A DNA stretch of 64,000 nucleotides from an uncultured Bacteroidales bacterium (GTDB taxonomy: Bacteria; Bacteroidota; Bacteroidia; Bacteroidales; UBA4417). The notes under the pieces are model-generated. The model did not search any database. It saw nothing but the letters and a program-made list of their open reading frames with translations, and was not told the DNA's origin. Numbering within the stretch: position 1 is the stretch's first letter; each line of letters opens with the position of its first letter. Made by a program: the position numbers and the translations under genes. Below, one piece after another: positions 1-64,000 of this stretch. The stretch is taken from assembly GCA_903879715.1 (NCBI GenBank), contig CAIRMR010000030.1, positions 1 to 64,000 of the forward strand, written 5' to 3'.

Positions 1-202
1 CTGATTACAAAAGTAATACCAAATTATTAATATCATTAGTAAATTATGTTAAAATATTTTTAATAATAAATTAAATATTTTTTCAGCCTTTGTATTTAAT
101 TCTTCTTTCACAAATTAATCAATTTTATTTCTATGTTTCATAAGTGCAAAAGAAAATAATATTACAATATGTTTAACTTGATTTCTTAACTATTTTTGCT
201 TT

Positions 203-385
203 ATGCCAATCAAACGATCCAGAGCAACACGTTTTCAACGTAACTTGCGTTACATACTCTCATCCTTTTTTCATCTGTTTATGTCACCAGGTGATCGGCG
301 AGTATTTACTTGGAAAGAAATGATTGTACCCATTTGCATTCTTATTTTAGGGATAATTATTTTATTAATAGCTGAGACGCCATAG
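203..385 (+). CDS. small single-pass membrane protein, unknown function
   Basis: The 60-residue product has a basic N-terminal half (KRSR, RFQRNLR) and a strongly hydrophobic C-terminal stretch (about residues 42-56) that reads as one transmembrane helix. The upstream region is very AT-rich with no Shine-Dalgarno sequence, as is normal in Bacteroidota. I do not recognise a family. It is the first of several small orphan genes at the left of the accessory region. It could be a real small membrane protein or a chance frame; the clear charge asymmetry favours a real gene. Confidence 0.45.
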   Translation: MPIKRSRATRFQRNLRYILSSFFHLFMSPGDRRVFTWKEMIVPICILILGIIILLIAETP

Positions 386-422
386 TATATTTCGCATTTG
401 TGGCAAAGGTTTTTAAAGTCTA

Positions 423-782
423 ATGAACAAAAAAAATCGGAAAATGAAAATAATTGTTTTTATTGATCATTTTTCTTTAACATCTAAATCAATTAGAAAT
501 TATTACAGATTTGTAAAAATAATTGAGAATGAGATCAAAGAGGAATGTCCGTTGATTGAAAAAATAAAATGGCTTATAGATTATTCCTCACTCAATAAAA
601 TTAATTATGAAAGATTAAAATCTGAAATATTTGACTTTGATTTTATTCTTCTTATTTGGGACTCAGCAGAAGCGATAATGTCTTTAGAAATAGTGAACAT
701 TCTTGCCGAAAGTAAAAAGAAAATAGTTAAAACAATACCTGAACTTATAGAATATTACAATCAGAAAACGACAAACAATTAA
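423..782 (+). CDS. hypothetical protein, 119 aa
   Basis: This is a soluble-looking 119-residue protein, rich in Lys, Ile and Glu, with a start region containing KIIVFIDHFSL, which reads like a first beta strand, followed by alternating helix and strand segments and a charged C-terminus. There is no recognisable motif. Base composition is very AT-rich, unlike the core chromosome to the right, in line with acquired DNA. It lies 37 bases behind the small membrane protein and may be co-transcribed with it. No function can be assigned. Confidence 0.5.
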   Translation: MNKKNRKMKIIVFIDHFSLTSKSIRNYYRFVKIIENEIKEECPLIEKIKWLIDYSSLNKINYERLKSEIFDFDFILLIWDSAEAIMSLEIVNILAESKKKIVKTIPELIEYYNQKTTNN

Positions 783-1013
783 TTAAGCCAATAGGCAACA
801 AGGTATCACTTGAAGTAACCTTAAATGCATTTCCAAAACTGGATATGCATTCACATTGGCACAGAAAAGATCATCGTATTTGATCAACTCTTAGCGATAT
901 AATCCTTTGCACCTTAGTAATATTCCCATACGTATAAGAATAATTTTACTAATTCATTTACCTTTTAGCTTTTTTATTTAATTTCATTCTCTCCAATTTT
1001 AATAAAACATTGT
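783..1013. other. gene-free gap with a possible coding remnant
   Basis: No complete gene is visible here. One frame on the plus strand (785-883) reads as a 32-residue peptide ending in a His-rich stretch (MHSHWHRKDHR). It lacks a start codon and could be the tail of a decayed gene, but chance is not excluded. The last 60 bases are T-rich and probably carry the promoter of the operon starting at 1014. Confidence 0.25.
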
Positions 1014-1349
1014 ATGGAATATTCCGAAATTAAATCCGCTTATATTAAAAATCTCCTGCAAGAAACATCTTGGCAGGACCACAAAAAGGTTGATGATCTT
1101 ATAAAACTTCACAACTATATTATTAATCATCCTAAATCATTTATACCTGGTATGCATTATACCCATTTAATGCAACAATATGACAATGAGTTTCTTGTAC
1201 TTTTAAAAGAATATTCTGAACAAGCATATGATATTGAAATTAAAAAAAGAAATGCCTTCAGAGACCGGCTTATAATTGAAGAAAAAAAAGAAGAAGAAAT
1301 CATTGTAAATCAACGAAATGAATGGATAAAAGCTGGAGGTAAGCCATGA
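1014..1349 (+). CDS. first gene of three-gene operon, unknown function
   Basis: The 111-residue product is probably helical. It contains a central segment with aromatic and His residues (PGMHYTHLMQQYDNEF, about residues 45-60) and a highly charged Glu/Lys-rich C-terminal helix ending in NEWIKAGGKP. Its stop codon overlaps the start of the next gene by four bases (ATGA), which signals translational coupling and a joint function. No family is recognised. Because the partner downstream carries a HEPN motif, this protein could be an antitoxin or regulatory partner, but that is inference from gene order only. Confidence 0.6.
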   Translation: MEYSEIKSAYIKNLLQETSWQDHKKVDDLIKLHNYIINHPKSFIPGMHYTHLMQQYDNEFLVLLKEYSEQAYDIEIKKRNAFRDRLIIEEKKEEEIIVNQRNEWIKAGGKP

Positions 1350-2227
1350 TCGAACTTCTTAAATACGCAAACATTTCATTAATCTATACAAAAGACCTTA
1401 CTTTTTATAACCCGGCAGATATTCCAGGTTCAATAAAATTTTGCAAAACACGAGGAATATCCTTCTTACCTGACGAGAATAGGAAATTTTTTTATGAATT
1501 AAATGAAGATATTTTTTTAAAAAGACATATAAATGAAACTAGAGCAGTATGCAATCCTACAGATCCAATTTTCTCAAAAGCTACATTGAAAAAATTTGAA
1601 AACAACAATACTGACAATGTCTTGCTTGTAACGGATGATTCCAGGAATATTGTCGGTGTCGTCCATATAGTTGATTATAATAATGATATTGTCTATTTTG
1701 AACTTTATAAATTGATTTTTGAATATGAGAAAATGTTGCGCGAATATCTTGTAATAAAAGGCTTTTCTAATAAATCCTTTAAGTTATTTATTGATAAGCA
1801 ACAATTAAATAAATCTCTTTCAAGTGATGACAGAAAGTACTGGCGAAAACGACACAAAGAATATTTTGGTAGTACAGTCAATGAAAAATCTACGTACAAT
1901 GAAAGACAATTAATTCTTGGTCCTTTCCAAACATTTTATTTATCTGATTTATTGGAATTTTTCAATTATATTAGTCCACAAGAAATATGTATACCTCAAT
2001 ATGCATCAGATTCTATCAAGAGCTTACGTAACAGAATTGCTCATGGTCATGACATTATAAGCCCAGATATCATAGATACTAAAGAAAATTCAGGCCATCT
2101 TTATGATTTTAAAGGATTATCGAAATTCATTGATCATGCCATTTTATTTTTTAAATCATATGAAAATTTAGAAAACTTATGGCAAGTAGAAAACCATAAA
2201 CAACTTGAACAAATTAAATCATTATGA
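1346..2227 (+). CDS. CBS-like / HEPN-domain protein, putative RNase
   Basis: The 293-residue protein appears to have two parts. Residues about 35-115 look like a CBS-type fold (a segment with ISFLPDENRKFF, then NVLLVTDDSRNIVGVVHIVDY, the usual CBS strand pattern). Residues about 118-270 are helical and contain SLRNRIAHGHD: R228-N-R-I-A-H233 fits the HEPN signature R-x4-H, which in many HEPN proteins forms the active site of an RNase. The preceding helix (FELYKLIFEYEKMLREYL) resembles the first long HEPN helix. It overlaps both neighbours by four bases, so all three proteins are probably made together. HEPN proteins are frequent in toxin-antitoxin and anti-phage systems. The HEPN call is supported by motif and fold pattern; the CBS call is weaker; the role in defence is inference. 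Confidence 0.6.
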   Translation: MIELLKYANISLIYTKDLTFYNPADIPGSIKFCKTRGISFLPDENRKFFYELNEDIFLKRHINETRAVCNPTDPIFSKATLKKFENNNTDNVLLVTDDSRNIVGVVHIVDYNNDIVYFELYKLIFEYEKMLREYLVIKGFSNKSFKLFIDKQQLNKSLSSDDRKYWRKRHKEYFGSTVNEKSTYNERQLILGPFQTFYLSDLLEFFNYISPQEICIPQYASDSIKSLRNRIAHGHDIISPDIIDTKENSGHLYDFKGLSKFIDHAILFFKSYENLENLWQVENHKQLEQIKSL

Positions 2228-2637
2228 TACTTCCCAAAGGCGATTATTGGTATTCAGTCTCTAATGAATTAAAAACAAGGAAACTTACCAAGCCGAACAT
2301 TAAAAAAAATAATGTTTACATATGGGTTCATATTTGTTTTGATCATCAATTTGATCAATACACTTCTCTCTTCAGATATGAAATATATTCTCCAAATTTA
2401 GTTCCCTTTCAACTTTCTGCTGGAGGATTTACATGTACTTCAATTGGAGACTATTGTAAATCAATAGGTTGTGGCAATTATTATTCTATCAAGTATACAA
2501 TAACAGATAAATTCAAAATACCACGTTCAGATTTTGGATCTGCCCAGCAAATAGATGGTGTAGTTGAAATTATTCAGCTTTTGCGCGAACTTTCTAAATA
2601 CAACGACTGGTATCAATATGATTTGAGACACGCTTAA
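2224..2637 (+). CDS. third gene of HEPN operon, unknown function
   Basis: The 137-residue product is rich in Tyr, Ser and Ile and probably mostly beta, with four cysteines including CKSIGCGNYY in the middle (about residues 78-87). No signal peptide or membrane segment is seen. Its ATG overlaps the stop of the HEPN gene by four bases. The family is not recognised. Being the last gene of a three-gene overlapped set, it may be a sensor or partner of the HEPN protein. Confidence 0.55.
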   Translation: MILPKGDYWYSVSNELKTRKLTKPNIKKNNVYIWVHICFDHQFDQYTSLFRYEIYSPNLVPFQLSAGGFTCTSIGDYCKSIGCGNYYSIKYTITDKFKIPRSDFGSAQQIDGVVEIIQLLRELSKYNDWYQYDLRHA

Positions 2638-2689
2638 ACATCTTATATTAATTCCTACCCACGCAGGCTGTGCCGGATGGCTCCATGTG

Positions 2690-2750
2690 TTTTTTCCTGT
2701 CACGGTATTTGCAGAAAAAAGCAAATACACCGAGGCGCGCCAGGAAAAAA
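2690..2750 (+). repeat. nested inverted repeat, left end of structured stretch
   Basis: Ten bases at 2690-2699 (TTTTTTCCTG) are perfectly complementary to 2741-2750 (CAGGAAAAAA). Inside, GTATTTGC (2705-2712) pairs with GCAAATAC (2721-2728) across an A-rich eight-base loop. The palindrome GGCGCGCC sits at 2734-2741. Confidence 0.75.
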
Positions 2751-2771
2751 GCACACTCCACCACCGGCAGC

Positions 2772-2831
2772 TTGCATTTACATAATGTGCTCTTATGGTC
2801 TTGGTAGAAAGCCCATAAGCACACTATGCAA
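2772..2831 (+). repeat. hairpin H1 with loop TTGGTAGAAA
   Basis: There are three stacked stems: TTGCAT/ATGCAA (2772-2777 with 2826-2831), GTGC/GCAC (2787-2790 with 2819-2822) and TTATGG/CCATAA (2793-2798 with 2813-2818). Above them is a T-C mismatch, a C-G closing pair and the loop TTGGTAGAAA at 2801-2810. The same loop recurs in the hairpin at 3250-3283. Confidence 0.75.
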
Positions 2832-3249
2832 AGCAGCCACAGCCTGCTTACCTTCCCACTCTGCCCACTTCCTATGCAGTTGCAAGCCATTCATTACTCG
2901 TCCCTCGTAATCTCATGCCTTTCACTGCACCCACAGCAGCAAATAAGCCTCGTTCCTCTGCTTATCAGCTGCTAAAACCTACCGCACTTTCCAGTTGGAC
3001 AGGAATACAAGCCGGTGAGTTTTTTGTTTACAAGTCAGTTCTACAAGTGACGAGCAGCTATCTGAGTATCCAACACACTTTCCCTATTGCTGCAAGCCGT
3101 GTCTTTCGTCATTCATTCGCTTCTTTCCGTTTCATTTCGTTGCATTCAGTCTGGCAGGTTCGGTCGTAATTCCGTGGACGCATCCTCCGTCAGCGACCAC
3201 TTCATTACTCCCACGCCTAAAGCAAAGCCTCCTTCGTCGGCTCAGCTTT

Positions 3250-3283
3250 TACTTTGCGCCGTTGGTAGAAACCGCGCAAAGTA
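3250..3283 (+). repeat. hairpin H2 with loop TTGGTAGAAA
   Basis: A perfect ten-base stem (TACTTTGCGC at 3250-3259 with GCGCAAAGTA at 3274-3283) carries a C-C mismatch, a G-C closing pair and the loop TTGGTAGAAA at 3262-3271. The geometry is identical to the hairpin at 2793-2818, although the stem sequence differs completely. Confidence 0.8.
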
Positions 3284-4069
3284 CCGGCTTCACCAGCCAG
3301 CCTTCATTCCACTTCATTTCACTACAATACGCTTCTTCATTCCTCATTCCACGCCTTTCGCAACCCCACATCAGCATACCTGTATGGCAGCCAGGTTACT
3401 GCCACCGCACCTTTTTTCGGCTCGCCGGACGCTTCCCTACACACATGCCATGTTACAGCGACCGTCAAGCACGAAAACCCATCACAACGTAACCCGTCTG
3501 TCCATCCAGGCAAGCTGCTAAAACCTCCCCACTTCCTGGTTGACAAGTATCTTTAGCTATTCAGCACCACAAGTACAAGCGGTATTTCGTGTGCGCTATC
3601 GCCCTCCGGTTGCTCGTTACAGCGCATAGCCACAGGCGTGCGGTATTGTAAATATCGTATCGCGTTCCGCTAAGCTCCTTTGCTACGCTTCGCGAAAAAT
3701 GAATACTAAGTACCAGCCTTGCCACGACCCAAGCAGTATTTATTCACCGGCAATGTATTGCTCATTTTTAAAATGTATTGCCGTCTCATTTATACTGCCC
3801 TACGCTGCCCTTATCCTTCACATTTATCATATTTTACAAATCCACACCATCTAATTTTATGTGGAGCTTGCATATTCATTGCCTTCGTTCAAATTATTTT
3901 TGATATGTGGCTAAAGAGGACGATTTTTTTAGGAAAAGAAAAAGGGAAACGAAAAAAATGAAACGAATATAAAGTAGCATTTCAGCAAATTCAAGTACAG
4001 CCTTGCAGCATCACGCTCTTTCATTTGTAGTTTAATATCGCGCTGCAAAGTCTGCCCTTCGGGTGCATT

Positions 4070-4132
4070 CATTATTTTATGCATAACCATAATTCAAGCC
4101 CGTAAGGGCTTTTTTCATGCAATAAAATAATG
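4070..4132 (+). terminator. intrinsic terminator inside a long inverted repeat
   Basis: AAGCCC (4096-4101), loop GTAA and GGGCTT (4106-4111) followed by a T run to 4115 form a rho-independent terminator. It is enclosed by a second inverted repeat, CATTATTTTATGCAT (4070-4084) with ATGCAATAAAATAATG (4117-4132), which matches perfectly apart from one bulged base. It would end a plus-strand transcript coming from the structured stretch. Confidence 0.7.
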
Positions 4133-4275
4133 ACCTGCATACTTGATTTTGCTTCCATGCTTCATTGCCTGATGGTTTCCTTTTTTTCTTTTTTCCCTTT
4201 TTCTATTTTTTCCTAAAAAAATTTTGGAAGGGGTGCTAAAAGAAAGATTGGACTAACCTCCAAAAAACTTTCAAT
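4133..4275. other. leader of the DUF6943-like gene
   Basis: A gene-free, pyrimidine-rich stretch. Its long T/C tracts around 4170-4220 resemble the polypyrimidine leaders of mobile-element genes in this phylum. No clear promoter box is visible. Confidence 0.3.
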
Positions 4276-4707
4276 ATGCAGAAAATCACCACTTACAGCC
4301 CCGATCAAAAGCGAAGCCCTTTCGCATTCTTCATCCTCAATAAAGGAATGAACAGCGGCAAACCAATGGAGCAGCCCTGCCCCAATTGTTTCACCTTCAA
4401 TGCTAAAAGCCAGGAAGAAAAGGACCATAATTTCTGGCTCTGCTTCGGATTATGGCAATCCAAATCTTTGCACCCCTATCTTACCGGTTCTGTAATTCCC
4501 TTTATCCGCCTTCATGATCTAAACCAGGTTATTAACCAGGCATCCGAAAAAGCACAGGCAAGCCCGGCCAGCTTTCAAAAAACAGTCGAAGCCCTCAAAA
4601 TCCTCGATCAACACGAAAAGCAATATCACCGCAACATCCTGCTAATTGCCGAAGCTAAAAAGGCAATTTTCGCCAATTATCGCTCAGTTCCATCCTTCTA
4701 CCGGTAA
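4276..4707 (+). CDS. DUF6943-like mobile-element protein
   Basis: The 143-residue protein opens with a segment rich in Pro, Phe and Asn, followed by LNKGMNSGKP and PCPNCF (about residues 22-41). I recall that pattern from the DUF6943 family of short proteins in Bacteroidota mobile elements and prophages. The rest is helical and ends RSVPSFYR. Function is unknown for the family. It leads a run of three small same-strand genes (4276-5223) with short gaps, probably one transcript. The PCPNC cysteines might bind metal, but a second cysteine pair is missing. Confidence 0.55.
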   Translation: MQKITTYSPDQKRSPFAFFILNKGMNSGKPMEQPCPNCFTFNAKSQEEKDHNFWLCFGLWQSKSLHPYLTGSVIPFIRLHDLNQVINQASEKAQASPASFQKTVEALKILDQHEKQYHRNILLIAEAKKAIFANYRSVPSFYR

Positions 4708-4727
4708 AACATTTAACCCTTCATATT

Positions 4728-4976
4728 ATGACACAATCCGAAGTTATCAGCAGAACCTTCAGGTTCGTTTACAACATCCCTTCTAATTTTATCGAAGAGA
4801 TTTGGTCCGACAGCCCACTCCTGGCCGATCATCTGAAAGCCAAGTTTATAGGCTTTTGCAAATCTGAAGGCTACGCCTCAGCCAATGCCATCCTCAAATT
4901 TTTCTCAGCTATCGACGAATCCAATACCGAGAAATACTGCACATATGCATCCAACTGGATACAGCAGCACAATTAA
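4728..4976 (+). CDS. hypothetical protein, 82 aa
   Basis: A short soluble, helical protein with several aromatic residues (IPSNFIEEIW, ANAILKFFSAI). It lies 20 bases behind the DUF6943-like gene and 25 bases ahead of the zinc-ribbon gene, so the three are probably co-transcribed. No family is recognised. Confidence 0.55.
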   Translation: MTQSEVISRTFRFVYNIPSNFIEEIWSDSPLLADHLKAKFIGFCKSEGYASANAILKFFSAIDESNTEKYCTYASNWIQQHN

Positions 4977-5001
4977 TCCCTAACCCACAAAACCAAATCC
5001 C

Positions 5002-5223
5002 ATGAAAAAGTACTTCAACGATCCTCGCCCTCTTACCGTCAGGTACACCGGCAAATGTGCAGAATGTGGCACAGTCCTCAAAAAAGGCACCTCCGCCTAT
5101 TATTGGCCTTCTGATGGAAAACTCTATTGTTTAAACTGTGGTGAATCCGAATACAGGCAGTTCCTTTCAGCCGCAGCAGATGAAGATGTTTACAATGGAA
5201 TCGGTAATCCTTACGCCTGCTAA
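5002..5223 (+). CDS. small zinc-ribbon protein
   Basis: The 73-residue protein contains two cysteine pairs, CAEC (about residues 19-22) and CLNC (about 43-46), spaced as in zinc ribbons that sense or clip nucleic acid or protein partners. The intervening segment (KKGTSAYYWPSDGKLY) is the typical knuckle-to-knuckle hairpin. It is the third gene of the 4276-5223 run. Its role is unknown; small zinc ribbons of this kind are common in Bacteroidota mobile elements. Confidence 0.65.
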   Translation: MKKYFNDPRPLTVRYTGKCAECGTVLKKGTSAYYWPSDGKLYCLNCGESEYRQFLSAAADEDVYNGIGNPYAC

Positions 5224-5230
5224 AATCAAC

Positions 5231-5242
5231 CTGGCGCGCCAG
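5231..5242. repeat. 12-bp perfect palindrome around GGCGCGCC
   Basis: CTGGCGCGCCAG is a perfect palindrome just behind the zinc-ribbon gene. The same eight-base core occurs at 2734-2741. Such GC-only octamers are rare by chance in this AT-rich stretch. Confidence 0.5.
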
Positions 5243-5278
5243 AAGCCATCATAAGTCCGCAGGGCAGCGGCACTTTTT

Positions 5279-5572
5279 ATGACAACGACAACATTTGACG
5301 GGACTTTTGAATTTACTTCTCCCATTAACCGGGAAAACTCATTCGGACAGGTAAACCTAACCGAAAGCACAAAAAGCCAAATGACCATCAACATCAACCC
5401 CGAAGGCAAAGGTTATGTCCTTTGGGAAATTGACGAACTCGAAATTGAGGAAGGAATCGGACTTTGGTTTCAAGGCAACGAACTCACCGACTATGACGGA
5501 GTATTTGAACTTCCTCCCGAACTTGTCAAATTCCTTTCTCAACAGGGGTATGACATGACATGGGCAGAGTAA
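5279..5572 (+). CDS. hypothetical acidic protein, 97 aa
   Basis: An acidic protein with a beta-rich first half (TTTTFDGTFEFTSPINRE) and a C-terminal part with repeated Glu (ELEIEEGIGLW) that ends in DMTWAE. No signal peptide or motif is recognised. It is followed after 28 bases by an intrinsic terminator, so it ends a transcription unit. Confidence 0.55.
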   Translation: MTTTTFDGTFEFTSPINRENSFGQVNLTESTKSQMTININPEGKGYVLWEIDELEIEEGIGLWFQGNELTDYDGVFELPPELVKFLSQQGYDMTWAE

Positions 5573-5599
5573 ATAATCTAGCCTCATATTAAATATTTC

Positions 5600-5621
5600 G
5601 CCCGGTTTACCGGGCTTTTTT
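5600..5621 (+). terminator. intrinsic terminator
   Basis: GCCCGG (5600-5605), a four-base loop, CCGGGC (5610-5615) and six T form a classical rho-independent terminator behind the 5279-5572 gene. Confidence 0.85.
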
Positions 5622-5787
5622 ATGATCTGAGCTTTTTGGTTTTTATATCATAAACTTCAATGTATTTAAAATACTTCTATATTTGTAAACAATAAAACTT
5701 GACCAAATAATTAAAGCATAATACTGTAGTTTACCTAATATATTTAATGCTAATAATCAGATTAAAGTCTTTTTAATTACTCATCCT

Positions 5788-6036
5788 ATGATAACAATTG
5801 AAATTACCTACAACGGTAAAAAGTACAATGAAATCGGAGATGCCATTACACAAGCTGTAGTTGACATAATTAAAAACAATTTTGAGGAATCCATAAAGCC
5901 ATTTACAGCCGAAATTGAACAACATAATGGATGTGTGAACATTGACATTCCAACCGACTTTAAGAATGCTAAGATCAGTTTTGTCGATTTACCTCCTGAA
6001 TTAATAAGCAGGATTACTGATGCTTTACATCAATAG
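5788..6036 (+). CDS. hypothetical protein, 82 aa
   Basis: A short acidic protein beginning MITIEITYNGKKY, an amphipathic beta-strand start, followed by a helix and ending in PPELISRITDALHQ. No family is recognised. About 165 bases of AT-rich leader separate it from the previous terminator, so it probably has its own promoter. Its 3' end overlaps a small minus-strand frame. Confidence 0.5.
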   Translation: MITIEITYNGKKYNEIGDAITQAVVDIIKNNFEESIKPFTAEIEQHNGCVNIDIPTDFKNAKISFVDLPPELISRITDALHQ

Positions 6037-6163
6037 ATAATTTCGATTTATTGATCTTGTCGAAAATCTCCTGAAGTTCGTTAATTAAGGATTTTGCCCT
6101 GTCTATATCTTTTGATATTTCAGCTAATTCCTTTATTTCAATTTTTAAAACTGTTTGTGACAT
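6014..6163 (-). CDS. possible small coiled-coil protein, 49 aa
   Basis: On the minus strand an ATG at 6163 opens 49 codons that end at 6014. The product reads as one charged amphipathic helix (MSQTVLKIEIKELAEISKD at its start, then INELQEIFDKINKSK), so a coiled coil is likely. Its end overlaps the convergent gene 5788-6036 by 23 bases. The heptad pattern and AT-rich leader support it, but it is short and could be chance. It lies downstream of the terminase genes on the same strand. Confidence 0.4.
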   Translation of the reverse strand: MSQTVLKIEIKELAEISKDIDRAKSLINELQEIFDKINKSKLSIDVKHQ

Positions 6164-6267
6164 AATGCTTAAATTTTTAATTACTAAAAAGAAAAATGAT
6201 TATTGAAATCTGTCTTATACGCATTAACAATTATTGGCTTCACTAAGTTACTAAGGACAGATTAGCA

Positions 6268-7443
6268 CTAGACCCTCCCCACCTTCACCATCCTCTTCCG
6301 ATTTACCATCACTTTAGCTAAACATACGTAACGAACTGCGTCAATCCCATGATTGAATTTATCTATCGGTTCATTTGTTGCTTTTCCTGCCTGGTCCTCT
6401 TTCCACTTATAATTCTTAAACTCCCGGATCAGGTTTACCGAACCCTTGGTGATAAATACCTTATAACGTTTCATAATATCCAGACCGGCTAAAATACTAT
6501 CCTTTCCCTTGAACGTGGCAACCACATTAAAACCCTCTTTCTTAATCTCATAAATGCACTTCGGCTGGTTATCTGCGATAACCTCATCCGTCCATTTCAA
6601 ACCTAATTCACCCAGCCATTTTGCAATATCCTGATTAGTTAATCCCCGGTTGTAGATTAATTCATCAAGATAAAGATCGCCACCGCACAAACCCACCTTT
6701 ATTAATGCTGTCGGGTCATTACTGAAACCAAAATCCATCCCATACACAACCCACTTGCACTCATCCGGGAATGCTTCGCATTGGTCCCAATTCGTGAAGA
6801 TCAAGCCCTTAATTTGTCCTGGCAATCCAAGCCCATAAACCCGCCAGTAATTTTCATCAACATATTTCAGTTGCTCAATCTCTTTCACCACCTCCGCCGG
6901 TAGAAACTCTTTATTGTCTAAGTAAGTAGATTGAATAAACGTACAATCCGGCCGGGGAATCACAAGATCATAGATCCAATGTTCATCCATCGAGGGATTG
7001 TAGTCAATAAATATTTGCTTCTCTGTCCGGATCGACAACTGAATCCAGTCCTCCAGGCTCAATTCGTTCGCCTCATTAATAAAAAGATAGGTTCGCTTCG
7101 CTCCCCTCTTTTTCTGAGGCTGGTCCAGACTCACGAACTCAAACAGGTTCCCGTTCAGATGATAAGTATTCTCAGTCTTATTGTGGAATTTCTCATCATA
7201 CATTTCTGCATTCTTCAAAATTTCAAAGAAATCCCTCATTGCCGACGCTTTCAGCGACGGCATAGTTTTCCGGACAATGGTAAACACAGCCTCAGTTTCT
7301 TCAAACGCCTTCTTAATAATCAAAAGCTGAAGGATCGAATAAGTTTTACCTGACCTGCTGGAGCCCTGATTGACTACTATCTTGGTTGTAGCAGCTTCAT
7401 TCTTCTTAAATACTTTCGATACCCTGAACTCTAAATCTTTCAT
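6268..7443 (-). CDS. terL: phage terminase large subunit (PBSX/TerL type)
   Basis: The 391-residue protein is the motor-nuclease that packages DNA into phage heads. The ATPase half shows Walker A GSSRSGKT (residues 27-34) and Walker B TYLFINEANE (118-127), where Glu follows the hydrophobic strand. The nuclease half (RNase H fold) begins with YGMDFGFSNDPT, giving the first metal-binding Asp at D237, and ends with a conserved NHGIDAVRY, giving the last acidic ligand near residue 370. Length is close to the usual 400-430 of PBSX-type large terminases, so it looks intact. It lies 9 bases behind the small-subunit-like gene on the same strand, and divergent from the capsid genes. Confidence 0.93.
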   Translation of the reverse strand: MKDLEFRVSKVFKKNEAATTKIVVNQGSSRSGKTYSILQLLIIKKAFEETEAVFTIVRKTMPSLKASAMRDFFEILKNAEMYDEKFHNKTENTYHLNGNLFEFVSLDQPQKKRGAKRTYLFINEANELSLEDWIQLSIRTEKQIFIDYNPSMDEHWIYDLVIPRPDCTFIQSTYLDNKEFLPAEVVKEIEQLKYVDENYWRVYGLGLPGQIKGLIFTNWDQCEAFPDECKWVVYGMDFGFSNDPTALIKVGLCGGDLYLDELIYNRGLTNQDIAKWLGELGLKWTDEVIADNQPKCIYEIKKEGFNVVATFKGKDSILAGLDIMKRYKVFITKGSVNLIREFKNYKWKEDQAGKATNEPIDKFNHGIDAVRYVCLAKVMVNRKRMVKVGRV

Positions 7444-7452
7444 GCAGTAGCC

Positions 7453-7785
7453 TTATTTATTGCCTTCCTGATCAATCTGGGCAGCGTTATGCTCCGACTC
7501 CCCAACCACCACAAAGGTGATCTTCCTGATTTCTTTATCATCAGTCCCCACATCAAGATTAACTCGTTGCAGCTTTGGCCGGATATACTCCTGTAATTCT
7601 GCCCAGAGTTTTATTCTTTCCTGTGGTTTCATTTTTTTTAAGTCTTCCTCTGCAGTTTCATCCAGCAATTCCAGCACCCATTCAACCTTTGCCTGAATTT
7701 CCCGGGTAATTTTATTTTTAACACCCTTTGGCCTTCCATTGTTTCCTGCTTTGAATTGCCAATCTTTTGTCTTTTCAGTTTCCAT
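7453..7785 (-). CDS. terminase small subunit-like protein (DUF5681-like start)
   Basis: The 110-residue protein starts with KAGNNGRPKGVKNK (about residues 12-25), the Gly/Pro/Lys-rich opening typical of DUF5681 proteins found next to large terminases. A charged helix follows, then KPQERIKLWAELQEYIRPKLQRV, a pattern seen in small terminase subunits. It is directly upstream of terL with a 9-base gap, where the DNA-recognition subunit is expected. Assignment as the small subunit rests mostly on position. Confidence 0.7.
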   Translation of the reverse strand: METEKTKDWQFKAGNNGRPKGVKNKITREIQAKVEWVLELLDETAEEDLKKMKPQERIKLWAELQEYIRPKLQRVNLDVGTDDKEIRKITFVVVGESEHNAAQIDQEGNK

Positions 7786-7840
7786 TTCAACGTATTTTAT
7801 CGTTTTTTACGTTATCATATTAGAATTATCCTCATGTGAT

Positions 7841-7876
7841 CTGTCATCACGAGCAAAGTGAAGTGATCTCCTCCCT
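7841..7876. repeat. CGTCATTGCGAG-type intergenic repeat, copy 1
   Basis: The sequence runs TGTCATCACGAG, then AAGTGATCTC and CTCCCT. It matches the outline of two better copies at 9998-10034 and 11429-11490. Partly self-complementary. It lies in the gap between the two small genes upstream of terL. Confidence 0.5.
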
Positions 7877-7885
7877 AAAGGCAAT

Positions 7886-8122
7886 TTACCTCCGGTAAAT
7901 CAGTTTCTCAATCGCACTCACCGATATTCCAAATTCGTCACTCAACTCATATTTAATATCCGTAAAAGTCTTTCCTGGTTTCTTCATTTGAAAGTATTTT
8001 TCTCTCACTAACCATTTTCTGGCTTGATCCAGTGTAAGTAAACCCATGTCAAATAATTTGCTTGCATCTACCCCGGCAAGATCTTTTATTTCTCTTAAAA
8101 TCAAGTCCCTGAATATCTCCAT
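7886..8122 (-). CDS. small helix-turn-helix-like protein of the packaging module
   Basis: The product (78 residues from ATG 8122) is helical and ends with a likely helix-turn-helix: ISVSAIEKLIYRR after KTFTDIKYELSDEFG, as in sigma-like or terminase small-subunit DNA-binding domains. An earlier GTG at 8146 would add eight residues, but a -7 promoter box on the minus strand (8146-8153) puts the transcript start near 8139, inside that extension, so I prefer 8122. It is the first gene of the minus-strand unit that includes both terminase genes, so it may be the true DNA-recognition subunit or a regulator. Confidence 0.6.
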   Translation of the reverse strand: MEIFRDLILREIKDLAGVDASKLFDMGLLTLDQARKWLVREKYFQMKKPGKTFTDIKYELSDEFGISVSAIEKLIYRR

Positions 8123-8145
8123 AGTTCTACTTGTTTTTGTTACCA

Positions 8146-8153
8146 CAAAGATA
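8146..8153 (-). promoter_or_regulatory. -7 promoter box of the terminase unit
   Basis: The minus strand reads TATCTTTG, matching the Bacteroidota consensus TAnnTTTG. The transcript would start near 8139 and run into the small DNA-binding protein and terminase genes. Confidence 0.55.
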
Positions 8154-8228
8154 CATATAAAATTATTATATTATACTGTTTTACAGTTATTTTGCCAATG
8201 TTTACTAAAGTATTACTTTAAGTATAGT

Positions 8229-8236
8229 TATCTTTG
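8229..8236 (+). promoter_or_regulatory. -7 promoter box of the head-gene unit
   Basis: TATCTTTG on the plus strand fits TAnnTTTG and lies 26 bases before the ATG at 8262. With the box at 8146-8153 it makes a divergent promoter pair of host type between the terminase and head genes. Confidence 0.6.
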
Positions 8237-8261
8237 TCCAAATTTTAAATATTTCACTCCC

Positions 8262-8381
8262 ATGGCAAAAACTAATGTTAAAACCACAGGTTTACCAAAG
8301 GTAAAAACCTCGGCAAAAGCATCAACACCATATCAAAGAGCAAGAGGTGGAGGTGCTGACCTGGTAAAAAATGTAAAATAA
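8262..8381 (+). CDS. tiny lysine-rich protein 1 (39 aa) with GADLxKNVK tail
   Basis: The ATG at 8262 (CCATGG context) opens 39 codons. The product is very basic, with Lys/Thr/Ala-rich repeats and an RARGGGADLVKNVK end. Its last nine residues match those of the next tiny gene almost exactly, and similar tails occur in the fourth. It sits 26 bases behind a -7 box, first in a plus-strand unit that continues into the capsid genes. No family is known to me. A DNA-condensing or capsid-interacting peptide is possible. Sequence similarity among neighbours is the main evidence that these frames are real. Confidence 0.7.
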   Translation: MAKTNVKTTGLPKVKTSAKASTPYQRARGGGADLVKNVK

Positions 8382-8413
8382 TTCTTTAGTTCTAATTCTT
8401 AATTCTTTTCATC

Positions 8414-8527
8414 ATGGCAAAAGCAAAAGTAAAAACCAGCACAAAGATCAAAGCAAAATCCTCAACGAAAACCCCCAAAAAAGGAGTTGGCAAGGCTGGT
8501 GCTGATCTTGCAAAAAATGTAAAGTAA
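8414..8527 (+). CDS. tiny lysine-rich protein 2 (37 aa) with GADLAKNVK tail
   Basis: The frame from ATG 8414 codes 37 residues beginning MAKAKVKTST and ending GKAGADLAKNVK. About a third of the residues are Lys. It shares the MAK start and the C-terminal motif with the first tiny gene 32 bases upstream. Gene finders usually discard such short frames, but the shared ends and regular spacing argue for translation. Confidence 0.7.
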   Translation: MAKAKVKTSTKIKAKSSTKTPKKGVGKAGADLAKNVK

Positions 8528-8539
8528 GACTTCACGATT

Positions 8540-8653
8540 ATGGCTAAGCCGAAATCAAAAACTGCACTTAAAGCCAAACCGACATCAAAAACAGTTGTCG
8601 GCAAGCGTAAACCACGCAGGTCCAAAGGTGGTACTGTTAAATCCACTTCGTAA
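8540..8653 (+). CDS. tiny lysine-rich protein 3 (37 aa), no shared tail
   Basis: ATG 8540 opens 37 codons starting MAKPKSKTALKAKP, clearly related to tiny proteins 1 and 2 at the start. The C-terminus differs (KRKPRRSKGGTVKSTS) and lacks the GxxLxKxVK motif. It lies 12 bases behind the second tiny gene. Arg- and Lys-rich composition again suggests contact with nucleic acid. Confidence 0.65.
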   Translation: MAKPKSKTALKAKPTSKTVVGKRKPRRSKGGTVKSTS

Positions 8654-8676
8654 TTAACCTTTAATTTCTCCCTATC

Positions 8677-8814
8677 ATGACAACATTTTTTTCAAAGAAA
8701 GCTCCTAAAGCAGGCTCAGAGCTTCAAAAAAACGTTAAACGTTCCAATGCGCCGAAAAAGCCAAAAGCCGGTTCAAAGTATGGCGGCTCTGAACTTGCAA
8801 AAACTGTAAAGTAA
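8677..8814 (+). CDS. tiny lysine-rich protein 4 (45 aa) with two copies of the tail motif
   Basis: The frame from ATG 8677 codes 45 residues. It carries the motif twice: GSELQKNVK in the middle (residues 13-21) and GSELAKTVK at the very end. Its stop overlaps the start of the protease-scaffold gene (TAATG), so translation is probably coupled to that of the head genes. The internal repeat suggests the motif is a functional unit, such as a docking tail for capsid, scaffold or protease. Confidence 0.7.
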   Translation: MTTFFSKKAPKAGSELQKNVKRSNAPKKPKAGSKYGGSELAKTVK

Positions 8815-9992
8815 TGCACAGGTATTTCTCAACACCTCCAATCTTCTCAGCCCCTGTCACCAATATCGACAGGGAGCTTGGAATTATTCAGGGTGTGACC
8901 ATTGCCAGGGTTGGAATGGCTAAAGGTCATAACGGTTTTGTTGATCGTACTTTCCTCTTGCAGATTGTTGACAATGCTGCTTCCAAACCTGCCGGAATAA
9001 AGGCTCGGTTCGGACATCCGAATATGTGCAGTCAGGCTCTAGGAACATACCTTGGCCGTTTCAAAAATTATTCTTACTCCGGTGACCAGGTCAAAGCAGA
9101 CCTTCACCTGGATGAAACTTCAAAAAACACACCAAATGGGGATCTGTTTTCTTACGTCCTCGATATGGCTGGGAAAAACCCGGATATGTTTGGAGCTTCT
9201 ATTGTCTTTGAGATCGGAGAATCAGTATTCCTTGAAGAGGAGGTGGAAGGTGAAAAAGTTGAAAAGGAATACTTCCGGCTCAAAGAACTTAGGGCAACCG
9301 ACATTGTGGATGAACCGGCTGCAACGGATGGTTTGTTTTCAGCCAACACATTTCCGGGGATTGCAACCCAATTCCTTGATGAAAACCCTCAGATCATGGA
9401 CCTGATCTTTTCAAAACCTGATTCCGTCGTTGAATTTCTTTCTAACTATTTAAACAATTCCAAAATGAACTTATCCGAAAAAATTAAGGAAAACTTTGCC
9501 TCTTTCCTGGCTGCATTTACAACTCAGCCCGCTGAGCACTCAGCACAAAGCACTGAGCGCAGTCAAGAGCAGGACACCACTTTGAACACCCTTTTTGACG
9601 CCGTTTCTGCATCCTATCCTGAATCCTTTACCGAGGTTGAAGGCTTCACCCAACTTCAAAAAGCAGAGGCTTTAACGGCTTTCTTTTCGTCTGTGAACGA
9701 CAAACTACAATCTGCATCAGAAACAGAACATCGGTTGCAGAGCGAAGCCGAAGCTCTCAACGCCGATCACCAGGCGTTAATTGCATCTTCCGAAGTAACT
9801 ATTCAGGAACTGTCCACCGCTAACAGTCGTATCCAGGAACTGACGGAACAACTTGGTGCACGTCCTTCCATTCCTCTAAACGTCACTGATCCTGCCATAA
9901 GCCTTTCGGGGAACCAGGAAGTTGATGAAACCGGCAAACAAATACTTGCCGCCATGCCTAAAGACATGAAACGCAAGTTAAAACAATCTTAA
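8814..9992 (+). CDS. prohead protease-scaffold fusion protein
   Basis: The 392-residue protein combines an N-terminal protease-like domain (about residues 1-180) with a C-terminal scaffold. The first part contains ARFGHPNM (about 64-71), a typical His-bearing segment of phage head proteases, a core FGASIVFEI strand, and ELRATDIVDEPAATDGLF (about 158-175), close to the hallmark end of prohead proteases. The second part (about 215-392) is acidic, Gln/Ser-rich and probably coiled coil (LQSEAEALNADHQAL, ELTEQLG), ending in a basic KDMKRKLKQS tail that would bind capsid protein. It follows the fourth tiny gene by a TAATG overlap and precedes the capsid gene. An ATG at 9465 (residue 218) could start scaffold alone. 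Confidence 0.85.
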   Translation: MHRYFSTPPIFSAPVTNIDRELGIIQGVTIARVGMAKGHNGFVDRTFLLQIVDNAASKPAGIKARFGHPNMCSQALGTYLGRFKNYSYSGDQVKADLHLDETSKNTPNGDLFSYVLDMAGKNPDMFGASIVFEIGESVFLEEEVEGEKVEKEYFRLKELRATDIVDEPAATDGLFSANTFPGIATQFLDENPQIMDLIFSKPDSVVEFLSNYLNNSKMNLSEKIKENFASFLAAFTTQPAEHSAQSTERSQEQDTTLNTLFDAVSASYPESFTEVEGFTQLQKAEALTAFFSSVNDKLQSASETEHRLQSEAEALNADHQALIASSEVTIQELSTANSRIQELTEQLGARPSIPLNVTDPAISLSGNQEVDETGKQILAAMPKDMKRKLKQS

Positions 9993-9997
9993 AAACA

Positions 9998-10034
9998 CGT
10001 CTTTGCGAGGGCTTGCCCGAAGCAATCTCACCCT
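9998..10034. repeat. CGTCATTGCGAG-type intergenic repeat, copy 2
   Basis: CGTCTTTGCGAG is followed by a small GGGC-TT-GCCC hairpin, GAAGCAATCTC and ACCCT. It fills most of the gap between the protease-scaffold and capsid genes. Confidence 0.65.
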
Positions 10035-10063
10035 AAAAGTCAAACAATTTAATACTTAAAAAA

Positions 10064-11413
10064 ATGTCAAATATTTTTTCACAATCCACTTCTCCCGCTT
10101 TCAAACGCCAGGCTATTGATGAATTCTTCATTCAGCCTATGTTTATGGCTGAGGACATTCGCGGTCTCATTACCGTGCGAACCGATATCAAAGGGACCGA
10201 AACATTGAATCGTATCGGTCGTCCTTCCATGTTAACTAAACCTAAAACAACTCCGGGCTTTACGCCTGCAGGTGGTTTTAATCTCACCTACACCGACATC
10301 ACAGTTAAACCTATGGCGTTGGAGTTCGAGCAGAACGCACGCTCTTTCTGGGGTTCAATCGTTGAGCAATTGCTTGCTTCCGGTTATAAGGAAGATGATG
10401 TTGAACAAATGAAATCGCCTGATGTATGGAACAAGGTCATGCTTCCTTTAATCGCTCAGGCTGGTCAGGATGACCTTATCCGTCAGATGTTTTTTGCAAA
10501 TCCAGCCGCTGAATACTTTGTCAATGGCATTCCTACCGGAAGTCCCGACGACAATTACACAGGTTACACAGGTTTTATATCCTGGCTTCAGAAAGATTTG
10601 CTTTCAGGTATAATCAACTCTGCTCAGCATGTTCCTGTTGCTTCTTCGATAGTTGCAAAAAAACAGGAAGTTGTACAAACCTATACAAAAGGCACTGATA
10701 CAGCTATTACCATTACAATTAATGGCATGGCTTATACACAGGCATACGACACTTCTGCAGCCGTCACCATCACAAATTGGCTCAATGCTCACAAGGCAAC
10801 TATTGAAGCCCGTGCAGGTATCAATGGCGTTATCGTTACCAATCCTTCTGCAGGTGCAATCAAAGTAGTCAGCAAAGCCAAAGGTCAGAGTTTTGATTGT
10901 ACGGTTGCCGTTACCGGTACAGGTACTTTCGCAGCTACTGGAGTTGTAGCAGCAGTTAAAGCCGGTTCTCTGTCTGACAACGAAGCCGATGCCACCCTGG
11001 AGGATATGATCGATGCTGTTACACCTGAAATGCACGAATATGACCTCATGTTCATGCTTACTTCTTCGATGTGGCGTAACCTCGTTCACACTCTTAAAGA
11101 CCGTCAGACAGTCATGGGTGATGCCATCCTGAAAAACGGTTTGAAAGTTCCTACCTATGAAGGTTTCCCAATTATCGTTCGTCCTGATTGGGACAAATGG
11201 ATTAATGTTGCACAGGCTGGTGTTCAACCGCACCGCGCTTTGCTCACCACATCCAAAAACCTTCTTTTTGCTACTGATGGAACCAGCGATTCAGAAATGA
11301 TTGAGACGTGGTACAACCAGGAAGCCCAGATGCGCCGGTATCGTGTACAGTACAAAGCACAAACAGCATACCTCCACAAAGAGCTTGTCGTTCTGGCTGG
11401 ATTCATTGACTAA
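10064..11413 (+). CDS. phage major capsid protein with an inserted domain
   Basis: The 449-residue protein is placed as the capsid by its position between protease-scaffold and portal and by sequence: an early segment with FFIQPMFMAEDIRGL (about residues 21-35), DVWNKVMLPLIAQAGQDDLIRQMFFAN (about 120-145) and a C-terminal half with LMFMLTSSMWRNLVHTL and WYNQEAQMRRYRVQYKAQTAYLHKELVVLAG, typical of capsid shells. Residues about 199-305 have a different character (Thr/Ala/Val-rich beta pattern, TDTAITITINGMAY), and look like an inserted surface domain. Length without it would be about 340, a normal size. It is transcribed with its neighbours. A fold prediction would confirm the HK97-type fold. 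Confidence 0.85.
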   Translation: MSNIFSQSTSPAFKRQAIDEFFIQPMFMAEDIRGLITVRTDIKGTETLNRIGRPSMLTKPKTTPGFTPAGGFNLTYTDITVKPMALEFEQNARSFWGSIVEQLLASGYKEDDVEQMKSPDVWNKVMLPLIAQAGQDDLIRQMFFANPAAEYFVNGIPTGSPDDNYTGYTGFISWLQKDLLSGIINSAQHVPVASSIVAKKQEVVQTYTKGTDTAITITINGMAYTQAYDTSAAVTITNWLNAHKATIEARAGINGVIVTNPSAGAIKVVSKAKGQSFDCTVAVTGTGTFAATGVVAAVKAGSLSDNEADATLEDMIDAVTPEMHEYDLMFMLTSSMWRNLVHTLKDRQTVMGDAILKNGLKVPTYEGFPIIVRPDWDKWINVAQAGVQPHRALLTTSKNLLFATDGTSDSEMIETWYNQEAQMRRYRVQYKAQTAYLHKELVVLAGFID

Positions 11414-11428
11414 AACACTTAAAAGCAC

Positions 11429-11490
11429 CGTCATTGCGAACCCTGAACAACAGCTACGGCTGTGGTTCGGGGTGAAGCAACCTCCACCCT
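11429..11490. repeat. CGTCATTGCGAG-type intergenic repeat, copy 3
   Basis: CGTCATTGCGA is followed by an internal hairpin (CCCTGAAC with GTTCGGGG, and CAGC with GCTG), GAAGCAACCTCC and ACCCT. It lies between the capsid and portal genes. Confidence 0.7.
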
Positions 11491-11504
11491 AAACCACTAT
11501 CTCA

Positions 11505-12758
11505 GTGAAAGCCTTCTCCACTTACAATTACGTCCCGCTTTTAAATCTCAAACGTTCTGATTTTATAAATCTCCGCACGAACTATGATATTTTTATCCCT
11601 TTTGGAGAAGACAACTTACTGCCTACCCAGCTCAACCAATTAGCCAGGGAAGTCCCTGTTCACCGTGCTATCCTTAATTCAAAAGCCTCTTATATTATTG
11701 GAAGAGGCTTTTTAACCAATAATAAGCTAATTCAGCAAATCGTTTCCACCCCGAATAATACATTCGAAGACCTCAATTCTATCTTTCGGTATGTCGTTCA
11801 TGATTACCTGAACATTGGAAATTCGTATATCGAAATCATAACCAATCCTAAAAAGTCCTTCATGTACTTGTATCATATCGATTCAAGTAAATGCCGGTTA
11901 TCTGCCATTGAAAATGATGTATTAATACATCCTTCATGGGAAGATTTTAAAGGTAAGAATGACGAAAATCTCACTTCACTTCCTTTATTCCCTGATTTCA
12001 GGAAAGGTCCTGATGGATTATTACACTCAGTTTATCATATCAAAGACTATGAACCTGAGTTCTATTACTATGGGCTGTGTTCATACTTTGCCGGTCTACG
12101 GTCTATTATAGTTTCAGGTCTTACAAATCTTTGGAATCAAAAACGCCTTGAAAATGGGTTCACAGCTCCTGGCTTGCTTATCGTTCCAGGAATAAATGAT
12201 GAAGATGATGCCACTGCCCTTGATGAAGAATTTAATAAATTCAAAGGCGTTGATGGTGAAAAGTCCGGTGATATTATCATTCAATATCTTGCTGATTTAT
12301 CTCCGGGCCAAACTTCACAGCAGGCAAAATTTATTGAGTTCAAAAAGAACGAAGAAGGTAATTGGATGGATCTTCACACACAGTCTGAATTGTCAATTAT
12401 CACAATTCATAATTGGTTTCGCTCTCTTACACCTTATTCAGGCGAAAAAACAGGCTTTGATTCAAACCGTATTGTCAACGAGTATGAAATTGCTCTCAAC
12501 ACAATTATAAGCCCGCTGCAAACATTCTTTTTGCGTCACTTAGATCAGCTCTTCAAGTATTTTTCTTTGCCTGTCGGACAACTATCATTTATAAATGAGC
12601 CGCCTATACAGCGGATTAATCCTTTGAAATTCGTTTGGGAAGCCCGGCAAGATGCTGGCCTTTCTTTTGATCCTAATGATCCGGTGCAAAAATTGCTGAT
12701 TATGCAACTGAAAAACACCTTCAATTCAGCAACACCTGACACAGGTTCCACAATCTAA
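11505..12758 (+). CDS. phage portal protein
   Basis: The 417-residue protein (GTG start at 11505) forms the dodecameric portal through which DNA enters the head. It has the usual portal order: an N-terminal region with IPFGEDNLLPTQLNQLAREVPVHRAILNSKASYI (about residues 31-64), a clamp region with DYLNIGNSYIEII (about 100-112), a stem with GLTNLWNQKRLENGFTAPGLL (about 206-226), and a C-terminal helical region (IVNEYEIALNTIISPLQTFFLRHLDQLF, about 325-352). Length matches HK97-type portals. It follows the capsid gene rather than preceding the protease, an order less usual than portal-protease-capsid. Confidence 0.88.
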   Translation: MKAFSTYNYVPLLNLKRSDFINLRTNYDIFIPFGEDNLLPTQLNQLAREVPVHRAILNSKASYIIGRGFLTNNKLIQQIVSTPNNTFEDLNSIFRYVVHDYLNIGNSYIEIITNPKKSFMYLYHIDSSKCRLSAIENDVLIHPSWEDFKGKNDENLTSLPLFPDFRKGPDGLLHSVYHIKDYEPEFYYYGLCSYFAGLRSIIVSGLTNLWNQKRLENGFTAPGLLIVPGINDEDDATALDEEFNKFKGVDGEKSGDIIIQYLADLSPGQTSQQAKFIEFKKNEEGNWMDLHTQSELSIITIHNWFRSLTPYSGEKTGFDSNRIVNEYEIALNTIISPLQTFFLRHLDQLFKYFSLPVGQLSFINEPPIQRINPLKFVWEARQDAGLSFDPNDPVQKLLIMQLKNTFNSATPDTGSTI

Positions 12759-12769
12759 TTCTGATCTAT

Positions 12770-13189
12770 ATGCCACTTATTACAGCCACAGAGATAAACA
12801 TAATAGCATTCTCCACTCCAATCGATCCGGCTTTGATATTGGATGAAATCATTAATGCCGCCGAAAATAAATTCATTATTCCGGCCATCACTAAACCCGT
12901 ATATGATGACCTTTCTGTTCATCCTGGCATTTATACAACCCTTATTGCCGATTATATAAAGCCTTACCTTGCATATTGCGTCAAGTTTCTATTGTACAGC
13001 CAATATCTAAATGAATCTTCGGCGGATGCAACCATCCTCCAACAAAGAGGCGAAACAGTAAATGAGAGCAACACAATCTCTCAGGTAAAAAGAACCTTGC
13101 TCATAAATCATCTGTTATCTGGCATTTATCCGCAATATGTTTCCCCTGTCAAAAAGCGAATCACAGGCTTTTTAATCAATAAAAAGTAA
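12770..13189 (+). CDS. head-tail connector-like / head completion protein
   Basis: The 139-residue helical protein begins MPLITATEINIIAFSTPIDPALILDEII and continues with an IPAITKPVYDDL segment, resembling small helical adaptor proteins that follow the portal gene in phages of this phylum. It sits 11 bases behind the portal gene and is the last gene before the tRNA-Asn, with no tail genes after it. Its role as an adaptor rests on size, fold pattern and position. Confidence 0.65.
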   Translation: MPLITATEINIIAFSTPIDPALILDEIINAAENKFIIPAITKPVYDDLSVHPGIYTTLIADYIKPYLAYCVKFLLYSQYLNESSADATILQQRGETVNESNTISQVKRTLLINHLLSGIYPQYVSPVKKRITGFLINKK

Positions 13190-13270
13190 TAACATCAATC
13201 TTTTATATGTACCAAAAGCTATCAGTTGTAATAATGGTAGTACCTCAGCGAATTTATTGCCTTTCCCATG

Positions 13271-13290
13271 TTTGTACAATTGTTTGTACA
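13271..13290. repeat. direct repeat TTTGTACA
   Basis: TTTGTACA occurs at 13271-13278 and 13283-13290, each containing the palindrome TGTACA, spaced by four bases next to the tRNA end of the element. Paired short repeats beside a tRNA 3' end could be integrase arm-type sites. Confidence 0.35.
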
Positions 13291-13300
13291 TAAAGAAAAA

Positions 13301-13326
13301 ACACCTACAAATTGCTTTGTAAGTGT
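13301..13326 (-). terminator. terminator of tRNA-Asn transcript
   Basis: ACAC and TACAAA (13301-13311) pair with TTTGTA and GTGT (13316-13326) with one mismatch and a four-base loop. On the minus strand the stem is followed by a run of T (A run at 13296-13300 on the plus strand). Confidence 0.65.
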
Positions 13327-13337
13327 CTGATTTCCAG

Positions 13338-13411
13338 CTCCCCCTTCAGGACTTGAACCTGAGACCCTCTGATTAACAGTCAGATGCTCTAACCAACTGA
13401 GCTAAGGAGGA
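13338..13411 (-). tRNA. tRNA-Asn (anticodon GTT)
   Basis: A 74-base cloverleaf reads on the minus strand from 13411. The acceptor stem TCCTCCT pairs with AGGGGGA (one G-T pair); the D-arm has GCTCAGTTGGTTAGAGC; the anticodon arm is TCTGA-CTGTTAA-TCAGA with anticodon GTT; the T-arm has GGTTCAAGTCC. No CCA is encoded. Its 3' end faces the accessory region, so it is the likely integration site of the element to its left, with the tRNA left intact. Confidence 0.95.
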
Positions 13412-13452
13412 ATGTTTTGGTTATTTGTTTTATTTCCCCTCGAAAGGGACGG

Positions 13453-13482
13453 CAAAATTACACATTCTATCGGAAATAACAA
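13453..13482 (-). promoter_or_regulatory. promoter of tRNA-Asn
   Basis: On the minus strand a TTG (13482-13480) is followed after 19 bases by TAATTTTG (13460-13453), an excellent match to the Bacteroidota -33/-7 promoter. The transcript would start near 13446, about 35 bases before the tRNA. Confidence 0.7.
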
Positions 13483-13490
13483 TATCTTTG
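13483..13490 (+). promoter_or_regulatory. -7 promoter box of the PfkB-family gene
   Basis: TATCTTTG on the plus strand matches TAnnTTTG. It is back to back with the tRNA-Asn promoter and lies 45 bases before the ATG at 13536. Confidence 0.6.
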
Positions 13491-13535
13491 CAAAAAAAAG
13501 TCAAATTCATTTAAATATCCTCTTAATACCCTCTT

Positions 13536-14462
13536 ATGAGTACCGTAATTGTTGGAACAGTCGCCTTTGATAAAATTGAAACGCCCTTTGGGAAAACCGA
13601 TAAAATACTGGGTGGCGCCGCTACTTTCATTAGCCTCACCGCTTCAAAATTTGCCGGTGATGTTCATATTATAAGCGTAGTGGGCGGTGATTTTCCGGAA
13701 GAATATATCAACCTGCTTACCGAACGGGGAATTAATACTGATGGTCTTCAGATAAAGTCGGAGGGAAAATCTTTCTACTGGTCAGGTCGTTACCATACCG
13801 ATATGAATACGCGTGATACCCTAGTTACTGAACTGAATGTGCTTGCTGACTTCGACCCCATCCTTCCAGCTTCGTGCCTGGCTCCTGAATTTGTAGTACT
13901 TGGCAACTTAACTCCTAGCGTGCAAATGCGAGTATTGGACCAGCTAACCAAACGTCCAAAACTAATCGTAATGGATACCATGAATTACTGGATGGACTCG
14001 GCATGGGACGACCTGATGAAGGTCATTGCACGGGTTGATGTTCTTATGGTAAACGATTCCGAAGCACGCCAGTTAACTGGAGAATATTCACTTGTAAAAG
14101 CAGCACAGAAAATCCTGACCATGGGACCCAAATACCTGGTTATCAAAAAAGGGGAACATGGTGCATTGCTATTTCATGGCGAAAGCGTTTTCTTTGCCCC
14201 GGCCCTTCCCCTGGAAGAAGTTTTCGATCCAACGGGTGCCGGCGATACTTTTGCAGGTGGTTTTATCGGCCATCTTGCAAGCACAGGTGACATTTCCTTT
14301 GGAAACATGAAAAATGCTATTATTTATGGTTCGGCTATGGCTTCATTTACGGTCGAAAAATTCGGAACCGAAGCGCTGCTTAACCTTACCAAACAAGATA
14401 TTTACGAGCGTGTACGACTTTTTGTCGATCTGGTTCAGTTTGATATTTCGCTGGTCGATTAA
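13536..14462 (+). CDS. PfkB-family carbohydrate kinase
   Basis: The 308-residue protein belongs to the ribokinase/PfkB superfamily that phosphorylates sugars or nucleosides. It shows an early GGAATFISL substrate-side segment (residues 26-34), VVGGDFPEEYINLL, DTMNYWMDS, NDSEARQLTGE, VIKKGEHGALLF and the family signature DPTGAGDTFAGGF near residues 231-243, with the catalytic Asp in GAGD. Length is normal. The substrate cannot be told from sequence. It has its own promoter divergent from tRNA-Asn and ends in a strong terminator, so it is a single-gene unit and the first clearly chromosomal gene right of the accessory region. Confidence 0.88.
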   Translation: MSTVIVGTVAFDKIETPFGKTDKILGGAATFISLTASKFAGDVHIISVVGGDFPEEYINLLTERGINTDGLQIKSEGKSFYWSGRYHTDMNTRDTLVTELNVLADFDPILPASCLAPEFVVLGNLTPSVQMRVLDQLTKRPKLIVMDTMNYWMDSAWDDLMKVIARVDVLMVNDSEARQLTGEYSLVKAAQKILTMGPKYLVIKKGEHGALLFHGESVFFAPALPLEEVFDPTGAGDTFAGGFIGHLASTGDISFGNMKNAIIYGSAMASFTVEKFGTEALLNLTKQDIYERVRLFVDLVQFDISLVD

Positions 14463-14485
14463 TTCCAAATGAAAATAAATAAATG

Positions 14486-14511
14486 AAAAAGCCGGAGAAA
14501 TCCGGCTTTTT
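14486..14511. terminator. bidirectional intrinsic terminator
   Basis: AAAAA-GCCGGA (14486-14496), loop GAAA, TCCGGC-TTTTT (14501-14511) works for both the PfkB gene and the convergent DUF3109 gene. Confidence 0.9.
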
Positions 14512-14535
14512 CATTTATTCCAATAGTGAGGAGTA

Positions 14536-15123
14536 TTATTTCACACCAGTTAATCCGTTTCCTTTTCCGGGTGGCATCGATTCAACCAGCTCCTTATACC
14601 AGGCCTCACCGTATTTACGGATCAGCGAATCTTTGAGAAAAATATATAGCGGGACATCATTTTTCTTCCCTTCTAACAATGCAGGTTTGCAGATATGCCA
14701 TTCGTTATAATTAACGGCATCAAAATCGTTGTATTTGCTGATCCGAACCGGGTATAAATGACAGGAAATCGGTTTCTGGAAAGGAATTTTCCCTTCTTTC
14801 CAGGCTTTTTCAACGGCGCAAAGAGCTATTCCGTTTTCGTGGTAAACAAAAGCACATTCGCGGCCGTTAACCAACGGTGTAACATACATCCCAAACATAT
14901 CATAATCAAATACCCCGGAGAGTTCCACTTGGTCAATACCATCCTGCGTCATATATGGTTTTATCTCGTCGAAATAATCTTCAAGAATGCTGATTTCTTC
15001 TTCATCCAGCGGAGCGCCGGCATCACCATCCACACAACATTGTCCTTTACAGGCCGACAGGTCGCAACAGAAACGAATGCTTCCGAGTTCATCAGATATT
15101 AAGGTTTTATCAATTGCTATCAT
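14536..15123 (-). CDS. DUF3109 family cysteine-rich protein
   Basis: The 195-residue protein contains the cysteine cluster CCDLSACKGQCC near its start (about residues 18-29), a later ECAFV...IALCAVEKAW, PISCHLYPVRI and HICKPALL, the pattern of the DUF3109/YkgJ-like group thought to bind metal or Fe-S. An open frame continues upstream to 15273, but that part is low-complexity junk; a minus-strand -7 box at 15128-15135 puts the transcript start almost on the ATG at 15123, which I therefore choose. The mRNA would be almost leaderless. Function in the cell is unknown. Confidence 0.85.
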   Translation of the reverse strand: MIAIDKTLISDELGSIRFCCDLSACKGQCCVDGDAGAPLDEEEISILEDYFDEIKPYMTQDGIDQVELSGVFDYDMFGMYVTPLVNGRECAFVYHENGIALCAVEKAWKEGKIPFQKPISCHLYPVRISKYNDFDAVNYNEWHICKPALLEGKKNDVPLYIFLKDSLIRKYGEAWYKELVESMPPGKGNGLTGVK

Positions 15124-15127
15124 AGGG

Positions 15128-15135
15128 CAAAAGTA
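15128..15135 (-). promoter_or_regulatory. -7 promoter box of DUF3109 gene
   Basis: The minus strand reads TACTTTTG. Its position predicts a transcript start within a few bases of the ATG at 15123. Confidence 0.6.
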
Positions 15136-15279
15136 CTGCTTTTTAGAAAGGGAAAGGATGGAACGCGGATGCTTCGGCAAGCTCAGCACAAGATAACGCG
15201 GAAAGAACGGATAACAGCGGATTTTTTTCTCTTTCTCCCCTTTCTCCGTCTCGCCCTTCGCTCCTGGCTCCATCTCTCC

Positions 15280-15352
15280 ATTTCTTCGTTCGCCCCATCG
15301 CCCAGTCGCCCCTCGCCCAGTCGCTCCCTCACACCCTCACCTTCCCCTCTTG
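15280..15352. repeat. low-complexity GCCC/TCGC tract
   Basis: Imperfect tandem units (CGCCCAGTCGCCCCTCGCCC type) rich in C lie between the two divergent genes. A purine-rich tract of similar style is found at 54850-54945. Confidence 0.5.
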
Positions 15353-15372
15353 TCTGTTTCTTTTTTTATGGC

Positions 15373-15380
15373 TACCTTTG
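15373..15380 (+). promoter_or_regulatory. -7 promoter box of glycyl-tRNA synthetase gene
   Basis: TACCTTTG lies five bases before the ATG at 15386, so the mRNA starts at or very near the start codon. Confidence 0.6.
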
Positions 15381-15385
15381 CCCCC

Positions 15386-16906
15386 ATGGCACAAAACGAA
15401 GAAATTTTCAAAAAAATCATATCCCATTCCAAAGAGTATGGGTTTGTATTTCCGTCGAGCGAAATATACGATGGCCTAAGCGCAGTATACGATTACGGTC
15501 AGAACGGTGTTGAGTTAAAAAACAATATCCGCCAGTATTGGTGGAAATCGATGGTTCAATACCACGAAAATATTGTGGGCCTGGATGCGGCTATTTTCAT
15601 GCATCCTACCACCTGGAAAGCATCAGGCCATATTGATGCGTTCAGTGATCCGTTGATCGATAACCGCGATTCGAAAAAACGCTATCGCGCCGATGTGCTG
15701 GTTGAAGACCAGATGGCTAAATGGCAGGATAAAATAGATAAGGAAGCTGAAAAAGCCGCAAAACGCTTTGGCGAAACTTTTGATAAAGATCAGTTCCTGG
15801 CTACAAACGGCCGTGTACTTGAATACAAGGAGAAAATCGAATCTACGACCAAACGTTTTTATGGTGCCATGGAACGTAACGACCTGGCAGATGTAAAAAA
15901 ACTTATCGAAGACCTGGAAATTGTCTGCCCGGTCTCGGGAAGCCGCAACTGGACTGATGTCCGCCAGTTTAACCTGATGTTCAGCACTTCAATGGGTTCG
16001 GTGAGCGAAGATTCAAATGTAATTTACCTTCGTCCCGAAACGGCCCAGGGTATTTTTGTAAACTACCTCAATGTTCAGAAAACAGGCAGGATGAAAATCC
16101 CGTTTGGTATTGCGCAAACCGGGAAAGCTTTCCGTAACGAAATCGTTGCCCGCCAGTTTATCTTTCGTATGCGTGAATTCGAACAGATGGAAATGCAGTA
16201 TTTCGTTCGCCCCGGCACCGAACTCGAATGGTTCGAATACTGGAAGACCGAACGCATGAAATGGCACCAATCACTTGGAATTCCAGCAACCAAATACCGC
16301 TGGCACCCGCATGATAAACTGGCTCACTATGCCAATGCAGCTATAGATATTGAATTTGAATTTCCTATCGGTTTTAAAGAACTGGAAGGCATACATTCGC
16401 GTACAGATTTCGATTTAAAAGCGCACCAGGAACATTCAGGTAAAAAAATCCAGTATTTCGATCCTGAACTGAACGAAAACTATGTACCATACGTAATTGA
16501 AACATCCATCGGCCTCGACCGTACTTTCCTGGCTGTACTCAGTTACGCATATACCGAGGAAAAACTCGAAGACGGATCTGAACGCGTTGTGCTTCGCTTG
16601 CCATCGATGCTGGCCCCGGTTAAATGTGCCATTCTGCCTCTCGTAGCAAAAGACGGACTTCCCGAAAAAGCCCGTGAGATCATGGATACCGTTAAGTACG
16701 ACTTCATGTGCCAGTACGAAGAGAAAGACTCAATAGGCAAGCGCTATCGCCGCCACGATGCCATTGGCACACCTTACTGCATCACTGTCGATCACCAGAC
16801 ACTTGAAGATAACACCGTCACCATCCGCGACCGCGACACCATGAAGCAGGAGCGAATTCCGATTGAAAAGATCGGAGAATTGGTCAGGCTCAAGATTAAG
16901 GGATAA
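15386..16906 (+). CDS. glyQS: glycyl-tRNA synthetase (homodimeric type)
   Basis: The 506-residue enzyme attaches glycine to tRNA-Gly. It is a class II synthetase of the single-chain alpha2 type used by Bacteroidota. Visible are PSSEIYDGLSAVYDYGQNGVELKNNI near the start, motif 2 (TGKAFRNEI), the substrate segment REFEQMEMQYFV and motif 3 (ETSIGLDRTFLAVL), with an anticodon-binding domain at the C-terminus ending RDTMKQERIPIEKIGELVRLKIKG. The ATG at 15386 is chosen over an upstream ATG at 15350 because the promoter box lies between them. The gene stands alone, followed by a terminator-like hairpin at 16967-17009. Confidence 0.95.
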   Translation: MAQNEEIFKKIISHSKEYGFVFPSSEIYDGLSAVYDYGQNGVELKNNIRQYWWKSMVQYHENIVGLDAAIFMHPTTWKASGHIDAFSDPLIDNRDSKKRYRADVLVEDQMAKWQDKIDKEAEKAAKRFGETFDKDQFLATNGRVLEYKEKIESTTKRFYGAMERNDLADVKKLIEDLEIVCPVSGSRNWTDVRQFNLMFSTSMGSVSEDSNVIYLRPETAQGIFVNYLNVQKTGRMKIPFGIAQTGKAFRNEIVARQFIFRMREFEQMEMQYFVRPGTELEWFEYWKTERMKWHQSLGIPATKYRWHPHDKLAHYANAAIDIEFEFPIGFKELEGIHSRTDFDLKAHQEHSGKKIQYFDPELNENYVPYVIETSIGLDRTFLAVLSYAYTEEKLEDGSERVVLRLPSMLAPVKCAILPLVAKDGLPEKAREIMDTVKYDFMCQYEEKDSIGKRYRRHDAIGTPYCITVDHQTLEDNTVTIRDRDTMKQERIPIEKIGELVRLKIKG

Positions 16907-16966
16907 CAGTTACTTCCTGGCTGTTTTCGTCAGAAATAATTAACATATAACATTTAATGAATATTG

Positions 16967-17009
16967 AAAAAGTGGTTTAGCCGGGTTAATTCCCGGGTTA
17001 AACCTTTTT
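16967..17009. terminator. bidirectional terminator hairpin
   Basis: AAAAAG-GGTTTA-CCGGG pairs with CCCGG-TAAACC-TTTTT with small bulges. It ends the glyQS transcript and separates it from the kinase gene. Confidence 0.8.
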
Positions 17010-17051
17010 CATTTTGTGTTATCTGTTTACCACTACTTATCTTTAAAAAAT

Positions 17052-18518
17052 ATGAAAAACACATTTCTTGCCTTTGACCTGGGAACATCATTCGGTCATG
17101 CCGTAATTGGCGAACTCAACGATGGTATCCTCAGTCTACAGGAAATCCATCGGTTTGAAAACGAACCGGTTTTGGCAGAAAATCACAGGTACTGGAATAT
17201 TGAATTTCTTTTTCAGGAAATAAAAAAGAGCCTGGTTATAGTTGCGGACCAGAATCTGCCAATTGAAAGCATTGGCATCACTGCCCGGGGTATTGATTTT
17301 TCCCTTATGGGTGATGATGGAATTCCTGTGCGACCATTACTATCAGGTGATGTAAATAACGAAGGAAGTTTTGAAGGCTTTGCGCAACGGATCACAGAAG
17401 ACAAAATCTACGGACAGACGGGTGTTCCGGTTTCGCATATTACATCCTTGTTTCAGCTGGCAGCTCTGAAGAAAAAGGACAGCGAATTGGTGAAAAAACC
17501 AAAACACCTTCTTTTTATACCCGATATTTTCAACTATCTGCTTACGGGCATAATGAATACTGAATTCAGTATCGCTACTACTTCGCAGCTGTACAACCCG
17601 GTGAAACGGATGTGGGATCATGATATTTTCAAAGCATTGGGAATACCTGTCAGCATAATGTCGCGCTTAGCCGAACCGGGAAGTGTTGTAGGAAGTGTTT
17701 CGAACAATGTTTCATACGAAACAGGGATTGCACGGATACCTATAGTTGCTGTTGCATCAAACGCTTCAGCCTCTGCTATTGCAGCAATTCCTGCTATCGG
17801 GAACAGCTGGATTTTTATCAATACCGGAAATATTTGCCAGGTCGGTTTTGAATCGGCTCGTCCCATTATCAATAAAAAATCGCAGCATCTGAATTTTACC
17901 AACAATGGTGGAGCAGGTGCTGTTTTCAATATTCAGAAGAATCTTACTGGAATAAATTTATTAAATAAATGTCAAAAAGCCTGGAAGGAAAATAATTATA
18001 CACTTGCTGACCTTGTGTTGCTTGCCAGTGAATCAAAACCTTTTACAGCCTTTATTGATACTGATCATGCATTGTTTCAGGATTCGGAAGACATGCCTGC
18101 CACATTAACAGAATACTGCAAATCAACTGGTCAGGATATACCACAATCGCATGGTGAAATCATCAGAACTATTCTCGAAGGGCAGGCTTTTAAATACAGA
18201 ACTGTAATCATTCAGATTGAGGAATTGCGCGGAACAAAGCCTGAAACCATTTACATCACAGGCGAAGGAGTTAAGAATGAATTACTCTGCCAAATTACAG
18301 CTGATTGTTGCGGCATTCCGGTAATAACATCTGCTGATGAAGCAATTGTGGCTGGAAATGTTCTTGTACAGGCACTGGCTTTAGGGATTGTAAAAAATGT
18401 TGCTGAGATACGCGAAATTAGCGGCAAATCTTTTCCTTCAAAAACCTATGAACCTTCGGAAACTGAAGTCTGGGGTGAGGCTTATAAACTGTATTTGCAA
18501 AGTACATCTTCAAAGTAA
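17052..18518 (+). CDS. FGGY-family carbohydrate kinase (rhamnulokinase-like)
   Basis: The 488-residue protein has the FGGY kinase layout: an N-terminal FDLGTSFGHAVIGEL phosphate loop (residues 7-21), a substrate segment with ITARGIDFSLMGDDG (about 76-90), FIPDIFNYLLTG (about 155-166), and a second ATP-binding half with WIFINTGNICQVG, NNGGAGAVF and ITGEGVKNELLCQITADCCGIPV (about 413-435). The order and sequences are closest to rhamnulokinases, but sugar specificity is not proven. Start ATG 17052 is preferred to 17016 because the phosphate-loop strand follows directly. It is a single gene with no sugar-pathway neighbours in view. Confidence 0.85.
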   Translation: MKNTFLAFDLGTSFGHAVIGELNDGILSLQEIHRFENEPVLAENHRYWNIEFLFQEIKKSLVIVADQNLPIESIGITARGIDFSLMGDDGIPVRPLLSGDVNNEGSFEGFAQRITEDKIYGQTGVPVSHITSLFQLAALKKKDSELVKKPKHLLFIPDIFNYLLTGIMNTEFSIATTSQLYNPVKRMWDHDIFKALGIPVSIMSRLAEPGSVVGSVSNNVSYETGIARIPIVAVASNASASAIAAIPAIGNSWIFINTGNICQVGFESARPIINKKSQHLNFTNNGGAGAVFNIQKNLTGINLLNKCQKAWKENNYTLADLVLLASESKPFTAFIDTDHALFQDSEDMPATLTEYCKSTGQDIPQSHGEIIRTILEGQAFKYRTVIIQIEELRGTKPETIYITGEGVKNELLCQITADCCGIPVITSADEAIVAGNVLVQALALGIVKNVAEIREISGKSFPSKTYEPSETEVWGEAYKLYLQSTSSK

Positions 18519-18536
18519 TTAAGCCTAGCGGATTTT

Positions 18537-18800
18537 GTAAGCGTGCTGAGTGGGATTTAAAACTTAGCGAAGCAATTTCATCCTTCTTTGGCGTATAATC
18601 TGCTGAGCGGGATTTTAAATCCCGCTCCAAGGAGTTAGGAATTTACAATTCCTATAATTAAAAAATTCAAAAAGATAAAGCAACACAATATCTGAACCTC
18701 TTAAAAACAAAAAAGGCACAAAGTTCAGAACCTTGCTGAGCGGGATTTGTAATCCCGCTCCACGGAGTTGGGAATTTATAATTCCTGCAATAAGTAAAAG
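18537..18800. repeat. REP-like palindromic repeats, two full copies and one partial
   Basis: Two copies (about 18601-18656 and 18734-18788) each have a first hairpin AGCGGGATT-nnn-AATCCCGCT and a second hairpin GGAATTTA-AATTCC, joined by CCA-GGAGTTGG/AGG. A partial third copy starts near 18546 (CTGAGTGGGATTT). The stretch is gene-free and fills the gap between the kinase and L25 genes. Confidence 0.75.
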
Positions 18801-18851
18801 ATAAAAAGCCGCTTTATTACACCGAATAATAAATCTGTTTTCACGGGAAGC

Positions 18852-18896
18852 AAAAAGGCACAAAGTATAAAACCTTGTGCCTTTTTATGTGATAAA
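18852..18896. terminator. terminator of the L25-PRPP synthetase unit
   Basis: AAAAAGGCACAA pairs with TTGTGCCTTTTT around a 20-base loop. It lies just downstream of the L25 gene on the minus strand. A half copy of it stands at 18711-18735 before a REP-like element. Confidence 0.8.
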
Positions 18897-18909
18897 TTGC
18901 AGGATCAGA

Positions 18910-19482
18910 TTATTTTCCGCCCGGGGTTGTTGGTTCAACGGCACGGGTCGAAGCAACTGAAATAACCAGGTTGCTCATTACTTCAAGAATTTCGATATTA
19001 GGGATTTTGATATCGCTAACCCTTAGGCTATCTTCAATTTCCATTTTCGAAATGCTGATAACGATTTCTTCCGGCATATGTTCAGCAAGACCTTTAACTC
19101 TCATCTTACGGAATTTTTTAACCAGCTTACCTCCACGTAAAACTCCGGGTGAATTTCCTTCAACACGGATAGGAAGGCTTACAATAATCGGTTTCCCGGC
19201 AGTTACCTGCAGGAAATCGGCATGTAATGTTTTGTCCGAAACCGGGTGATACTGAACATCCTGAAGGGTTGCGGTGAATTTTTTACCTTCAATGTCAAGG
19301 TCAATCAGGAAGGTGTAAGGAGTGAAAATGATTGTTTCAAGCACTTTTTCCTCGATTGCAAAATGAAGTTCTTCCTTACCACCGTAAATTACGCATGGCA
19401 CCTTGCCACTGGCACGGTTCATTTTCGCATCTTTTTTCCCTACGTTCGCGCGAAGCGAACCGCTCATAGATACTGTTTTCAT
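18910..19482 (-). CDS. rplY: 50S ribosomal protein L25 (general stress protein Ctc)
   Basis: The 190-residue protein binds 5S rRNA in the large ribosomal subunit. It has the long two-domain Ctc form: the N-terminal 5S-binding barrel (SMSGSLRANVGKKDAKMNRASGKVPCVIYGGKEELHFAIEEKVLE, residues 5-49) and the C-terminal beta domain (about 95-180) with HADFLQVTAGKPIIVSLPIRVEGNSPGVLRGGKL. It ends in a short disordered tail EPTTPGGK. It follows the PRPP synthetase gene by 28 bases on the same strand, an old and widespread pairing in bacteria, so the two form an operon ending at 18852. Confidence 0.95.
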   Translation of the reverse strand: MKTVSMSGSLRANVGKKDAKMNRASGKVPCVIYGGKEELHFAIEEKVLETIIFTPYTFLIDLDIEGKKFTATLQDVQYHPVSDKTLHADFLQVTAGKPIIVSLPIRVEGNSPGVLRGGKLVKKFRKMRVKGLAEHMPEEIVISISKMEIEDSLRVSDIKIPNIEILEVMSNLVISVASTRAVEPTTPGGK

Positions 19483-19510
19483 TTGATTTAGTGTTTAATT
19501 GTTATTATTA

Positions 19511-20446
19511 TTATTTGATGTTAAAAAGAGACGAAATTGATTCATAATTGTGTGCCCGTTTGATAACGTCAGCCAGCAATGTGGCTGTTGTAAGCACTTT
19601 TATCTTGGGATTCTCATGTTTCAGAGGAATGGTATCAGTCACAATTACTTCGGTAAATGCTGAATTGACAATATGGTCGAACGCCTCGCCTGATAAAATA
19701 GGATGAGTACAGAATCCGCGTACACTAGAGGCTCCGTTATCCATCATAATCTTTGCAGCCTTGGTTATAGTACCTCCTGTATCAATAATATCATCGAGCA
19801 ATACCACATCTTTTCCTCTTACGTCGCCAATAAGCGACATGGAATCGACCTGGTTGGCTTTTGAGCGTTGTTTGTAACAGATAACAAAACCTGTATTGAG
19901 CGCTTTGGCATAGCTGGCTGCCCTGCGGGTTCCTCCTGTATCAGGCGACGCAAATACCAGGTTAGGAAGGTTCAGCTTTTTGATATACGGTAAAAATATC
20001 GATGAAGCATAAAGATGATCAACAGGAACATCAAAAAATCCCTGGATCTGATCAGCATGCAGGTCAATGGTTATCATTCGTTGCACACCGGCAGCAGTAA
20101 GCAGATTTGCAATAAGTTTTGCCGAAATCGGAACGCGTGGTTTATCCTTTCTGTCCTGGCGCGCAAATCCGAAATAAGGAATTACGGCAGTTATAGTCCG
20201 GGCCGAAGCACGTTTGGCAGCATCCACCATCAGCAAGAGTTCCAGTAGGTTTTCTGCAGGTGGAAATGTTGACTGAACAATATAGACATCATTACCCCGG
20301 AGATTTTCCTCAAATGAGATAGTAAATTCACCATCACTGAAAACAATAACCTGAACTTCCCCAAGTTTTGTTCCAAAGCTAAGCGCAATATTCTCGGCAA
20401 GGTAGCGTGTAGCCCTGCCTGAAAAAATTTTTACCTCATGTGCCAT
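19511..20446 (-). CDS. prs: ribose-phosphate pyrophosphokinase (PRPP synthetase)
   Basis: The 311-residue enzyme makes 5-phosphoribosyl-1-pyrophosphate for nucleotide, His and Trp synthesis. It shows the family order: KIFSGRATRYLAENIA, FSDGEFTISFEENLRGNDVYIVQST, PYFGFARQDRKDKPR with the flexible ATP loop, the metal-binding TIDLHADQIQGFFDVPVDH, PDTGGTRRA, and the PRPP-binding loop VVLLDDIIDTGGTI. The open frame extends to 20719, but a -7 box at 20475-20482 puts the transcript start near 20468, so ATG 20446 is the start. It heads the prs-rplY operon and is divergent from the nuclease gene at 20649. Confidence 0.96.
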   Translation of the reverse strand: MAHEVKIFSGRATRYLAENIALSFGTKLGEVQVIVFSDGEFTISFEENLRGNDVYIVQSTFPPAENLLELLLMVDAAKRASARTITAVIPYFGFARQDRKDKPRVPISAKLIANLLTAAGVQRMITIDLHADQIQGFFDVPVDHLYASSIFLPYIKKLNLPNLVFASPDTGGTRRAASYAKALNTGFVICYKQRSKANQVDSMSLIGDVRGKDVVLLDDIIDTGGTITKAAKIMMDNGASSVRGFCTHPILSGEAFDHIVNSAFTEVIVTDTIPLKHENPKIKVLTTATLLADVIKRAHNYESISSLFNIK

Positions 20447-20474
20447 GTCCGGTGGATTTTTTGTAATCGAACGG

Positions 20475-20482
20475 CAAAGGTA
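20475..20482 (-). promoter_or_regulatory. -7 promoter box of prs-rplY operon
   Basis: The minus strand reads TACCTTTG, about 29 bases before the prs ATG. Confidence 0.6.
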
Positions 20483-20597
20483 TGATTTTTTTGGATTCTT
20501 CAAATATATTTTAATGCTTCTTTTTGTATAAAGTTGATTATTAGCAGTATAAATATCGAATTTAATAAATGTCATTAAATCATTCATAAAATAAGTA

Positions 20598-20628
20598 TTG
20601 GCTCGAATGCATTTGTAAAGTATCTTTG
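20598..20628 (+). promoter_or_regulatory. promoter of the DnaQ/GIY-YIG nuclease gene
   Basis: TTG at 20598-20600 and TATCTTTG at 20621-20628 are spaced by 20 bases, fitting the Bacteroidota -33/-7 pattern. The GTG start follows at 20649. Confidence 0.6.
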
Positions 20629-20648
20629 AAGTCTTACTATACAGAAGA

Positions 20649-21995
20649 GTGTACGCAATAATTGATATTGAAACCACCGGTGGCAATGCCAGCCGGGAAC
20701 GGATTACGGAAATAGCCATTTATATTCACGACGGAAAAAAGGTTGTGAATGAATATTCCACCCTTATAAATCCTGAATGCAAGGTGCCTCCATTTGTGGC
20801 CCGCCTCACTGGTATTTCGGACGAAATGCTGGTTCATGCTCCGAAATTCTTCGAGGTGGCCCGCGATATAGTTGAAATTACAGAAGGCTGTACCTTTGTG
20901 GCTCACAACGCGGCTTTCGACTATAGTTTTGTAAAACAGGAATTTCTTAACCTGGGATATAAATACAAAAGACCTGTATTATGCACTGTTAAAATGTCCC
21001 GTAAGTTATTGCCCGGACATGCATCGTATAGCCTTGGAAATCTTTGTAACAGTTTAGGGATTCAGATTACTTCACGCCACCGCGCTTCGGGTGATGCATT
21101 GGCCACTGTAAAACTTTTCGAGCGCCTGCTGAGTGTTGATCCAACTCTGAGCCAAATCCCCACCGATGGCCTGCATCCTTCACTCGACAGGTCCGTATTC
21201 AGCAGGTTGCCTTTAACTGCCGGGGTTTATTACTTTCACGACGAGAACGGGAAATTACTTTATATCGGGAAAAGCAAAAATATTCACTCCAGGGTTTTAT
21301 CGCATTTTCAAAACAGCAGCACCAGCAAAGCCATCGAAATGCGTTCGAATACAGCAAGCATCAGTTTCGAAGAAACCGGCAGCGAATTAATTGCGCTCTT
21401 GCTTGAATCAGATGAAATCAAAAAGCACAAACCATTACATAACAGGCTACAGCGTCGTATTTCATATAAATACGGCTTATACTCATTGTATTTACAATCC
21501 GGGTATCGTATGCTCCAGATTGAAAAGATCAAATCAACCGGGAAACCCCATACTGTTTTTTCGTCCTTCGATGAAGCTTTGGTTCTGGTTCATGAAATCG
21601 TTGCCAAATATAACCTTTGCCAGAAATTATGCGGGCTGTATCAGAACCATGGCGCTTGCTTTCAGCATTCTATCGGACAATGTTCGGGAGCGTGCATCGG
21701 CGTTGAGCCCGCAGAAATTTACAACCTCAGGGTGGACGCAGCATTAAAAGAATTTCGCCACAAATGGACAGATATGGCTATTATTGATCACGGCCGTAAC
21801 GAAGATGAAGTATCAGTTGTGCTAATCGAAAACAATGTTCTTGCCGGATTCGGATGGATGTCGAATGAAGAAAGTATCAGCGATCCCATAAGGATTAAGG
21901 ATTTTATCAGGCCATACAGCGACAACCGTGATGTGCATCAGATCATCAAAGGTTTTTTGAATACGGGGAAAGCCTTAAAGATTATCCGCTTCTAA
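20649..21995 (+). CDS. DnaQ-like 3'-5' exonuclease fused to GIY-YIG nuclease (Cho/UvrC-like)
   Basis: The 448-residue protein has two nuclease parts. Residues 1-165 are a DEDDh exonuclease as in the DNA polymerase III epsilon subunit: IIDIETTGG (D6, E8), VAHNAAFDYSFV (second Asp) and HRASGDALATVKL (His and last Asp). Residues about 195-280 are a GIY-YIG domain as in UvrC and Cho (GVYYFHDENGKLLYIGKSKNIHSRVLSHF), with the catalytic Tyr, Arg and a later Glu. A Cys-rich part follows (CQKLCGLYQNHGACFQHSIGQCSGACIG, about 325-352), as in UvrC. It probably acts in DNA repair. GTG start at 20649, behind its own promoter and divergent from prs. Confidence 0.88.
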   Translation: MYAIIDIETTGGNASRERITEIAIYIHDGKKVVNEYSTLINPECKVPPFVARLTGISDEMLVHAPKFFEVARDIVEITEGCTFVAHNAAFDYSFVKQEFLNLGYKYKRPVLCTVKMSRKLLPGHASYSLGNLCNSLGIQITSRHRASGDALATVKLFERLLSVDPTLSQIPTDGLHPSLDRSVFSRLPLTAGVYYFHDENGKLLYIGKSKNIHSRVLSHFQNSSTSKAIEMRSNTASISFEETGSELIALLLESDEIKKHKPLHNRLQRRISYKYGLYSLYLQSGYRMLQIEKIKSTGKPHTVFSSFDEALVLVHEIVAKYNLCQKLCGLYQNHGACFQHSIGQCSGACIGVEPAEIYNLRVDAALKEFRHKWTDMAIIDHGRNEDEVSVVLIENNVLAGFGWMSNEESISDPIRIKDFIRPYSDNRDVHQIIKGFLNTGKALKIIRF

Positions 21996-22205
21996 AACGG
22001 ACACGTTTTCCCTTTTTGGCACTTGCTTTTTAATTTTCTTTAGTATCCCCGGGAATTAAGGTATTATTAACAAAATAATATTCTAATGTAAGTTATTCTC
22101 TTTCTGATTGTTAAAAATATCCAACCCGATAAAACCCTTTTCATCTGCAATTTTTCCCGTTCAACCAATTTTTTAGCATGATTTTTATTCTAATGTAGTA
22201 GAATC
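21996..22205. other. gene-free stretch
   Basis: No gene is visible. The stretch is AT-rich and contains the imperfect repeat ATTCTAATGTA twice (near 22079 and 22188). The second copy is followed by TAGAAT, making a small inverted repeat just before the hairpins at 22206. Confidence 0.3.
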
Positions 22206-22308
22206 TGTTGCTCATAAGCAACACTAAGAAATTTCTTTTGGCAAAGGGAAACACAGTGAAAAGCTGTGATTTGAAAAAGGCGGGTGGAAACTCCCGCCAT
22301 TTTTTTTG
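22206..22308 (+). ncRNA. candidate small RNA with terminator
   Basis: On the plus strand there are two clean hairpins, TGTTGCT-cata-AGCAACA (22206-22223) and CACAG-7-CTGTG (22252-22268), followed by a strong terminator (GGCGGG/CCCGCC with eight T, 22279-22307). No reading frame of coding character covers it. It may be a small RNA, or just the 3' end of an upstream transcript. Confidence 0.35.
22274..22308. terminator. bidirectional terminator downstream of adenylate kinase
   Basis: AAAAA-GGCGGG-8-CCCGCC-A-TTTTTTTT works on both strands, ending the adk transcript on the minus strand and any plus-strand RNA before it. Confidence 0.85.
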
Positions 22309-22327
22309 CTGCCAAATCAAAGAGTTT

Positions 22328-23497
22328 TTATCGCATATTCTTAAACCCGTTTTCCATGGCGGCTGAAATACGCGTAAATACTTCACCAAATGTACCCAAA
22401 CCATCTATTTTGATAACCCCATGCAATTGGTTGTATTTCTGAATAACAGGAACTGTTTTGGTTTCATGTTCCTGAAGCCGTTTTACAATTTTCGCGGTAC
22501 TGTTATCATATGGCATGCAGTTACCGGTTTTGCTTCTTTCATCCAGCCGGCTGATCAGTTCCAGCGTAGGAACTTCGATTTCAATAATCTTGGAAATGGA
22601 TGAGCCATATTTTTTCAGCAAACCATCCAGGATGTATGATTGTACCAGGGTGCGCGGGAATCCTTTAAAGATAAATCCTTTTACACCTTTGGAGTTAGCC
22701 AGTTTTTTTTCGATAAGCTGAACCACAATTTCATCGGGTACAAGCTGACCATTTTCATATAAATCAGTGATTTTCCGTCCTGTTTCGGAATTAGACGCAA
22801 TTTCCTGCTCCAGCATAGCGCCGGTGGCTACATATTCGAGGCCGAATTCCTTTGCCAGCGCTTTTCCCTGTGAACCGCGACCCGATCCCGGGTAACCGAA
22901 AAGAACAATATTAAACAGGCTTTTACTCAACTCCTGGTTGATAATCTTTGTGATAGCCAGGTTTACATTTTCAATATTTTCGGTGCCGTCCACCTCTAAA
23001 TAAATGCCCTTGTCCCTGTAAAACTGAAGTACTGGCAATGTTTTTTCGTTGTATTCCTTTAACCGGTTGCGGATAACTTTCTCATTGTCGTCGCTCCGGC
23101 CGGAGGTTTTACCCCTGTTTAAAAGCCGAGCTACGGATTCTTCTTCAGGTACAGTAAGGCTTATCAGGCAATTTAATGAGGTATTCAGTTTCAGCATCAA
23201 TCCTTCAAGGATGTAGGCCTGTATGTAAGTACGCGGGAACCCGTCGAACAAAAAACCATTGGAATCAGGATTATCGGTAATTGTTTTTTCAATGATCTGA
23301 ACGATAATTTCATCACTAACCAAACCGCCGGAAGCAATACTACTCTGTGCCTCCAATCCCAGCCTCGACTTTTCGGCAATCTCTTTCCGCAAAAGATCAC
23401 CGGTAGAAATGTAAAAGAGATTATACTTGCTGATAAGGAATTCCGACTGTGTTCCTTTTCCTGCGCCCGGAGGGCCGAATAACGCTATATTCAACAT
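22328..23497 (-). CDS. adk: double adenylate kinase, second half degenerate
   Basis: The 389-residue protein is two adenylate kinase units in tandem. Unit 1 (about 1-190) is complete: P-loop GPPGAGKGTQ (8-17), STGDLLR for AMP (31-37), FDGFPRT (84-90) and the short-lid RGKTSGRSDD (128-137). Unit 2 (about 194-389) keeps the fold but has lost key residues: P-loop GYPGSGRGSQ with Arg207 in place of the catalytic Lys, ATGAMLE in place of STGDLLR, FKGFPRT with Lys for Asp, and no Arg in the lid. So only unit 1 should convert AMP plus ATP to two ADP; unit 2 may be regulatory or structural. Both lids are short and lack the zinc cysteines of long forms. Single gene with its own terminator. Confidence 0.9.
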   Translation of the reverse strand: MLNIALFGPPGAGKGTQSEFLISKYNLFYISTGDLLRKEIAEKSRLGLEAQSSIASGGLVSDEIIVQIIEKTITDNPDSNGFLFDGFPRTYIQAYILEGLMLKLNTSLNCLISLTVPEEESVARLLNRGKTSGRSDDNEKVIRNRLKEYNEKTLPVLQFYRDKGIYLEVDGTENIENVNLAITKIINQELSKSLFNIVLFGYPGSGRGSQGKALAKEFGLEYVATGAMLEQEIASNSETGRKITDLYENGQLVPDEIVVQLIEKKLANSKGVKGFIFKGFPRTLVQSYILDGLLKKYGSSISKIIEIEVPTLELISRLDERSKTGNCMPYDNSTAKIVKRLQEHETKTVPVIQKYNQLHGVIKIDGLGTFGEVFTRISAAMENGFKNMR

Positions 23498-23590
23498 AAT
23501 GGCCTGGTTAAATAATATGGTTATGAATGAATTATTCCCGAGTCAGTAAGTGATTTAATCATCAGGAATTTGTTATTCAAAACTACAAAA

Positions 23591-23620
23591 AAAAAGCTGC
23601 CTTTATCAGAAGCAGCTTTT
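23591..23620. terminator. terminator between ferritin and adenylate kinase genes
   Basis: AAAAAGCTGC pairs with GCAGCTTTT over a ten-base loop. It lies 20 bases behind the ferritin stop codon on the minus strand. Confidence 0.8.
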
Positions 23621-23639
23621 ATAATTATTTTCATGAAAA

Positions 23640-24161
23640 TTATTCGGTAACCAGTGTCGCAACCACTTTGGCAGCGGCCAACGATGAAAGTTCTTTGTCG
23701 ATATGAAATAAACCTCCGGCTTCGTTACCGGCAAGTTTCATCTTATCGAGTATGCCGTGCATGGTTCTTTCTTCTTCTATCTGCTCGTTGATGTACCATT
23801 GCAGGAAATTCCCTGTTGTGTAATCTTTATTATTTAACGCTACTTCGTACAAATCGTTGATGGAGGCAGTAATAAACTCTTCGTGAATCATGACTTTTTC
23901 GAATACATCAAGTAACGAACTATAATCGGCAGTTGGATTATCGAGGGCAAGCAACTGGCTGTAGCCATCTCTGTCGTTAAGATAATGAACAAACTTGAGC
24001 TGGTGCATGCGTTCTTCGTCTGTTTGTTTGAAAAGGAAAGCCGCGGCACCCGGGTATCCTTTAACCTGGCACCACGAAGCCATGGACAGGTATAACCTTG
24101 AAGAATGTTCTTCGTTCTTTATCTGGTTAATTATTGCCTTTTCGACTGCGTCTTTTATCAT
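23640..24161 (-). CDS. ftnA: bacterial ferritin (FtnA type)
   Basis: The 173-residue protein is a four-helix ferritin that stores iron in 24-subunit shells. The di-iron ferroxidase site is visible: a Glu in IKNEEHSSRLYLSMASWC (first helix), DEERMHQLKFVHYL (EExxH, second helix), and the C-terminal helices with IHEEFITASINDLYEVALNNKDYTTGNFLQWYINEQIEEERTMHGILDKM, which hold the remaining Glu and Gln residues. No haem-binding Met as in bacterioferritin is evident. It stands alone between adk and the ATP synthase cluster. Confidence 0.93.
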   Translation of the reverse strand: MIKDAVEKAIINQIKNEEHSSRLYLSMASWCQVKGYPGAAAFLFKQTDEERMHQLKFVHYLNDRDGYSQLLALDNPTADYSSLLDVFEKVMIHEEFITASINDLYEVALNNKDYTTGNFLQWYINEQIEEERTMHGILDKMKLAGNEAGGLFHIDKELSSLAAAKVVATLVTE

Positions 24162-24244
24162 GATTTTAAAATTTTAAAAACTTTACACTATTTAAAACAA
24201 GTGAATAGCGGAATGTTGTAGATTCATACCGCAGTGATTTCACC

Positions 24245-25132
24245 TTATTGGTTCTTCAACGCTTCAGCACCACTCACAATTTCAAGGATTTCCTTGGTAA
24301 TTGCGGCCTGGCGGGCTTTATTATACGCAAGGTTAAGTTCCTTGATGAGATCGCCTGCATTGTCAGTTGCCTGGTGCATGGCCGTCATACGCGCACCGTG
24401 TTCGGAAGCATACGAATCGAGAACGGACTTGTAGAACTGTATTTTCAGTGACTTTGGAATTAATTCCTCAACAATTTCTTCTTTTGAGGGTAAGAAGATG
24501 TAGTCGGTATTGCTTTTTGAAACAACAGCACTTTCGGCAGGAGCTTCAACAGGTAGAAATTGTTCAACTGCCACCCGCTGTACAACCGCATTTTTAAACT
24601 GATTGTAAACTATATCCACCCGGTCGAATTCCTTATTGACAAACGCATTCATAACTGAGGATGCTATTGCCGAAACGTTTTCGTAGGTAAGGCTATCGAA
24701 TACCGAATCATGCGAAGAAATTACATTATAGCCGCGTTTAGTAAAAAACTCGGTTCCCTTGCGGCCAATTGTAAGCACGCTTACATTCCCTGCTTTTAAT
24801 TGAGTTGCATACTCAATCTGAATCCTCTGAGCTGCTGTGCGCAAAATGTTTGTATTAAAAGCGCCACAAAGTCCACGGTTGGAAGTAAGAACTACAATCA
24901 GCACTTTGTTGGGTGTACGTTGCTGGGTATACAGATTACCATCGCCTGAATCGAGGCTGGCACTCAGGTTTTGCAGAATATCCTTCAGCTTTGCCGCATA
25001 AGGACGCATTTTCAGAATGGCGTTCTGAGCCTTACGCAACTTCGAAGCCGCCACCATTTTCATGGCGCTGGTGATCTGCTGTGTCGATTTTACCGAAGCA
25101 ATCCTGATTCTGACTTCCTTTAAATTCGGCAT
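24245..25132 (-). CDS. atpG: ATP synthase F1 gamma subunit
   Basis: The 295-residue protein is the central rotating shaft of F1. The N-terminal helix (MPNLKEVRIRIASVKSTQQITSAMKMVAASKLRKAQ) and C-terminal helix (SEHGARMTAMHQATDNAGDLIKELNLAYNKARQAAITKEILEIVSGAEAL) form the coiled coil, and both match the family end signatures. The middle shows VVLTSNRGLCGAFNTNI. It is the last gene of the six-gene cluster. Beta (atpD) and epsilon (atpC) genes are not here, the usual split in Bacteroidota. Confidence 0.97.
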   Translation of the reverse strand: MPNLKEVRIRIASVKSTQQITSAMKMVAASKLRKAQNAILKMRPYAAKLKDILQNLSASLDSGDGNLYTQQRTPNKVLIVVLTSNRGLCGAFNTNILRTAAQRIQIEYATQLKAGNVSVLTIGRKGTEFFTKRGYNVISSHDSVFDSLTYENVSAIASSVMNAFVNKEFDRVDIVYNQFKNAVVQRVAVEQFLPVEAPAESAVVSKSNTDYIFLPSKEEIVEELIPKSLKIQFYKSVLDSYASEHGARMTAMHQATDNAGDLIKELNLAYNKARQAAITKEILEIVSGAEALKNQ

Positions 25133-25155
25133 AAAATTGAATTAAAAACTATCTG

Positions 25156-25193
25156 AATCCCTGTTCTTTCAAATGCATGAAAGAACAGGGATT
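25156..25193. repeat. 15-bp perfect hairpin between atpA and atpG
   Basis: AATCCCTGTTCTTTC (25156-25170) is perfectly complementary to 25179-25193 over an eight-base loop. It begins four bases downstream of the atpA stop codon. No T run follows, so it is unlikely to stop all transcription; it may stabilise or process the mRNA. Confidence 0.75.
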
Positions 25194-25196
25194 TTA

Positions 25197-26777
25197 TTAA
25201 ATATACTTAGCTGATACTTCTTTTGCCAGATTGTCGATCGTCTTCAGAATCTGGTCATCAAGCTTCCCTTGTTTCAGGTCAGCCAGAAGTTCTTTATGGC
25301 TGGTTTCGAGATGATGGAGAAATTCAGTTTCAAAATCACGTATCGATTTAACAGGAACTTTCTGAAGCAAGCCACGGGTTCCGCAGGCTATGATAGCAAT
25401 TTGTTTTTCAACCGGTACAGGTGAATACTGTGGTTGTTTCAAAATTTCAACATTGCGGGCTCCCCTGTCGAGGATGTTTTTAGTGGCGGTATCAAGGTCG
25501 GAACCGAATTTTGAGAACGCTTCAAGTTCGCGGTATTCAGCCTGGGCCAGCTTAAGAGTTCCTGCAACTTTTTTCATCGCTTTGATCTGGGCATTTCCTC
25601 CTACACGTGATACCGAAATACCAACGTTAATAGCCGGACGAATACCTGAATTGAAAAGCGTTGTTTCGAGGAATATCTGTCCGTCGGTAATCGAAATTAC
25701 ATTGGTTGGGATATATGCCGAAACGTCGCCTGCCTGAGTTTCGATGATAGGAAGAGCCGTTAACGAACCTCCGCCCTTTACAAGTGGCCTGATCGATTCC
25801 GGTAAGTCATTCATCTGTTTTGCAATTTCATCACTCTTGATGATTTTAGCTGCACGTTCAAGTAAGCGTGAATGCAGATAGAATACGTCACCTGGATACG
25901 CTTCGCGTCCCGGTGGGCGACGGAGCAATAATGAAACTTCGCGGTACGCAACTGCCTGTTTCGAAAGATCATCATAAATAACCAAAGCTGAACGACCCGT
26001 ATCACGGAAAAATTCACCAATTGCAGCACCGGTAAACGGAGCGTAAAACTGCATGGCAGCAGGGTCGCTGGCGGTAGCCATAACGATAACCGTGTAAGCC
26101 ATGGCACCGTGATCTTCCAGTGTCTTTACAATATTAGCAACTGTAGAGCCTTTTTGTCCAATAGCCACATAAATACAGAATACAGGTTCGCCTTTTTCGT
26201 AAAATTCTTTCTGATTGATAATGGTATCAATAGCGATAGCAGATTTACCGGTTTGGCGGTCGCCAATGATAAGCTCGCGCTGTCCACGACCGATAGGAAT
26301 CATAGCATCTATAGCTTTTATACCGGTTTGTAACGGCTCGGTAACAGGCTGGCGGAAGATAACACCCGGAGCTTTGCGCTCAATAGGCATTTCGTAAAGC
26401 TTGCCTTTAATTTCGCCTTTACCGTCGATGGGTTCGCCCAGGGTATTAATTACACGTCCAAGCATTCCTTCGCCTACCCGTAAGCTTGCAATTCGTTTGG
26501 TGCGCTGAACCTTGTCGCCTTCTTTTATATTTTTTGATTCACCCAGCAGTACAACGCCCACGTTATCTTCTTCGAGGTTGAGCACTATACCTTTGGTGTC
26601 GGTTTTTGTAAATTCAACAAGTTCGCCGGATTGTGCGTTGGAGAGGCCATAAACACGGGCAATGCCGTCGCCTACCTGCAACACAGATCCGATTTCCTTG
26701 ATTTCGGCTTCAGTTGAAAAACCGGCCAATTCCTGCCGCAGTATTGCAGTTACTTCTGCGGGTTTAATTTGTGCCAT
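25197..26777 (-). CDS. atpA: ATP synthase F1 alpha subunit
   Basis: The 526-residue subunit forms the non-catalytic half of the alpha3-beta3 ring. It has the barrel domain (residues 1-95), Walker [14 protein letters not shown] (about 171-183), the signature region [47 protein letters not shown], the [14 protein letters not shown] segment holding the arginine finger, and the C-terminal helical domain. It is separated from atpH by about 80 bases of GTTAATGGTTA repeats and from atpG by a strong hairpin. Confidence 0.97.
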
Positions 26778-26784
26778 AGTGGTA

Positions 26785-26822
26785 AATAGTTAATGGTTAA
26801 TGGTTATTAGTTAATGGTTGTT
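26785..26822. repeat. short tandem GTTAATGGTTA repeats between atpH and atpA
   Basis: Imperfect copies of GTTAATGGTTA follow each other in the gap. Similar words recur at 53600-53645 and 54970-55030. Confidence 0.6.
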
Positions 26823-26858
26823 TTCAACCCCCAAATCCTAATCCCTAAAACCTCTTTT

Positions 26859-27416
26859 TTAAAATCCTCTTACAAATAGATTCTTCTCAAAATCCTTTTT
26901 AAGTTCTTTTATTTTTGTTGAAAGACTCTGATCAATTTGAAAATTATCCAGATTAATTACAAAACCGCCTAATAAAGTTTCGTTGGTTTTTTCGACAAGG
27001 TCAATTTTTTTATCAGTCAGTTTACTTAAAATCTCAAGTACACCTGCTTTATCCTGAGGGGCAAGTTCCACGGCAGAAGTTACATAAGCTGTTTTAATTC
27101 CTTTCGACGCTTTATATAGGTCTGCAAAAGCTTCGGCTATAGAAGGAAGATACCGTTCGCGACGCTTACGTATCATAAGGCTGATAAAACTGAGTGACAT
27201 CCTGTTCATGGATGCTCCGAATATCTTACTAACTACCTTATTCTTTTTATCTGCATTTATAACAGGATTTTGAAGCATTCGCACAAAATCATGGTTCGAA
27301 GTACAAACTTCTCCAAGCATCGTCATATCCTCATACGCATTCTCAACTATACCTTTTTCCTCAGCAAGGTCAAAAAATGCAGCAGCATAACGTATGGTTA
27401 TTTTAGTATAACTCAT
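26859..27416 (-). CDS. atpH: ATP synthase F1 delta subunit
   Basis: The 185-residue protein joins the peripheral stalk to the top of F1. Its start (SYTKITIRYAAAFFDLAEEKG) and C-terminal part (SKLTDKKIDLVEKTNETLLGGFVINLDNFQIDQSLSTKIKELKKDFEKN) match the family, including the LLGGFVI strand. It lies 22 bases behind atpF on the same strand. Confidence 0.94.
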   Translation of the reverse strand: MSYTKITIRYAAAFFDLAEEKGIVENAYEDMTMLGEVCTSNHDFVRMLQNPVINADKKNKVVSKIFGASMNRMSLSFISLMIRKRRERYLPSIAEAFADLYKASKGIKTAYVTSAVELAPQDKAGVLEILSKLTDKKIDLVEKTNETLLGGFVINLDNFQIDQSLSTKIKELKKDFEKNLFVRGF

Positions 27417-27438
27417 TTGAGGTTTTTATAGATTCTGC

Positions 27439-27933
27439 CTAATTAATTTTTACGTCTTTCAGGAGCTTTTCTGTAAGCTCATGCTGTTGCTTCTTGTTTT
27501 CAAGTTCTTTCCCAATAAGCTTTTCAGCTATTTCGATTGAAATTGATGCTATCTGATTTTTCAGATCATTGATGGCAGCCATTTTTTCATACTGAATATT
27601 TTCGCGGGCATTTTCCATAATTCTGCCTGCTTCTTCATTCGCTTTAACACGGGCTTCATCCAGGATTGCTTCTTTCACTTTACGGGCGTCACGCATCAAA
27701 GCATCGCGCTCGTCCTTGGCATCACGTAAAAGTTGTTCGTTGCCGGCTTTTAACTGAAGCATTTCCTTTTTTGCGTCATTGGCAGCTTCCAGCGCCTTTT
27801 CAATGGAGTCTTCACGTTGGTGTATGCCTTTCATGATGGGTTTCCAGGCATATTTGCCAAGGACATACAATACCAGGCTGAACGAAACCAACATCCAGAA
27901 TATCAAGCCTATACCAGGAGTTACTAATTGCAT
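27439..27933 (-). CDS. atpF: ATP synthase Fo b subunit
   Basis: The 164-residue protein has one membrane helix at the start (LIFWMLVSFSLVLYVLGKYAWKPI, about residues 9-32) followed by a long charged coiled coil rich in Ala, Glu and Lys, the peripheral stator stalk. Length is typical. Confidence 0.94.
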   Translation of the reverse strand: MQLVTPGIGLIFWMLVSFSLVLYVLGKYAWKPIMKGIHQREDSIEKALEAANDAKKEMLQLKAGNEQLLRDAKDERDALMRDARKVKEAILDEARVKANEEAGRIMENARENIQYEKMAAINDLKNQIASISIEIAEKLIGKELENKKQQHELTEKLLKDVKIN

Positions 27934-28161
27934 ATTGTGTGGTATAAATGATTTAAAATTTGTTTACTCTACAATTCCGGAATACAATAATCTGATTTAA
28001 GAATACCGATTAACGAGCCTAGATTTATGATGTATTGTTCTATTAACTTTTACTTCAAAAATCTTAATTCATTATTCCTTGTTCATTATTCTTTTTTCTT
28101 CATGAATACCGTATTATCCCGAAAAAAATTTACACTTCGACTTAAACAATTCAACTACCGC

Positions 28162-28182
28162 ATCCCTGCCAGTCGCAGGGAT
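28162..28182. repeat. hairpin downstream of atpE
   Basis: ATCCCTGC (28162-28169) pairs perfectly with GCAGGGAT (28175-28182) over a five-base loop, 20 bases past the atpE stop codon on the minus strand. The 270-base gap to atpF is otherwise AT-rich without genes. Confidence 0.7.
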
Positions 28183-28202
28183 ACAGCAGCCAAAATTTGT
28201 TT

Positions 28203-28481
<279 letters not shown>

Positions 28482-28493
28482 TTAATAAAAGAT

Positions 28494-29648
28494 TTAGTGT
28501 TCAGTGGTATGTTCTTCGGTATGTTCGTGTTCTTCCATTGCCATTCCGAAGTAAATGGATGAAAGCAATGCAAATACATAGGCCTGGATAAAAGCTACCA
28601 GCAATTCGAGAAGGCTCATGAAAACGCCAAAGGCGATAGAAAATATTGATACTCCGTATCCGGCCACGATATTCATATTGCCGAAAATAAAGATCAGGCT
28701 CATAAATCCAAGCAGGATAATATGACCGGCAGTCATGTTGGCAAATAAACGGACCATTAGTACAAAAGGCTTTGTAATTACACCTACAATCTCAACGATA
28801 GGCATGAGCGGAATAGGTATTTTTAGCCACCAGGGTACTCCCGGAGCATTTACAATATGTTTCCAGTAACTTTTATTCCCGTTAAATGTGGTAATTGCAA
28901 ATGTGAAAAGAGCCAGAACCATGGTAATAGCAATATTACCTGTTAGATTAGCTCCTCCTGGGAAAATGGGAACAAGACCCAAAAGGTTATTCAGAAAAAT
29001 AAACCAGAACACGGTCAGCAGGAATGGCATAAAACGCGCGTAATTTTTTTTACCCAAACCGGGAATAGCGATATCATCACGAACAAAGATGATTAAAGGC
29101 TCAAGCAAGGATTGGAGTCCTTTGGGAGCAGTATTTGGATTTTTGTTGTATTTATTCCCTATTGAAATGAAGATAATACACAGTAGGAGGACACTGATAA
29201 ACAACGATAATACATTTTTTGTAATCGAAAAATCGAGAGGCAGTTTTGCAGACGCATCAATAGTTTCGCCATCTTCCAGTGTTTTTACAATCTTACCTTC
29301 GTATTCGCCTTCCATCATTAACCTGTAACCGCGGTACGCTTCGTGGCCATGATGAAAATGCCCCGAACTGAAAGAAACAAGTTTGCCGTTATCGAGTAAT
29401 ATTACAGGCAGTGGAATCGAAAGGTGGAAATCGTTGTAGGTCAAAATGTGCCATTCGTGTGCATCAACGATATGATCGATGATCATTTTACCGGCATCAA
29501 AAGCTTTTTTTTCAGTTTGTTCGTGCGCCGGAACCGATGGACTCGTGATAGTGTCGTGTGAGGCTGTATTCCCATAAGTAAACCCTGATAATAACAAGGC
29601 AAATAAAACGACCTGCAACCTGGCTGTATGTAATAACTTTCTGATCAT
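28494..29648 (-). CDS. atpB: ATP synthase Fo a subunit with extended N-terminus
   Basis: The 384-residue protein is longer than the usual 250-280 because of an N-terminal part of about 130 residues: a signal-peptide-like start (RKLLHTARLQVVLFALLLSGFTYG) and a soluble domain rich in His (HIVDAHEWHILTYNDFHLSIPLPVILL), common in Bacteroidota. The C-terminal half holds five or six membrane helices and the essential Arg in LMVRLFANMTAGHIILLG, with a His/Glu-rich tail EEHEHTEEHTTEH. ATG 29648 is chosen because the predicted transcript start (near 29707) lies inside the longer frame that runs to 29735. First gene of the atp operon. Confidence 0.92.
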   Translation of the reverse strand: MIRKLLHTARLQVVLFALLLSGFTYGNTASHDTITSPSVPAHEQTEKKAFDAGKMIIDHIVDAHEWHILTYNDFHLSIPLPVILLDNGKLVSFSSGHFHHGHEAYRGYRLMMEGEYEGKIVKTLEDGETIDASAKLPLDFSITKNVLSLFISVLLLCIIFISIGNKYNKNPNTAPKGLQSLLEPLIIFVRDDIAIPGLGKKNYARFMPFLLTVFWFIFLNNLLGLVPIFPGGANLTGNIAITMVLALFTFAITTFNGNKSYWKHIVNAPGVPWWLKIPIPLMPIVEIVGVITKPFVLMVRLFANMTAGHIILLGFMSLIFIFGNMNIVAGYGVSIFSIAFGVFMSLLELLVAFIQAYVFALLSSIYFGMAMEEHEHTEEHTTEH

Positions 29649-29713
29649 TAGCCTATTTTCGAATTTGAATGCAATATTACTAAGATTTAATGAAATTATC
29701 TCTCTATTCATTT

Positions 29714-29721
29714 CAAAATTA
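29714..29721 (-). promoter_or_regulatory. -7 promoter box of the atp operon
   Basis: The minus strand reads TAATTTTG, a TAnnTTTG match about 65 bases before the atpB ATG. No good -33 TTG at the normal distance was found. Confidence 0.45.
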
Positions 29722-29735
29722 CGAAATACTTTCAA

Positions 29736-30354
29736 TTTTATTAAGAATGTTATTTGTAATCACAAGTTTTCTGATATAAATATTGAGTGTTATCTTTTTA
29801 GCTTAGAATTTAAGGTTTCGAACTTATAAAATGACAGAAGATAGATTTAATATTGAAACAAATACCAAAAGTTTTAGTACCACAAAATGTCCATTTTAGA
29901 ATTTGGTTTGGTTTGAGCAAATAGACTTAATAACCTGTTTGCGACCCGAAAAGTTAATAAAACGTCAACTCAATTACTCAATAATTAATTTTAATTTTAT
30001 GTGACCATATTGGGGGCAAGTTGTTGTATCTTTATAACTTGTATGTTAGATTGAGATAGATAAGTTGCCGTTGATTTTCATCTTGACTAAAAGAATTTTC
30101 AAGACACAGACTGTTATTGCTTGACAAATTGAAAGTTGACAGTATTATCATTAACGAATATTTAATAAAAGTTATAACAATGTAAATTATAGTGACATGA
30201 AACGAGCCATGCCAATAAATTGTCACACACAGGGATGATTATTGCTGGCGAACCTTTAGCTCACGAACACCTTTTAAAATAAGTAAGATGTGAGTAATTC
30301 CATCTGACTCGTAAAATTTATAGTGAGCCTGTCGAACTAAATAAATAATAACAC
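29736..30354. other. gene-free AT-rich stretch
   Basis: No convincing gene, RNA or repeat is visible in 620 bases. It separates the divergent atp operon and lipoprotein gene and must contain the promoter of the latter. Confidence 0.5.
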
Positions 30355-30912
30355 ATGAAAATAATAGTGTTATTACTTGTATTAGTCTTTCTCTTTTCCT
30401 GCGAAAAAGAGAAAAAGCCAAAACCTGAACCAGAAATGATATTAACGGAAGCATATATTATTGGTTTCGATCAGTGTGTTGCCAAAGGAAGCCATGTAAT
30501 AGTTACCAATAATTACATGGATACCTTGGTTGCCTATCTTATGTATGGTGAGAATAAACATATTAACAGGTTAGATACTATATATAAATTCCCTGGTTGC
30601 TACCATGTTTTTAGTGCTGGTGATACTGTTTTCACTATCCCGGAATATTACTATACATACTATCTTGAAGATTTTCTCTTTCCTGAATCTGTCCGAAACA
30701 ATTATCGGATTTTCCTCAACTATACTCTAATAAGGGAGGAAGAAAAATATCCAGTGCTTTGCACAGCAGATAATTATAGGTTTCAATTTAACAGATTCGT
30801 TAGGGGTAGGCAAATAAAAATTAACTATGCCACCAAATACCCATTACATAGCTTAAAACAGCTACTTTTGTTTGCTAGACAAGCAAAAGATGGAATTTAC
30901 CGTTTTCTCTGA
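30355..30912 (+). CDS. predicted lipoprotein, unknown function
   Basis: The 185-residue protein starts with a signal peptide ending in a lipobox, VFLFSCEKEKKPKPEPE, with the lipid-bearing Cys at residue 16 and a charged linker behind it. The rest is Tyr- and Phe-rich, probably beta (YYTYYLEDF). No family is recognised. AT-rich base composition differs from neighbouring core genes. Its 3' end overlaps the start of the tadA transcript: the tadA promoter box lies within its last codons. Confidence 0.7.
   Translation: MKIIVLLLVLVFLFSCEKEKKPKPEPEMILTEAYIIGFDQCVAKGSHVIVTNNYMDTLVAYLMYGENKHINRLDTIYKFPGCYHVFSAGDTVFTIPEYYYTYYLEDFLFPESVRNNYRIFLNYTLIREEEKYPVLCTADNYRFQFNRFVRGRQIKINYATKYPLHSLKQLLLFARQAKDGIYRFL
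30864..30871 (+). promoter_or_regulatory. -7 promoter box of tadA, inside the lipoprotein gene
   Basis: TACTTTTG fits TAnnTTTG, 19 bases before the ATG at 30890, and lies within the 3' coding end of the upstream gene. Confidence 0.55.
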
Positions 30913-31336
30913 TGAATCCTTTATGCGTGAGGCGCTGAAAGAAGCCCGAAAAGCACTTGGCAAGGACGAAGTTCCGATCGGAGCCGTTATTGTTTGCGAG
31001 AACCGTATTATTGCCCGGGCACACAATCTTACCGAACAACTTAATGATGTTACGGCTCATGCCGAAATGCAGGCGTTTACTGCCGCGTCAGGGTTTATGG
31101 GCGGGAAATACCTCGAAGGATGCACATTATACGTAACCGTTGAGCCATGTGTAATGTGTGCCGGGGCTTCGTTCTGGAGCCAGATCAGCCGGATAGTTTA
31201 TGGCGCAAGCGATATTAAACGAGGCTATGCTTTACTGAGTTCCTCTGTTTTGCATCCGCGAACAAAGGTTACCAGCGGTGTGCTTGCCGAAGAATGCGGC
31301 GAATTGATGAAAGATTTTTTCAGAAAAAAGCGATAA
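30890..31336 (+). CDS. tadA: tRNA-specific adenosine deaminase TadA
   Basis: The 148-residue enzyme changes A34 to inosine in tRNA-Arg(ACG). The zinc and catalytic residues are visible in THAEMQAF-type form (TAHAEMQAF, about residues 53-61) and EPCVMCAGA (about 84-92). A TTG at 30872 would extend it by six residues and overlap the lipoprotein gene; the ATG at 30890 after the promoter box is preferred. Fits normal length. Confidence 0.93.
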   Translation: MEFTVFSDESFMREALKEARKALGKDEVPIGAVIVCENRIIARAHNLTEQLNDVTAHAEMQAFTAASGFMGGKYLEGCTLYVTVEPCVMCAGASFWSQISRIVYGASDIKRGYALLSSSVLHPRTKVTSGVLAEECGELMKDFFRKKR

Positions 31337-31407
31337 AAATGAATTCGGGAATGGGGGTAAACATTAAAATATAAGTAACTAATCAGCTTACTCAAAAAGT
31401 ATTTTAG

Positions 31408-31513
31408 CCGCAGATTACACAGATTACACAGATTAAAACAGTTTTTTAGTTTTTTAGATGAAATTTGAGCATAAGTTATCTAAATTTATCTGTGTAATCT
31501 GTGTAATCTGCGG
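31408..31513. repeat. 26-bp perfect inverted repeat of the GATTACACA type
   Basis: Positions 31408-31433 are perfectly complementary to 31488-31513. Each arm contains two direct copies of the nine-base word AGATTACAC. The arms are separated by 54 AT-rich bases. No gene lies in the gap between tadA and the ferredoxin gene. Confidence 0.85.
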
Positions 31514-31602
31514 CAAATATTTGTTTGCCAATGTTTTAAATTAAATAATTAGTTCCAAATATAAATGTTTTCGGTTTTTATGGCTCGCCTTGCGGGAAAT
31601 CG

Positions 31603-31610
31603 TAATTTTG
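31603..31610 (+). promoter_or_regulatory. -7 promoter box of ferredoxin-like gene
   Basis: TAATTTTG lies 27 bases before the GTG at 31637, and after the alternative ATG at 31565, which decides the start. Confidence 0.5.
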
Positions 31611-31636
31611 CCATACTTTATTTAATTGGAATTACG

Positions 31637-31846
31637 GTGAAAAATATCAGATATTTTACCAATGGCAAAGAAACTATTGAGTGGAATGTAGAAGAATGTG
31701 TGCATTCGGGAAAATGCCTTAAAAACATACCTTATATTATTAACAGGCCCGGCATATATAGTATCAGCGTTTCTGAGCGCCAGTTCAACAACATACTTGA
31801 TCAATCAGAAATGTGCCCCGCAAAAGCTTTGAAATTGTCAACATAA
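31637..31846 (+). CDS. mono-cluster (4Fe-4S) ferredoxin-like protein, DUF1271/Fer4_19 type
   Basis: The 69-residue protein from GTG 31637 starts VKNIRYFTNGKETIEWNVEECVHSGKC and ends SEMCPAKALKLST. The spacing C-x5-C ... C-P is the pattern of the Fer4_19 family of divergent ferredoxins, which use few cysteines. It probably carries electrons for unknown partners. The open frame runs up to an ATG at 31565, but the promoter box at 31603-31610 lies inside that part. Confidence 0.75.
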   Translation: MKNIRYFTNGKETIEWNVEECVHSGKCLKNIPYIINRPGIYSISVSERQFNNILDQSEMCPAKALKLST

Positions 31847-31992
31847 TTTTCATTTCCCTGAATGCCTTTGAAAGGTCAATTTGAATAAAAGATTAAAATA
31901 GAATTACATACTTCCTGAATCATCCTATTGCTAAATGAAATAAAACATACTTTGGACCGTTTTTTGAAGGTTAGTTAATTAAAAGTTTTCAG

Positions 31993-32784
31993 ATGCCCAG
32001 ATTACTTGTTATTTTACTCCTTTTCTGCTGCTTGTCAGCGTTTTCACAACCGTACCGTAAAGTTCATAATACAGCATTTGTACGCGGCGAGAAACTGACT
32101 TTCCGGGTTGCCTTTAATTCGGTCCTTACCGGAAGCATTACCGGTGGGAAAGCTACGCTTGAGGTAAAAAATGATGATAAAATCCTGAACAACAGGAGCA
32201 CATACCATGTTGTTGGCGAAGGTAAAACAACCGGGTTTATTGAAATATTTTATAAGGTTAACGATAGGTTTGAAAGCTATTTTGACCAGGATGCAATAGT
32301 TGGCAGGCAGTTTATACGGCGTACCCGTGAGAATAGTTATAAAAAAGATGACCTGGTTGTTTTTCGCCAGGAAGATCTTTTAGCTGTCAGCCTGACAAAA
32401 ATCGTAAAAGTACCTGCCAATATGCAGGATGTAATATCAGCCTTCTATTATGCGCGTACACTCGACATTTCAAACCTTGAACCCGGAGGAATCGTACATG
32501 TACCCTTTTTCCTGGATGATTCAGTTTACAATTCGAGAGTCATTTTTAAAGGCCGGGAAACGGTGAAAACCAAAATTGGCAAATTCAGATGCATTGCTTT
32601 CCGTCCGATGGTTGCAACCGGGTATGCTTTTGATGATCCTTACCCGATTACCATATGGTTAACGGATGACGCAAACCGCATGCCGGTACTTATTGAATCA
32701 GAACAATCCGTTGGCCGCGCCAGGGTTGAGTTGATATCATATTCAGGACTGGCAAACCCGGTTACTGCGAAATTGGTGGATTAG
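31993..32784 (+). CDS. DUF3108 family exported protein
   Basis: The 263-residue protein has a signal peptide (MPRLLVILLLFCCLSAFSQ, cleavage near residue 19) and a beta-rich body. The opening FVRGEKLTFRVAFNSVLTGSITGGKATLEV (about residues 29-58), RQFIRRTRENSYKKDD and the C-terminal TIWLTDDANRMPVLIES are typical of DUF3108, periplasmic proteins of unknown role in envelope maintenance. Normal length. Single gene. Confidence 0.85.
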   Translation: MPRLLVILLLFCCLSAFSQPYRKVHNTAFVRGEKLTFRVAFNSVLTGSITGGKATLEVKNDDKILNNRSTYHVVGEGKTTGFIEIFYKVNDRFESYFDQDAIVGRQFIRRTRENSYKKDDLVVFRQEDLLAVSLTKIVKVPANMQDVISAFYYARTLDISNLEPGGIVHVPFFLDDSVYNSRVIFKGRETVKTKIGKFRCIAFRPMVATGYAFDDPYPITIWLTDDANRMPVLIESEQSVGRARVELISYSGLANPVTAKLVD

Positions 32785-32886
32785 GGTTTTTAGCAAATTC
32801 GTCAATACATAAGAAGGGTCGCAGTGCAATTGGGCGAAAGGCGACACTTCGAATTCGCTCAGTGCAGACGTTGAGACGGGCAGGTT

Positions 32887-33423
32887 CTACTCCTGAATTG
32901 TATTAATAATTGTGTTTGCCGGGAAATGCACAAGTGGTTTTATAAACGGTGTGTCAAAACAAGTTAAATTATAGCGCTTAATCATCTTATCCACATGACT
33001 GATCCAATGTGGTGATGTGGCATATTTAGCAGCTTTCATTGCTTTCAGCCATTTCATATAATCCATATCGCCTTTCAAAGTGAAATAGTATTTTTTCTTT
33101 GAAACCATTTCGCCAAAATGGAGATACGCCGCCTCATCGGTCTCAAATTTTCGGTAAGCATTTGTATATCCTGATTTGGTTTTCGATGATTTAACACGAC
33201 CTTTCACTCCAAAATGGTTGTGATTCAAACGACAAAGTTTACTTGTTCCGGCACCGCTTTCCTGCAATGCTATTCCAAGTACAAGGCTGGCTGGAATCCC
33301 ATAATTATTCAGAACCTCAAAAGCCAGCGTATCAAATTTATTGATATAAGCTTCCGCTGCGGTTTGAGCCTCAAGACTAAAAACCGTCGTAAAAAAAAGA
33401 AGACTTATCAATAGAAACCTCAT
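32887..33423 (-). CDS. glucosaminidase domain protein (GH73-like)
   Basis: The 178-residue protein has a signal peptide (MRFLLISLLFFTTVFSLEAQ) and one glucosaminidase domain that would cut peptidoglycan. The fold signature is visible as IPASLVLGIALQESGAGTSKL with the likely catalytic Glu, NHNHFGVKG, SGYTNAYRKFETDEAAYLHF and ATSPHWISHVDKMIKRYNL. Smaller than many relatives since no LysM or SPOR domain follows. Convergent with the DUF3108 gene. Confidence 0.88.
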   Translation of the reverse strand: MRFLLISLLFFTTVFSLEAQTAAEAYINKFDTLAFEVLNNYGIPASLVLGIALQESGAGTSKLCRLNHNHFGVKGRVKSSKTKSGYTNAYRKFETDEAAYLHFGEMVSKKKYYFTLKGDMDYMKWLKAMKAAKYATSPHWISHVDKMIKRYNLTCFDTPFIKPLVHFPANTIINTIQE

Positions 33424-33803
33424 ACAGATGAATGAATTTCCGCCTAAAAGTAAACAATAATTAACATTCTAACTTCAAATACCGGCAATTGTTCATTCCG
33501 GGCTATGCCGGTTGTTCCGCTTATCCAATTAATTCATCTGTTATTAATTTATTGATTTATTGCATATTTCCAACGGTATTAATGCTTGCTTCGCAGGTAT
33601 TTTTTAAAGGTCAGATGGAATATGCCAGATTGATCAAAATATCAACTTCGGTTGGTGATTTAATCCAATCATGGCTATTTCGTGGCATGTTTTTTGACTT
33701 GAAAGATTGAAATCTGAATGATCTTTATGGAAAAACACCCTAGCGGTCATTCTTAATACTATTAAAACCTTTACCTTTATATTCTCAGTAAATTTCAATC
33801 TTT
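33424..33803. other. gene-free leader before the alpha-2-macroglobulin gene
   Basis: No convincing gene. A 73-codon frame (33489-33710) lacks coding character. The last 100 bases probably hold the promoter of the gene at 33804 (TACCTTTATAT near 33773 is an imperfect -7 box). Confidence 0.4.
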
Positions 33804-36800
33804 ATGAAGACAGTTTTCAGCATAGTTTTCCTGTTCCTAGCCCTCAGCGGGATGTCGCAGAACCAAAATAAACATGAATGGCATCAGGTTGATTCGCTTT
33901 CAGCAATTGGCCAGTCGCAGTCGGCGCTCGATTTGGTGATCCGGATATATGATCAATCCAAATCAGCCAGCCAGTCGGACCAGTTTGTAAAAGCTTCCTT
34001 ATACCGTATGAAACTGGAATCGGATTTTGAGGAAGACTATTTCGAAAAAAGCATAGCCCGGACCCAGCTTGAAATTCAAACGGCACAAGCGCCCGTGAAA
34101 CAAATCCTTCACTCCGTGCTTGCCGAACTTTACTGGCGTTATTACCAGAACAACCGCTGGCAGATTTTAAGCCGCAGCGAAACTTCCAATTTCATTGCAG
34201 AAGACATTAAGACCTGGGATTTGAAAAAACTTGTAACGGCTTGTATGGAAAATTATTCTTTGTCGCTTACGGATAAGGAATTACTGAAAAACACACCTGT
34301 TTTAACCTATTCCGAAATCCTTGAGAAACAAAAAGATTCCGAAAAATTCAGACCAACCTTATTTGATTTCCTGGCGCATCGTGCCATTGATTTCTATTCA
34401 TCGTCAGAAGCCGGGTTAACGAAACCAGCAAATACTTTTTTGATGGACAAGTCTGAATATTTTGCTCCGACAGTTGAATTTGCTGCCTTATCAATTATTT
34501 CACCCGATTCGCTTTCATTTGAATTTCGGGCCCTTAAACTCTATCAGGAAATTATTGGATTTCATTTACCTGACAAAGATCCTACAGCCCTTGTAGATGC
34601 TGAAATAGAGCGTCTTTCATTTATTCACGAAAAAAGTATTCTGCCCGAGAAAGACAGCCTTTACCTGGCTGCTTTGTATTCATTGGAAAAGCTTTTTAAG
34701 ACTCATCCTTCATCTACCGAAATTGCATTTGAAATTGCCTCTCAATTAAACGGAGATGAAAATGTTGTGATTCCTTTTTCTGAAGCTGATGAAACCATAG
34801 AGATCGTTTCAGAATCGAAAAAATGGGATAAGAAAAAAGCCATCGGAGAATGTGAAGCAGCAATTAGCCGTTTCCCCGAAAGTTTCGGGGCTAAGAATTG
34901 CCGGTCGTTAATCGAAAGTATCAAACAACCTTCATTATCGGTAACTACAAATTACGCAGCAATTCCCGGAAAACTTTCGCTGGGATTGGTGAACTATAAA
35001 AATGTTAAAACAATATATTTCCGTCTTTTAAAAATAAATCCCGAAACCGACCGCGACCTTCAGGAAAAACAACAGGAAATCCGCCTGGAAAAATACCTGA
35101 GTCTGAAAGCGGAAAAATCATGGGAACAGGCATTTCCTGATGATGGTGATTATCGGAATCATTCCACGGAAATACGCATTCCTGCTTTAAATCCGGGTTA
35201 TTATGTTTTACTGGCAAGCAACGATCCCAAATTCCCGGTTAAAGGAGCTATCATTACTGCTGCCACTTTCTGGGAAAGCAACATCAGTTATCTTAGCCGC
35301 AATGAAAATGGCAATAATGAGATAGTGGTTCTGAACCGCGAATCCGGGCACCCTCTTGCAGGAATTAAGGTACAGGTATTCTACCGTGAGTACAATTCAA
35401 ATACCCGCAAATACGACAGCAAAGCCGGGGCAGTTTTTGCCACCGATAAATCGGGAATGGTGAATATTCCATCAAAAAAAGTTAACAAAAGAAGCAATCA
35501 ATTCTACCTGGTTTTTTCGTCGAAAAAAGATAAGTTCATAACCGAAAGTTATTTTTCGAATTATTTCTATAAGAATGATGAACCCAAAACAATAGTCCAG
35601 ACAAGGTTTTTTACGGATAGGGCCATTTACAGGCCGGGACAAACAATTTATTTTAAAGGAATAGTACTTGAACGTAAAGGAGAAGACGTTCAGCTTCAAA
35701 CAAAATCTAAAACTACGGTTACCTTTTACGACGCCAATGGGCAGGTTGTTTCGAAACAGACTCTTACAACCAATGATTTCGGATCCTTCAGCGGCAGTTT
35801 TATAGCGCCTCAAGGTCTGCTCACCGGGCAAATGACTATCCGTTGCGAAACCGGATCGGTTTCTGTTCAGGTTGAAGAGTACAAAAGGCCTAAGTTTGAG
35901 GTAACCTTTGAACCGGTAAAGGGATCGTATAAACTTGGCGAAACCATTGTTGCCAAAGGGAAAGCTCTGGCATATGCAGGTAGCACCGTTTCGGATGCAA
36001 AAGTAAGCTACAGGGTGGTTCGCAATGCCAGTTTCCCTTACTGGTGGGGATGGCGCGGTATGCCAACATCGCCGGAAATGGAAATCACAAACGGCGAAAC
36101 ATCAACAGGAAGTGATGGCACATTTACAATAACTTTTAAGGCAATTCCGGACCTGTCAGTTGGCAGAAAAACAGATCCTGTTTTTAACTACACAGTTTAT
36201 GCCGATGTTGCAGATATCAATGGCGAAAGTCATAGCAGCGAAACCGGCATCTCGGTTGGATATAAAGCGCTGCTTATAAAAACTGACCTGGCTGATGACA
36301 TCAATCTTGAAAAAAATCTTCAGTTTTCGATTTCAACTACCAACCTGAACGGGGAAAAAGAAGCCGCATCCGGAACCATCACCATTTCAAAACTCCGCAA
36401 AACCAGCCAGGTTCTGTATTCCAGAAAATGGGCAAAACCGGATAAATTCACCATGACAAAGGCTGAGTTTGAAAAAGATTTTCCGGGTGAAGTTTATAAT
36501 GATGAAGACGATGTAACAACCTGGCCGATTGAATCAACCGTTTTTTCTTCAAATTTCAGCACTCCGGCAGATTCTGTTTTTAAAGTTGGAAATCAAATTC
36601 AGGCAGGCGTGTATGTGGTTGAAATCAGAACCAAAGATGCATTTGGCGAACCGGTTTTATTCAAGAAATATTTCAACACATTTCAGCCAAAGTCTGCAAA
36701 TTCCGATGCAGTTTCACCCGCATTCTTTACATTGCTAACACCAACTGCTGAACCTGGTCAGGATGTGAAATTTATAATCGGCTCACCTCTTAAAAACGCA

Positions 36801-39800
36801 TATATCATTTATGAAGTCACTCACAAGGATAAAATTGTAAGCCGCGAAATTCTTACCCTGAACAAGGAACAAAAACTGATCAGTATTCCGGTAAAGGAAC
36901 AATACCGGGGCAACTTCGGCATCAGCCTGGTTTTTGTGAAAAACAACCGTACGTTCGCGATGAGCAATCTGATCAATGTTCCATACACGAATAAAAAACT
37001 GGATATCAGTTTTGCCACTTTCAGGAACAAGTTACAACCGGGACAGGAAGAAGAATGGCAGATCACACTTCGGGATAGTAAAGGTGAAAAAGCCGTGGCC
37101 GAAATGCTTGCCGGGATGTACGATGCTTCGCTGGATGCCTTTGTTCCGCATAGCTGGTCGTTTACTGTTTTCAACTCCTATTATGGCATCCGTAGCTGGA
37201 ATGATATTCAGTGTTTTGGAACCGAAGCTTCTGAACAATATACCTATCCGGAATCAACCTTTAACTTTTCGAGCCGGGAGTACGACCAATTGAACTGGTT
37301 TGGATTCAATTTTGGGTATTCCGGCGGAAGGCGGCGTATGATGAAGGGCGAGCAGATTAGCATGGATATGGAGTATAAATCAGCACCTCTCCTAATGGTT
37401 GCAGAGTCTCAGGGTGATGCTAGTGAAGCTATAGATAAACTAAGTGCACAAGTAGCTGGTATTACTATTACGATGGCTCCCAAAGAAAAGCCTTTTGAAT
37501 CACAAAACATCCAAATCCGCAAGGACTTTAATGAAACAGCCTTCTTCTTTCCTCAGCTTGCAACCAACGAAAACGGCGAGATTGTTATAAAATTCAAAGC
37601 GCCCGAAGCCCTTACCCGCTGGAAAATGATGGGACTGGCTTATACCAAGGACCTGAAATACGGACAGATAGAAAAAAACCTGGTTACGCAAAAAGACCTG
37701 ATGCTTTTTACCAACCCGCCACGTTTCCTGCGTGAAGGAGATAAATTGGAATTCTCAGCCAAAATCTCAAATATCAGCGACCGCGATCTTTCGGGAACTG
37801 CCGAACTTCATTTTTTCGATGCGTTAACGATGAAACCGCTTGATGGCATTATGGGTTTAAAGCAATCAAGTATTCCGTTCACAGTAAATAAAGGCGTTAG
37901 TTCCGCGGTAAACTGGAATATTAATATTCCCGAAGGATTACAGGCTGTAATTTATCGCATTACAGCCTCAGCCGGCGCTTTCAGCGATGGCGAAGAAGCT
38001 GCCATTCCGGTTCTCACAAATCGGATGCTGATTACTGAAAGTATGCCTTTACCGGTAAACGGGATGCAACAGAAGAAATTCAATTTTGAGAAACTGGTTA
38101 ATTCCGGAAAGGCTGGCTCAACCCTTCGCAATTACAGGCTTACGCTCGAATATACTTCGAACCCGGCATGGTACGCAGTTCAGGCTTTGCCTTACCTGAT
38201 GGAATACCCGTACGAATGTGCCGAGCAGATTTTCAGCCGGTATTATGCCAACAGCCTGGCAACACATATCGCCAACAGCGATCCCAAAATAAAACGCGTT
38301 TTTGAAAGCTGGAAGAACATCACGCCTGACGCACTGAAATCGAATCTTGAGAAAAATGAAGAATTAAAATCTGTTCTCCTGCAGGAAAGTCCATGGGTGC
38401 GTGAAGCGGCCAACGAAAGTGAACGCAAGCAACGCATTGCATTGCTTTTCGACCTTAATCGCATGGCAACAGAACAGTCTTCATCCATGAAAAAACTGCG
38501 CGATATGCAGAACCCGAATGGCGGTTGGCCCTGGTTCCAGGGAATGCCCGAAAGCCGTTATATCACCCAGCACATTGTTACAGGTCTTGGACATCTTTAC
38601 TTTATGGAAGTACTTAATCCTGTTGAAAATACTGATATTCGCGGTATGCTTGCAAAAGCTGTTGAATACCTTGATGAAACAGTTAAAATTGATTTTGAAA
38701 AACTCAAAAAGAACGATAAGGATTACCTGAAAAACAACCATCTTGGGTACGAAGACATACAGTATTTGTATGCCCGGACATATTTCCTGGCTGATTTCCC
38801 GATTGGAAAAAATAATACGGAAGTGCTTGAGTATTTCAAAAACCAGTCAGTAAAATACTGGAAGTCGCAGAATAATTATATGAAAGCTATGATTGCCTTA
38901 TACCTCAACCGATTCGGCGAAGAGAATACGGCTTCGCTGATTATGCGTTCGTTGAAGGAAACCTCCCTGCACAACGAAGAAATGGGAATGTACTGGCGGA
39001 ATGAGCAACGCGGCTGGAACTGGTACCAGGCTCCGGTTGAAACACAGGCACTATTGATTGAAGCTTTCGATGAAGTGAGTAACGATCAGAGATCAGTGGA
39101 AGAAATGAAAATCTGGTTGCTGAAACAAAAACAAACCCAGGACTGGAAAACCACCAAAGCTACCTCGGAAGCTGTTTATGCATTGTTGCTTCGTGGAACT
39201 TCGCTGCTTGCGTCGGACAAACAAGTTGAAATCACTTTAGGATATGAAAAAGTTGATCCGTATAAACAGGATGGTTCGAAACCGGAAGCTGGTACAGGAT
39301 ATTTTAAAACCAGCTGGGATGCTTCGGCTATTAAACCGGAAATGGGAAAAGTGACCGTTAAAAATCCAAATTCAACGGTTGCCTGGGGCTCGTTGTACTG
39401 GCAGTATTTCGAACAGCTTGACAAAATTACCCCGGCAAAAACCCCATTGAGCCTGAGTAAAAAGCTTTTCCGCGAAGTAAATACGTCAACCGGCCCGGTA
39501 ATTGAACCAATTACAGGGGCAACACCTGTTAAAGTCGGAGATAAAATTGTTGTTCGTGTTGAGCTTCGTTCCGACCGCGATATGGAATATTTACATTTGA
39601 AAGATATGCGGGCATCGGCTTTTGAGCCTGTAAATGTGCTTTCGGGATATCGTTTCCAGGACGGACTTGGATATTACGAATCCACGCGCGATGCGTCAAC
39701 AAACTTCTTTATTGGCTATTTACAAAAAGGAACTTACGTTTTCGAATACAAGCTGGTTGCCACCCAAAAAGGTGATTTCTCAAACGGGATAACTTCGGTG

Positions 39801-39863
39801 CAATGCATGTATGCGCCGGAGTTTTCGGCACATTCGGAAGGGATAAGGGTGAAGGTGGAGTAA
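33804..39863 (+). CDS. alpha-2-macroglobulin family protein with thioester
   Basis: The 2019-residue exported protein starts with a signal peptide (MKTVFSIVFLFLALSGMSQ). Order: a helical N-terminal part of about 350 residues, macroglobulin domains including MG2 (RFFTDRAIYRPGQTIYFKGIV, about 605-625), a bait-like middle, the A2M domain (ETAFFFPQLATNENGEIVIKFKAPEALTRWKMMGLAYTKDL, about 1240-1280), and the thioester domain with YPYECAEQIFSRYYANS, thioester Cys1472. A NPNGGWPWFQG repeat typical of the alpha/alpha barrel follows. Such proteins trap proteases in the periplasm. No lipobox is present, and no pbpC partner gene lies next to it, unlike in many Proteobacteria. Confidence 0.92.
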   Translation: MKTVFSIVFLFLALSGMSQNQNKHEWHQVDSLSAIGQSQSALDLVIRIYDQSKSASQSDQFVKASLYRMKLESDFEEDYFEKSIARTQLEIQTAQAPVKQILHSVLAELYWRYYQNNRWQILSRSETSNFIAEDIKTWDLKKLVTACMENYSLSLTDKELLKNTPVLTYSEILEKQKDSEKFRPTLFDFLAHRAIDFYSSSEAGLTKPANTFLMDKSEYFAPTVEFAALSIISPDSLSFEFRALKLYQEIIGFHLPDKDPTALVDAEIERLSFIHEKSILPEKDSLYLAALYSLEKLFKTHPSSTEIAFEIASQLNGDENVVIPFSEADETIEIVSESKKWDKKKAIGECEAAISRFPESFGAKNCRSLIESIKQPSLSVTTNYAAIPGKLSLGLVNYKNVKTIYFRLLKINPETDRDLQEKQQEIRLEKYLSLKAEKSWEQAFPDDGDYRNHSTEIRIPALNPGYYVLLASNDPKFPVKGAIITAATFWESNISYLSRNENGNNEIVVLNRESGHPLAGIKVQVFYREYNSNTRKYDSKAGAVFATDKSGMVNIPSKKVNKRSNQFYLVFSSKKDKFITESYFSNYFYKNDEPKTIVQTRFFTDRAIYRPGQTIYFKGIVLERKGEDVQLQTKSKTTVTFYDANGQVVSKQTLTTNDFGSFSGSFIAPQGLLTGQMTIRCETGSVSVQVEEYKRPKFEVTFEPVKGSYKLGETIVAKGKALAYAGSTVSDAKVSYRVVRNASFPYWWGWRGMPTSPEMEITNGETSTGSDGTFTITFKAIPDLSVGRKTDPVFNYTVYADVADINGESHSSETGISVGYKALLIKTDLADDINLEKNLQFSISTTNLNGEKEAASGTITISKLRKTSQVLYSRKWAKPDKFTMTKAEFEKDFPGEVYNDEDDVTTWPIESTVFSSNFSTPADSVFKVGNQIQAGVYVVEIRTKDAFGEPVLFKKYFNTFQPKSANSDAVSPAFFTLLTPTAEPGQDVKFIIGSPLKNAYIIYEVTHKDKIVSREILTLNKEQKLISIPVKEQYRGNFGISLVFVKNNRTFAMSNLINVPYTNKKLDISFATFRNKLQPGQEEEWQITLRDSKGEKAVAEMLAGMYDASLDAFVPHSWSFTVFNSYYGIRSWNDIQCFGTEASEQYTYPESTFNFSSREYDQLNWFGFNFGYSGGRRRMMKGEQISMDMEYKSAPLLMVAESQGDASEAIDKLSAQVAGITITMAPKEKPFESQNIQIRKDFNETAFFFPQLATNENGEIVIKFKAPEALTRWKMMGLAYTKDLKYGQIEKNLVTQKDLMLFTNPPRFLREGDKLEFSAKISNISDRDLSGTAELHFFDALTMKPLDGIMGLKQSSIPFTVNKGVSSAVNWNINIPEGLQAVIYRITASAGAFSDGEEAAIPVLTNRMLITESMPLPVNGMQQKKFNFEKLVNSGKAGSTLRNYRLTLEYTSNPAWYAVQALPYLMEYPYECAEQIFSRYYANSLATHIANSDPKIKRVFESWKNITPDALKSNLEKNEELKSVLLQESPWVREAANESERKQRIALLFDLNRMATEQSSSMKKLRDMQNPNGGWPWFQGMPESRYITQHIVTGLGHLYFMEVLNPVENTDIRGMLAKAVEYLDETVKIDFEKLKKNDKDYLKNNHLGYEDIQYLYARTYFLADFPIGKNNTEVLEYFKNQSVKYWKSQNNYMKAMIALYLNRFGEENTASLIMRSLKETSLHNEEMGMYWRNEQRGWNWYQAPVETQALLIEAFDEVSNDQRSVEEMKIWLLKQKQTQDWKTTKATSEAVYALLLRGTSLLASDKQVEITLGYEKVDPYKQDGSKPEAGTGYFKTSWDASAIKPEMGKVTVKNPNSTVAWGSLYWQYFEQLDKITPAKTPLSLSKKLFREVNTSTGPVIEPITGATPVKVGDKIVVRVELRSDRDMEYLHLKDMRASAFEPVNVLSGYRFQDGLGYYESTRDASTNFFIGYLQKGTYVFEYKLVATQKGDFSNGITSVQCMYAPEFSAHSEGIRVKVE

Positions 39864-39869
39864 CCTCCT

Positions 39870-40016
39870 GAAATAGTCAGGACTTCACTTTGAGAGAAAC
39901 CCTGGCTACAAAAACAGGATTGCAAATCCTGAGCTCGGGAGGTGCGGATTGCAAATCCGCACCAGCTTGCGTTTTTCACCTATTCACGGGGTGACTTTAA
40001 AGTCACCCCGTGAATA
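39870..40016. repeat. REP-like palindromes including a 36-bp perfect palindrome
   Basis: Three palindromes follow each other: CAGGATT-GCA-AATCCTG (39915-39931), GTGCGGATT-GCA-AATCCGCAC (39942-39962) and a 36-bp perfect palindrome at 39981-40016 with core GGTGACTTTAAAGTCACC. The last one touches the stop codon of the DUF5686 gene and may act as its transcript end. A related palindrome lies at the other side of that gene. Confidence 0.8.
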
Positions 40017-40018
40017 TA

Positions 40019-42676
40019 CTAAAATGAAATTTCCAGCTGCTTATTACTGAAAATAGAAAATGATAATCTGAATCCAACGGATTCAAATCCCGAATTATTG
40101 AAACCGGAATAAACGCCAAAATTGTAAAGCTCATTTCCTATTCCATAACCCATTTCAAGGTGATAGCCGGTTTCGGGAACAAACAGGTAATTTACCGAAA
40201 GATTTTCACTCCACATCCTGTTGCGGATAAGCGGAAGGCGTTTGAGCAAAAGCATAGGGGTTTTATACATTACATGACCTTCAATATACCCTTTATTGGT
40301 GCTGTGCGTATAATAATCCATCAGCTGAAAAACCGGGTAGATGTTTTTAATGCCTAGCTCATATGGGGAGGCAGCAAAGTGATTGAATTCATTGAAATAA
40401 ACATTTCTGTTATTCGCAAAATAACCCGCTTCGAAATTGTACTGTATGATTGAGCGTAAACCGGATTTTAACTTCTGATGGATGCCTATTTTTACCAGGT
40501 CAAAATCGGTTTCAAAACCAGGAGCCGGTATCCCTTTTTTATAACCTAAAAACATAGTTGGTGTATTGTTAAAACCGGGGCGGGCAATTTTAACACCATT
40601 CTTAATATAATAATAAGGAGCAGGCTTATACGATAAAGTCAGGTCGAACTGCAGATTGTTATGATCCAACATTGCGTATGATTTGGCATCAGGTACATTG
40701 GGTTTATACGTTCTGCTTTCCCTGTAGAAAGATGAAAAATCGGTATTGTTTTCCTGTACTTTGTTTTTTTCGCCTGTAAAGGATGATTCCAGGTTAAATT
40801 CGTGTGTCAACCTGATGCTGTGATTCAGAGAAATGTAATTCCTGAGGTAGAACCGTGAAATATTATCGTGCAGGAAAAGTGACGATACCGAGTTTTCCAA
40901 TGCCATGGCTCCTTTCGGATTGAAATCGCTACTTCCGGAGCCGGCTTTAATACTGATATTCTGCCGGTATCTTCCGGAACCTATAAAATTGAGCCCGGCA
41001 TCCCATACAACGGCTTTCCTCGAAAAAGCATACCCAGGTGAAAGAGAAACAGAATACAAACCCTGCTTTTTAACTTTCCGGAACAGCTCAAAATTCGTTT
41101 TGTAAACAAGACCATCCACTGCGTTGAAATTTAAGCCAAATGGGTAAAGCAAGCCCCTGCTTTTAAAATACTTAACGGTGTCAGGTTCATAGAGCCCCCC
41201 GGTTAACAGAACTTTGAAAAACTTTTTATTTTTAGCCTTGTTTGTCCGGGTTGAATCGTTTGCCTGGTTTGCATTTTCCATCTGAATCGAATCATATTCC
41301 AGTGTGCTTACTTTTTCGACGGATGAAAGTGGTATCGGCCGCACCTTGTTCCAGTATAGGGTATCACGGGTTCGGGCAGCGCTGTCAATTTGAGTTTTGT
41401 ATGTTTCGATAAATGTATGGTCGTTCTTTAAAGTATCCTTCCTGATGATTTCTTTCTTGCGAAGTATAAGTTTTGAAGCCCGGTTAGCCTCGGTGGTTGT
41501 TGGATTAACATTGGCTGAAAGTTTCGACAGTTTTTCATCGATTTTATCAACGAGCGATTTAGTTTTTTTAGATAGGATTTCCTTTTGACGAAGCAATTGT
41601 TGCTGGTTCTTTTTATTAGCGTCAACGATTGCCTGGTTTACTTCCAGTTTGTTGTATTTTATGGAGGTATAATAGTTCATTACCGATTTATTGTCCATAA
41701 TTTCTATGTCCAGGTTATAGTGGTTGTTCACTGCCAGCCAAACGCCTTCTTTCACTTCAGCAAATGACTGGCTGATTTTAATAGTCGTGCCCAGTTGCGC
41801 GTTGATGGCTAAATCCATGTTATAGATACACCATAGTCCTTCAATTACATACAAATAGCCGCTAACATACTGTGAACCATCACCTTTTGGGATAACTTTA
41901 ATTTTATCGACCGACACATTGCCGTATTGATTTGTTCCTTCAAAGTGATACCTGTAATATTCAAAAGCGCCGGCAGTAATGGGCGAAACAGCGTTGCCAA
42001 ATGATTTGGGATTATAGGTATTCTGAGTTATAAATCCCATGGCTCCTGAAGAACTGCTTTGGCTGCTGCCAGGAAACGTACTATGTAAAGATTTTACTTT
42101 TTGATTAATGATATTTGGCGATTTAAAATATATCTCATTTACAGACTCTTCGAGATACGTATCACCTTCCTTGATTTGCTGTTCTTTCAGCTCATCGTGC
42201 GCCATCCATTTTACCATGGCAGAAAGTTTCAGTATTTCCATGCTTCCCCTTATATATACATCAGCAATATAGGATTTTATCATGGATGCATGCTCAGGCG
42301 CTTTGCTTATCACATTTCGCATAATTTTATAGGCTGGATCTTCTCCATTCGAAGTTATAACAACCTCATTGAGATCGTAGGCCATGGCGGGTAAAATAAT
42401 GTGTAAGTTTTGGGTGTTTTTATCAACAACGATATTCTGAGTCACAGGTTTATAACCCATACATTGAAATGTACAGGTATATTTACCGGCCGGAAGTTTT
42501 AATTCATATTCGCCTTCCATATTGGCCGAAGTACCATATGAAACTTCTTTAATATAAACTGTTGAAAAGGGTATCGGCTTGCCGTCGGAGTCCTTTATTG
42601 AACCTTTCAGAACTTGTCCAAAAAGGCTAGTGCTGAAACTAATAATGACTAAAATTAAATATAGGTATCGCTGCAT
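40019..42676 (-). CDS. DUF5686 / carboxypeptidase-regulatory-like outer membrane protein
   Basis: The 885-residue protein has a signal peptide (RYLYLILVIISFSTSLFG), then a CarboxypepD_reg-like beta domain (GSIKDSDGKPIPFSTVYIKEVSYGTSANMEGEYELKLPAGKYTCTFQCMGYKP, about residues 25-77) and the DUF5686 region beginning DLNEVVITSNGEDPAYKIMRNVI. The last 350 residues consist of alternating aromatic strands ending in FSIFSNKQLEISF, which reads as an outer membrane barrel with a C-terminal Phe. Function is unknown; the layout is that of TonB-receptor-related Bacteroidota barrel proteins. Flanked on both sides by related palindromes. Confidence 0.85.
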   Translation of the reverse strand: MQRYLYLILVIISFSTSLFGQVLKGSIKDSDGKPIPFSTVYIKEVSYGTSANMEGEYELKLPAGKYTCTFQCMGYKPVTQNIVVDKNTQNLHIILPAMAYDLNEVVITSNGEDPAYKIMRNVISKAPEHASMIKSYIADVYIRGSMEILKLSAMVKWMAHDELKEQQIKEGDTYLEESVNEIYFKSPNIINQKVKSLHSTFPGSSQSSSSGAMGFITQNTYNPKSFGNAVSPITAGAFEYYRYHFEGTNQYGNVSVDKIKVIPKGDGSQYVSGYLYVIEGLWCIYNMDLAINAQLGTTIKISQSFAEVKEGVWLAVNNHYNLDIEIMDNKSVMNYYTSIKYNKLEVNQAIVDANKKNQQQLLRQKEILSKKTKSLVDKIDEKLSKLSANVNPTTTEANRASKLILRKKEIIRKDTLKNDHTFIETYKTQIDSAARTRDTLYWNKVRPIPLSSVEKVSTLEYDSIQMENANQANDSTRTNKAKNKKFFKVLLTGGLYEPDTVKYFKSRGLLYPFGLNFNAVDGLVYKTNFELFRKVKKQGLYSVSLSPGYAFSRKAVVWDAGLNFIGSGRYRQNISIKAGSGSSDFNPKGAMALENSVSSLFLHDNISRFYLRNYISLNHSIRLTHEFNLESSFTGEKNKVQENNTDFSSFYRESRTYKPNVPDAKSYAMLDHNNLQFDLTLSYKPAPYYYIKNGVKIARPGFNNTPTMFLGYKKGIPAPGFETDFDLVKIGIHQKLKSGLRSIIQYNFEAGYFANNRNVYFNEFNHFAASPYELGIKNIYPVFQLMDYYTHSTNKGYIEGHVMYKTPMLLLKRLPLIRNRMWSENLSVNYLFVPETGYHLEMGYGIGNELYNFGVYSGFNNSGFESVGFRLSFSIFSNKQLEISF

Positions 42677-42762
42677 ATCGTGAAATAGGAATCAAATATA
42701 TCCAAAGATAACGTCAGCAAATCGTTGTTAACGAATTTTATGAGAAAATAGGTAGGGTAAAC

Positions 42763-42870
42763 TATTCACGGGGTGACTTTAAGTCACCCCGTCAAAAGAA
42801 AAAGCCAGGACTTCAACTAAAGTGAAATCCGTGCTTCGATTTAGTCAGGGTGCGACTAAAAGTCGCACCA
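42763..42870. repeat. REP-like palindromes downstream of aspS
   Basis: 42763-42792 repeats the left 18 bases of the 36-bp palindrome at 39981 and pairs ACGGGGTGACTT with AAGTCACCCCGT. 42849-42869 is GGTGCGACT-AAA-AGTCGCACC. They share the GACT/AGTC centre. Confidence 0.75.
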
Positions 42871-42876
42871 CCCTGT

Positions 42877-44622
42877 CTAAATTGAAACTTTTAAACTCAG
42901 TTCCTTCAACTGATCATCCGAAATACGTGAAGGCGAATCGATCATTACATCGCGGGCGGCGTTATTTTTAGGGAAAGCAATATAATCGCGGATGGATTCG
43001 CTGCCACCAAAAAGTGAGCATAAGCGGTCGAAACCGAAAGCGATTCCTCCGTGTGGCGGTGCGCCAAATTCAAATGCATTCATCAGGAAACCAAACTGTG
43101 CCTGTGCATCCTCCTCGCTGAAACCAAGCAACTGAAGCATCTTATGCTGCAGTGGTTTATTATGTATACGGATTGATCCGCCACCAACTTCCACGCCGTT
43201 GATAACCATATCATACGCGTTGGCGCGAACGGCTCCGGGATCGGAATCGAGAAGCGCGATGTCTTCAGGTTTTGGTGAAGTGAATGGGTGATGCATGGCA
43301 TAAAAACGCTGGCTGTCTTCATCCCACTCAAGCAAAGGAAAATCATATACCCAAAGCGGTGAAAAGGTTTCAGGATTTCGCAGACCGAGCCTGCTGCCCA
43401 TTTCAAGGCGAAGATCATTTAAAGCTTTGCGGGTTTTATTAGCTTTTCCGGCTAAAACTAATATCAGGTCACCAGGTTTTGCATCAAAAGCTTCGGCCCA
43501 TTTTTTCAGTTCTTCGGGCGAGTAAAATTTATCGACTGAGGATTTCAGTGTTCCATCGGCAGCATAACGCAAATAAATCAATCCACCGGCACCAACCTGG
43601 GGTTTCTTTACAAAATCGGTGAGTTCGTCTAATTGCTTGCGTGTATATTCGGCACAGCCTCCGGCATTGATACCTACAACCAGCTCTGCATCATCAAAAA
43701 CTTTAAAATCTTTGCCTTTCACTATATCCGAAAGTTCAACAAATTGCATTCCGAAGCGTGTATCAGGTTTGTCGCTGCCGTAGTATTTCATGGCGTCGGC
43801 CCAGGTCATGCGCGGTAATTTCACAACATCTACTTTTTTAACTGTTTTGAAGAGATGAACAACGAGTCCTTCAAATGTATCGAAAATGTCTTCCTGTGTT
43901 ACGAACGACATTTCGCAGTCGATCTGGGTAAATTCCGGCTGGCGATCGGCACGCAGGTCTTCGTCGCGGAAACATTTAACAATCTGGAAATAGCGGTCGA
44001 AACCGGCAACCATCAGCAATTGCTTAAATGTTTGTGGCGACTGTGGCAGGGCATAAAACTCGCCCGGGTTTACACGTGAAGGAACCACATAATCGCGGGC
44101 TCCTTCGGGAGTGCTTTTAATCAGGACCGGAGTTTCAACTTCAATAAAATTAAGGCTGTCCATATAGTTTCGTGTCTGGAAAGCCAGGCGGTGACGCAGT
44201 TCCATATTGCGTTTCACGGCGTTGCGGCGCAGATCGAGGTAACGGTATTTCATACGGAGTTCATCGCCGCCGTCGGTATTATCTTCAATAGTAAATGGCG
44301 GGGTTTTCGATTCGTTGAGTATATCCAGTTTTTCAACTGTAATTTCGATATCGCCGGTTGCCATCTTAGCATTTTTATTGCTGCGTTCTGAAACTTTTCC
44401 TTCAACAAGAATAACAAATTCACGTCCGAGTTTGCGTGCCTGATCGCATAAAGCGGCATGGGTTTCCATATTGAAAACCAGCTGTGTAATGCCATAGCGG
44501 TCCCGCAGATCAACAAAAGTCATTCCGCCCAGGTCGCGCGAACGCTGCACCCAACCGGTTAATATTACGTTTTGGCCCACATGAGCCATATTCAGTTCTC
44601 CACAGGTATGTGTACGAAGCAT
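42877..44622 (-). CDS. aspS: aspartyl-tRNA synthetase
   Basis: The 581-residue class II enzyme attaches Asp to tRNA-Asp. The order is: OB-fold anticodon domain ([46 protein letters not shown]), motif 1 with [26 protein letters not shown], motif 2 ([23 protein letters not shown]), a GAD insert as in bacterial forms, and motif 3 ([16 protein letters not shown]). ATG 44622 is chosen over upstream starts that run into a repeat; a promoter box lies at 44648-44655. Whether it also charges tRNA-Asn (non-discriminating) cannot be decided here. Confidence 0.96.
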
Positions 44623-44647
44623 AATACTTTGAATTATTAAAGGCTGC

Positions 44648-44655
44648 AAAAGTAG
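44648..44655 (-). promoter_or_regulatory. -7 promoter box of aspS
   Basis: The minus strand reads TACTTTTG, 25 bases before the ATG at 44622. Confidence 0.6.
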
Positions 44656-44684
44656 GAATTTTTTGGAAAGGAAATTTGTAGAAT

Positions 44685-44820
44685 TGTGGTCTCGGCTCCG
44701 CTCGACCACCTTGGATCACGGTGACCATGCGGAGCCGAGGGCTCATCTTGAAATCCCGGTGACCGAGCGGAGCCGAGGGCACCAACTACAAAGCGGAGCC
44801 GAGGGCGCCCTTACCCGATC
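44685..44820. repeat. GCGGAGCCGAGGGC-type repeat cluster, copy A
   Basis: Several units with CGGTGACC, GCGGAGCCGAGGGC and an inverted GGCTCCGCTCGACC occur in a row, much richer in GC than the surroundings. The same words return at 45203-45383. Confidence 0.85.
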
Positions 44821-44839
44821 ATAAACTGAGGGCACATGT

Positions 44840-45149
44840 TTATATTTTATCCTTGTTTTCAGCTTTTGAAATATTCGTACACTTCGCAAACTCGTGCAAC
44901 AAACGTTCATCTCCCGCCATCAATGCTTCTTTTTTTGCACGGCTCCAATTCTGGACTTGTTTCTCCCTATAAAATGCGGTATCAATCCGATCAAATTCTT
45001 CAAAATATGAGTTTAACCGGCAGACGCTTTTTCGTATGATTGGCACCTTCACCGTTTTGATGCTCCAATATTCTTAACTCCAGATTTTTGTTGCTTCCGG
45101 TGTAATAACTGCCATCCGAACATTCAAGTATGTACATATAGCCTTTCAT
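44840..45149 (-). pseudogene. GIY-YIG endonuclease-like gene (YhbQ/UPF0213 type), frameshifted
   Basis: From ATG 45149 the frame reads KGYMYILECSDGSYYTGSNKNLELRILEHQNGEGANHTKKRLPVKLIF and then stops at about 45000. The family normally continues YFEEFD..AFYREKQVQNWSRAKKEAL, and this continuation is present in another frame (to 44840). A short deletion near 45005-45010 thus breaks an otherwise intact small GIY-YIG protein. It sits between two copies of a GC-rich repeat cluster. Confidence 0.75.
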
Positions 45150-45202
45150 TATAGCAAACTGTTTTATAACTGGATATGACAAAGATAAGAATTTAAATTT
45201 CT

Positions 45203-45383
45203 GGTCTCGGCTCCGCTCGACCAGCGAGATTCCCGTGATCGATTGGGGTCCCGGCTCCGCCCGACCTCCTTGGATCCCCGTGACCGAGCGGAGCTATTGA
45301 CTCACTTCGAAATCCCGGTGACCGAGCGGAGCCGAGGGCACACATTGAAATCCCGGTGACCAAGCGGAGCGGAGGCCACCCGC
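45203..45383. repeat. GCGGAGCCGAGGGC-type repeat cluster, copy B
   Basis: A second tandem cluster of GAAATCCCGGTGACC, GAGCGGAGCCGAGGGCACA and inverted units, like the cluster at 44685-44820. Together they flank the broken GIY-YIG gene. Confidence 0.85.
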
Positions 45384-45492
45384 GCACCAAAATTTATTAC
45401 TGAAATACCTCTTCTTTGCAAAAAAATGAAAAATAATTTAACATCGTTTTCACAAAAAGCGTTAAAACAACTGGTGGTATTTGCTAAAACAC

Positions 45493-45523
45493 TTGATTTC
45501 AGCGCTTAAATTCATTACCTTTG
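45493..45523 (+). promoter_or_regulatory. promoter of queA
   Basis: TTG (45493-45495) and TACCTTTG (45516-45523) with 20 bases between them match the Bacteroidota -33/-7 promoter. The ATG at 45562 follows. Confidence 0.65.
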
Positions 45524-45561
45524 CACACTTTTCTGAAAAATCAATACGAAAAACAGACTAT

Positions 45562-46617
45562 ATGAAACTCTCACAATTCAGATATCATTTGCCAAATGAA
45601 CTGATTGCTCTTCACCCGGTTGAAAACCGTGACGAATCGCGCCTGATGGTACTCGACCGTAAAACGCAAACCATTGAACACAAAACCTTCAAGGATATAC
45701 TAAACTATTTTGGAGACGGAGACGTTTTTATTCTGAATAACACCAAAGTTTTTCCTGCACTTTTATTAGGCGAAAAAGAGAAAACAGGCGCTAAAATCAC
45801 TGTTTTTCTTCTCCGCGAACTCAATAGCGAAGCCCGTTTATGGGATGTACTGGTTGATCCGGCACGTAAAATACGCATAGGCAACAAACTGTATTTTGGC
45901 GATGACGATTCCCTTGTTGCAGAAGTAATTGACAATACCACTTCACGGGGACGTACTTTGCGCTTTTTGTTCGACGGTCCTTACAGCGAATTTAAACGCA
46001 CCATAGAGTCTTTAGGCCGCACACCACTTCCTGAAGAATTACAACGCCTTCGCGATATCGTACCCGACGATAAAGAGCGGTACCAGACCATTTACGCAAA
46101 AAACGAAGGCGCTGTTGCTGTACCATCAGCCGGGCTGCATTTCAGCCGGGAACTCATGAAGCGCCTCGAACTCCAGGGTGTTAATTTTGCCGAAGTAACA
46201 TTACATGCCGGTCTTGGTAACTTCCGCGCCATCGACGTTGAAGATCTTACCAAATATAAAATGGATTCGGAAGAACTGCTGATTGAAGAGGATCAGGCAG
46301 CTATTGTAAACCGTTCCATTGAATCACGCAGGAAAGTCTGTGTGGTTGGTACCACAACCATGAAAGCGGTTGAATCGTCGGTTACCATTTCAGGCCAGCT
46401 TAAACCATACAGCGGATGGAGTAATAAATTTATTTTCCCTCCTTACGATTTCAGCATAGGTTCAAGCATGATCACTAACTTCCATTTGCCACAATCACCC
46501 ATGATGATGATGGTTGCAGCCTATGCAGGTTACGATTTGCTGATGAAGGCATACAAAGAAGCCGTACAGCAGAAATACCGTTTCTTTACTTACGGTGATG
46601 CAATGCTGATCCTGTAA
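45562..46617 (+). CDS. queA: S-adenosylmethionine:tRNA ribosyltransferase-isomerase QueA
   Basis: The 351-residue enzyme makes epoxyqueuosine from preQ1 at tRNA position 34. Family marks are visible: [33 protein letters not shown] at the start, [45 protein letters not shown] and the C-terminal [37 protein letters not shown]. The frame is open upstream to 45481, but the promoter lies inside that part, so ATG 45562 is the start. Followed by a terminator at 46653. Confidence 0.95.
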
Positions 46618-46652
46618 TTACAAATTGAACTGATTTTCCCTTACTAAATTAG

Positions 46653-46677
46653 AACCCCTTGCAAGAGGGGTTTTTTT
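46653..46677 (+). terminator. terminator of queA
   Basis: AACCCCT pairs with AGGGG and TT across a short loop and is followed by seven T. Confidence 0.85.
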
Positions 46678-46866
46678 ATTGGGGGAGTTTAAATCAAAAG
46701 GTATAATTCAAAATGCAAAGGTGTTTTAGATCCAAAGATTATCAATTGCAGATCTAATTGAATTGACTATCCAGGCAATAATCTCCGCAATTGGTTTCAT
46801 TTTACATTTTAATCTTTGAATTTTACATTGAATTACTTCCTTTTTTGTAAGTCTTGCATGTTCGGA

Positions 46867-48207
46867 TTAGGATTTCATACTTTCCTTCTTATTAATATTC
46901 CCGGCACCGTTACCTCCATTAAAAAAGGCGTTAAGGAGAATAGCTGCAATTGAACCCAGGGTAATGCCACTGTGAAGGACCGTCTGGCTCCAGTCAGGGA
47001 AGAACTGGAAGAATTTTGGAGCCACCAACGGGATTAATCCAATCCCGATGCTGATAGCAACAATAAAGGTATTGTTCTTGTTATTCTCGAAATCAACTTT
47101 CGAGAGGGCTTTAATTCCGCTCGCAGCAACAATTCCAAACATGGCAATTCCGGCGCCTCCAAGTACTGCATTTGGCAGTGAGGCTATAATTGTGGCAAGT
47201 TTAGGAATAAGGCCCATCAAAACAAGTATTGCGCCAGCCATTGCAACCACAAAACGACTTTTTATGCCAGTTAAAGCTACAAGACCGACGTTCTGGGCAA
47301 ACGCCGTGTATGGAAAAGCATTGAAAACACCTCCAAGCATGGTGGCTAATCCATCTGCCCGCAGACCGGAAGCAAGTTCTTTCTCCCCGATTTTCTTCCC
47401 TACTATCTGGCCAATAGCCAGGAAATCTCCTGTCGATTCAACCATAACAACTACCATAACAAGGATCATGGCAAGAATTGCCCCAACTTCAAATTTTGGC
47501 ATTCCAAACGCAAACGGATAATCAAGTCCAACCCAGGAAGCGTCAGCAACTCCTGAAAAACTCACAAGCCCGAAAGGAATGGCAACTATTAAACCAACAA
47601 CCAGGCCAATCAGAACAGAGATATGAGCAATAAATCCCGTAAAATATTTATTGACCAGAAGAATAGTTAAAAGTACAATCGCTGCAATCGCAATAAACGA
47701 TCCGGCTCCGTAGTTTGGATTTCCTATTCCGCCTGCAGCCCAGTTGGCGGCCACCGGCAGGAGGGAAATACCAATAATTGTAATAATACTACCAGTAACA
47801 ATAGGTGGGAAAAAGCGGATAAGTTTACTAAAGTATGGAGCAATTAAAAAAGTGAAAAGCCCGGCCGCCATCACAGATCCGAAAATTAATGGCATTCCCC
47901 CGCTTGTAGCCATAATAACCATTGGCGTTACAGCTGCAAAGGTGACACCTTGAATAATCGGAATTTTTATTCCGATTTTCCAGATTCCGAGCGTTTGAAG
48001 CAGCGTTGCCAAACCGCATGTAAATAAGTCGGCATTGATTAAAAATGCGGTTTGTGATTTTGTCAGACCCGCGGCACCAGCAATAATCAAAGGAACCGCC
48101 ACCGCTCCGGCATACATAGCCAGCACATGTTGTAATCCCAATATAAAAAGTTTCCCTGCAGGCATCATCTCGTCAACGGGAGCAATTTGTGTGTTAGTGT
48201 TGGCCAT
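46867..48207 (-). CDS. NCS2 family nucleobase permease (xanthine/uracil type)
   Basis: The 446-residue membrane protein has about 14 hydrophobic helices. It contains QHVLAMYAGAVAVPLIIAGAAGLT (residues 26-49), an NCS2 hallmark, the substrate-site helices with VMVESTGDFLAIGQIVG (about 255-272), and NAFPYTAFAQNVGLVALTGIKSR (about 292-315), the family signature resembling the xanthine/uric acid branch. It probably imports xanthine or uric acid with protons or sodium. No purine riboswitch was found upstream. Single gene divergent from sdaA. Confidence 0.88.
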   Translation of the reverse strand: MANTNTQIAPVDEMMPAGKLFILGLQHVLAMYAGAVAVPLIIAGAAGLTKSQTAFLINADLFTCGLATLLQTLGIWKIGIKIPIIQGVTFAAVTPMVIMATSGGMPLIFGSVMAAGLFTFLIAPYFSKLIRFFPPIVTGSIITIIGISLLPVAANWAAGGIGNPNYGAGSFIAIAAIVLLTILLVNKYFTGFIAHISVLIGLVVGLIVAIPFGLVSFSGVADASWVGLDYPFAFGMPKFEVGAILAMILVMVVVMVESTGDFLAIGQIVGKKIGEKELASGLRADGLATMLGGVFNAFPYTAFAQNVGLVALTGIKSRFVVAMAGAILVLMGLIPKLATIIASLPNAVLGGAGIAMFGIVAASGIKALSKVDFENNKNNTFIVAISIGIGLIPLVAPKFFQFFPDWSQTVLHSGITLGSIAAILLNAFFNGGNGAGNINKKESMKS

Positions 48208-48415
48208 TTCTTTCTTATTTTAAAATTAACAGCTAAATTCTGGAGGCTAAATTTGTTGAGTCAAACTTAGGCAAAAATTCATTTGTCAATGAGATTCCGG
48301 TCATTAAAATTCCAGCTCAAAAGATTATAAATTCATTGAAATTCTCATATTGCTTCATTATAAATTCCGATCTTTATTGTTGGATATATAACTCATCATT
48401 CCTTTCCTAATTGAT

Positions 48416-48423
48416 TACTTTTG
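48416..48423 (+). promoter_or_regulatory. -7 promoter box of L-serine dehydratase gene
   Basis: TACTTTTG fits TAnnTTTG. It lies at the ATG of the longer frame (48421), which is therefore not used. Confidence 0.55.
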
Positions 48424-48483
48424 CATTGCTGCCAGGAAATAAATATTTCCAGCTTTTTTCTTCTCAAATATCATTTTAGACTA

Positions 48484-49677
48484 ATGGAATCCATTCGCAA
48501 AATATACAAGACCGGTCTTGGCCCATCGAGCAGCCATACCATGGGTCCGAGATTTGCAGCTGAGAAATTCAAGCTAAAGAATGAATCTGCAACCCAGATC
48601 CGCATTACTCTTTATGGAAGCCTTGCTGCCACAGGGAAAGGGCATCTTACAGATAAAGTGTTAAGAGAATCGTTTCCTGAGGACAAGGTGCGAATTATCT
48701 GGCAGAAAGACACCGTTTTGCCCCAACATCCGAATGGGATGAAATTTGAAGCTCTGGATGATAACGGAACATTGCTCGATGAGTGGACCGTTTTCAGTGT
48801 TGGCGGTGGCGATATTGAGGATGACGAAATGAAGATGCAGAAAGTAAATGTGTATCCTCACTCTAAAATGACTGATATCCTGAAATGGTGCCAGCAAAAC
48901 GGCCGAACACTGTGGGAGTATGTTGAGATACACGAAGGCGAAGGAATCTGGGATTTCCTGGCCGAAGTATGGAAAACCATGAAGGAATCCATCGTCCGCG
49001 GACTGGAACACGAAGGTGTTTTGCCCGGAATATTGCATCTTCCACGAAAAGCTTCATCCTACTATATTAAAGCTAAAAGCTCCGCAGGAACTTTACAGAA
49101 ACGCGCAATGGTATTTGCTTACGCTTTAGCAGTTTCGGAAGAGAATGCAGGTGGCGGGACTATTGTTACAGCGCCTACCTGCGGCTCATGTGGCGTGGTG
49201 CCGGCTGTATTATACCATACTCAGAATACATATGATTTTTCGGATATCAAGATACTGCGGGCTTTGGCAACTGCCGCGCTGATTGGTAACCTCGTAAAAG
49301 AAAATGCTTCCATATCCGGGGCCCAGGTTGGATGTCAGGGCGAAGTGGGGACAGCCTGTTCAATGGCAGCAGGTGGCGCGGCACAACTTTTTGGAGCAAC
49401 GCCGTTTCAGGTGGAATACGCTGCTGAGATGGGGCTTGAACATCACCTTGGTTTGACCTGCGATCCTGTCGCAGGACTGGTTCAGATTCCCTGTATTGAA
49501 CGGAATGCCATCGGTGCCGGACGTGCCATGGATGCCAGCGCTTATGCTTTGCTTTCCGATGGGCAGCATCGGGTAAGTTTCGATAAAACCTGCCTTGCTA
49601 TGAACCAAACAGGCCACGATCTGCCGGATATTTATAAGGAAACTTCAGAAGGGGGACTGGCGTTGCTGATTAAATAA
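48484..49677 (+). CDS. sdaA: L-serine dehydratase, iron-sulfur type, single chain
   Basis: The 397-residue enzyme turns L-serine into pyruvate and ammonia using a 4Fe-4S cluster. The beta domain comes first (MESIRKIYKTGLGPSSSHTMGPRFAAEKF), then the catalytic alpha domain with TAPTCGSCGVVPAVLYH, GAQVGCQGEVGTACSMAAGGAAQLFG and LTCDPVAGLVQIPCIERNAIGA; the three cluster Cys residues lie in CQGE, CDPV and CIER. ATG 48484 is used because the promoter box lies just upstream. Single gene. Confidence 0.95.
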   Translation: MESIRKIYKTGLGPSSSHTMGPRFAAEKFKLKNESATQIRITLYGSLAATGKGHLTDKVLRESFPEDKVRIIWQKDTVLPQHPNGMKFEALDDNGTLLDEWTVFSVGGGDIEDDEMKMQKVNVYPHSKMTDILKWCQQNGRTLWEYVEIHEGEGIWDFLAEVWKTMKESIVRGLEHEGVLPGILHLPRKASSYYIKAKSSAGTLQKRAMVFAYALAVSEENAGGGTIVTAPTCGSCGVVPAVLYHTQNTYDFSDIKILRALATAALIGNLVKENASISGAQVGCQGEVGTACSMAAGGAAQLFGATPFQVEYAAEMGLEHHLGLTCDPVAGLVQIPCIERNAIGAGRAMDASAYALLSDGQHRVSFDKTCLAMNQTGHDLPDIYKETSEGGLALLIK

Positions 49678-49682
49678 GGGAA

Positions 49683-49730
49683 AAATGAAACCACGGAGGC
49701 ACTGAGAACACAGAGGAACACTGAGAGAAA
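49683..49730. repeat. ACCACGGAGGCAC-type dispersed repeat, copy 1
   Basis: ACCACGGAGGCACTGAGAACAC with AGAGGAACACTGAGA follows sdaA. Related copies are at 50479-50510 (inside the ispD end) and 50549-50588. Confidence 0.75.
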
Positions 49731-49812
49731 TAAGATATTGATATAAACTTAGCCAAATAATTTAATTTTGAACCTTAGTGAACTACGTGCCTAAGTGTTT
49801 TAAAAATCAGAC

Positions 49813-50502
49813 ATGAAAAATTATGCCATTATAGTCGCCGGCGGAACCGGAAGCCGAATGAAAGGTGTTGTTCCAAAGCAGTTTATGCTGTTAAACGGCA
49901 AACCTGTTATTTTGTTTTCCATTGAAGCGTTCCATTCCTATGATCCTTCGATTGAGATTATCCTCGTTATACACCCTGATTATTTGTCGCTCTGGAAGCA
50001 GCTAACCAGGGAATTCAAAATATCCATTCCTTTCAAAGTTGTTGAAGGAGGCAGAACCCGTTTTGATTCAGTGAGAAATGGATTGAAACTAGTTAATGAT
50101 GCAGGTTTTGTTGCGGTTCATGATGCTGCAAGGCCTGTGATAAACTCCGATTTTTTAAAAAACTTATTTGCAGCTGCTTCAGCTTACGGTTCTGCAATTC
50201 CTGTTGTGCCAATAACTGATACAATACGAATTATTGATGGCGATACTTCTCACCAACAGGACCGTACATTTTTACGTGCCATACAAACGCCACAGGTTTT
50301 TAAAGTTTCGGAATTGCAGCGAGCTTATATGCAACTGTATCAGCCAGATTTTACTGATGATGGATCGGTAATGGAATCTGCCGGATTTCCCGTGCATCTG
50401 GCGGAAGGCAAAAGAGAAAATATAAAAATCACTCATTTGGAGGATATTGCGGTGGCGGAAGTTCTGATAAAGAATTTAACCACGGAGGCACGGAGGACAT
50501 AG
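49813..50502 (+). CDS. ispD: 2-C-methyl-D-erythritol 4-phosphate cytidylyltransferase
   Basis: The 229-residue enzyme joins CTP to MEP in the non-mevalonate isoprenoid pathway. Visible: IIVAGGTGSRMKGVVPKQFMLLNGKPV (CTP loop, residues 6-32), VVEGGRTRFDSVRNGL (about 76-91), VAVHDAARPVI (about 98-108), PVTDTIR-like PITDTIRII and QTPQVFK (about 160-166), DDGSVMESAGFPVHLAEGKRENIKIT. The last seven residues and the stop codon come from an ACCACGGAGGCACGGAGG repeat, so the native end was probably changed. No RBS; no operon partners. Confidence 0.94.
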   Translation: MKNYAIIVAGGTGSRMKGVVPKQFMLLNGKPVILFSIEAFHSYDPSIEIILVIHPDYLSLWKQLTREFKISIPFKVVEGGRTRFDSVRNGLKLVNDAGFVAVHDAARPVINSDFLKNLFAAASAYGSAIPVVPITDTIRIIDGDTSHQQDRTFLRAIQTPQVFKVSELQRAYMQLYQPDFTDDGSVMESAGFPVHLAEGKRENIKITHLEDIAVAEVLIKNLTTEARRT

Positions 50503-50588
50503 AGAAACACGGAAGTAATCATTTTGGACTTTTGTATCTTTTACCAAGAAAACCACTAAGGCACTAAGAACACTAAGAAACACTGAGG
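50479..50588. repeat. ACCACGGAGGCAC-type dispersed repeats, copies 2 and 3
   Basis: Copy 2 (50479-50510) forms the 3' end of ispD. Copy 3 (about 50549-50588: ACCACTAAGGCACTAAGAA, CACTAAGAAACACTGAGG) lies behind it. Confidence 0.7.
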
Positions 50589-50647
50589 ATTTCTGTACAG
50601 CAATTCTTCCTTTTATCGCAAAAATAATTAAATCCGTTCTTTCAGCG

Positions 50648-51805
50648 TTATCCGCGTTCCATTCCTTTATTTGAAACCCGCCGGCCCTTCCATTCATACT
50701 TCCCGATATTTCCTGCAATTCCGATCAGAAGAGTATAAACCGCATTCAATAACTCCATAAGAGGGAATAAAGCTATTAACGGCCTGCTCTTTTGCAATCG
50801 GCTATAACTCAGCATTAATGGTAAATCGATTATCATTTTAATAACGTATAATCCCAAAAAGAGTTTAAAAAATCCGGGATTAACAATTGCTGCCAAACCT
50901 GTTAAAACCAGCCATCCATTAGTAAGGAAAACCAGTATTGACGATATAATCAGTGTAGGGTCCGTATACCCGCGGCTTTTGGAAACCCAACGTAAGCGTT
51001 GCTGAATAAACGCCTTGAATCCCAAAATTGCAGGGGTGTAAACAATAGCTTCTTCCGACCTCAAAAATCGTATAGCTTTAGCTCCGAATTTCTTTTTAAT
51101 ACTCGTCATCAAAAACATATCATCACCTGAAGGAAACTGCATATTCCCTGTAAATCCTCCGCAGCTATCGTAAGCCTGCCGGGTGAAAGCTATATTTGCT
51201 CCATTAGCAAGAATAGGAAAACCCACGCTACACGATCCTGCTGCTGCTGATATAAGACTAATAAATTCTAATGACTGAAGTTTGCCAAAAAAGCTACCGC
51301 CATCTGTCATACTTACCGGACCGAGTATCATCTGTGGGTGATGTTCGGCAAAGTATGAAGCCAGTGTTAAAATCCACTTGTTGCCTGCAATACAGTCGGC
51401 ATCTGTAATTACAATCAGTTCGCCTTTTAATGCCTGGATTCCCTGATTTATCGCTGCTTTTTTCCCGGAACCTTCATCTTCTGTTAATTTGATTAATTTC
51501 AGATTTTGTGTTTCTTTACTCTTAGCGATGAATTCTTCAACCAAACTTGAAGTATTATCGGAGGAGTGATCGTCAACAATAATAATTTCAAGCAGGTGCA
51601 AAGGATAATCTTGTGCCAGCAAGCTGTTGAGCAGCATTTCAATATTCCCGGCTTCATTGCGCGCTGCAACAATAATACTCACTTTAATTGTGGGCAACGA
51701 ATCGTTTTTTTTGAAACCTTTTAATTTCAGCCAACCTATAGTAATGGCTGTGATCAAAAAAGCGTATCCAACAAAAACGATAACGGATATCAATAGGAAA
51801 ATCAT
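50648..51805 (-). CDS. family 2 glycosyltransferase, membrane-bound
   Basis: The 385-residue protein has one membrane helix at its start (MIFLLISVIVFVGYAFLITAITIG), a GT-A domain (about residues 40-270) and three or four helices at the end. The GT2 motifs are KVSIIVAARNEAGNIEMLL, IIVDDHSSDNT, VITDADCI (DxD type), FPSGDDMFL and the processive-type QQRLRWVSKSRG, suggesting a polymerising or lipid-linked sugar transferase. The last ten residues may come from repeat DNA. Its start overlaps the stop of the following minus-strand gene by four bases, so the two form an operon. Confidence 0.88.
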   Translation of the reverse strand: MIFLLISVIVFVGYAFLITAITIGWLKLKGFKKNDSLPTIKVSIIVAARNEAGNIEMLLNSLLAQDYPLHLLEIIIVDDHSSDNTSSLVEEFIAKSKETQNLKLIKLTEDEGSGKKAAINQGIQALKGELIVITDADCIAGNKWILTLASYFAEHHPQMILGPVSMTDGGSFFGKLQSLEFISLISAAAGSCSVGFPILANGANIAFTRQAYDSCGGFTGNMQFPSGDDMFLMTSIKKKFGAKAIRFLRSEEAIVYTPAILGFKAFIQQRLRWVSKSRGYTDPTLIISSILVFLTNGWLVLTGLAAIVNPGFFKLFLGLYVIKMIIDLPLMLSYSRLQKSRPLIALFPLMELLNAVYTLLIGIAGNIGKYEWKGRRVSNKGMERG

Positions 51806-52812
51806 CGCCGGAAGAATTTTAATCTGAAAATAACCAGTACGCCTGCCAGTGATGGAACAGCGATATTTAAAAACCAGATCAAAGTGGATGCCGAAACTAC
51901 TGCAAGTGTTGCTTCCGCATTCAAAACACCCGTTCCGTTAATCAATCCAAAAAGAAAGACAGAAACAGAGCCACGTATGCCAAGTTCAGTTAAAGCCACT
52001 GTGGGGATTGCCGCCAAAACAAGGTAAATAACCGGTATCACCAGCAAACATTGAAGCGCCGTAAAATTCAATCCCATTAAAACTATCGCGAGGTAAAACT
52101 GGGTTGAAAAGACAATGTATCTAACCGCACTTAGCAATATCGTTTTTAGTAACAAAGGTTTCGGGCAATCAGCTATAGCATCAATGCTACTACTGATTCT
52201 TTTAGAATATTTTTCAGGAATAAGAATTGAAATACGGTGTAATGCTGAAATATTAAAAAAGACAAAAACAGAAAAGACAGACAAAGTAACCAGCGTAAAT
52301 GAAAATCCTGTCACAAGCCAGGTGCTGTCATACATGAGTGATGTCAGGTATCCTGGAGCCAAAAACAGGTAAGCAAATGTTCCAAAAACAACAGTCACAA
52401 GCAGCTGGCTGAAACTGCCGACAATCGTGAGTAAAATTGCTTTAAGCGGATCAGTTCTTTTTAGGATAAAAACCCTGCCCATAAATTCGCCTACCCTGTT
52501 TGGTGTAAATATACTTACCGCAAGCCCTCCGAGGATCGCTTCGTATGAAGTTACAAAGCTTACCTTTTCAGCCTGATTTATTAACAATCTCCATTTTTGT
52601 GATTCAATTCCCCAGTTGATAATCATTAGAAATACCAGTGCAGCGGAAATATAGATTACATTTTTACCACTGAGAACCGAGTCAAAGAACGTGTTCACCT
52701 GCCCTGCAGGAAGTGCGTAAATGCGGTATAAAATATACGAAAGTGACAAGGCGGCAATAATAAGCCGTGTGGCAATATCCAGCGTTTTTCGTACTTTTGG
52801 TGTTAGGATCAA
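51802..52812 (-). CDS. lysylphosphatidylglycerol synthase-type transmembrane protein (flippase-like)
   Basis: The 336-residue protein has about eight or nine membrane helices. It contains GGLAVSIFTPNRVGEFMGRVFIL (about residues 93-115) and IPTVALTELGIRGSVSVFLFG (about 270-290), the two conserved patches of the LPG_synthase_TM/UPF0104 family, thought to move lipids or lipid-linked sugars. No aminoacyl-transferase domain is attached. It is upstream of and overlaps the glycosyltransferase gene, suggesting a joint step in envelope glycolipid synthesis. Confidence 0.85.
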   Translation of the reverse strand: MILTPKVRKTLDIATRLIIAALSLSYILYRIYALPAGQVNTFFDSVLSGKNVIYISAALVFLMIINWGIESQKWRLLINQAEKVSFVTSYEAILGGLAVSIFTPNRVGEFMGRVFILKRTDPLKAILLTIVGSFSQLLVTVVFGTFAYLFLAPGYLTSLMYDSTWLVTGFSFTLVTLSVFSVFVFFNISALHRISILIPEKYSKRISSSIDAIADCPKPLLLKTILLSAVRYIVFSTQFYLAIVLMGLNFTALQCLLVIPVIYLVLAAIPTVALTELGIRGSVSVFLFGLINGTGVLNAEATLAVVSASTLIWFLNIAVPSLAGVLVIFRLKFFRR

Positions 52813-52949
52813 TGGAGTGGTTAGGTTTTAGGGGTTAGGTTTTAGGGGCCAGCTATCAAAATATCCGGTACCGATGCTGGCACATGGAACCCGGAACCTG
52901 GAACTTTTCATTAACTCATTTTTAAAATTACAACATAATTTTCAGAACT

Positions 52950-53501
52950 TTGGCAAGCGAACGCATCATATTAGGCATAGACCCGGGAACCAATATCATG
53001 GGATTCGGTTTAATTTTGGATAAAGGTAAGAAAATTGAGCTGATTGCACTCGATGTGATTAAACTTGATCACCTGGATTCGCATCCCCTGAAACTGAAAT
53101 CCATTTTTGAAAAAGTTCTTGGCCTTATAGACCAGTACCATCCCGATGAAGTAGCCCTGGAAGCGCCATTTTTTGGTAAAAATGTTCAGAGCATGCTTAA
53201 GCTCGGCAGGGCACAAGGTGTCGCCATGGCAGCCGCACTCTATCGCGATTTACCTATTTTTGAATATTCGCCTCGTAAAGTTAAACAATCCATTACCGGG
53301 CATGGAAATGCATCAAAAGAGCAGGTTTCGGCGATGATAAACCGGCTGGTTACAATTGCTGAGCAGCCCAAATACTTCGATGCCACCGATGCAGTGGCTG
53401 TAGCTTGTTGCCATTATTTCCAGCGAACAGCCGAAGGACCAGCTACCAGTTATACGGGATGGGGAGCGTTTGTAAGCAATAATCCGGGAAGGGTGAAGTG
53501 A
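52950..53501 (+). CDS. ruvC: Holliday junction resolvase RuvC
   Basis: The 183-residue nuclease cuts four-way DNA junctions with RuvAB. Catalytic acids are in ILGIDPGTN (D11), VALEAPFFGKNVQSMLKLGRAQGVAM (Glu near 69-72) and the C-terminal DATDAVAVACCH (last Asp pair). Start is TTG at 52950; no ATG fits, and the first strand begins four codons later. Single gene. Confidence 0.94.
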   Translation: MASERIILGIDPGTNIMGFGLILDKGKKIELIALDVIKLDHLDSHPLKLKSIFEKVLGLIDQYHPDEVALEAPFFGKNVQSMLKLGRAQGVAMAAALYRDLPIFEYSPRKVKQSITGHGNASKEQVSAMINRLVTIAEQPKYFDATDAVAVACCHYFQRTAEGPATSYTGWGAFVSNNPGRVK

Positions 53502-53504
53502 AAA

Positions 53505-53650
53505 TTGTCGGATGTTCGATGTCGGATGTCGGATCAAAAGAAAAACCTGCATGTAATCAGAAATAGGAATAGTAGACTACTAAGAAACAGTTAATTTTAT
53601 CAGAGAATTTGTCCAACTATTTTCGATTAACTATTTTCGATTAACTCCGA
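53505..53650. repeat. short tandem repeats behind ruvC
   Basis: GTCGGATGTTCGATGTCGGATG units (53507-53535) and ACTATTTTCGATTA units (53615-53645) fill the gap between ruvC and the next gene. Confidence 0.6.
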
Positions 53651-53654
53651 AAAG

Positions 53655-54830
53655 TTACATCAACTTCTGATACGCCTGCCACCAACGGTCAGGGATTTCA
53701 TCTGCCAGAGCGGTTTGATAATCGGCAGCGGAACATGGAACAATATAATGGCGGCGGTACTTTTCGCGAATATTATCCGAGCATTTTATCTCCATCCACC
53801 AGCGTTCAGTGGGCTTGCTTTTATAAAAAACTATTCCATCATCAAAATCAGTAACCTGCACCGTATACCGTATATAATTTTCGGCACCCGTCGAAGGATG
53901 ATCATCCTGGCGGTGATAAAAACCATCAATAAAATACCATATCATTTGTGCCAGCAAGTGAGCTGTTTGCCCGTTGCGATCAAGTGCGGGATTCATTTCG
54001 AAAAACCCGGCCGAGGTAATCTTGTCACTCATTCCGGCATAACGAACCATCTGGCAGGCTTCCTCGCCATAAAATCCGTTTGGCGTCGCGTTGGCATTTC
54101 CGGGAGCGTCACTCTGCCTGATAGCCGACATATCAAACGAAAACAAATCAGCATTCCGCACAAGCGGTTCAACCTGGCTGATATCACTATGAAGCACACC
54201 CAGGCGGTAAATATCGAAAAACAGGTTACGCATAAGGTCGATGGCACCCTGTTCAACAAAATAGGTCTGATAACCTATGTTGGTATAGTTAAATAAATAA
54301 TTCGGTTTGTGTAGAATAATATGACTCAGGTAAGATCGTGAATTAAGCTGAGCTTCACTTTCACCCAGATCGAAAAGATTATCGACCGCCGCAATATTGA
54401 TAATGTTTTTGCGGTTTTTGTAAGCGCGGTACATGGCATAGGTTAAATCCTGGCCTCCGCCTATAATTACCGGAACAATATTAAGTTCGAGAAGTGTCTC
54501 CACTACAGCTGTTACGGCAAAATAAGTATCTTCAACTGTGTTGCCGCGCATTATATCACCCAGGTCGGCCACGCGGGTTTTATAATCTCCCGGTAAAAGC
54601 CGGTAAAGATATTCCCGCACACTTAACGAAGCCATTCCACAACCCTGGTTATCCACGGCATTGCGGTCTTCATCTACACCAAATATGGCTACTTCAATAT
54701 CCGCAAGTTCTGGAAATCCCTCCTCCTGGTTATGTGTTTCGAAAACCTCACCCAATCGTTTACCTGTATGCGCTGCAACATGCGGCAGAATAATTTCCTG
54801 AACTGGTTTAAAGTAGCTGGAGATATGCAT
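53655..54830 (-). CDS. ureohydrolase (arginase/formimidoylglutamase) family protein with altered metal site
   Basis: The 391-residue protein has the arginase fold order but unusual metal motifs. The standard GGxHS is GGGQDL (residues 124-129), so Gln127 replaces the first His ligand. DAHxD is DNLFD (150-154), with Leu for His. SxDxDxxDP is SFDMSAIRQSDAPG (231-244), with Ser for the second Asp. Family relatives in Bacteroidota are often named formimidoylglutamase. With three ligands lost, hydrolysis of arginine or formimino-glutamate in the normal way is doubtful. An N-terminal extension of about 45 residues precedes the VAIFGVDEDRNAVDN start. Single gene. Confidence 0.8.
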   Translation of the reverse strand: MHISSYFKPVQEIILPHVAAHTGKRLGEVFETHNQEEGFPELADIEVAIFGVDEDRNAVDNQGCGMASLSVREYLYRLLPGDYKTRVADLGDIMRGNTVEDTYFAVTAVVETLLELNIVPVIIGGGQDLTYAMYRAYKNRKNIINIAAVDNLFDLGESEAQLNSRSYLSHIILHKPNYLFNYTNIGYQTYFVEQGAIDLMRNLFFDIYRLGVLHSDISQVEPLVRNADLFSFDMSAIRQSDAPGNANATPNGFYGEEACQMVRYAGMSDKITSAGFFEMNPALDRNGQTAHLLAQMIWYFIDGFYHRQDDHPSTGAENYIRYTVQVTDFDDGIVFYKSKPTERWWMEIKCSDNIREKYRRHYIVPCSAADYQTALADEIPDRWWQAYQKLM

Positions 54831-54849
54831 GGTTTTGGGGTTGGGATTT

Positions 54850-54945
54850 AGGTTTAGAGAACGGGAGAAGGGCGAGGGAGCGACTTAGAGACGGAGGGAC
54901 TTAGAGACGGAGGGACGGAGGGATCGGGAGAGGGAGAGAGGGATA
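54850..54945. repeat. purine-rich tandem repeat (ACTTAGAGACGGAGGG units)
   Basis: A 16-base unit ACTTAGAGACGGAGGG occurs twice in a row at about 54886, followed by ACGGAGGG and GGGAGAGGGAGAGAGGG. Behind it (54975-55030) are TTAACCATTTT units. Confidence 0.75.
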
Positions 54946-55040
54946 GGGGTTTTATAGAAAAATGTTCCTTTTACTATTAACCATTTTCCGATTAACTATT
55001 TCCCTGTTAACCATTTTTCTATTAACGATTCAACTAATTC

Positions 55041-57368
55041 CTAAGCTTTCTTCTCTCGTGGAACAAACTTCTTTTTTGACGGGGCCGGAGCGGCATCACC
55101 TAATTTTATACATTCTTCCAGGGTGAGTTGAGCCGGATCAGACCCTTTCGGTATTTTGATGTTGTTCTTTCCTATGGCAATATATGGACCGTAACGGCCA
55201 TTTAGTACAAGTACATCGGGGCGTTCGGTAAAGGATTTGATGGTGCGGTTTGCAGCTTCGGTGCGTTTTGCATCTATGAGTTCGATAGCCCGTTCAATTG
55301 TAATAGTCGCAGGATCATCTGTACTTTTAAGTGAACAGAATTTGGACTGATGCAAAACGTACGGTCCGAAACGGCCAATAGCAACAGTAATATCTGCATC
55401 TTCATACTGACCGAGCAAGCGTGGGAAATCAAACAGTTTTATCGCTTCTTCCAGGGTAATGCTTTCGAGGGTCTGGCCTTTGCGTAACCCCGCAAACTTT
55501 GGTTTATCAGGTGAATCAGTTTCGCCAATCTGAGCAATCGCTCCATACCTTCCAAGTTTTACGTAAATATTCATTCCAGAATTAGGATCTTTACCCAGGA
55601 GTTTTTCGCCTTTGGCTCTTTCACCACTTTCCATGGTTTCGAGCACTTTTTTATGAAACGGAGTATAAAACTCACCAATCATCAGGTTCCAGGCTTTCAG
55701 ACCATCAGCAATTTCATCAAATTCCTTTTCGACGCTGGCGGTAAAATTGTAATCCATAATATCGTCGAAATACTGCTGCAGGAAACGGGTAACCAGTTCG
55801 CCGGTATCGGTCGGAAATAATTTCGATTTTTCGAAACCGAATTTTTCGTGCTTTACCGTTTCCTTGATTTTACCGTCTTTCAGCATCAGTTGTTTGATAT
55901 CGCGGGTACTTCCGTCGCGATCTTCTTTTACAACATATTCGCGTTTAATGATAGTTGAAATGGTTGGTGCATACGTTGAAGGACGTCCGATTCCCAGTTC
56001 TTCAAGTTTCTTCACAAGACTGGCCTCAGTATACCGCGGCTGGCTGGTGGTAAACTTCTGAACAGCTTCAATATACTGCATCCCAAGTTTTTCGCCTTTT
56101 TTAACAGGAGGCAAAAGTCCTTCGGTCTGTTCGGTATCATCGTCGGTCGATTCCATATAAACTTTCAGGAATCCATCAAATTTTATCACTTCGCCCAGCG
56201 CAACAAATTGTTCTTTACTGTTCGAAAGATCGATATTAATATTTGTCTTTTCGAGAATGGCATCTGCCATTTGTGAAGCTATGGTACGTTTCCAGATCAG
56301 GTCGTAAAGACGTTTCTGAGATGCGTCGCCTTCGACAGTAACCTGGTTCATATAGGCAGGACGAATGGCTTCGTGAGCTTCCTGTGCCCCTTTGCTTTTC
56401 GTGGCAAACTGACGTGATTTGTGATACTCAGGGCCAAATTGCTTTGTAATTTCTTCCTTCGCCAGTCCCAGCGCGGTTTGCGACAGGTTGACGGAGTCGG
56501 TACGCATATAAGTGATTTTTCCACTTTCATAAAGTTGCTGGGCAACAGTCATGGTGCGGCTTACTGAGAAACCCAGTTTGCGGCTGGCTTCCTGCTGTAA
56601 GGTAGATGTTGTGAAAGGAGGTGCAGGTGAACGTTTGCCCGGTTTTTTGTCAACATCGGCAACCGAAAAGGCTGCTATGCTGCATAATGTCAGGAAATCG
56701 TGAGCTTCTTCAAGCGTAGGGAATCTTTTAGGAAGATCGGCTTTAAACGTTGCGTTTCCTTTATCGTTATTCACTTCGAACAAGCCACTGACTTTGTACG
56801 AAAAGGTTGATTCGAACTTGCGTATATCTTCCTCGCGTTCAACAATAAGACGTACAGCCACACTTTGTACCCGTCCGGCTGAAAGCGATGGCTTAACTTT
56901 TTTCCAAAGTATAGGGGATAATTCAAATCCAACCAGCCTGTCGAGAACGCGTCGTGCCTGCTGGGCATTGACCAGGTTCTGATCAATGCGTCGTGGTGTT
57001 TTTATAGCTTCGGTAATCGCGGATTTTGTAATTTCATGAAATACAATCCTGTTTGTTTTTAAAGGATCCAGGTTCAGAACCTCAGCAAGGTGCCACGAAA
57101 TGGCTTCTCCTTCGCGGTCCTCGTCAGTTGCGAGCCAAACAGTTTCGCAACCATCGGCCAGTTTCTTCAATTCGGCAATCACCTTCTTTTTATCAGGCAT
57201 CACTTCATACACCGGCTTGAATTGGTTATTTACCTCAATACCAAGCTCTTTGGTCGAAAGATCACGAACATGGCCGAAACTGGATTTCACAATAAAATCC
57301 TTCCCCAGGTATCCTTCGATGGTTTTGGCCTTAGCCGGTGACTCAACAATTACAAGATTTTTACTCAT
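55041..57368 (-). CDS. topA: DNA topoisomerase I
   Basis: The 775-residue type IA enzyme relaxes negative supercoils. The Toprim domain comes first (LVIVESPAKAKTIEGYLGKDF, residues 5-25; acidic DEDREGEA near 80-87), then the arch with GRVQSVAVRLIVERE, and the active-site region with KITYMRTDSVNLS, catalytic Tyr near residue 289. Past residue 590 it has three C-terminal repeats beginning RYGAIAQIG, RFGPYVLHQ and RYGPYIAIG instead of Cys4 zinc fingers, then a basic tail (SKKKFVPREKKA). Length is normal for the phylum. Confidence 0.96.
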   Translation of the reverse strand: MSKNLVIVESPAKAKTIEGYLGKDFIVKSSFGHVRDLSTKELGIEVNNQFKPVYEVMPDKKKVIAELKKLADGCETVWLATDEDREGEAISWHLAEVLNLDPLKTNRIVFHEITKSAITEAIKTPRRIDQNLVNAQQARRVLDRLVGFELSPILWKKVKPSLSAGRVQSVAVRLIVEREEDIRKFESTFSYKVSGLFEVNNDKGNATFKADLPKRFPTLEEAHDFLTLCSIAAFSVADVDKKPGKRSPAPPFTTSTLQQEASRKLGFSVSRTMTVAQQLYESGKITYMRTDSVNLSQTALGLAKEEITKQFGPEYHKSRQFATKSKGAQEAHEAIRPAYMNQVTVEGDASQKRLYDLIWKRTIASQMADAILEKTNINIDLSNSKEQFVALGEVIKFDGFLKVYMESTDDDTEQTEGLLPPVKKGEKLGMQYIEAVQKFTTSQPRYTEASLVKKLEELGIGRPSTYAPTISTIIKREYVVKEDRDGSTRDIKQLMLKDGKIKETVKHEKFGFEKSKLFPTDTGELVTRFLQQYFDDIMDYNFTASVEKEFDEIADGLKAWNLMIGEFYTPFHKKVLETMESGERAKGEKLLGKDPNSGMNIYVKLGRYGAIAQIGETDSPDKPKFAGLRKGQTLESITLEEAIKLFDFPRLLGQYEDADITVAIGRFGPYVLHQSKFCSLKSTDDPATITIERAIELIDAKRTEAANRTIKSFTERPDVLVLNGRYGPYIAIGKNNIKIPKGSDPAQLTLEECIKLGDAAPAPSKKKFVPREKKA

Positions 57369-57564
57369 ATATTTAAAATTAATTTCAGAAAATCGGCTGC
57401 AAAGTAACGCAATATAATTACAACTGAGCGGACATTTTGTTATTTACTCCTTAATATAATCATATAATATACACAAAACAGTGAATCATTTTAAACATTT
57501 ATTTTTTAACTATATGTCTGATTAACTGATATTTATTGATTGAATTTCGTGATTGAATTTGTTG

Positions 57565-57572
57565 TAATTTTG
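57565..57572 (+). promoter_or_regulatory. -7 promoter box of miaB
   Basis: TAATTTTG fits TAnnTTTG; transcription would begin near 57579. Confidence 0.6.
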
Positions 57573-57619
57573 CATCCCCAAAAAAATTGTGTGTTTACCT
57601 AAATTTTCGTATTTATACT

Positions 57620-58951
57620 GTGGAAAATAAGAAGAAAGCCTATATAGAGACCTACGGATGCCAGATGAATTTTTCGGATAGTGAGATTGTAGCATCCATA
57701 CTTGAAACTCAGAATTACGAATCAACAACTGATATAAAAGCTGCTGACCTGATTTTACTGAATACCTGTTCGATACGCGATAACGCCGAACAACGGGTAC
57801 GCAACCGCCTCAACGAACTTCATGCTTTGAAACGTAAGCATCCCGGCCTGGTTATCGGACTATTGGGTTGCATGGCTGAGCGGCTGAAAGATAAACTTCT
57901 GGAAGAAGAACGCCATATCGATCTGATCGTTGGCCCTGACGGATACCGGCAGTTGCCTCAATTACTTGAGCAGGTTGAAAGCGGACAAAAAGCAATCAAC
58001 GTGTTACTTTCGGCCGATGAAACCTATGCTGATATTAATCCTGTTCGCACAGGCGGAAGCAGTGTTACGGCATATATCAGTATCATGCGTGGATGCGAAA
58101 ATTTCTGCACCTATTGTGTTGTGCCTTATACACGTGGTAAGGAACGCAGCCGCAATCCGCATACAATTCTTAAAGAAGCAAAGGAGCTTTTTGAGCAGGG
58201 ATTTCGTGAGGTTACTCTGCTTGGGCAGAATGTAAACTCGTATCACGGGGAAGAAAACGGAAAACCACTGGATTTTCCTGCTTTGCTCGAACAAGTGGCT
58301 TCGATAAACCCATTGCTTCGGGTTCGGTTTGCAACTTCGCACCCGAAAGATATTTCGGATAATTTGCTGGAAGTTATAGCTGCGCATGAAAACATCTGCA
58401 AATCCATCCATCTTCCGATACAGTCGGGCAGCACAAAAATGCTGGGCATGATGAAACGCAGCTATACCCGCGACTGGTATATGGATAGAATTGCGGCCAT
58501 TCGCAGAATTATTCCGGGTTGTGCAATAACAACAGATATTATTGCCGGGTTCTGCTCCGAAACAGAGGAGGACCACAGGGAAACCATTTCGGCCATGCGC
58601 GAAGTCGGATACGATTATGCCTATATGTTCAAGTATTCGGAGCGCCCTAATACCATCGCAGCCAGGAAATATCCTGACGATGTACCTGAACAAGTGAAGA
58701 GTCGCCGCCTCGATGAGATCATTTCTTTACAGCAGGAACTCTCTCTGAAAAGCAATAAACTTGAAATCGGTAAAGAATATGAAGTACTTTCCGAAGGTGT
58801 TTCGAAGCGCTCGGATCAACAACTTTTTGGCCGCACAAGTCAGAACAAAGTAGTTGTATTCCCCCGTGATTCCTTTAATCCGGGCGATTACGCGAGGGTT
58901 AAAATTATATCCTGCACAGCCGCAACACTCAGGGGAGAACTGATCAAATAA
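57620..58951 (+). CDS. miaB: tRNA-2-methylthio-N6-dimethylallyladenosine synthase MiaB
   Basis: The 443-residue radical SAM enzyme adds a methylthio group to A37 of tRNAs. The N-terminal cluster Cys residues are in AYIETYGCQMNFSDSE, LNTCSIRDNAEQRV and IGLLGCMAERL. The radical SAM cluster is MRGCENFCTYCVVPYTRG. A TRAM domain ends the protein. A GTG at 57620 is preferred because family similarity starts there; an in-frame TTG at 57587, right behind the promoter, would add 11 residues. Confidence 0.94.
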   Translation: MENKKKAYIETYGCQMNFSDSEIVASILETQNYESTTDIKAADLILLNTCSIRDNAEQRVRNRLNELHALKRKHPGLVIGLLGCMAERLKDKLLEEERHIDLIVGPDGYRQLPQLLEQVESGQKAINVLLSADETYADINPVRTGGSSVTAYISIMRGCENFCTYCVVPYTRGKERSRNPHTILKEAKELFEQGFREVTLLGQNVNSYHGEENGKPLDFPALLEQVASINPLLRVRFATSHPKDISDNLLEVIAAHENICKSIHLPIQSGSTKMLGMMKRSYTRDWYMDRIAAIRRIIPGCAITTDIIAGFCSETEEDHRETISAMREVGYDYAYMFKYSERPNTIAARKYPDDVPEQVKSRRLDEIISLQQELSLKSNKLEIGKEYEVLSEGVSKRSDQQLFGRTSQNKVVVFPRDSFNPGDYARVKIISCTAATLRGELIK

Positions 58952-59007
58952 TTGTTTTCGCATAGATAAAGCTGGACCTGAAGATAAATATTTATCCTAA
59001 ATTATTA

Positions 59008-59015
59008 TATCTTTG
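59008..59015 (+). promoter_or_regulatory. -7 promoter box of the polysaccharide export operon
   Basis: TATCTTTG precedes the export gene; transcript start near 59022. Confidence 0.6.
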
Positions 59016-59056
59016 CTTTTTAGTGCTAATATATGCTACTCTATAAAAATTTACTT

Positions 59057-59845
59057 ATGAAGAAAAAACCAATTGCATTTAAGCTTTTCTATTTAATACT
59101 TATAGGCTTAGCTGTGATTTCGTGTGTGCCACAGGCCAAAATGAAGTATCTTCAGGATAAAGAAGGTGACTCCATTGCGCGTGAATTTAAAAACATTAAA
59201 CCAGATTATAGGCTTAAACCTGGTGATTATCTGTACATTCGTGTTCTCACGCTCGACCAGAAAAGCAACGAGTTATTTGCATCCATGAACGGTTCCGGAG
59301 GAACAAACGGGTATACGAATACAACTGATCAGAGTCTTTATCTGACCAGTTACCTTGTAAATGATTCAGGGTTTATTTCTTTCCCGCTTTTAGGGAATAT
59401 ACCCACTGCCGGTCATACCGTGATCGAAATGAAACAAAGTCTGAACAAGCTGGTTTCTGAAATTATCCGGGAATCAAGTGTTGTTGTTAAACTCGTTCTT
59501 TTTGACATTTCAGTACTCGGTGAAGTCAAAAACCCGGGTAAATTCACAGTAAACAAAGATCATATTAATATTTTTGAAGCACTGGCACTAGCCAACGACA
59601 TTACTGCTTTTGGTAATCGCACCAAGGTACAGATAATCCGTGCGGATCTGAACAAAAATGAAATTGTTACAATTGATCTGCTGAGTAAAGATATTCTATT
59701 GTCACCCTATTACTACCTTCAACCTAACGATATAATATATGTTGAGCCTATGAAAGAAAAGGCTTATGCATTCGAAACCTTCCCGTATGGACTGGTGTAT
59801 TCAACCATAGGATTAGTACTTGTTATCTTAACATTCTTCAAATAA
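59057..59845 (+). CDS. polysaccharide export outer-membrane lipoprotein (Wza/BexD type)
   Basis: The protein from ATG 59057 (262 residues) starts with a basic signal peptide and lipobox (KKKPIAFKLFYLILIGLAVISCVPQ), lipid Cys near residue 22. The Poly_export domain follows (YRLKPGDYLYIRVLTLD), then a SLBB domain (ISVLGEVKNPGKFTVNKDHINIFEALALANDITAFGNRTKVQIIR), and a last membrane helix (GLVYSTIGLVLVILTFF), as in Bacteroidota Wza-like channels. An in-frame ATG at 59033 would add eight residues. Its stop overlaps the start of the tyrosine kinase gene (TAATG), so both are made together. Confidence 0.9.
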   Translation: MKKKPIAFKLFYLILIGLAVISCVPQAKMKYLQDKEGDSIAREFKNIKPDYRLKPGDYLYIRVLTLDQKSNELFASMNGSGGTNGYTNTTDQSLYLTSYLVNDSGFISFPLLGNIPTAGHTVIEMKQSLNKLVSEIIRESSVVVKLVLFDISVLGEVKNPGKFTVNKDHINIFEALALANDITAFGNRTKVQIIRADLNKNEIVTIDLLSKDILLSPYYYLQPNDIIYVEPMKEKAYAFETFPYGLVYSTIGLVLVILTFFK

Positions 59846-62328
59846 TGGATTACAATTCCCCCAATTATAACGAAATGCAGCAGGAGCAATCTGTTGACAT
59901 CAAAGCCCTGTACTACAAATTTCTGAGCTACTGGTATTTATTTTTTATCACTATTGTTCTGGTTATGCTTATTGCATTTCTGTTCAATAAGTACACAGAG
60001 CCGGTTTATAAAGTTAAAACAACCGTTCTTATCACTGAAGAAAAAGGTGGGCTAAGTGATGCTCAATCGCTTTTAGGTTTCGGGAATATCACCAATACGC
60101 AGAAACTACAGAACCAGATTGGGGTTTTAAAGTCACGTTCGCTTGTTTCGCGTACCTTAAAATCCTTAAATTTTAACGTCTCCTCTTTTAAAGAAGACAA
60201 TTTCATCACATCTGAAGTATATGACGAATCACCTTTCGAAGTAATTCTCGACACTTCCCGCTTACAGCCAGTTGGAAATGTTAAGTTTTATGTAACCATA
60301 CTTTCGGATAATGAATACAGGCTTGAAGCGGAAGGACAGGACCTGTCGCTATACAATTTTAATGGTTTCCACGAAAGTGACAAAAAAATCACATCGCTTA
60401 AATACGACAAAAAGCATACTTTCGGAGAACAATTAGCAACAAAGGAGTTTGCTTTCCGGGTTGAAAAAACCGCAAAATACGATTCGAAAACGTCTCAGAA
60501 CCAACGTTTCTATTTTGTTTTCAACTCATTGAACGCGATGATATCCCAGTTTTCGGGTTACGAAATTGAGCCCATAAACAAGGAGGCTTCAATTGTTGAA
60601 ATCGCTTTAAAAGGCAGTAACTCTCAAAAAGCCGTCGATTTTCTGAACCGGCTTTCGCTCGAATATATCAGACAAGGACTTGAGAAGAAAAATCAGATCG
60701 CTATAAATACCATTATTTTCATTGACGGGCAATTAGGGGAAATCCGCGATTCGCTCAATACAAACGAAAATGTATTGCAAAACTTCCGCACAAGCAATCA
60801 GATCATGAATCTTGATGCCCAGTCGCAGCAGGTGTATACCAGCATAACCGAACTTGAAAAAACCAAAGCGGAATTACTCGTTAAAGCTAAATACTATAAC
60901 AACCTTAAGGAGTATATCCAGAAGAATAAAGACGATATTAACGGGGTTGTTGTTCCATCGGCTATGGGTATTGAAGATCCTGTTATGACCCAGATACTGA
61001 CCCAGCTACAACAGTTATATGCCGATAAATCGGAACGCCTGCTCACTGCAAAGCCGAACAATCCAATGATTCAGGCTATGGACCAGAAAATCAGCAACAC
61101 CAAGAGGGCGCTTACCGAAAGTATTACCAATATTGTAAAAACCTCAGATATCAGTATTAAAGACATTGATGGCCGGATTGATGAACTCTCCGGATTTTTC
61201 CGCAACCTGCCTGCAACGCAACGCCAATTGCTGGGTATTGAGCGCAAATACAAACTTAACGATGCTATTTATACCTACCTGCTGCAGAAAAGGTCGGAGG
61301 CCGCCATTACAAAAGCAAGTAATACTCCTGATAACGAAATTATAGATTTGGCAGATCCCATTGTTCAGGAAAAGGTGTTTCCAAAAACAAGTCTGAACTA
61401 TACCATTGCATTTATACTCGGGCTGATTATCCCCCTGCTTTACATCCTGGGTAAGGACTATCTGAATGATAAGGTCATTAACAAAAATGATATTGAAAAA
61501 CACACGAATCTTCCGGTAATAGGTCATGTTCTGCATAACAAACATGAAAGCAATATAGTAGCTTACACTTCTCCTAAATCGGCAATATCCGAATCATTCA
61601 GGGCCTTGCGTACCAACCTGCAATACATGACACAGGGAAAAGATAAGTTTACCATACTTATTACCAGCACCAGTGTAAGCGAAGGCAAGACATTTACATC
61701 CATGAACCTTGCCTGTATTTATGCGCAATTCGACCGTAAAACCTTGCTGATGGGTTATGACTTGCGTAAACCAAAAATTTACCAGGATTTTGGATTGAAA
61801 AATACTGTAGGAATCACTTCATACCTTATCGGAAAAAATACACTCGAGGAAATCATTCAGAAATCACCTGTTCCCAACCTCGATATTATATCAGCAGGAC
61901 CTGTGCCACCAAACCCGGCAGAACTTATCGCATCACCGCTGAATGTAAAATTGCTTACTGAACTTAAGGAAACATACGATTATATAATCATTGACACACC
62001 ACCGGTTGGTATTGTAACAGATGCATTCCTACTGATTCCTTATACCGATGCTAATATTCTTTTGGTTCGTCAGAATCTGACGAATAAAAAAGTATTTGAA
62101 TCAATTGCCGGTGATTTTGAGAAGCGGAAAGTACCTAACACCACTGTTTTGGTTAATGATGTGAAACCTGACAGGTCAGGAGCCGGTTATGGATACGGGT
62201 ACGGGTACGGGTACGGGTATGGGTACGGGTATGGGTATGGTCACGGTTATGGATATGGTTATTACTCTGACGATGCAAAGAAAGAAGATGATACATCTAT
62301 GTTCAAGAAGCTATTCAGCAAATCGTAG
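59845..62328 (+). CDS. polysaccharide co-polymerase / tyrosine kinase (Wzc type)
   Basis: The 827-residue inner-membrane protein controls export and chain length with the Wza-like partner. It has a Wzz domain with membrane helices near residues 30-50 and 515-535 and a large periplasmic coiled-coil part between. The cytoplasmic kinase has Walker A TSVSEGKTFTSMNLA (about residues 609-623), Walker A' LLMGYDLRKPKIY (first Asp of the usual DxD is Gly) and Walker B YDYIIIDTPPVGIVTDA (about 711-727). The C-terminus has a run of GY pairs, the autophosphorylated Tyr cluster, coded by hexamer repeats. Second gene of the operon, followed by a terminator. Confidence 0.93.
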   Translation: MDYNSPNYNEMQQEQSVDIKALYYKFLSYWYLFFITIVLVMLIAFLFNKYTEPVYKVKTTVLITEEKGGLSDAQSLLGFGNITNTQKLQNQIGVLKSRSLVSRTLKSLNFNVSSFKEDNFITSEVYDESPFEVILDTSRLQPVGNVKFYVTILSDNEYRLEAEGQDLSLYNFNGFHESDKKITSLKYDKKHTFGEQLATKEFAFRVEKTAKYDSKTSQNQRFYFVFNSLNAMISQFSGYEIEPINKEASIVEIALKGSNSQKAVDFLNRLSLEYIRQGLEKKNQIAINTIIFIDGQLGEIRDSLNTNENVLQNFRTSNQIMNLDAQSQQVYTSITELEKTKAELLVKAKYYNNLKEYIQKNKDDINGVVVPSAMGIEDPVMTQILTQLQQLYADKSERLLTAKPNNPMIQAMDQKISNTKRALTESITNIVKTSDISIKDIDGRIDELSGFFRNLPATQRQLLGIERKYKLNDAIYTYLLQKRSEAAITKASNTPDNEIIDLADPIVQEKVFPKTSLNYTIAFILGLIIPLLYILGKDYLNDKVINKNDIEKHTNLPVIGHVLHNKHESNIVAYTSPKSAISESFRALRTNLQYMTQGKDKFTILITSTSVSEGKTFTSMNLACIYAQFDRKTLLMGYDLRKPKIYQDFGLKNTVGITSYLIGKNTLEEIIQKSPVPNLDIISAGPVPPNPAELIASPLNVKLLTELKETYDYIIIDTPPVGIVTDAFLLIPYTDANILLVRQNLTNKKVFESIAGDFEKRKVPNTTVLVNDVKPDRSGAGYGYGYGYGYGYGYGYGYGHGYGYGYYSDDAKKEDDTSMFKKLFSKS
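62185..62262 (+). repeat. hexanucleotide GGNTAY repeat coding the Tyr cluster of the kinase
   Basis: Thirteen hexamers in a row (GGTTAT, GGATAC, GGGTAC, GGGTAT; one GGTCAC) code Gly-Tyr pairs with a single Gly-His. Five to seven are near-identical GGGTAC/T, so slippage could change their number. Confidence 0.9.
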
Positions 62329-62379
62329 TCCTGAAATTGTGTTCTCATAAAAAAGAGTAACAGGATTCAGTGTCAATTT

Positions 62380-62420
62380 AAACAAAGGGGGACGGCTATT
62401 GACCGTCCCTCTTTGTTTTT
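62380..62420. terminator. bidirectional terminator
   Basis: AAACAAAG-GGGACGG pairs with CCGTCCC-CTTTGTTTTT over a seven-base loop. It serves the kinase gene and the convergent oxidoreductase gene. Confidence 0.9.
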
Positions 62421-62433
62421 GTATAGTTTCATT

Positions 62434-64000
62434 CTATTTGAACGCTTTCTCCAACAATCCGTCACCACACAGTTTGAGCCTGTCGAAATAGGAAGGGACT
62501 TCCTTTCCCATCATTTTATCCACATAAATTTTTGCCAGGTATTGCCCCAGCATAAATCCTTGTCCACGGAAACCAACAAACAGCCCGAGATCAGGATCAA
62601 GGATCATACGGGGCTCAACATAATATCCGGCCCATACAGCCTGGAAACCAACAGATGAAAGTTGTGGCAACCAATCCACGAAAACTTCAGAAACTATTTC
62701 AAGAAATTCTTTTGAATTGATTTTCAGATTTTTGTCAACCTCCATTGGTTCAACCAGCGGTGAAGCGCAACCTATAATCTGGCCTGTTTCACCTAGTTGC
62801 TGCCCATAAACGGCGGAGAACCCTTTGTATTTACGCCGGTCAATAAGCATATCCAAAGGTTGTCCGTTAATCCCCATATTGGGCAATCTCCGGGTAATAA
62901 ATGCCTGGTGTTTTACAGGGTACAAACCGGTTTCAATGCCCAGCTGTTTCGAAAACTTCTCAGCTTCAGGGCCTAATGAATTAACGAAATGCGGGGTATG
63001 GAACTCAATATATTGCTTTTCGTGATCCCTGGCCAATACAATATATTTTCCGTTTTCTTTCCTTACATCAATAAGCTGGCAATCTTCATAAATGCGACCG
63101 CCTTTTTCAACTCCGATACGCCGGATAAGGTCGATAACACGGCCAGGAGTAGCCTGCCAGCAGTCGCGGGTTATCTGCGCAGCCGGGTAGTGTTCCCCCA
63201 GGTTTGGATTCAGGTTCGGAGAAATTTCCTTCCGGTAATCTTTTGGATCAACCATATATGAGTCCGACCAGGAACGGGAATCATCCAATGCCTTGTAGGT
63301 TGCGTCATCATGAGCAAAAGTCACATAGCGCGTCGAAAGGAAATTTATATCACGGATTTTTTGAAGTTCCTTAAAAATTTCCAGATTATGCCTGGCAATA
63401 TCTGCAATTTCAGGCAAACTGAATGCCGGTCGCCCACCTGCAATATTCCGCCATGATGCGCCGCGGCCAAAGTTGATTAACGAAGGTTTTAGCCCGGCCT
63501 CAGACATATACCTGAACAAAGCGCTTCCGCCAATTCCGCCTCCGGCAATCAGGGCCTGAACCTCCACGATACGGGCTTTACTTTTGCTATTGTTGATGAC
63601 TATATTTTCACGAACATTTTTAGGAAATAATTCCCCCATGGCGAGCTGGTTGCTCAATGGTCCGCGAGGTGTGGCATCGCCGACAACACTAATTCCTTTG
63701 TTGCGTAAAACCTGTTTTAGCCTTTTTATGCAACGTTTTCCACGACATGCTCCCATTCCCAAACGGGTGGTATGTTTAATTTCATCAACGGATATAAACT
63801 TGCGATCGCCAATGGTGGTAACAACTTCACCTAGTGTAACATCATCACAATGGCATACATACATTTCGTGTTCACTTTCGAATTCTGTTGGTTTCATTAC
63901 AACCAGCTCAGGATAGTTTTCCTTAATAATGAAACCACGTATTTCCAGTAATGCTTCCCCATGAACATCCAAAGATTTTACACGGGCAATATTTGTCTTG
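62434..64000 (-). CDS. FAD-dependent oxidoreductase with BFD-like [2Fe-2S] domain (5' end cut)
   Basis: The frame is open to the end of the window, so the start codon lies beyond 64000; about 522 residues are visible. Near the visible N-terminus is a BFD-like [2Fe-2S] domain with Cys in YVCHCDDVT and MGACRGKRCIKRL, followed by a DAO-type FAD domain with VQALIAGGGIGGSALFRYMSEAG, where GxGxxG binds FAD. The C-terminal part has MILDPDLGLFVGFRGQGFMLGQYLA. This resembles oxidases of the glycine/sarcosine oxidase or glycerol-3-phosphate dehydrogenase group, but with the Fe-S domain ahead of the DAO domain. The substrate is unknown. A TTG at 63972 is not a credible start. Confidence 0.8.
   Translation of the reverse strand, partial: KTNIARVKSLDVHGEALLEIRGFIIKENYPELVVMKPTEFESEHEMYVCHCDDVTLGEVVTTIGDRKFISVDEIKHTTRLGMGACRGKRCIKRLKQVLRNKGISVVGDATPRGPLSNQLAMGELFPKNVRENIVINNSKSKARIVEVQALIAGGGIGGSALFRYMSEAGLKPSLINFGRGASWRNIAGGRPAFSLPEIADIARHNLEIFKELQKIRDINFLSTRYVTFAHDDATYKALDDSRSWSDSYMVDPKDYRKEISPNLNPNLGEHYPAAQITRDCWQATPGRVIDLIRRIGVEKGGRIYEDCQLIDVRKENGKYIVLARDHEKQYIEFHTPHFVNSLGPEAEKFSKQLGIETGLYPVKHQAFITRRLPNMGINGQPLDMLIDRRKYKGFSAVYGQQLGETGQIIGCASPLVEPMEVDKNLKINSKEFLEIVSEVFVDWLPQLSSVGFQAVWAGYYVEPRMILDPDLGLFVGFRGQGFMLGQYLAKIYVDKMMGKEVPSYFDRLKLCGDGLLEKAFK

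Follow-up and report, generated by a model that had tools for sequence, protein, structure and literature searches.

Why does a phage keep four very short, lysine-rich genes directly upstream of its head genes, and what might the tail common to three of their products recognize? The locus lies in the window, i.e., the whole 64,000-nucleotide stretch of DNA analyzed, which is the start of contig C30 in a 6.07 Mb draft genome (G000, the own genome) of an uncultured Bacteroidales bacterium. The initial annotation had described four lysine-rich frames of 39, 37, 37 and 45 codons, tails in proteins 1, 2 and 4 with an inner copy in protein 4, and a last stop overlapping the start of the protease-scaffold gene. 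All of these were found as described, protein 3 being tail-less.

8262..8381, + strand: micro-protein gene 1 (39 aa), tail GADLVKNVK at 8352-8378; from the ORF reading and a G003 ortholog, dN/dS 0.06
8414..8527, + strand: micro-protein gene 2 (37 aa), tail GADLAKNVK at 8498-8524; dN/dS 0.21
8540..8653, + strand: micro-protein gene 3 (37 aa), lysine-rich and tail-less, as is its G003 counterpart; dN/dS 0.18
8677..8814, + strand: micro-protein gene 4 (45 aa), tail GSELAKTVK at 8785-8811, inner GSELQKNVK at 8713-8739; dN/dS 0.28

The stop of gene 4 and the protease-scaffold start overlap in the sequence TAATG (8812-8816). Lysine makes up 32%, 27% and 24% of proteins 2, 3 and 4, respectively, and, counted by eye, 7 of the 39 residues of protein 1. 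An upstream ATG at 8046 would extend gene 1 to 111 aa; G003 retains the MAK start instead. MAK is also the only conserved N-terminal element in the micro-protein alignment (the T4 targeting sequence lies outside this alignment). The genes on either side are as follows.

8814..9992, + strand: prohead protease with a helical, coiled-coil-like scaffold part fused to it; the protease model is similar to T4 gp21
10064..11413, + strand: major capsid protein (MCP), HK97-like with moderate scores and carrying a domain inserted at about 199-296; family and model match
11505..12758, + strand: portal protein; Pfam match below cut-off plus a further family match
12770..13189, + strand: putative head-completion protein, by position only, with no family match
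7886..8146, - strand: small divergently transcribed protein, HTH-like by eye, with no family match
7453..7785, - strand: putative terminase small subunit, by position; PHROGs of unknown function
6268..7443, - strand: terminase large subunit (TerL); family matches

The protease model aligned to T4 gp21 (5jbl; VIA Z 12.5, rmsd 3.3, 146 aligned), a fold-level resemblance only, with the herpesvirus proteases as the next-best family at Z 5.9. For the MCP model (mean pLDDT 68.7), the best whole-domain matches included encapsulins (Z 10.5, 189 aligned) and T5-type capsids (Z 9.2). Its inserted domain aligned to tail-sheath domains (8kee; Z 11.0, rmsd 2.0, 89 aligned).

We then analyzed codon substitutions in the short frames. 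In the pool, which comprised 10 of the 13 computed pairs, pS was 0.54 vs. a pN of 0.14, i.e., the pattern of coding constraint and not that of untranslated frames, and single-pair dN/dS was 0.06-0.28 where computable. Gene 3 was constrained despite its absent tail. The micro-proteins are a real family under protein-level selection and are apparently translated.

Relatives with a conserved tail beside head genes, which the initial annotation had suggested looking for, were found in other genomes. The protease was present in 5 of 198 relative genomes searched, own included, with four copies in the own genome, and each of the ten copies, once correctly oriented, was preceded by lysine-rich frames, numbering four in the window and in G003, two at each G002 copy, and one at every remaining copy. 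The gap between micro-protein and protease ranged from none to ~250 bases (largest in G002:C15). Most frames ended in the tail, the exceptions being gene 3 of the window, gene 3 of G003, and two G186 copies. Protease scans of viral contigs (66 loci) and genome contigs (40 loci) gave 105 loci for examination after L052, whose match begins inside the protein, was dropped. In 21 of these 105, a micro-protein gene lay just upstream of the protease-scaffold gene, 16 being recognized by the tail pattern, two (L100, L103) by eye, and three (L091, L092, L097) as G003 and G002 contigs. A six-frame search of 102 loci with the tail pattern recovered 18 ORFs, of which 17 were immediately upstream of the protease gene and one was elsewhere. 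Because the same arrangement recurs in related loci, the frames are beyond chance.

The suspicion that the family might be undescribed gained support, since none of the 25 micro-proteins had a credible match in Pfam, PHROGs or NCBIfam (best E 0.22, 0.06 and 0.074, each for one member), and no comparable protein appeared in the open literature among the matches listed. Three matches of the micro-protein profile A6 (see below) to a Golgi protein among solved structures (E 0.5-0.6) were taken as chance. In 50,697 records of isolated phages the protease had no match and the MCP one weak match, while an MCP scan of viral contigs gave 16 loci, ten at ≥54% identity, all on records that the protease scans had already recovered, and six at 20-28%. 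The carriers belong to a little-known group of small phages. L167 (G789), L164/L165 (G785) and L168 (G000:C121) are compact elements with head genes, though these records may be fragments; no obvious tail tube or tape measure gene was apparent among 13 proteins scanned in such possibly fragmentary elements. The G789 record (L167) also has fibre-like genes and a phage lysozyme, and integrases were present in three of six phage records, G785 and G789 among them.

We next consider what the tail resembles. Profile A6 was built from the 25 phage micro-proteins, phage sequences only, with window genes 1 and 2 among its rows. It gave seven matches in the own genome: micro-protein genes of the window (three of them) and of C52, a pair of DUF6266 proteins, and the histone-like protein HU. 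Gene 1, itself a row of the profile, was the top match (E 5.8e-11), and the C121 and C78 micro-protein copies were not among the seven. In 11 further genomes, A6 matched phage genes, HU in 10 of the 11 (all but G794), and one sequence in G002:C496. The matched protein of the own genome is HU by Pfam (PF00216, E 2.3e-33) and by alignment to PDB 1hue over residues 1-89; its gene lies on contig C86 among genes that look chromosomal, judging their names by eye. It is one of three HU-like genes in this genome and ends FKPGADLVKTVK. The phage tail corresponds to residues 82-90 of the 90-residue MNKAELI-type HU, a segment that we take to be helix alpha-3. The micro-proteins are thus like bacterial HU in their last 9-12 residues ([F/Y]K[P/A]GxxLxxxV in most), in their basic composition, and at host-matched variable sites. 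They are unlike HU in being 37-51 aa long, in containing no Pfam HU domain (PF00216 in 0/25 at E 0.5), and in having no DNA-binding arm signature by eye.

The resemblance varied with the host. The best HU/phage tail pairs were GSELVGTVK/GSELVGTVK in G795, GNDLATKVK/GNDLATKVK in G797, GSELADAVQ/GSELADAIQ in G793, GAELAGAV/GADLAGAV in G172, and GTELEKATR/GTNLEKVTR in G002. Identity was exact (9/9) in three hosts, for the C52 copy (G000), L106 and L111 (G795), and L123 (G797), and even the last residue tracked the host, being absent in G172, Q in G793, and R in the second G002 gene. Matches to the own HU were weak in G791 (4/9), G002 (mean 4.5) and G796 (6), each tied with another host, and poor in G186 (L100 and L103, 3/9 only). 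Tails of paralogous HU proteins fit less well in G000, G172 and G793, but not so in G186. One further copy, L099 (JAOZLT010000055), is in a Gracilibacteria bin (G794) with an HU ending FKAGKSLKDAVR; it is possibly mis-binned, and G794 is probably not its actual host.

To put numbers on this tracking, we used hosts that are draft bins, leaving G186 (no alignable tail), G794 (doubtful host), and the tail-less C30_3 and G003_3 for a second, 12-host test that included them all. The own HU was the best match in all ten alignable hosts (seven strictly, with ties in G791, G796 and G002). Identities were 68.8 vs. 43.5 under permutation (p 1e-5, the floor of the test), a statistic in which phage-host co-divergence remains. 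With one species per genus, exact p was 2.5e-5 to 5e-5, and with 12 hosts, every copy, free alignment, and the tail-less gene 3 included, p was 5e-5, again the test floor. By position, own/other match frequencies were 0.81/0.19 at 83, 0.72/0.50 at 84, 0.59/0.22 at 86, 0.82/0.11 at 87, 0.60/0.16 at 88, 0.70/0.64 at 89, and 0.82/0.44 at 90, and they were equal at 82 and 85; the signal therefore sits at 83, 86, 87, 88 and 90, and less at 84. Within genus g1 the tracking was not species-precise: G000 copies averaged 6.67/9 to their own HU and 6.33 to that of G003, and the C30_2 tail is the HU tail of G005. As judged from these alignments, the tail follows the lineage of the host at host-variable residues, which points to an unrecognized phage-host contact, and the agreement at these residues suggests recognition by something that also sees the tail of HU. 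We therefore tentatively favor, at a shade under an even chance, the reading that the head-operon micro-proteins may be HU-tail mimics, in which a lysine-rich arm is joined to a copy of the end of the host HU and would engage either HU-DNA or an HU partner.

The initial annotation had interpreted the motif as a tail for docking to, or processing by, capsid, scaffold or protease. A conserved tail beside the head genes is indeed present; the proposed link to those three proteins gained no support, as no copy of the tail recurred in them across gene-bearing loci in the scoring below and the tail matches host HU. A fuller version of this idea is that the micro-proteins are packaged internal head proteins, as in T4, whose C-terminal tail engages capsid, scaffold or protease to bring them into the prohead, where the arms bind DNA. 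It draws on the head-operon position and the gp21-like protease model, and the T4 internal proteins IPI-III are the nearest analogue for this context: they too are small and basic, with diverse, variable bodies, one common short capsid targeting sequence, and a gp21-like protease (PMC3012670, PMC9026906). Yet the T4 tag is N-terminal and cleaved, according to the same sources, whereas the micro-protein tail is C-terminal and matches a host protein. Encapsulin targeting peptides, described as short tails such as GGDLGIRK that dock inside the shell (PMC8229669, PMC10960027), look similar as well; this is a likeness of form only, which leaves host tracking unexplained, as would any docking site internal to the phage.

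Candidate docking partners were scored with a tail matrix. The scaffold C terminus was rejected as the source of the tail, scoring below zero in all 35 loci scored, and a KGTE motif in the MCP N-arm was not significant, its score of 6.9 being reached by 2-6 of 50 shuffles among the best 14 rows per protein. Likewise among the best 14 rows per protein, no tail-like stretch in MCP or protease recurred across gene-bearing loci. Single protease stretches near residue 51 did score above most shuffles, including in the gene-less clade (L127 15.1, L112 11.6, L123 10.2, and others), and an MCP stretch near 344 did so in L123 and L127 (12.1), with no recurrence in other gene-bearing loci.

The phylogeny of the carriers also bears on this alternative. 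On a capsid tree of 45 proteins, 19 with the micro-protein gene and 26 without, the presence label requires three changes; within one capsid clade the gene looks ancestral, with one gain and two losses as the simplest reading, and one clade of 22 is without the gene. Sites that are conserved but fixed differently in the gene-less clade numbered 12/93 in the protease, 11/213 in the MCP, 3/107 in the portal and 1/79 in TerL, in a comparison that covers one loss event, excludes L127 and L033, and for TerL involves 15 and 8 sequences. The protease has the largest share, which speaks for this alternative, but the shift reflects that single loss. Within the 22-member clade, for instance at L029, L101 and L112, the protease has KSY for KGH, there is no micro-protein gene, and the scaffolds are often shorter; the histidine concerned, H39, was rejected as a catalytic residue, not being conserved in the wider family, where H68 and S129 are. 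Considering both sides, we regard packaging as internal head proteins as an unlikely explanation.

Returning to HU-tail mimicry, the same likeness might have come about passively, through repeated capture of the 3′ end of the host HU gene followed by silent drift, with the tail kept by HU-like folding or DNA contact and no need to match the host. HU likeness does extend just before the tail in some micro-proteins (VVKFKAG in L026, IIKFKPG in L123), C30_1 and the G000 HU have 24/27 bases in common, tracking is at genus level, and position 81 agrees between phage and HU in five of eight hosts compared. However, the residue there (P, A or S) is not that of HU in G795, in G797 or in three of the four G002 copies, despite the tail match. 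Moreover, in 11 pairs of phage tail and HU the codon was changed at 2-7 of the 6-9 identical residues; the eight pairs with 8-9/9 identical residues had 2-7 changed codons (4-7 in seven of them), while HU tails themselves change within a genus. Since the codons differ at 2-7 shared residues, a recent DNA copy is unlikely; an old capture of HU tail DNA could still lie behind the likeness. We also discarded recent gene conversion involving HU and the mobile tails: when 14 HU genes were compared with 21 tails, no pair agreed at all 27 bases (best 24/27). Overall, passive ancestry seems to us rather unlikely.

The tail is also the fast-changing part of HU. The HU proteins of G000, G009 and G003 coincide at residues 1-82, their only differences being at 86 and 88, and the ratio of per-site differences at 83-90 to those at 1-82 was 3.9 in 14 species of the host genus vs. 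1.9 in 28 sequences of a control genus. In six chosen pairs, pN/pS was 0.15 for the tail and 0.02 for the body. Silent changes, too, were denser in the tail (0.67 vs. 0.32), and the excess is therefore no demonstration of positive selection. In nine genomes searched as hosts of the gene-less clade, seven of the eight HU genes read had a GAELxKKVK tail and one had GTELTGKVK.

A second carrier of the tail was found in DUF6266 proteins, present in 6 of 16 genomes of the host genus. The 13 DUF6266 rows comprised nine close copies, three distant ones (24-26% identity, the match stopping before the tail) and one N-terminal fragment, and all nine close copies read end in FKAG[AC][DE]LxK[NS]VK. Their tails fit the genus and not the species: in G014, HU has GTELSKAVK vs. 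GADLAKNVK and GCELAKNVK in DUF6266. One DUF6266 gene adjoins three genes that the window's element also has and a gene 24-26% identical to integrase-sized C121 ORFs. DUF6266 proteins with an HU-like tail lie in mobile regions of the host genus, at L309:8147-8818, L310:10747-11190 and L297-L304.

That an unrelated protein has the same tail would suit another explanation, namely a C-terminal degradation or processing tag shared by HU and the phage proteins and read by a host factor such as a protease. The motif is at the extreme C terminus and its last residue often follows the host, in keeping with such a tag. Against it, the motif also has inner copies, in gene 4 of the window, gene 4 of G003, and L027, and we know of no such factor; a shared tag appears very improbable.

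HU-tail mimicry, if it is correct, could operate as follows. Each micro-protein would consist of a lysine-rich arm and then a copy of HU residues 82-90, and this tail would be read by whatever reads the end of HU: either HU itself, through tail-to-tail or tail-to-body contacts within HU-DNA complexes, or a host protein that partners HU. The tail would thereby bring the arm to HU-coated DNA, or displace HU, late in infection during head building and DNA packaging. Additional copies whose tails differ, like those of the window, might let one phage deal with several HU variants within a host genus. From the host-matched residues, we hold with moderate confidence that the target would be HU or its partner on DNA, and DNA binding by the lysine-rich arm is plausible. 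More broadly, Bacteroidales phages might mimic the HU C terminus host by host, with HU tails diversifying between sister species around a fixed body, phage and DUF6266 tails matching them, and tandem copies serving as a repertoire for several hosts; this wider account is possible, though we lean against it.

There is precedent for phage attack on HU in SPO1 Gp46, a phage-encoded inhibitor of HU (PMC10753183). Like the proposed action of the micro-proteins, it is aimed at HU; unlike them, it is reported to act at the DNA-binding site of HU and to have no similarity to proteins of described function, whereas the micro-proteins have HU's own tail.

If mimicry holds, the HU C-terminal end, for which we know of no partner, would be a surface that phages copy host by host and a recognition site in phage-host conflict. 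The tail would then predict the host, giving a nine-residue marker that links uncultured phages to their hosts, and would hint at how a compact phage handles host chromatin during packaging. A gene family of 37-51 aa absent from three protein-family libraries can evidently be both selected and informative.

Two further observations concern the micro-protein genes. At L127:4290-4390, short tandem repeats occupy the place of the gene, and by eye the first codons look like a remnant. A second motif type, GIYGIN/GVFGIN, is seen in the micro-proteins of L100, L103 and L099, and also in L027, L028, L106 and L111.
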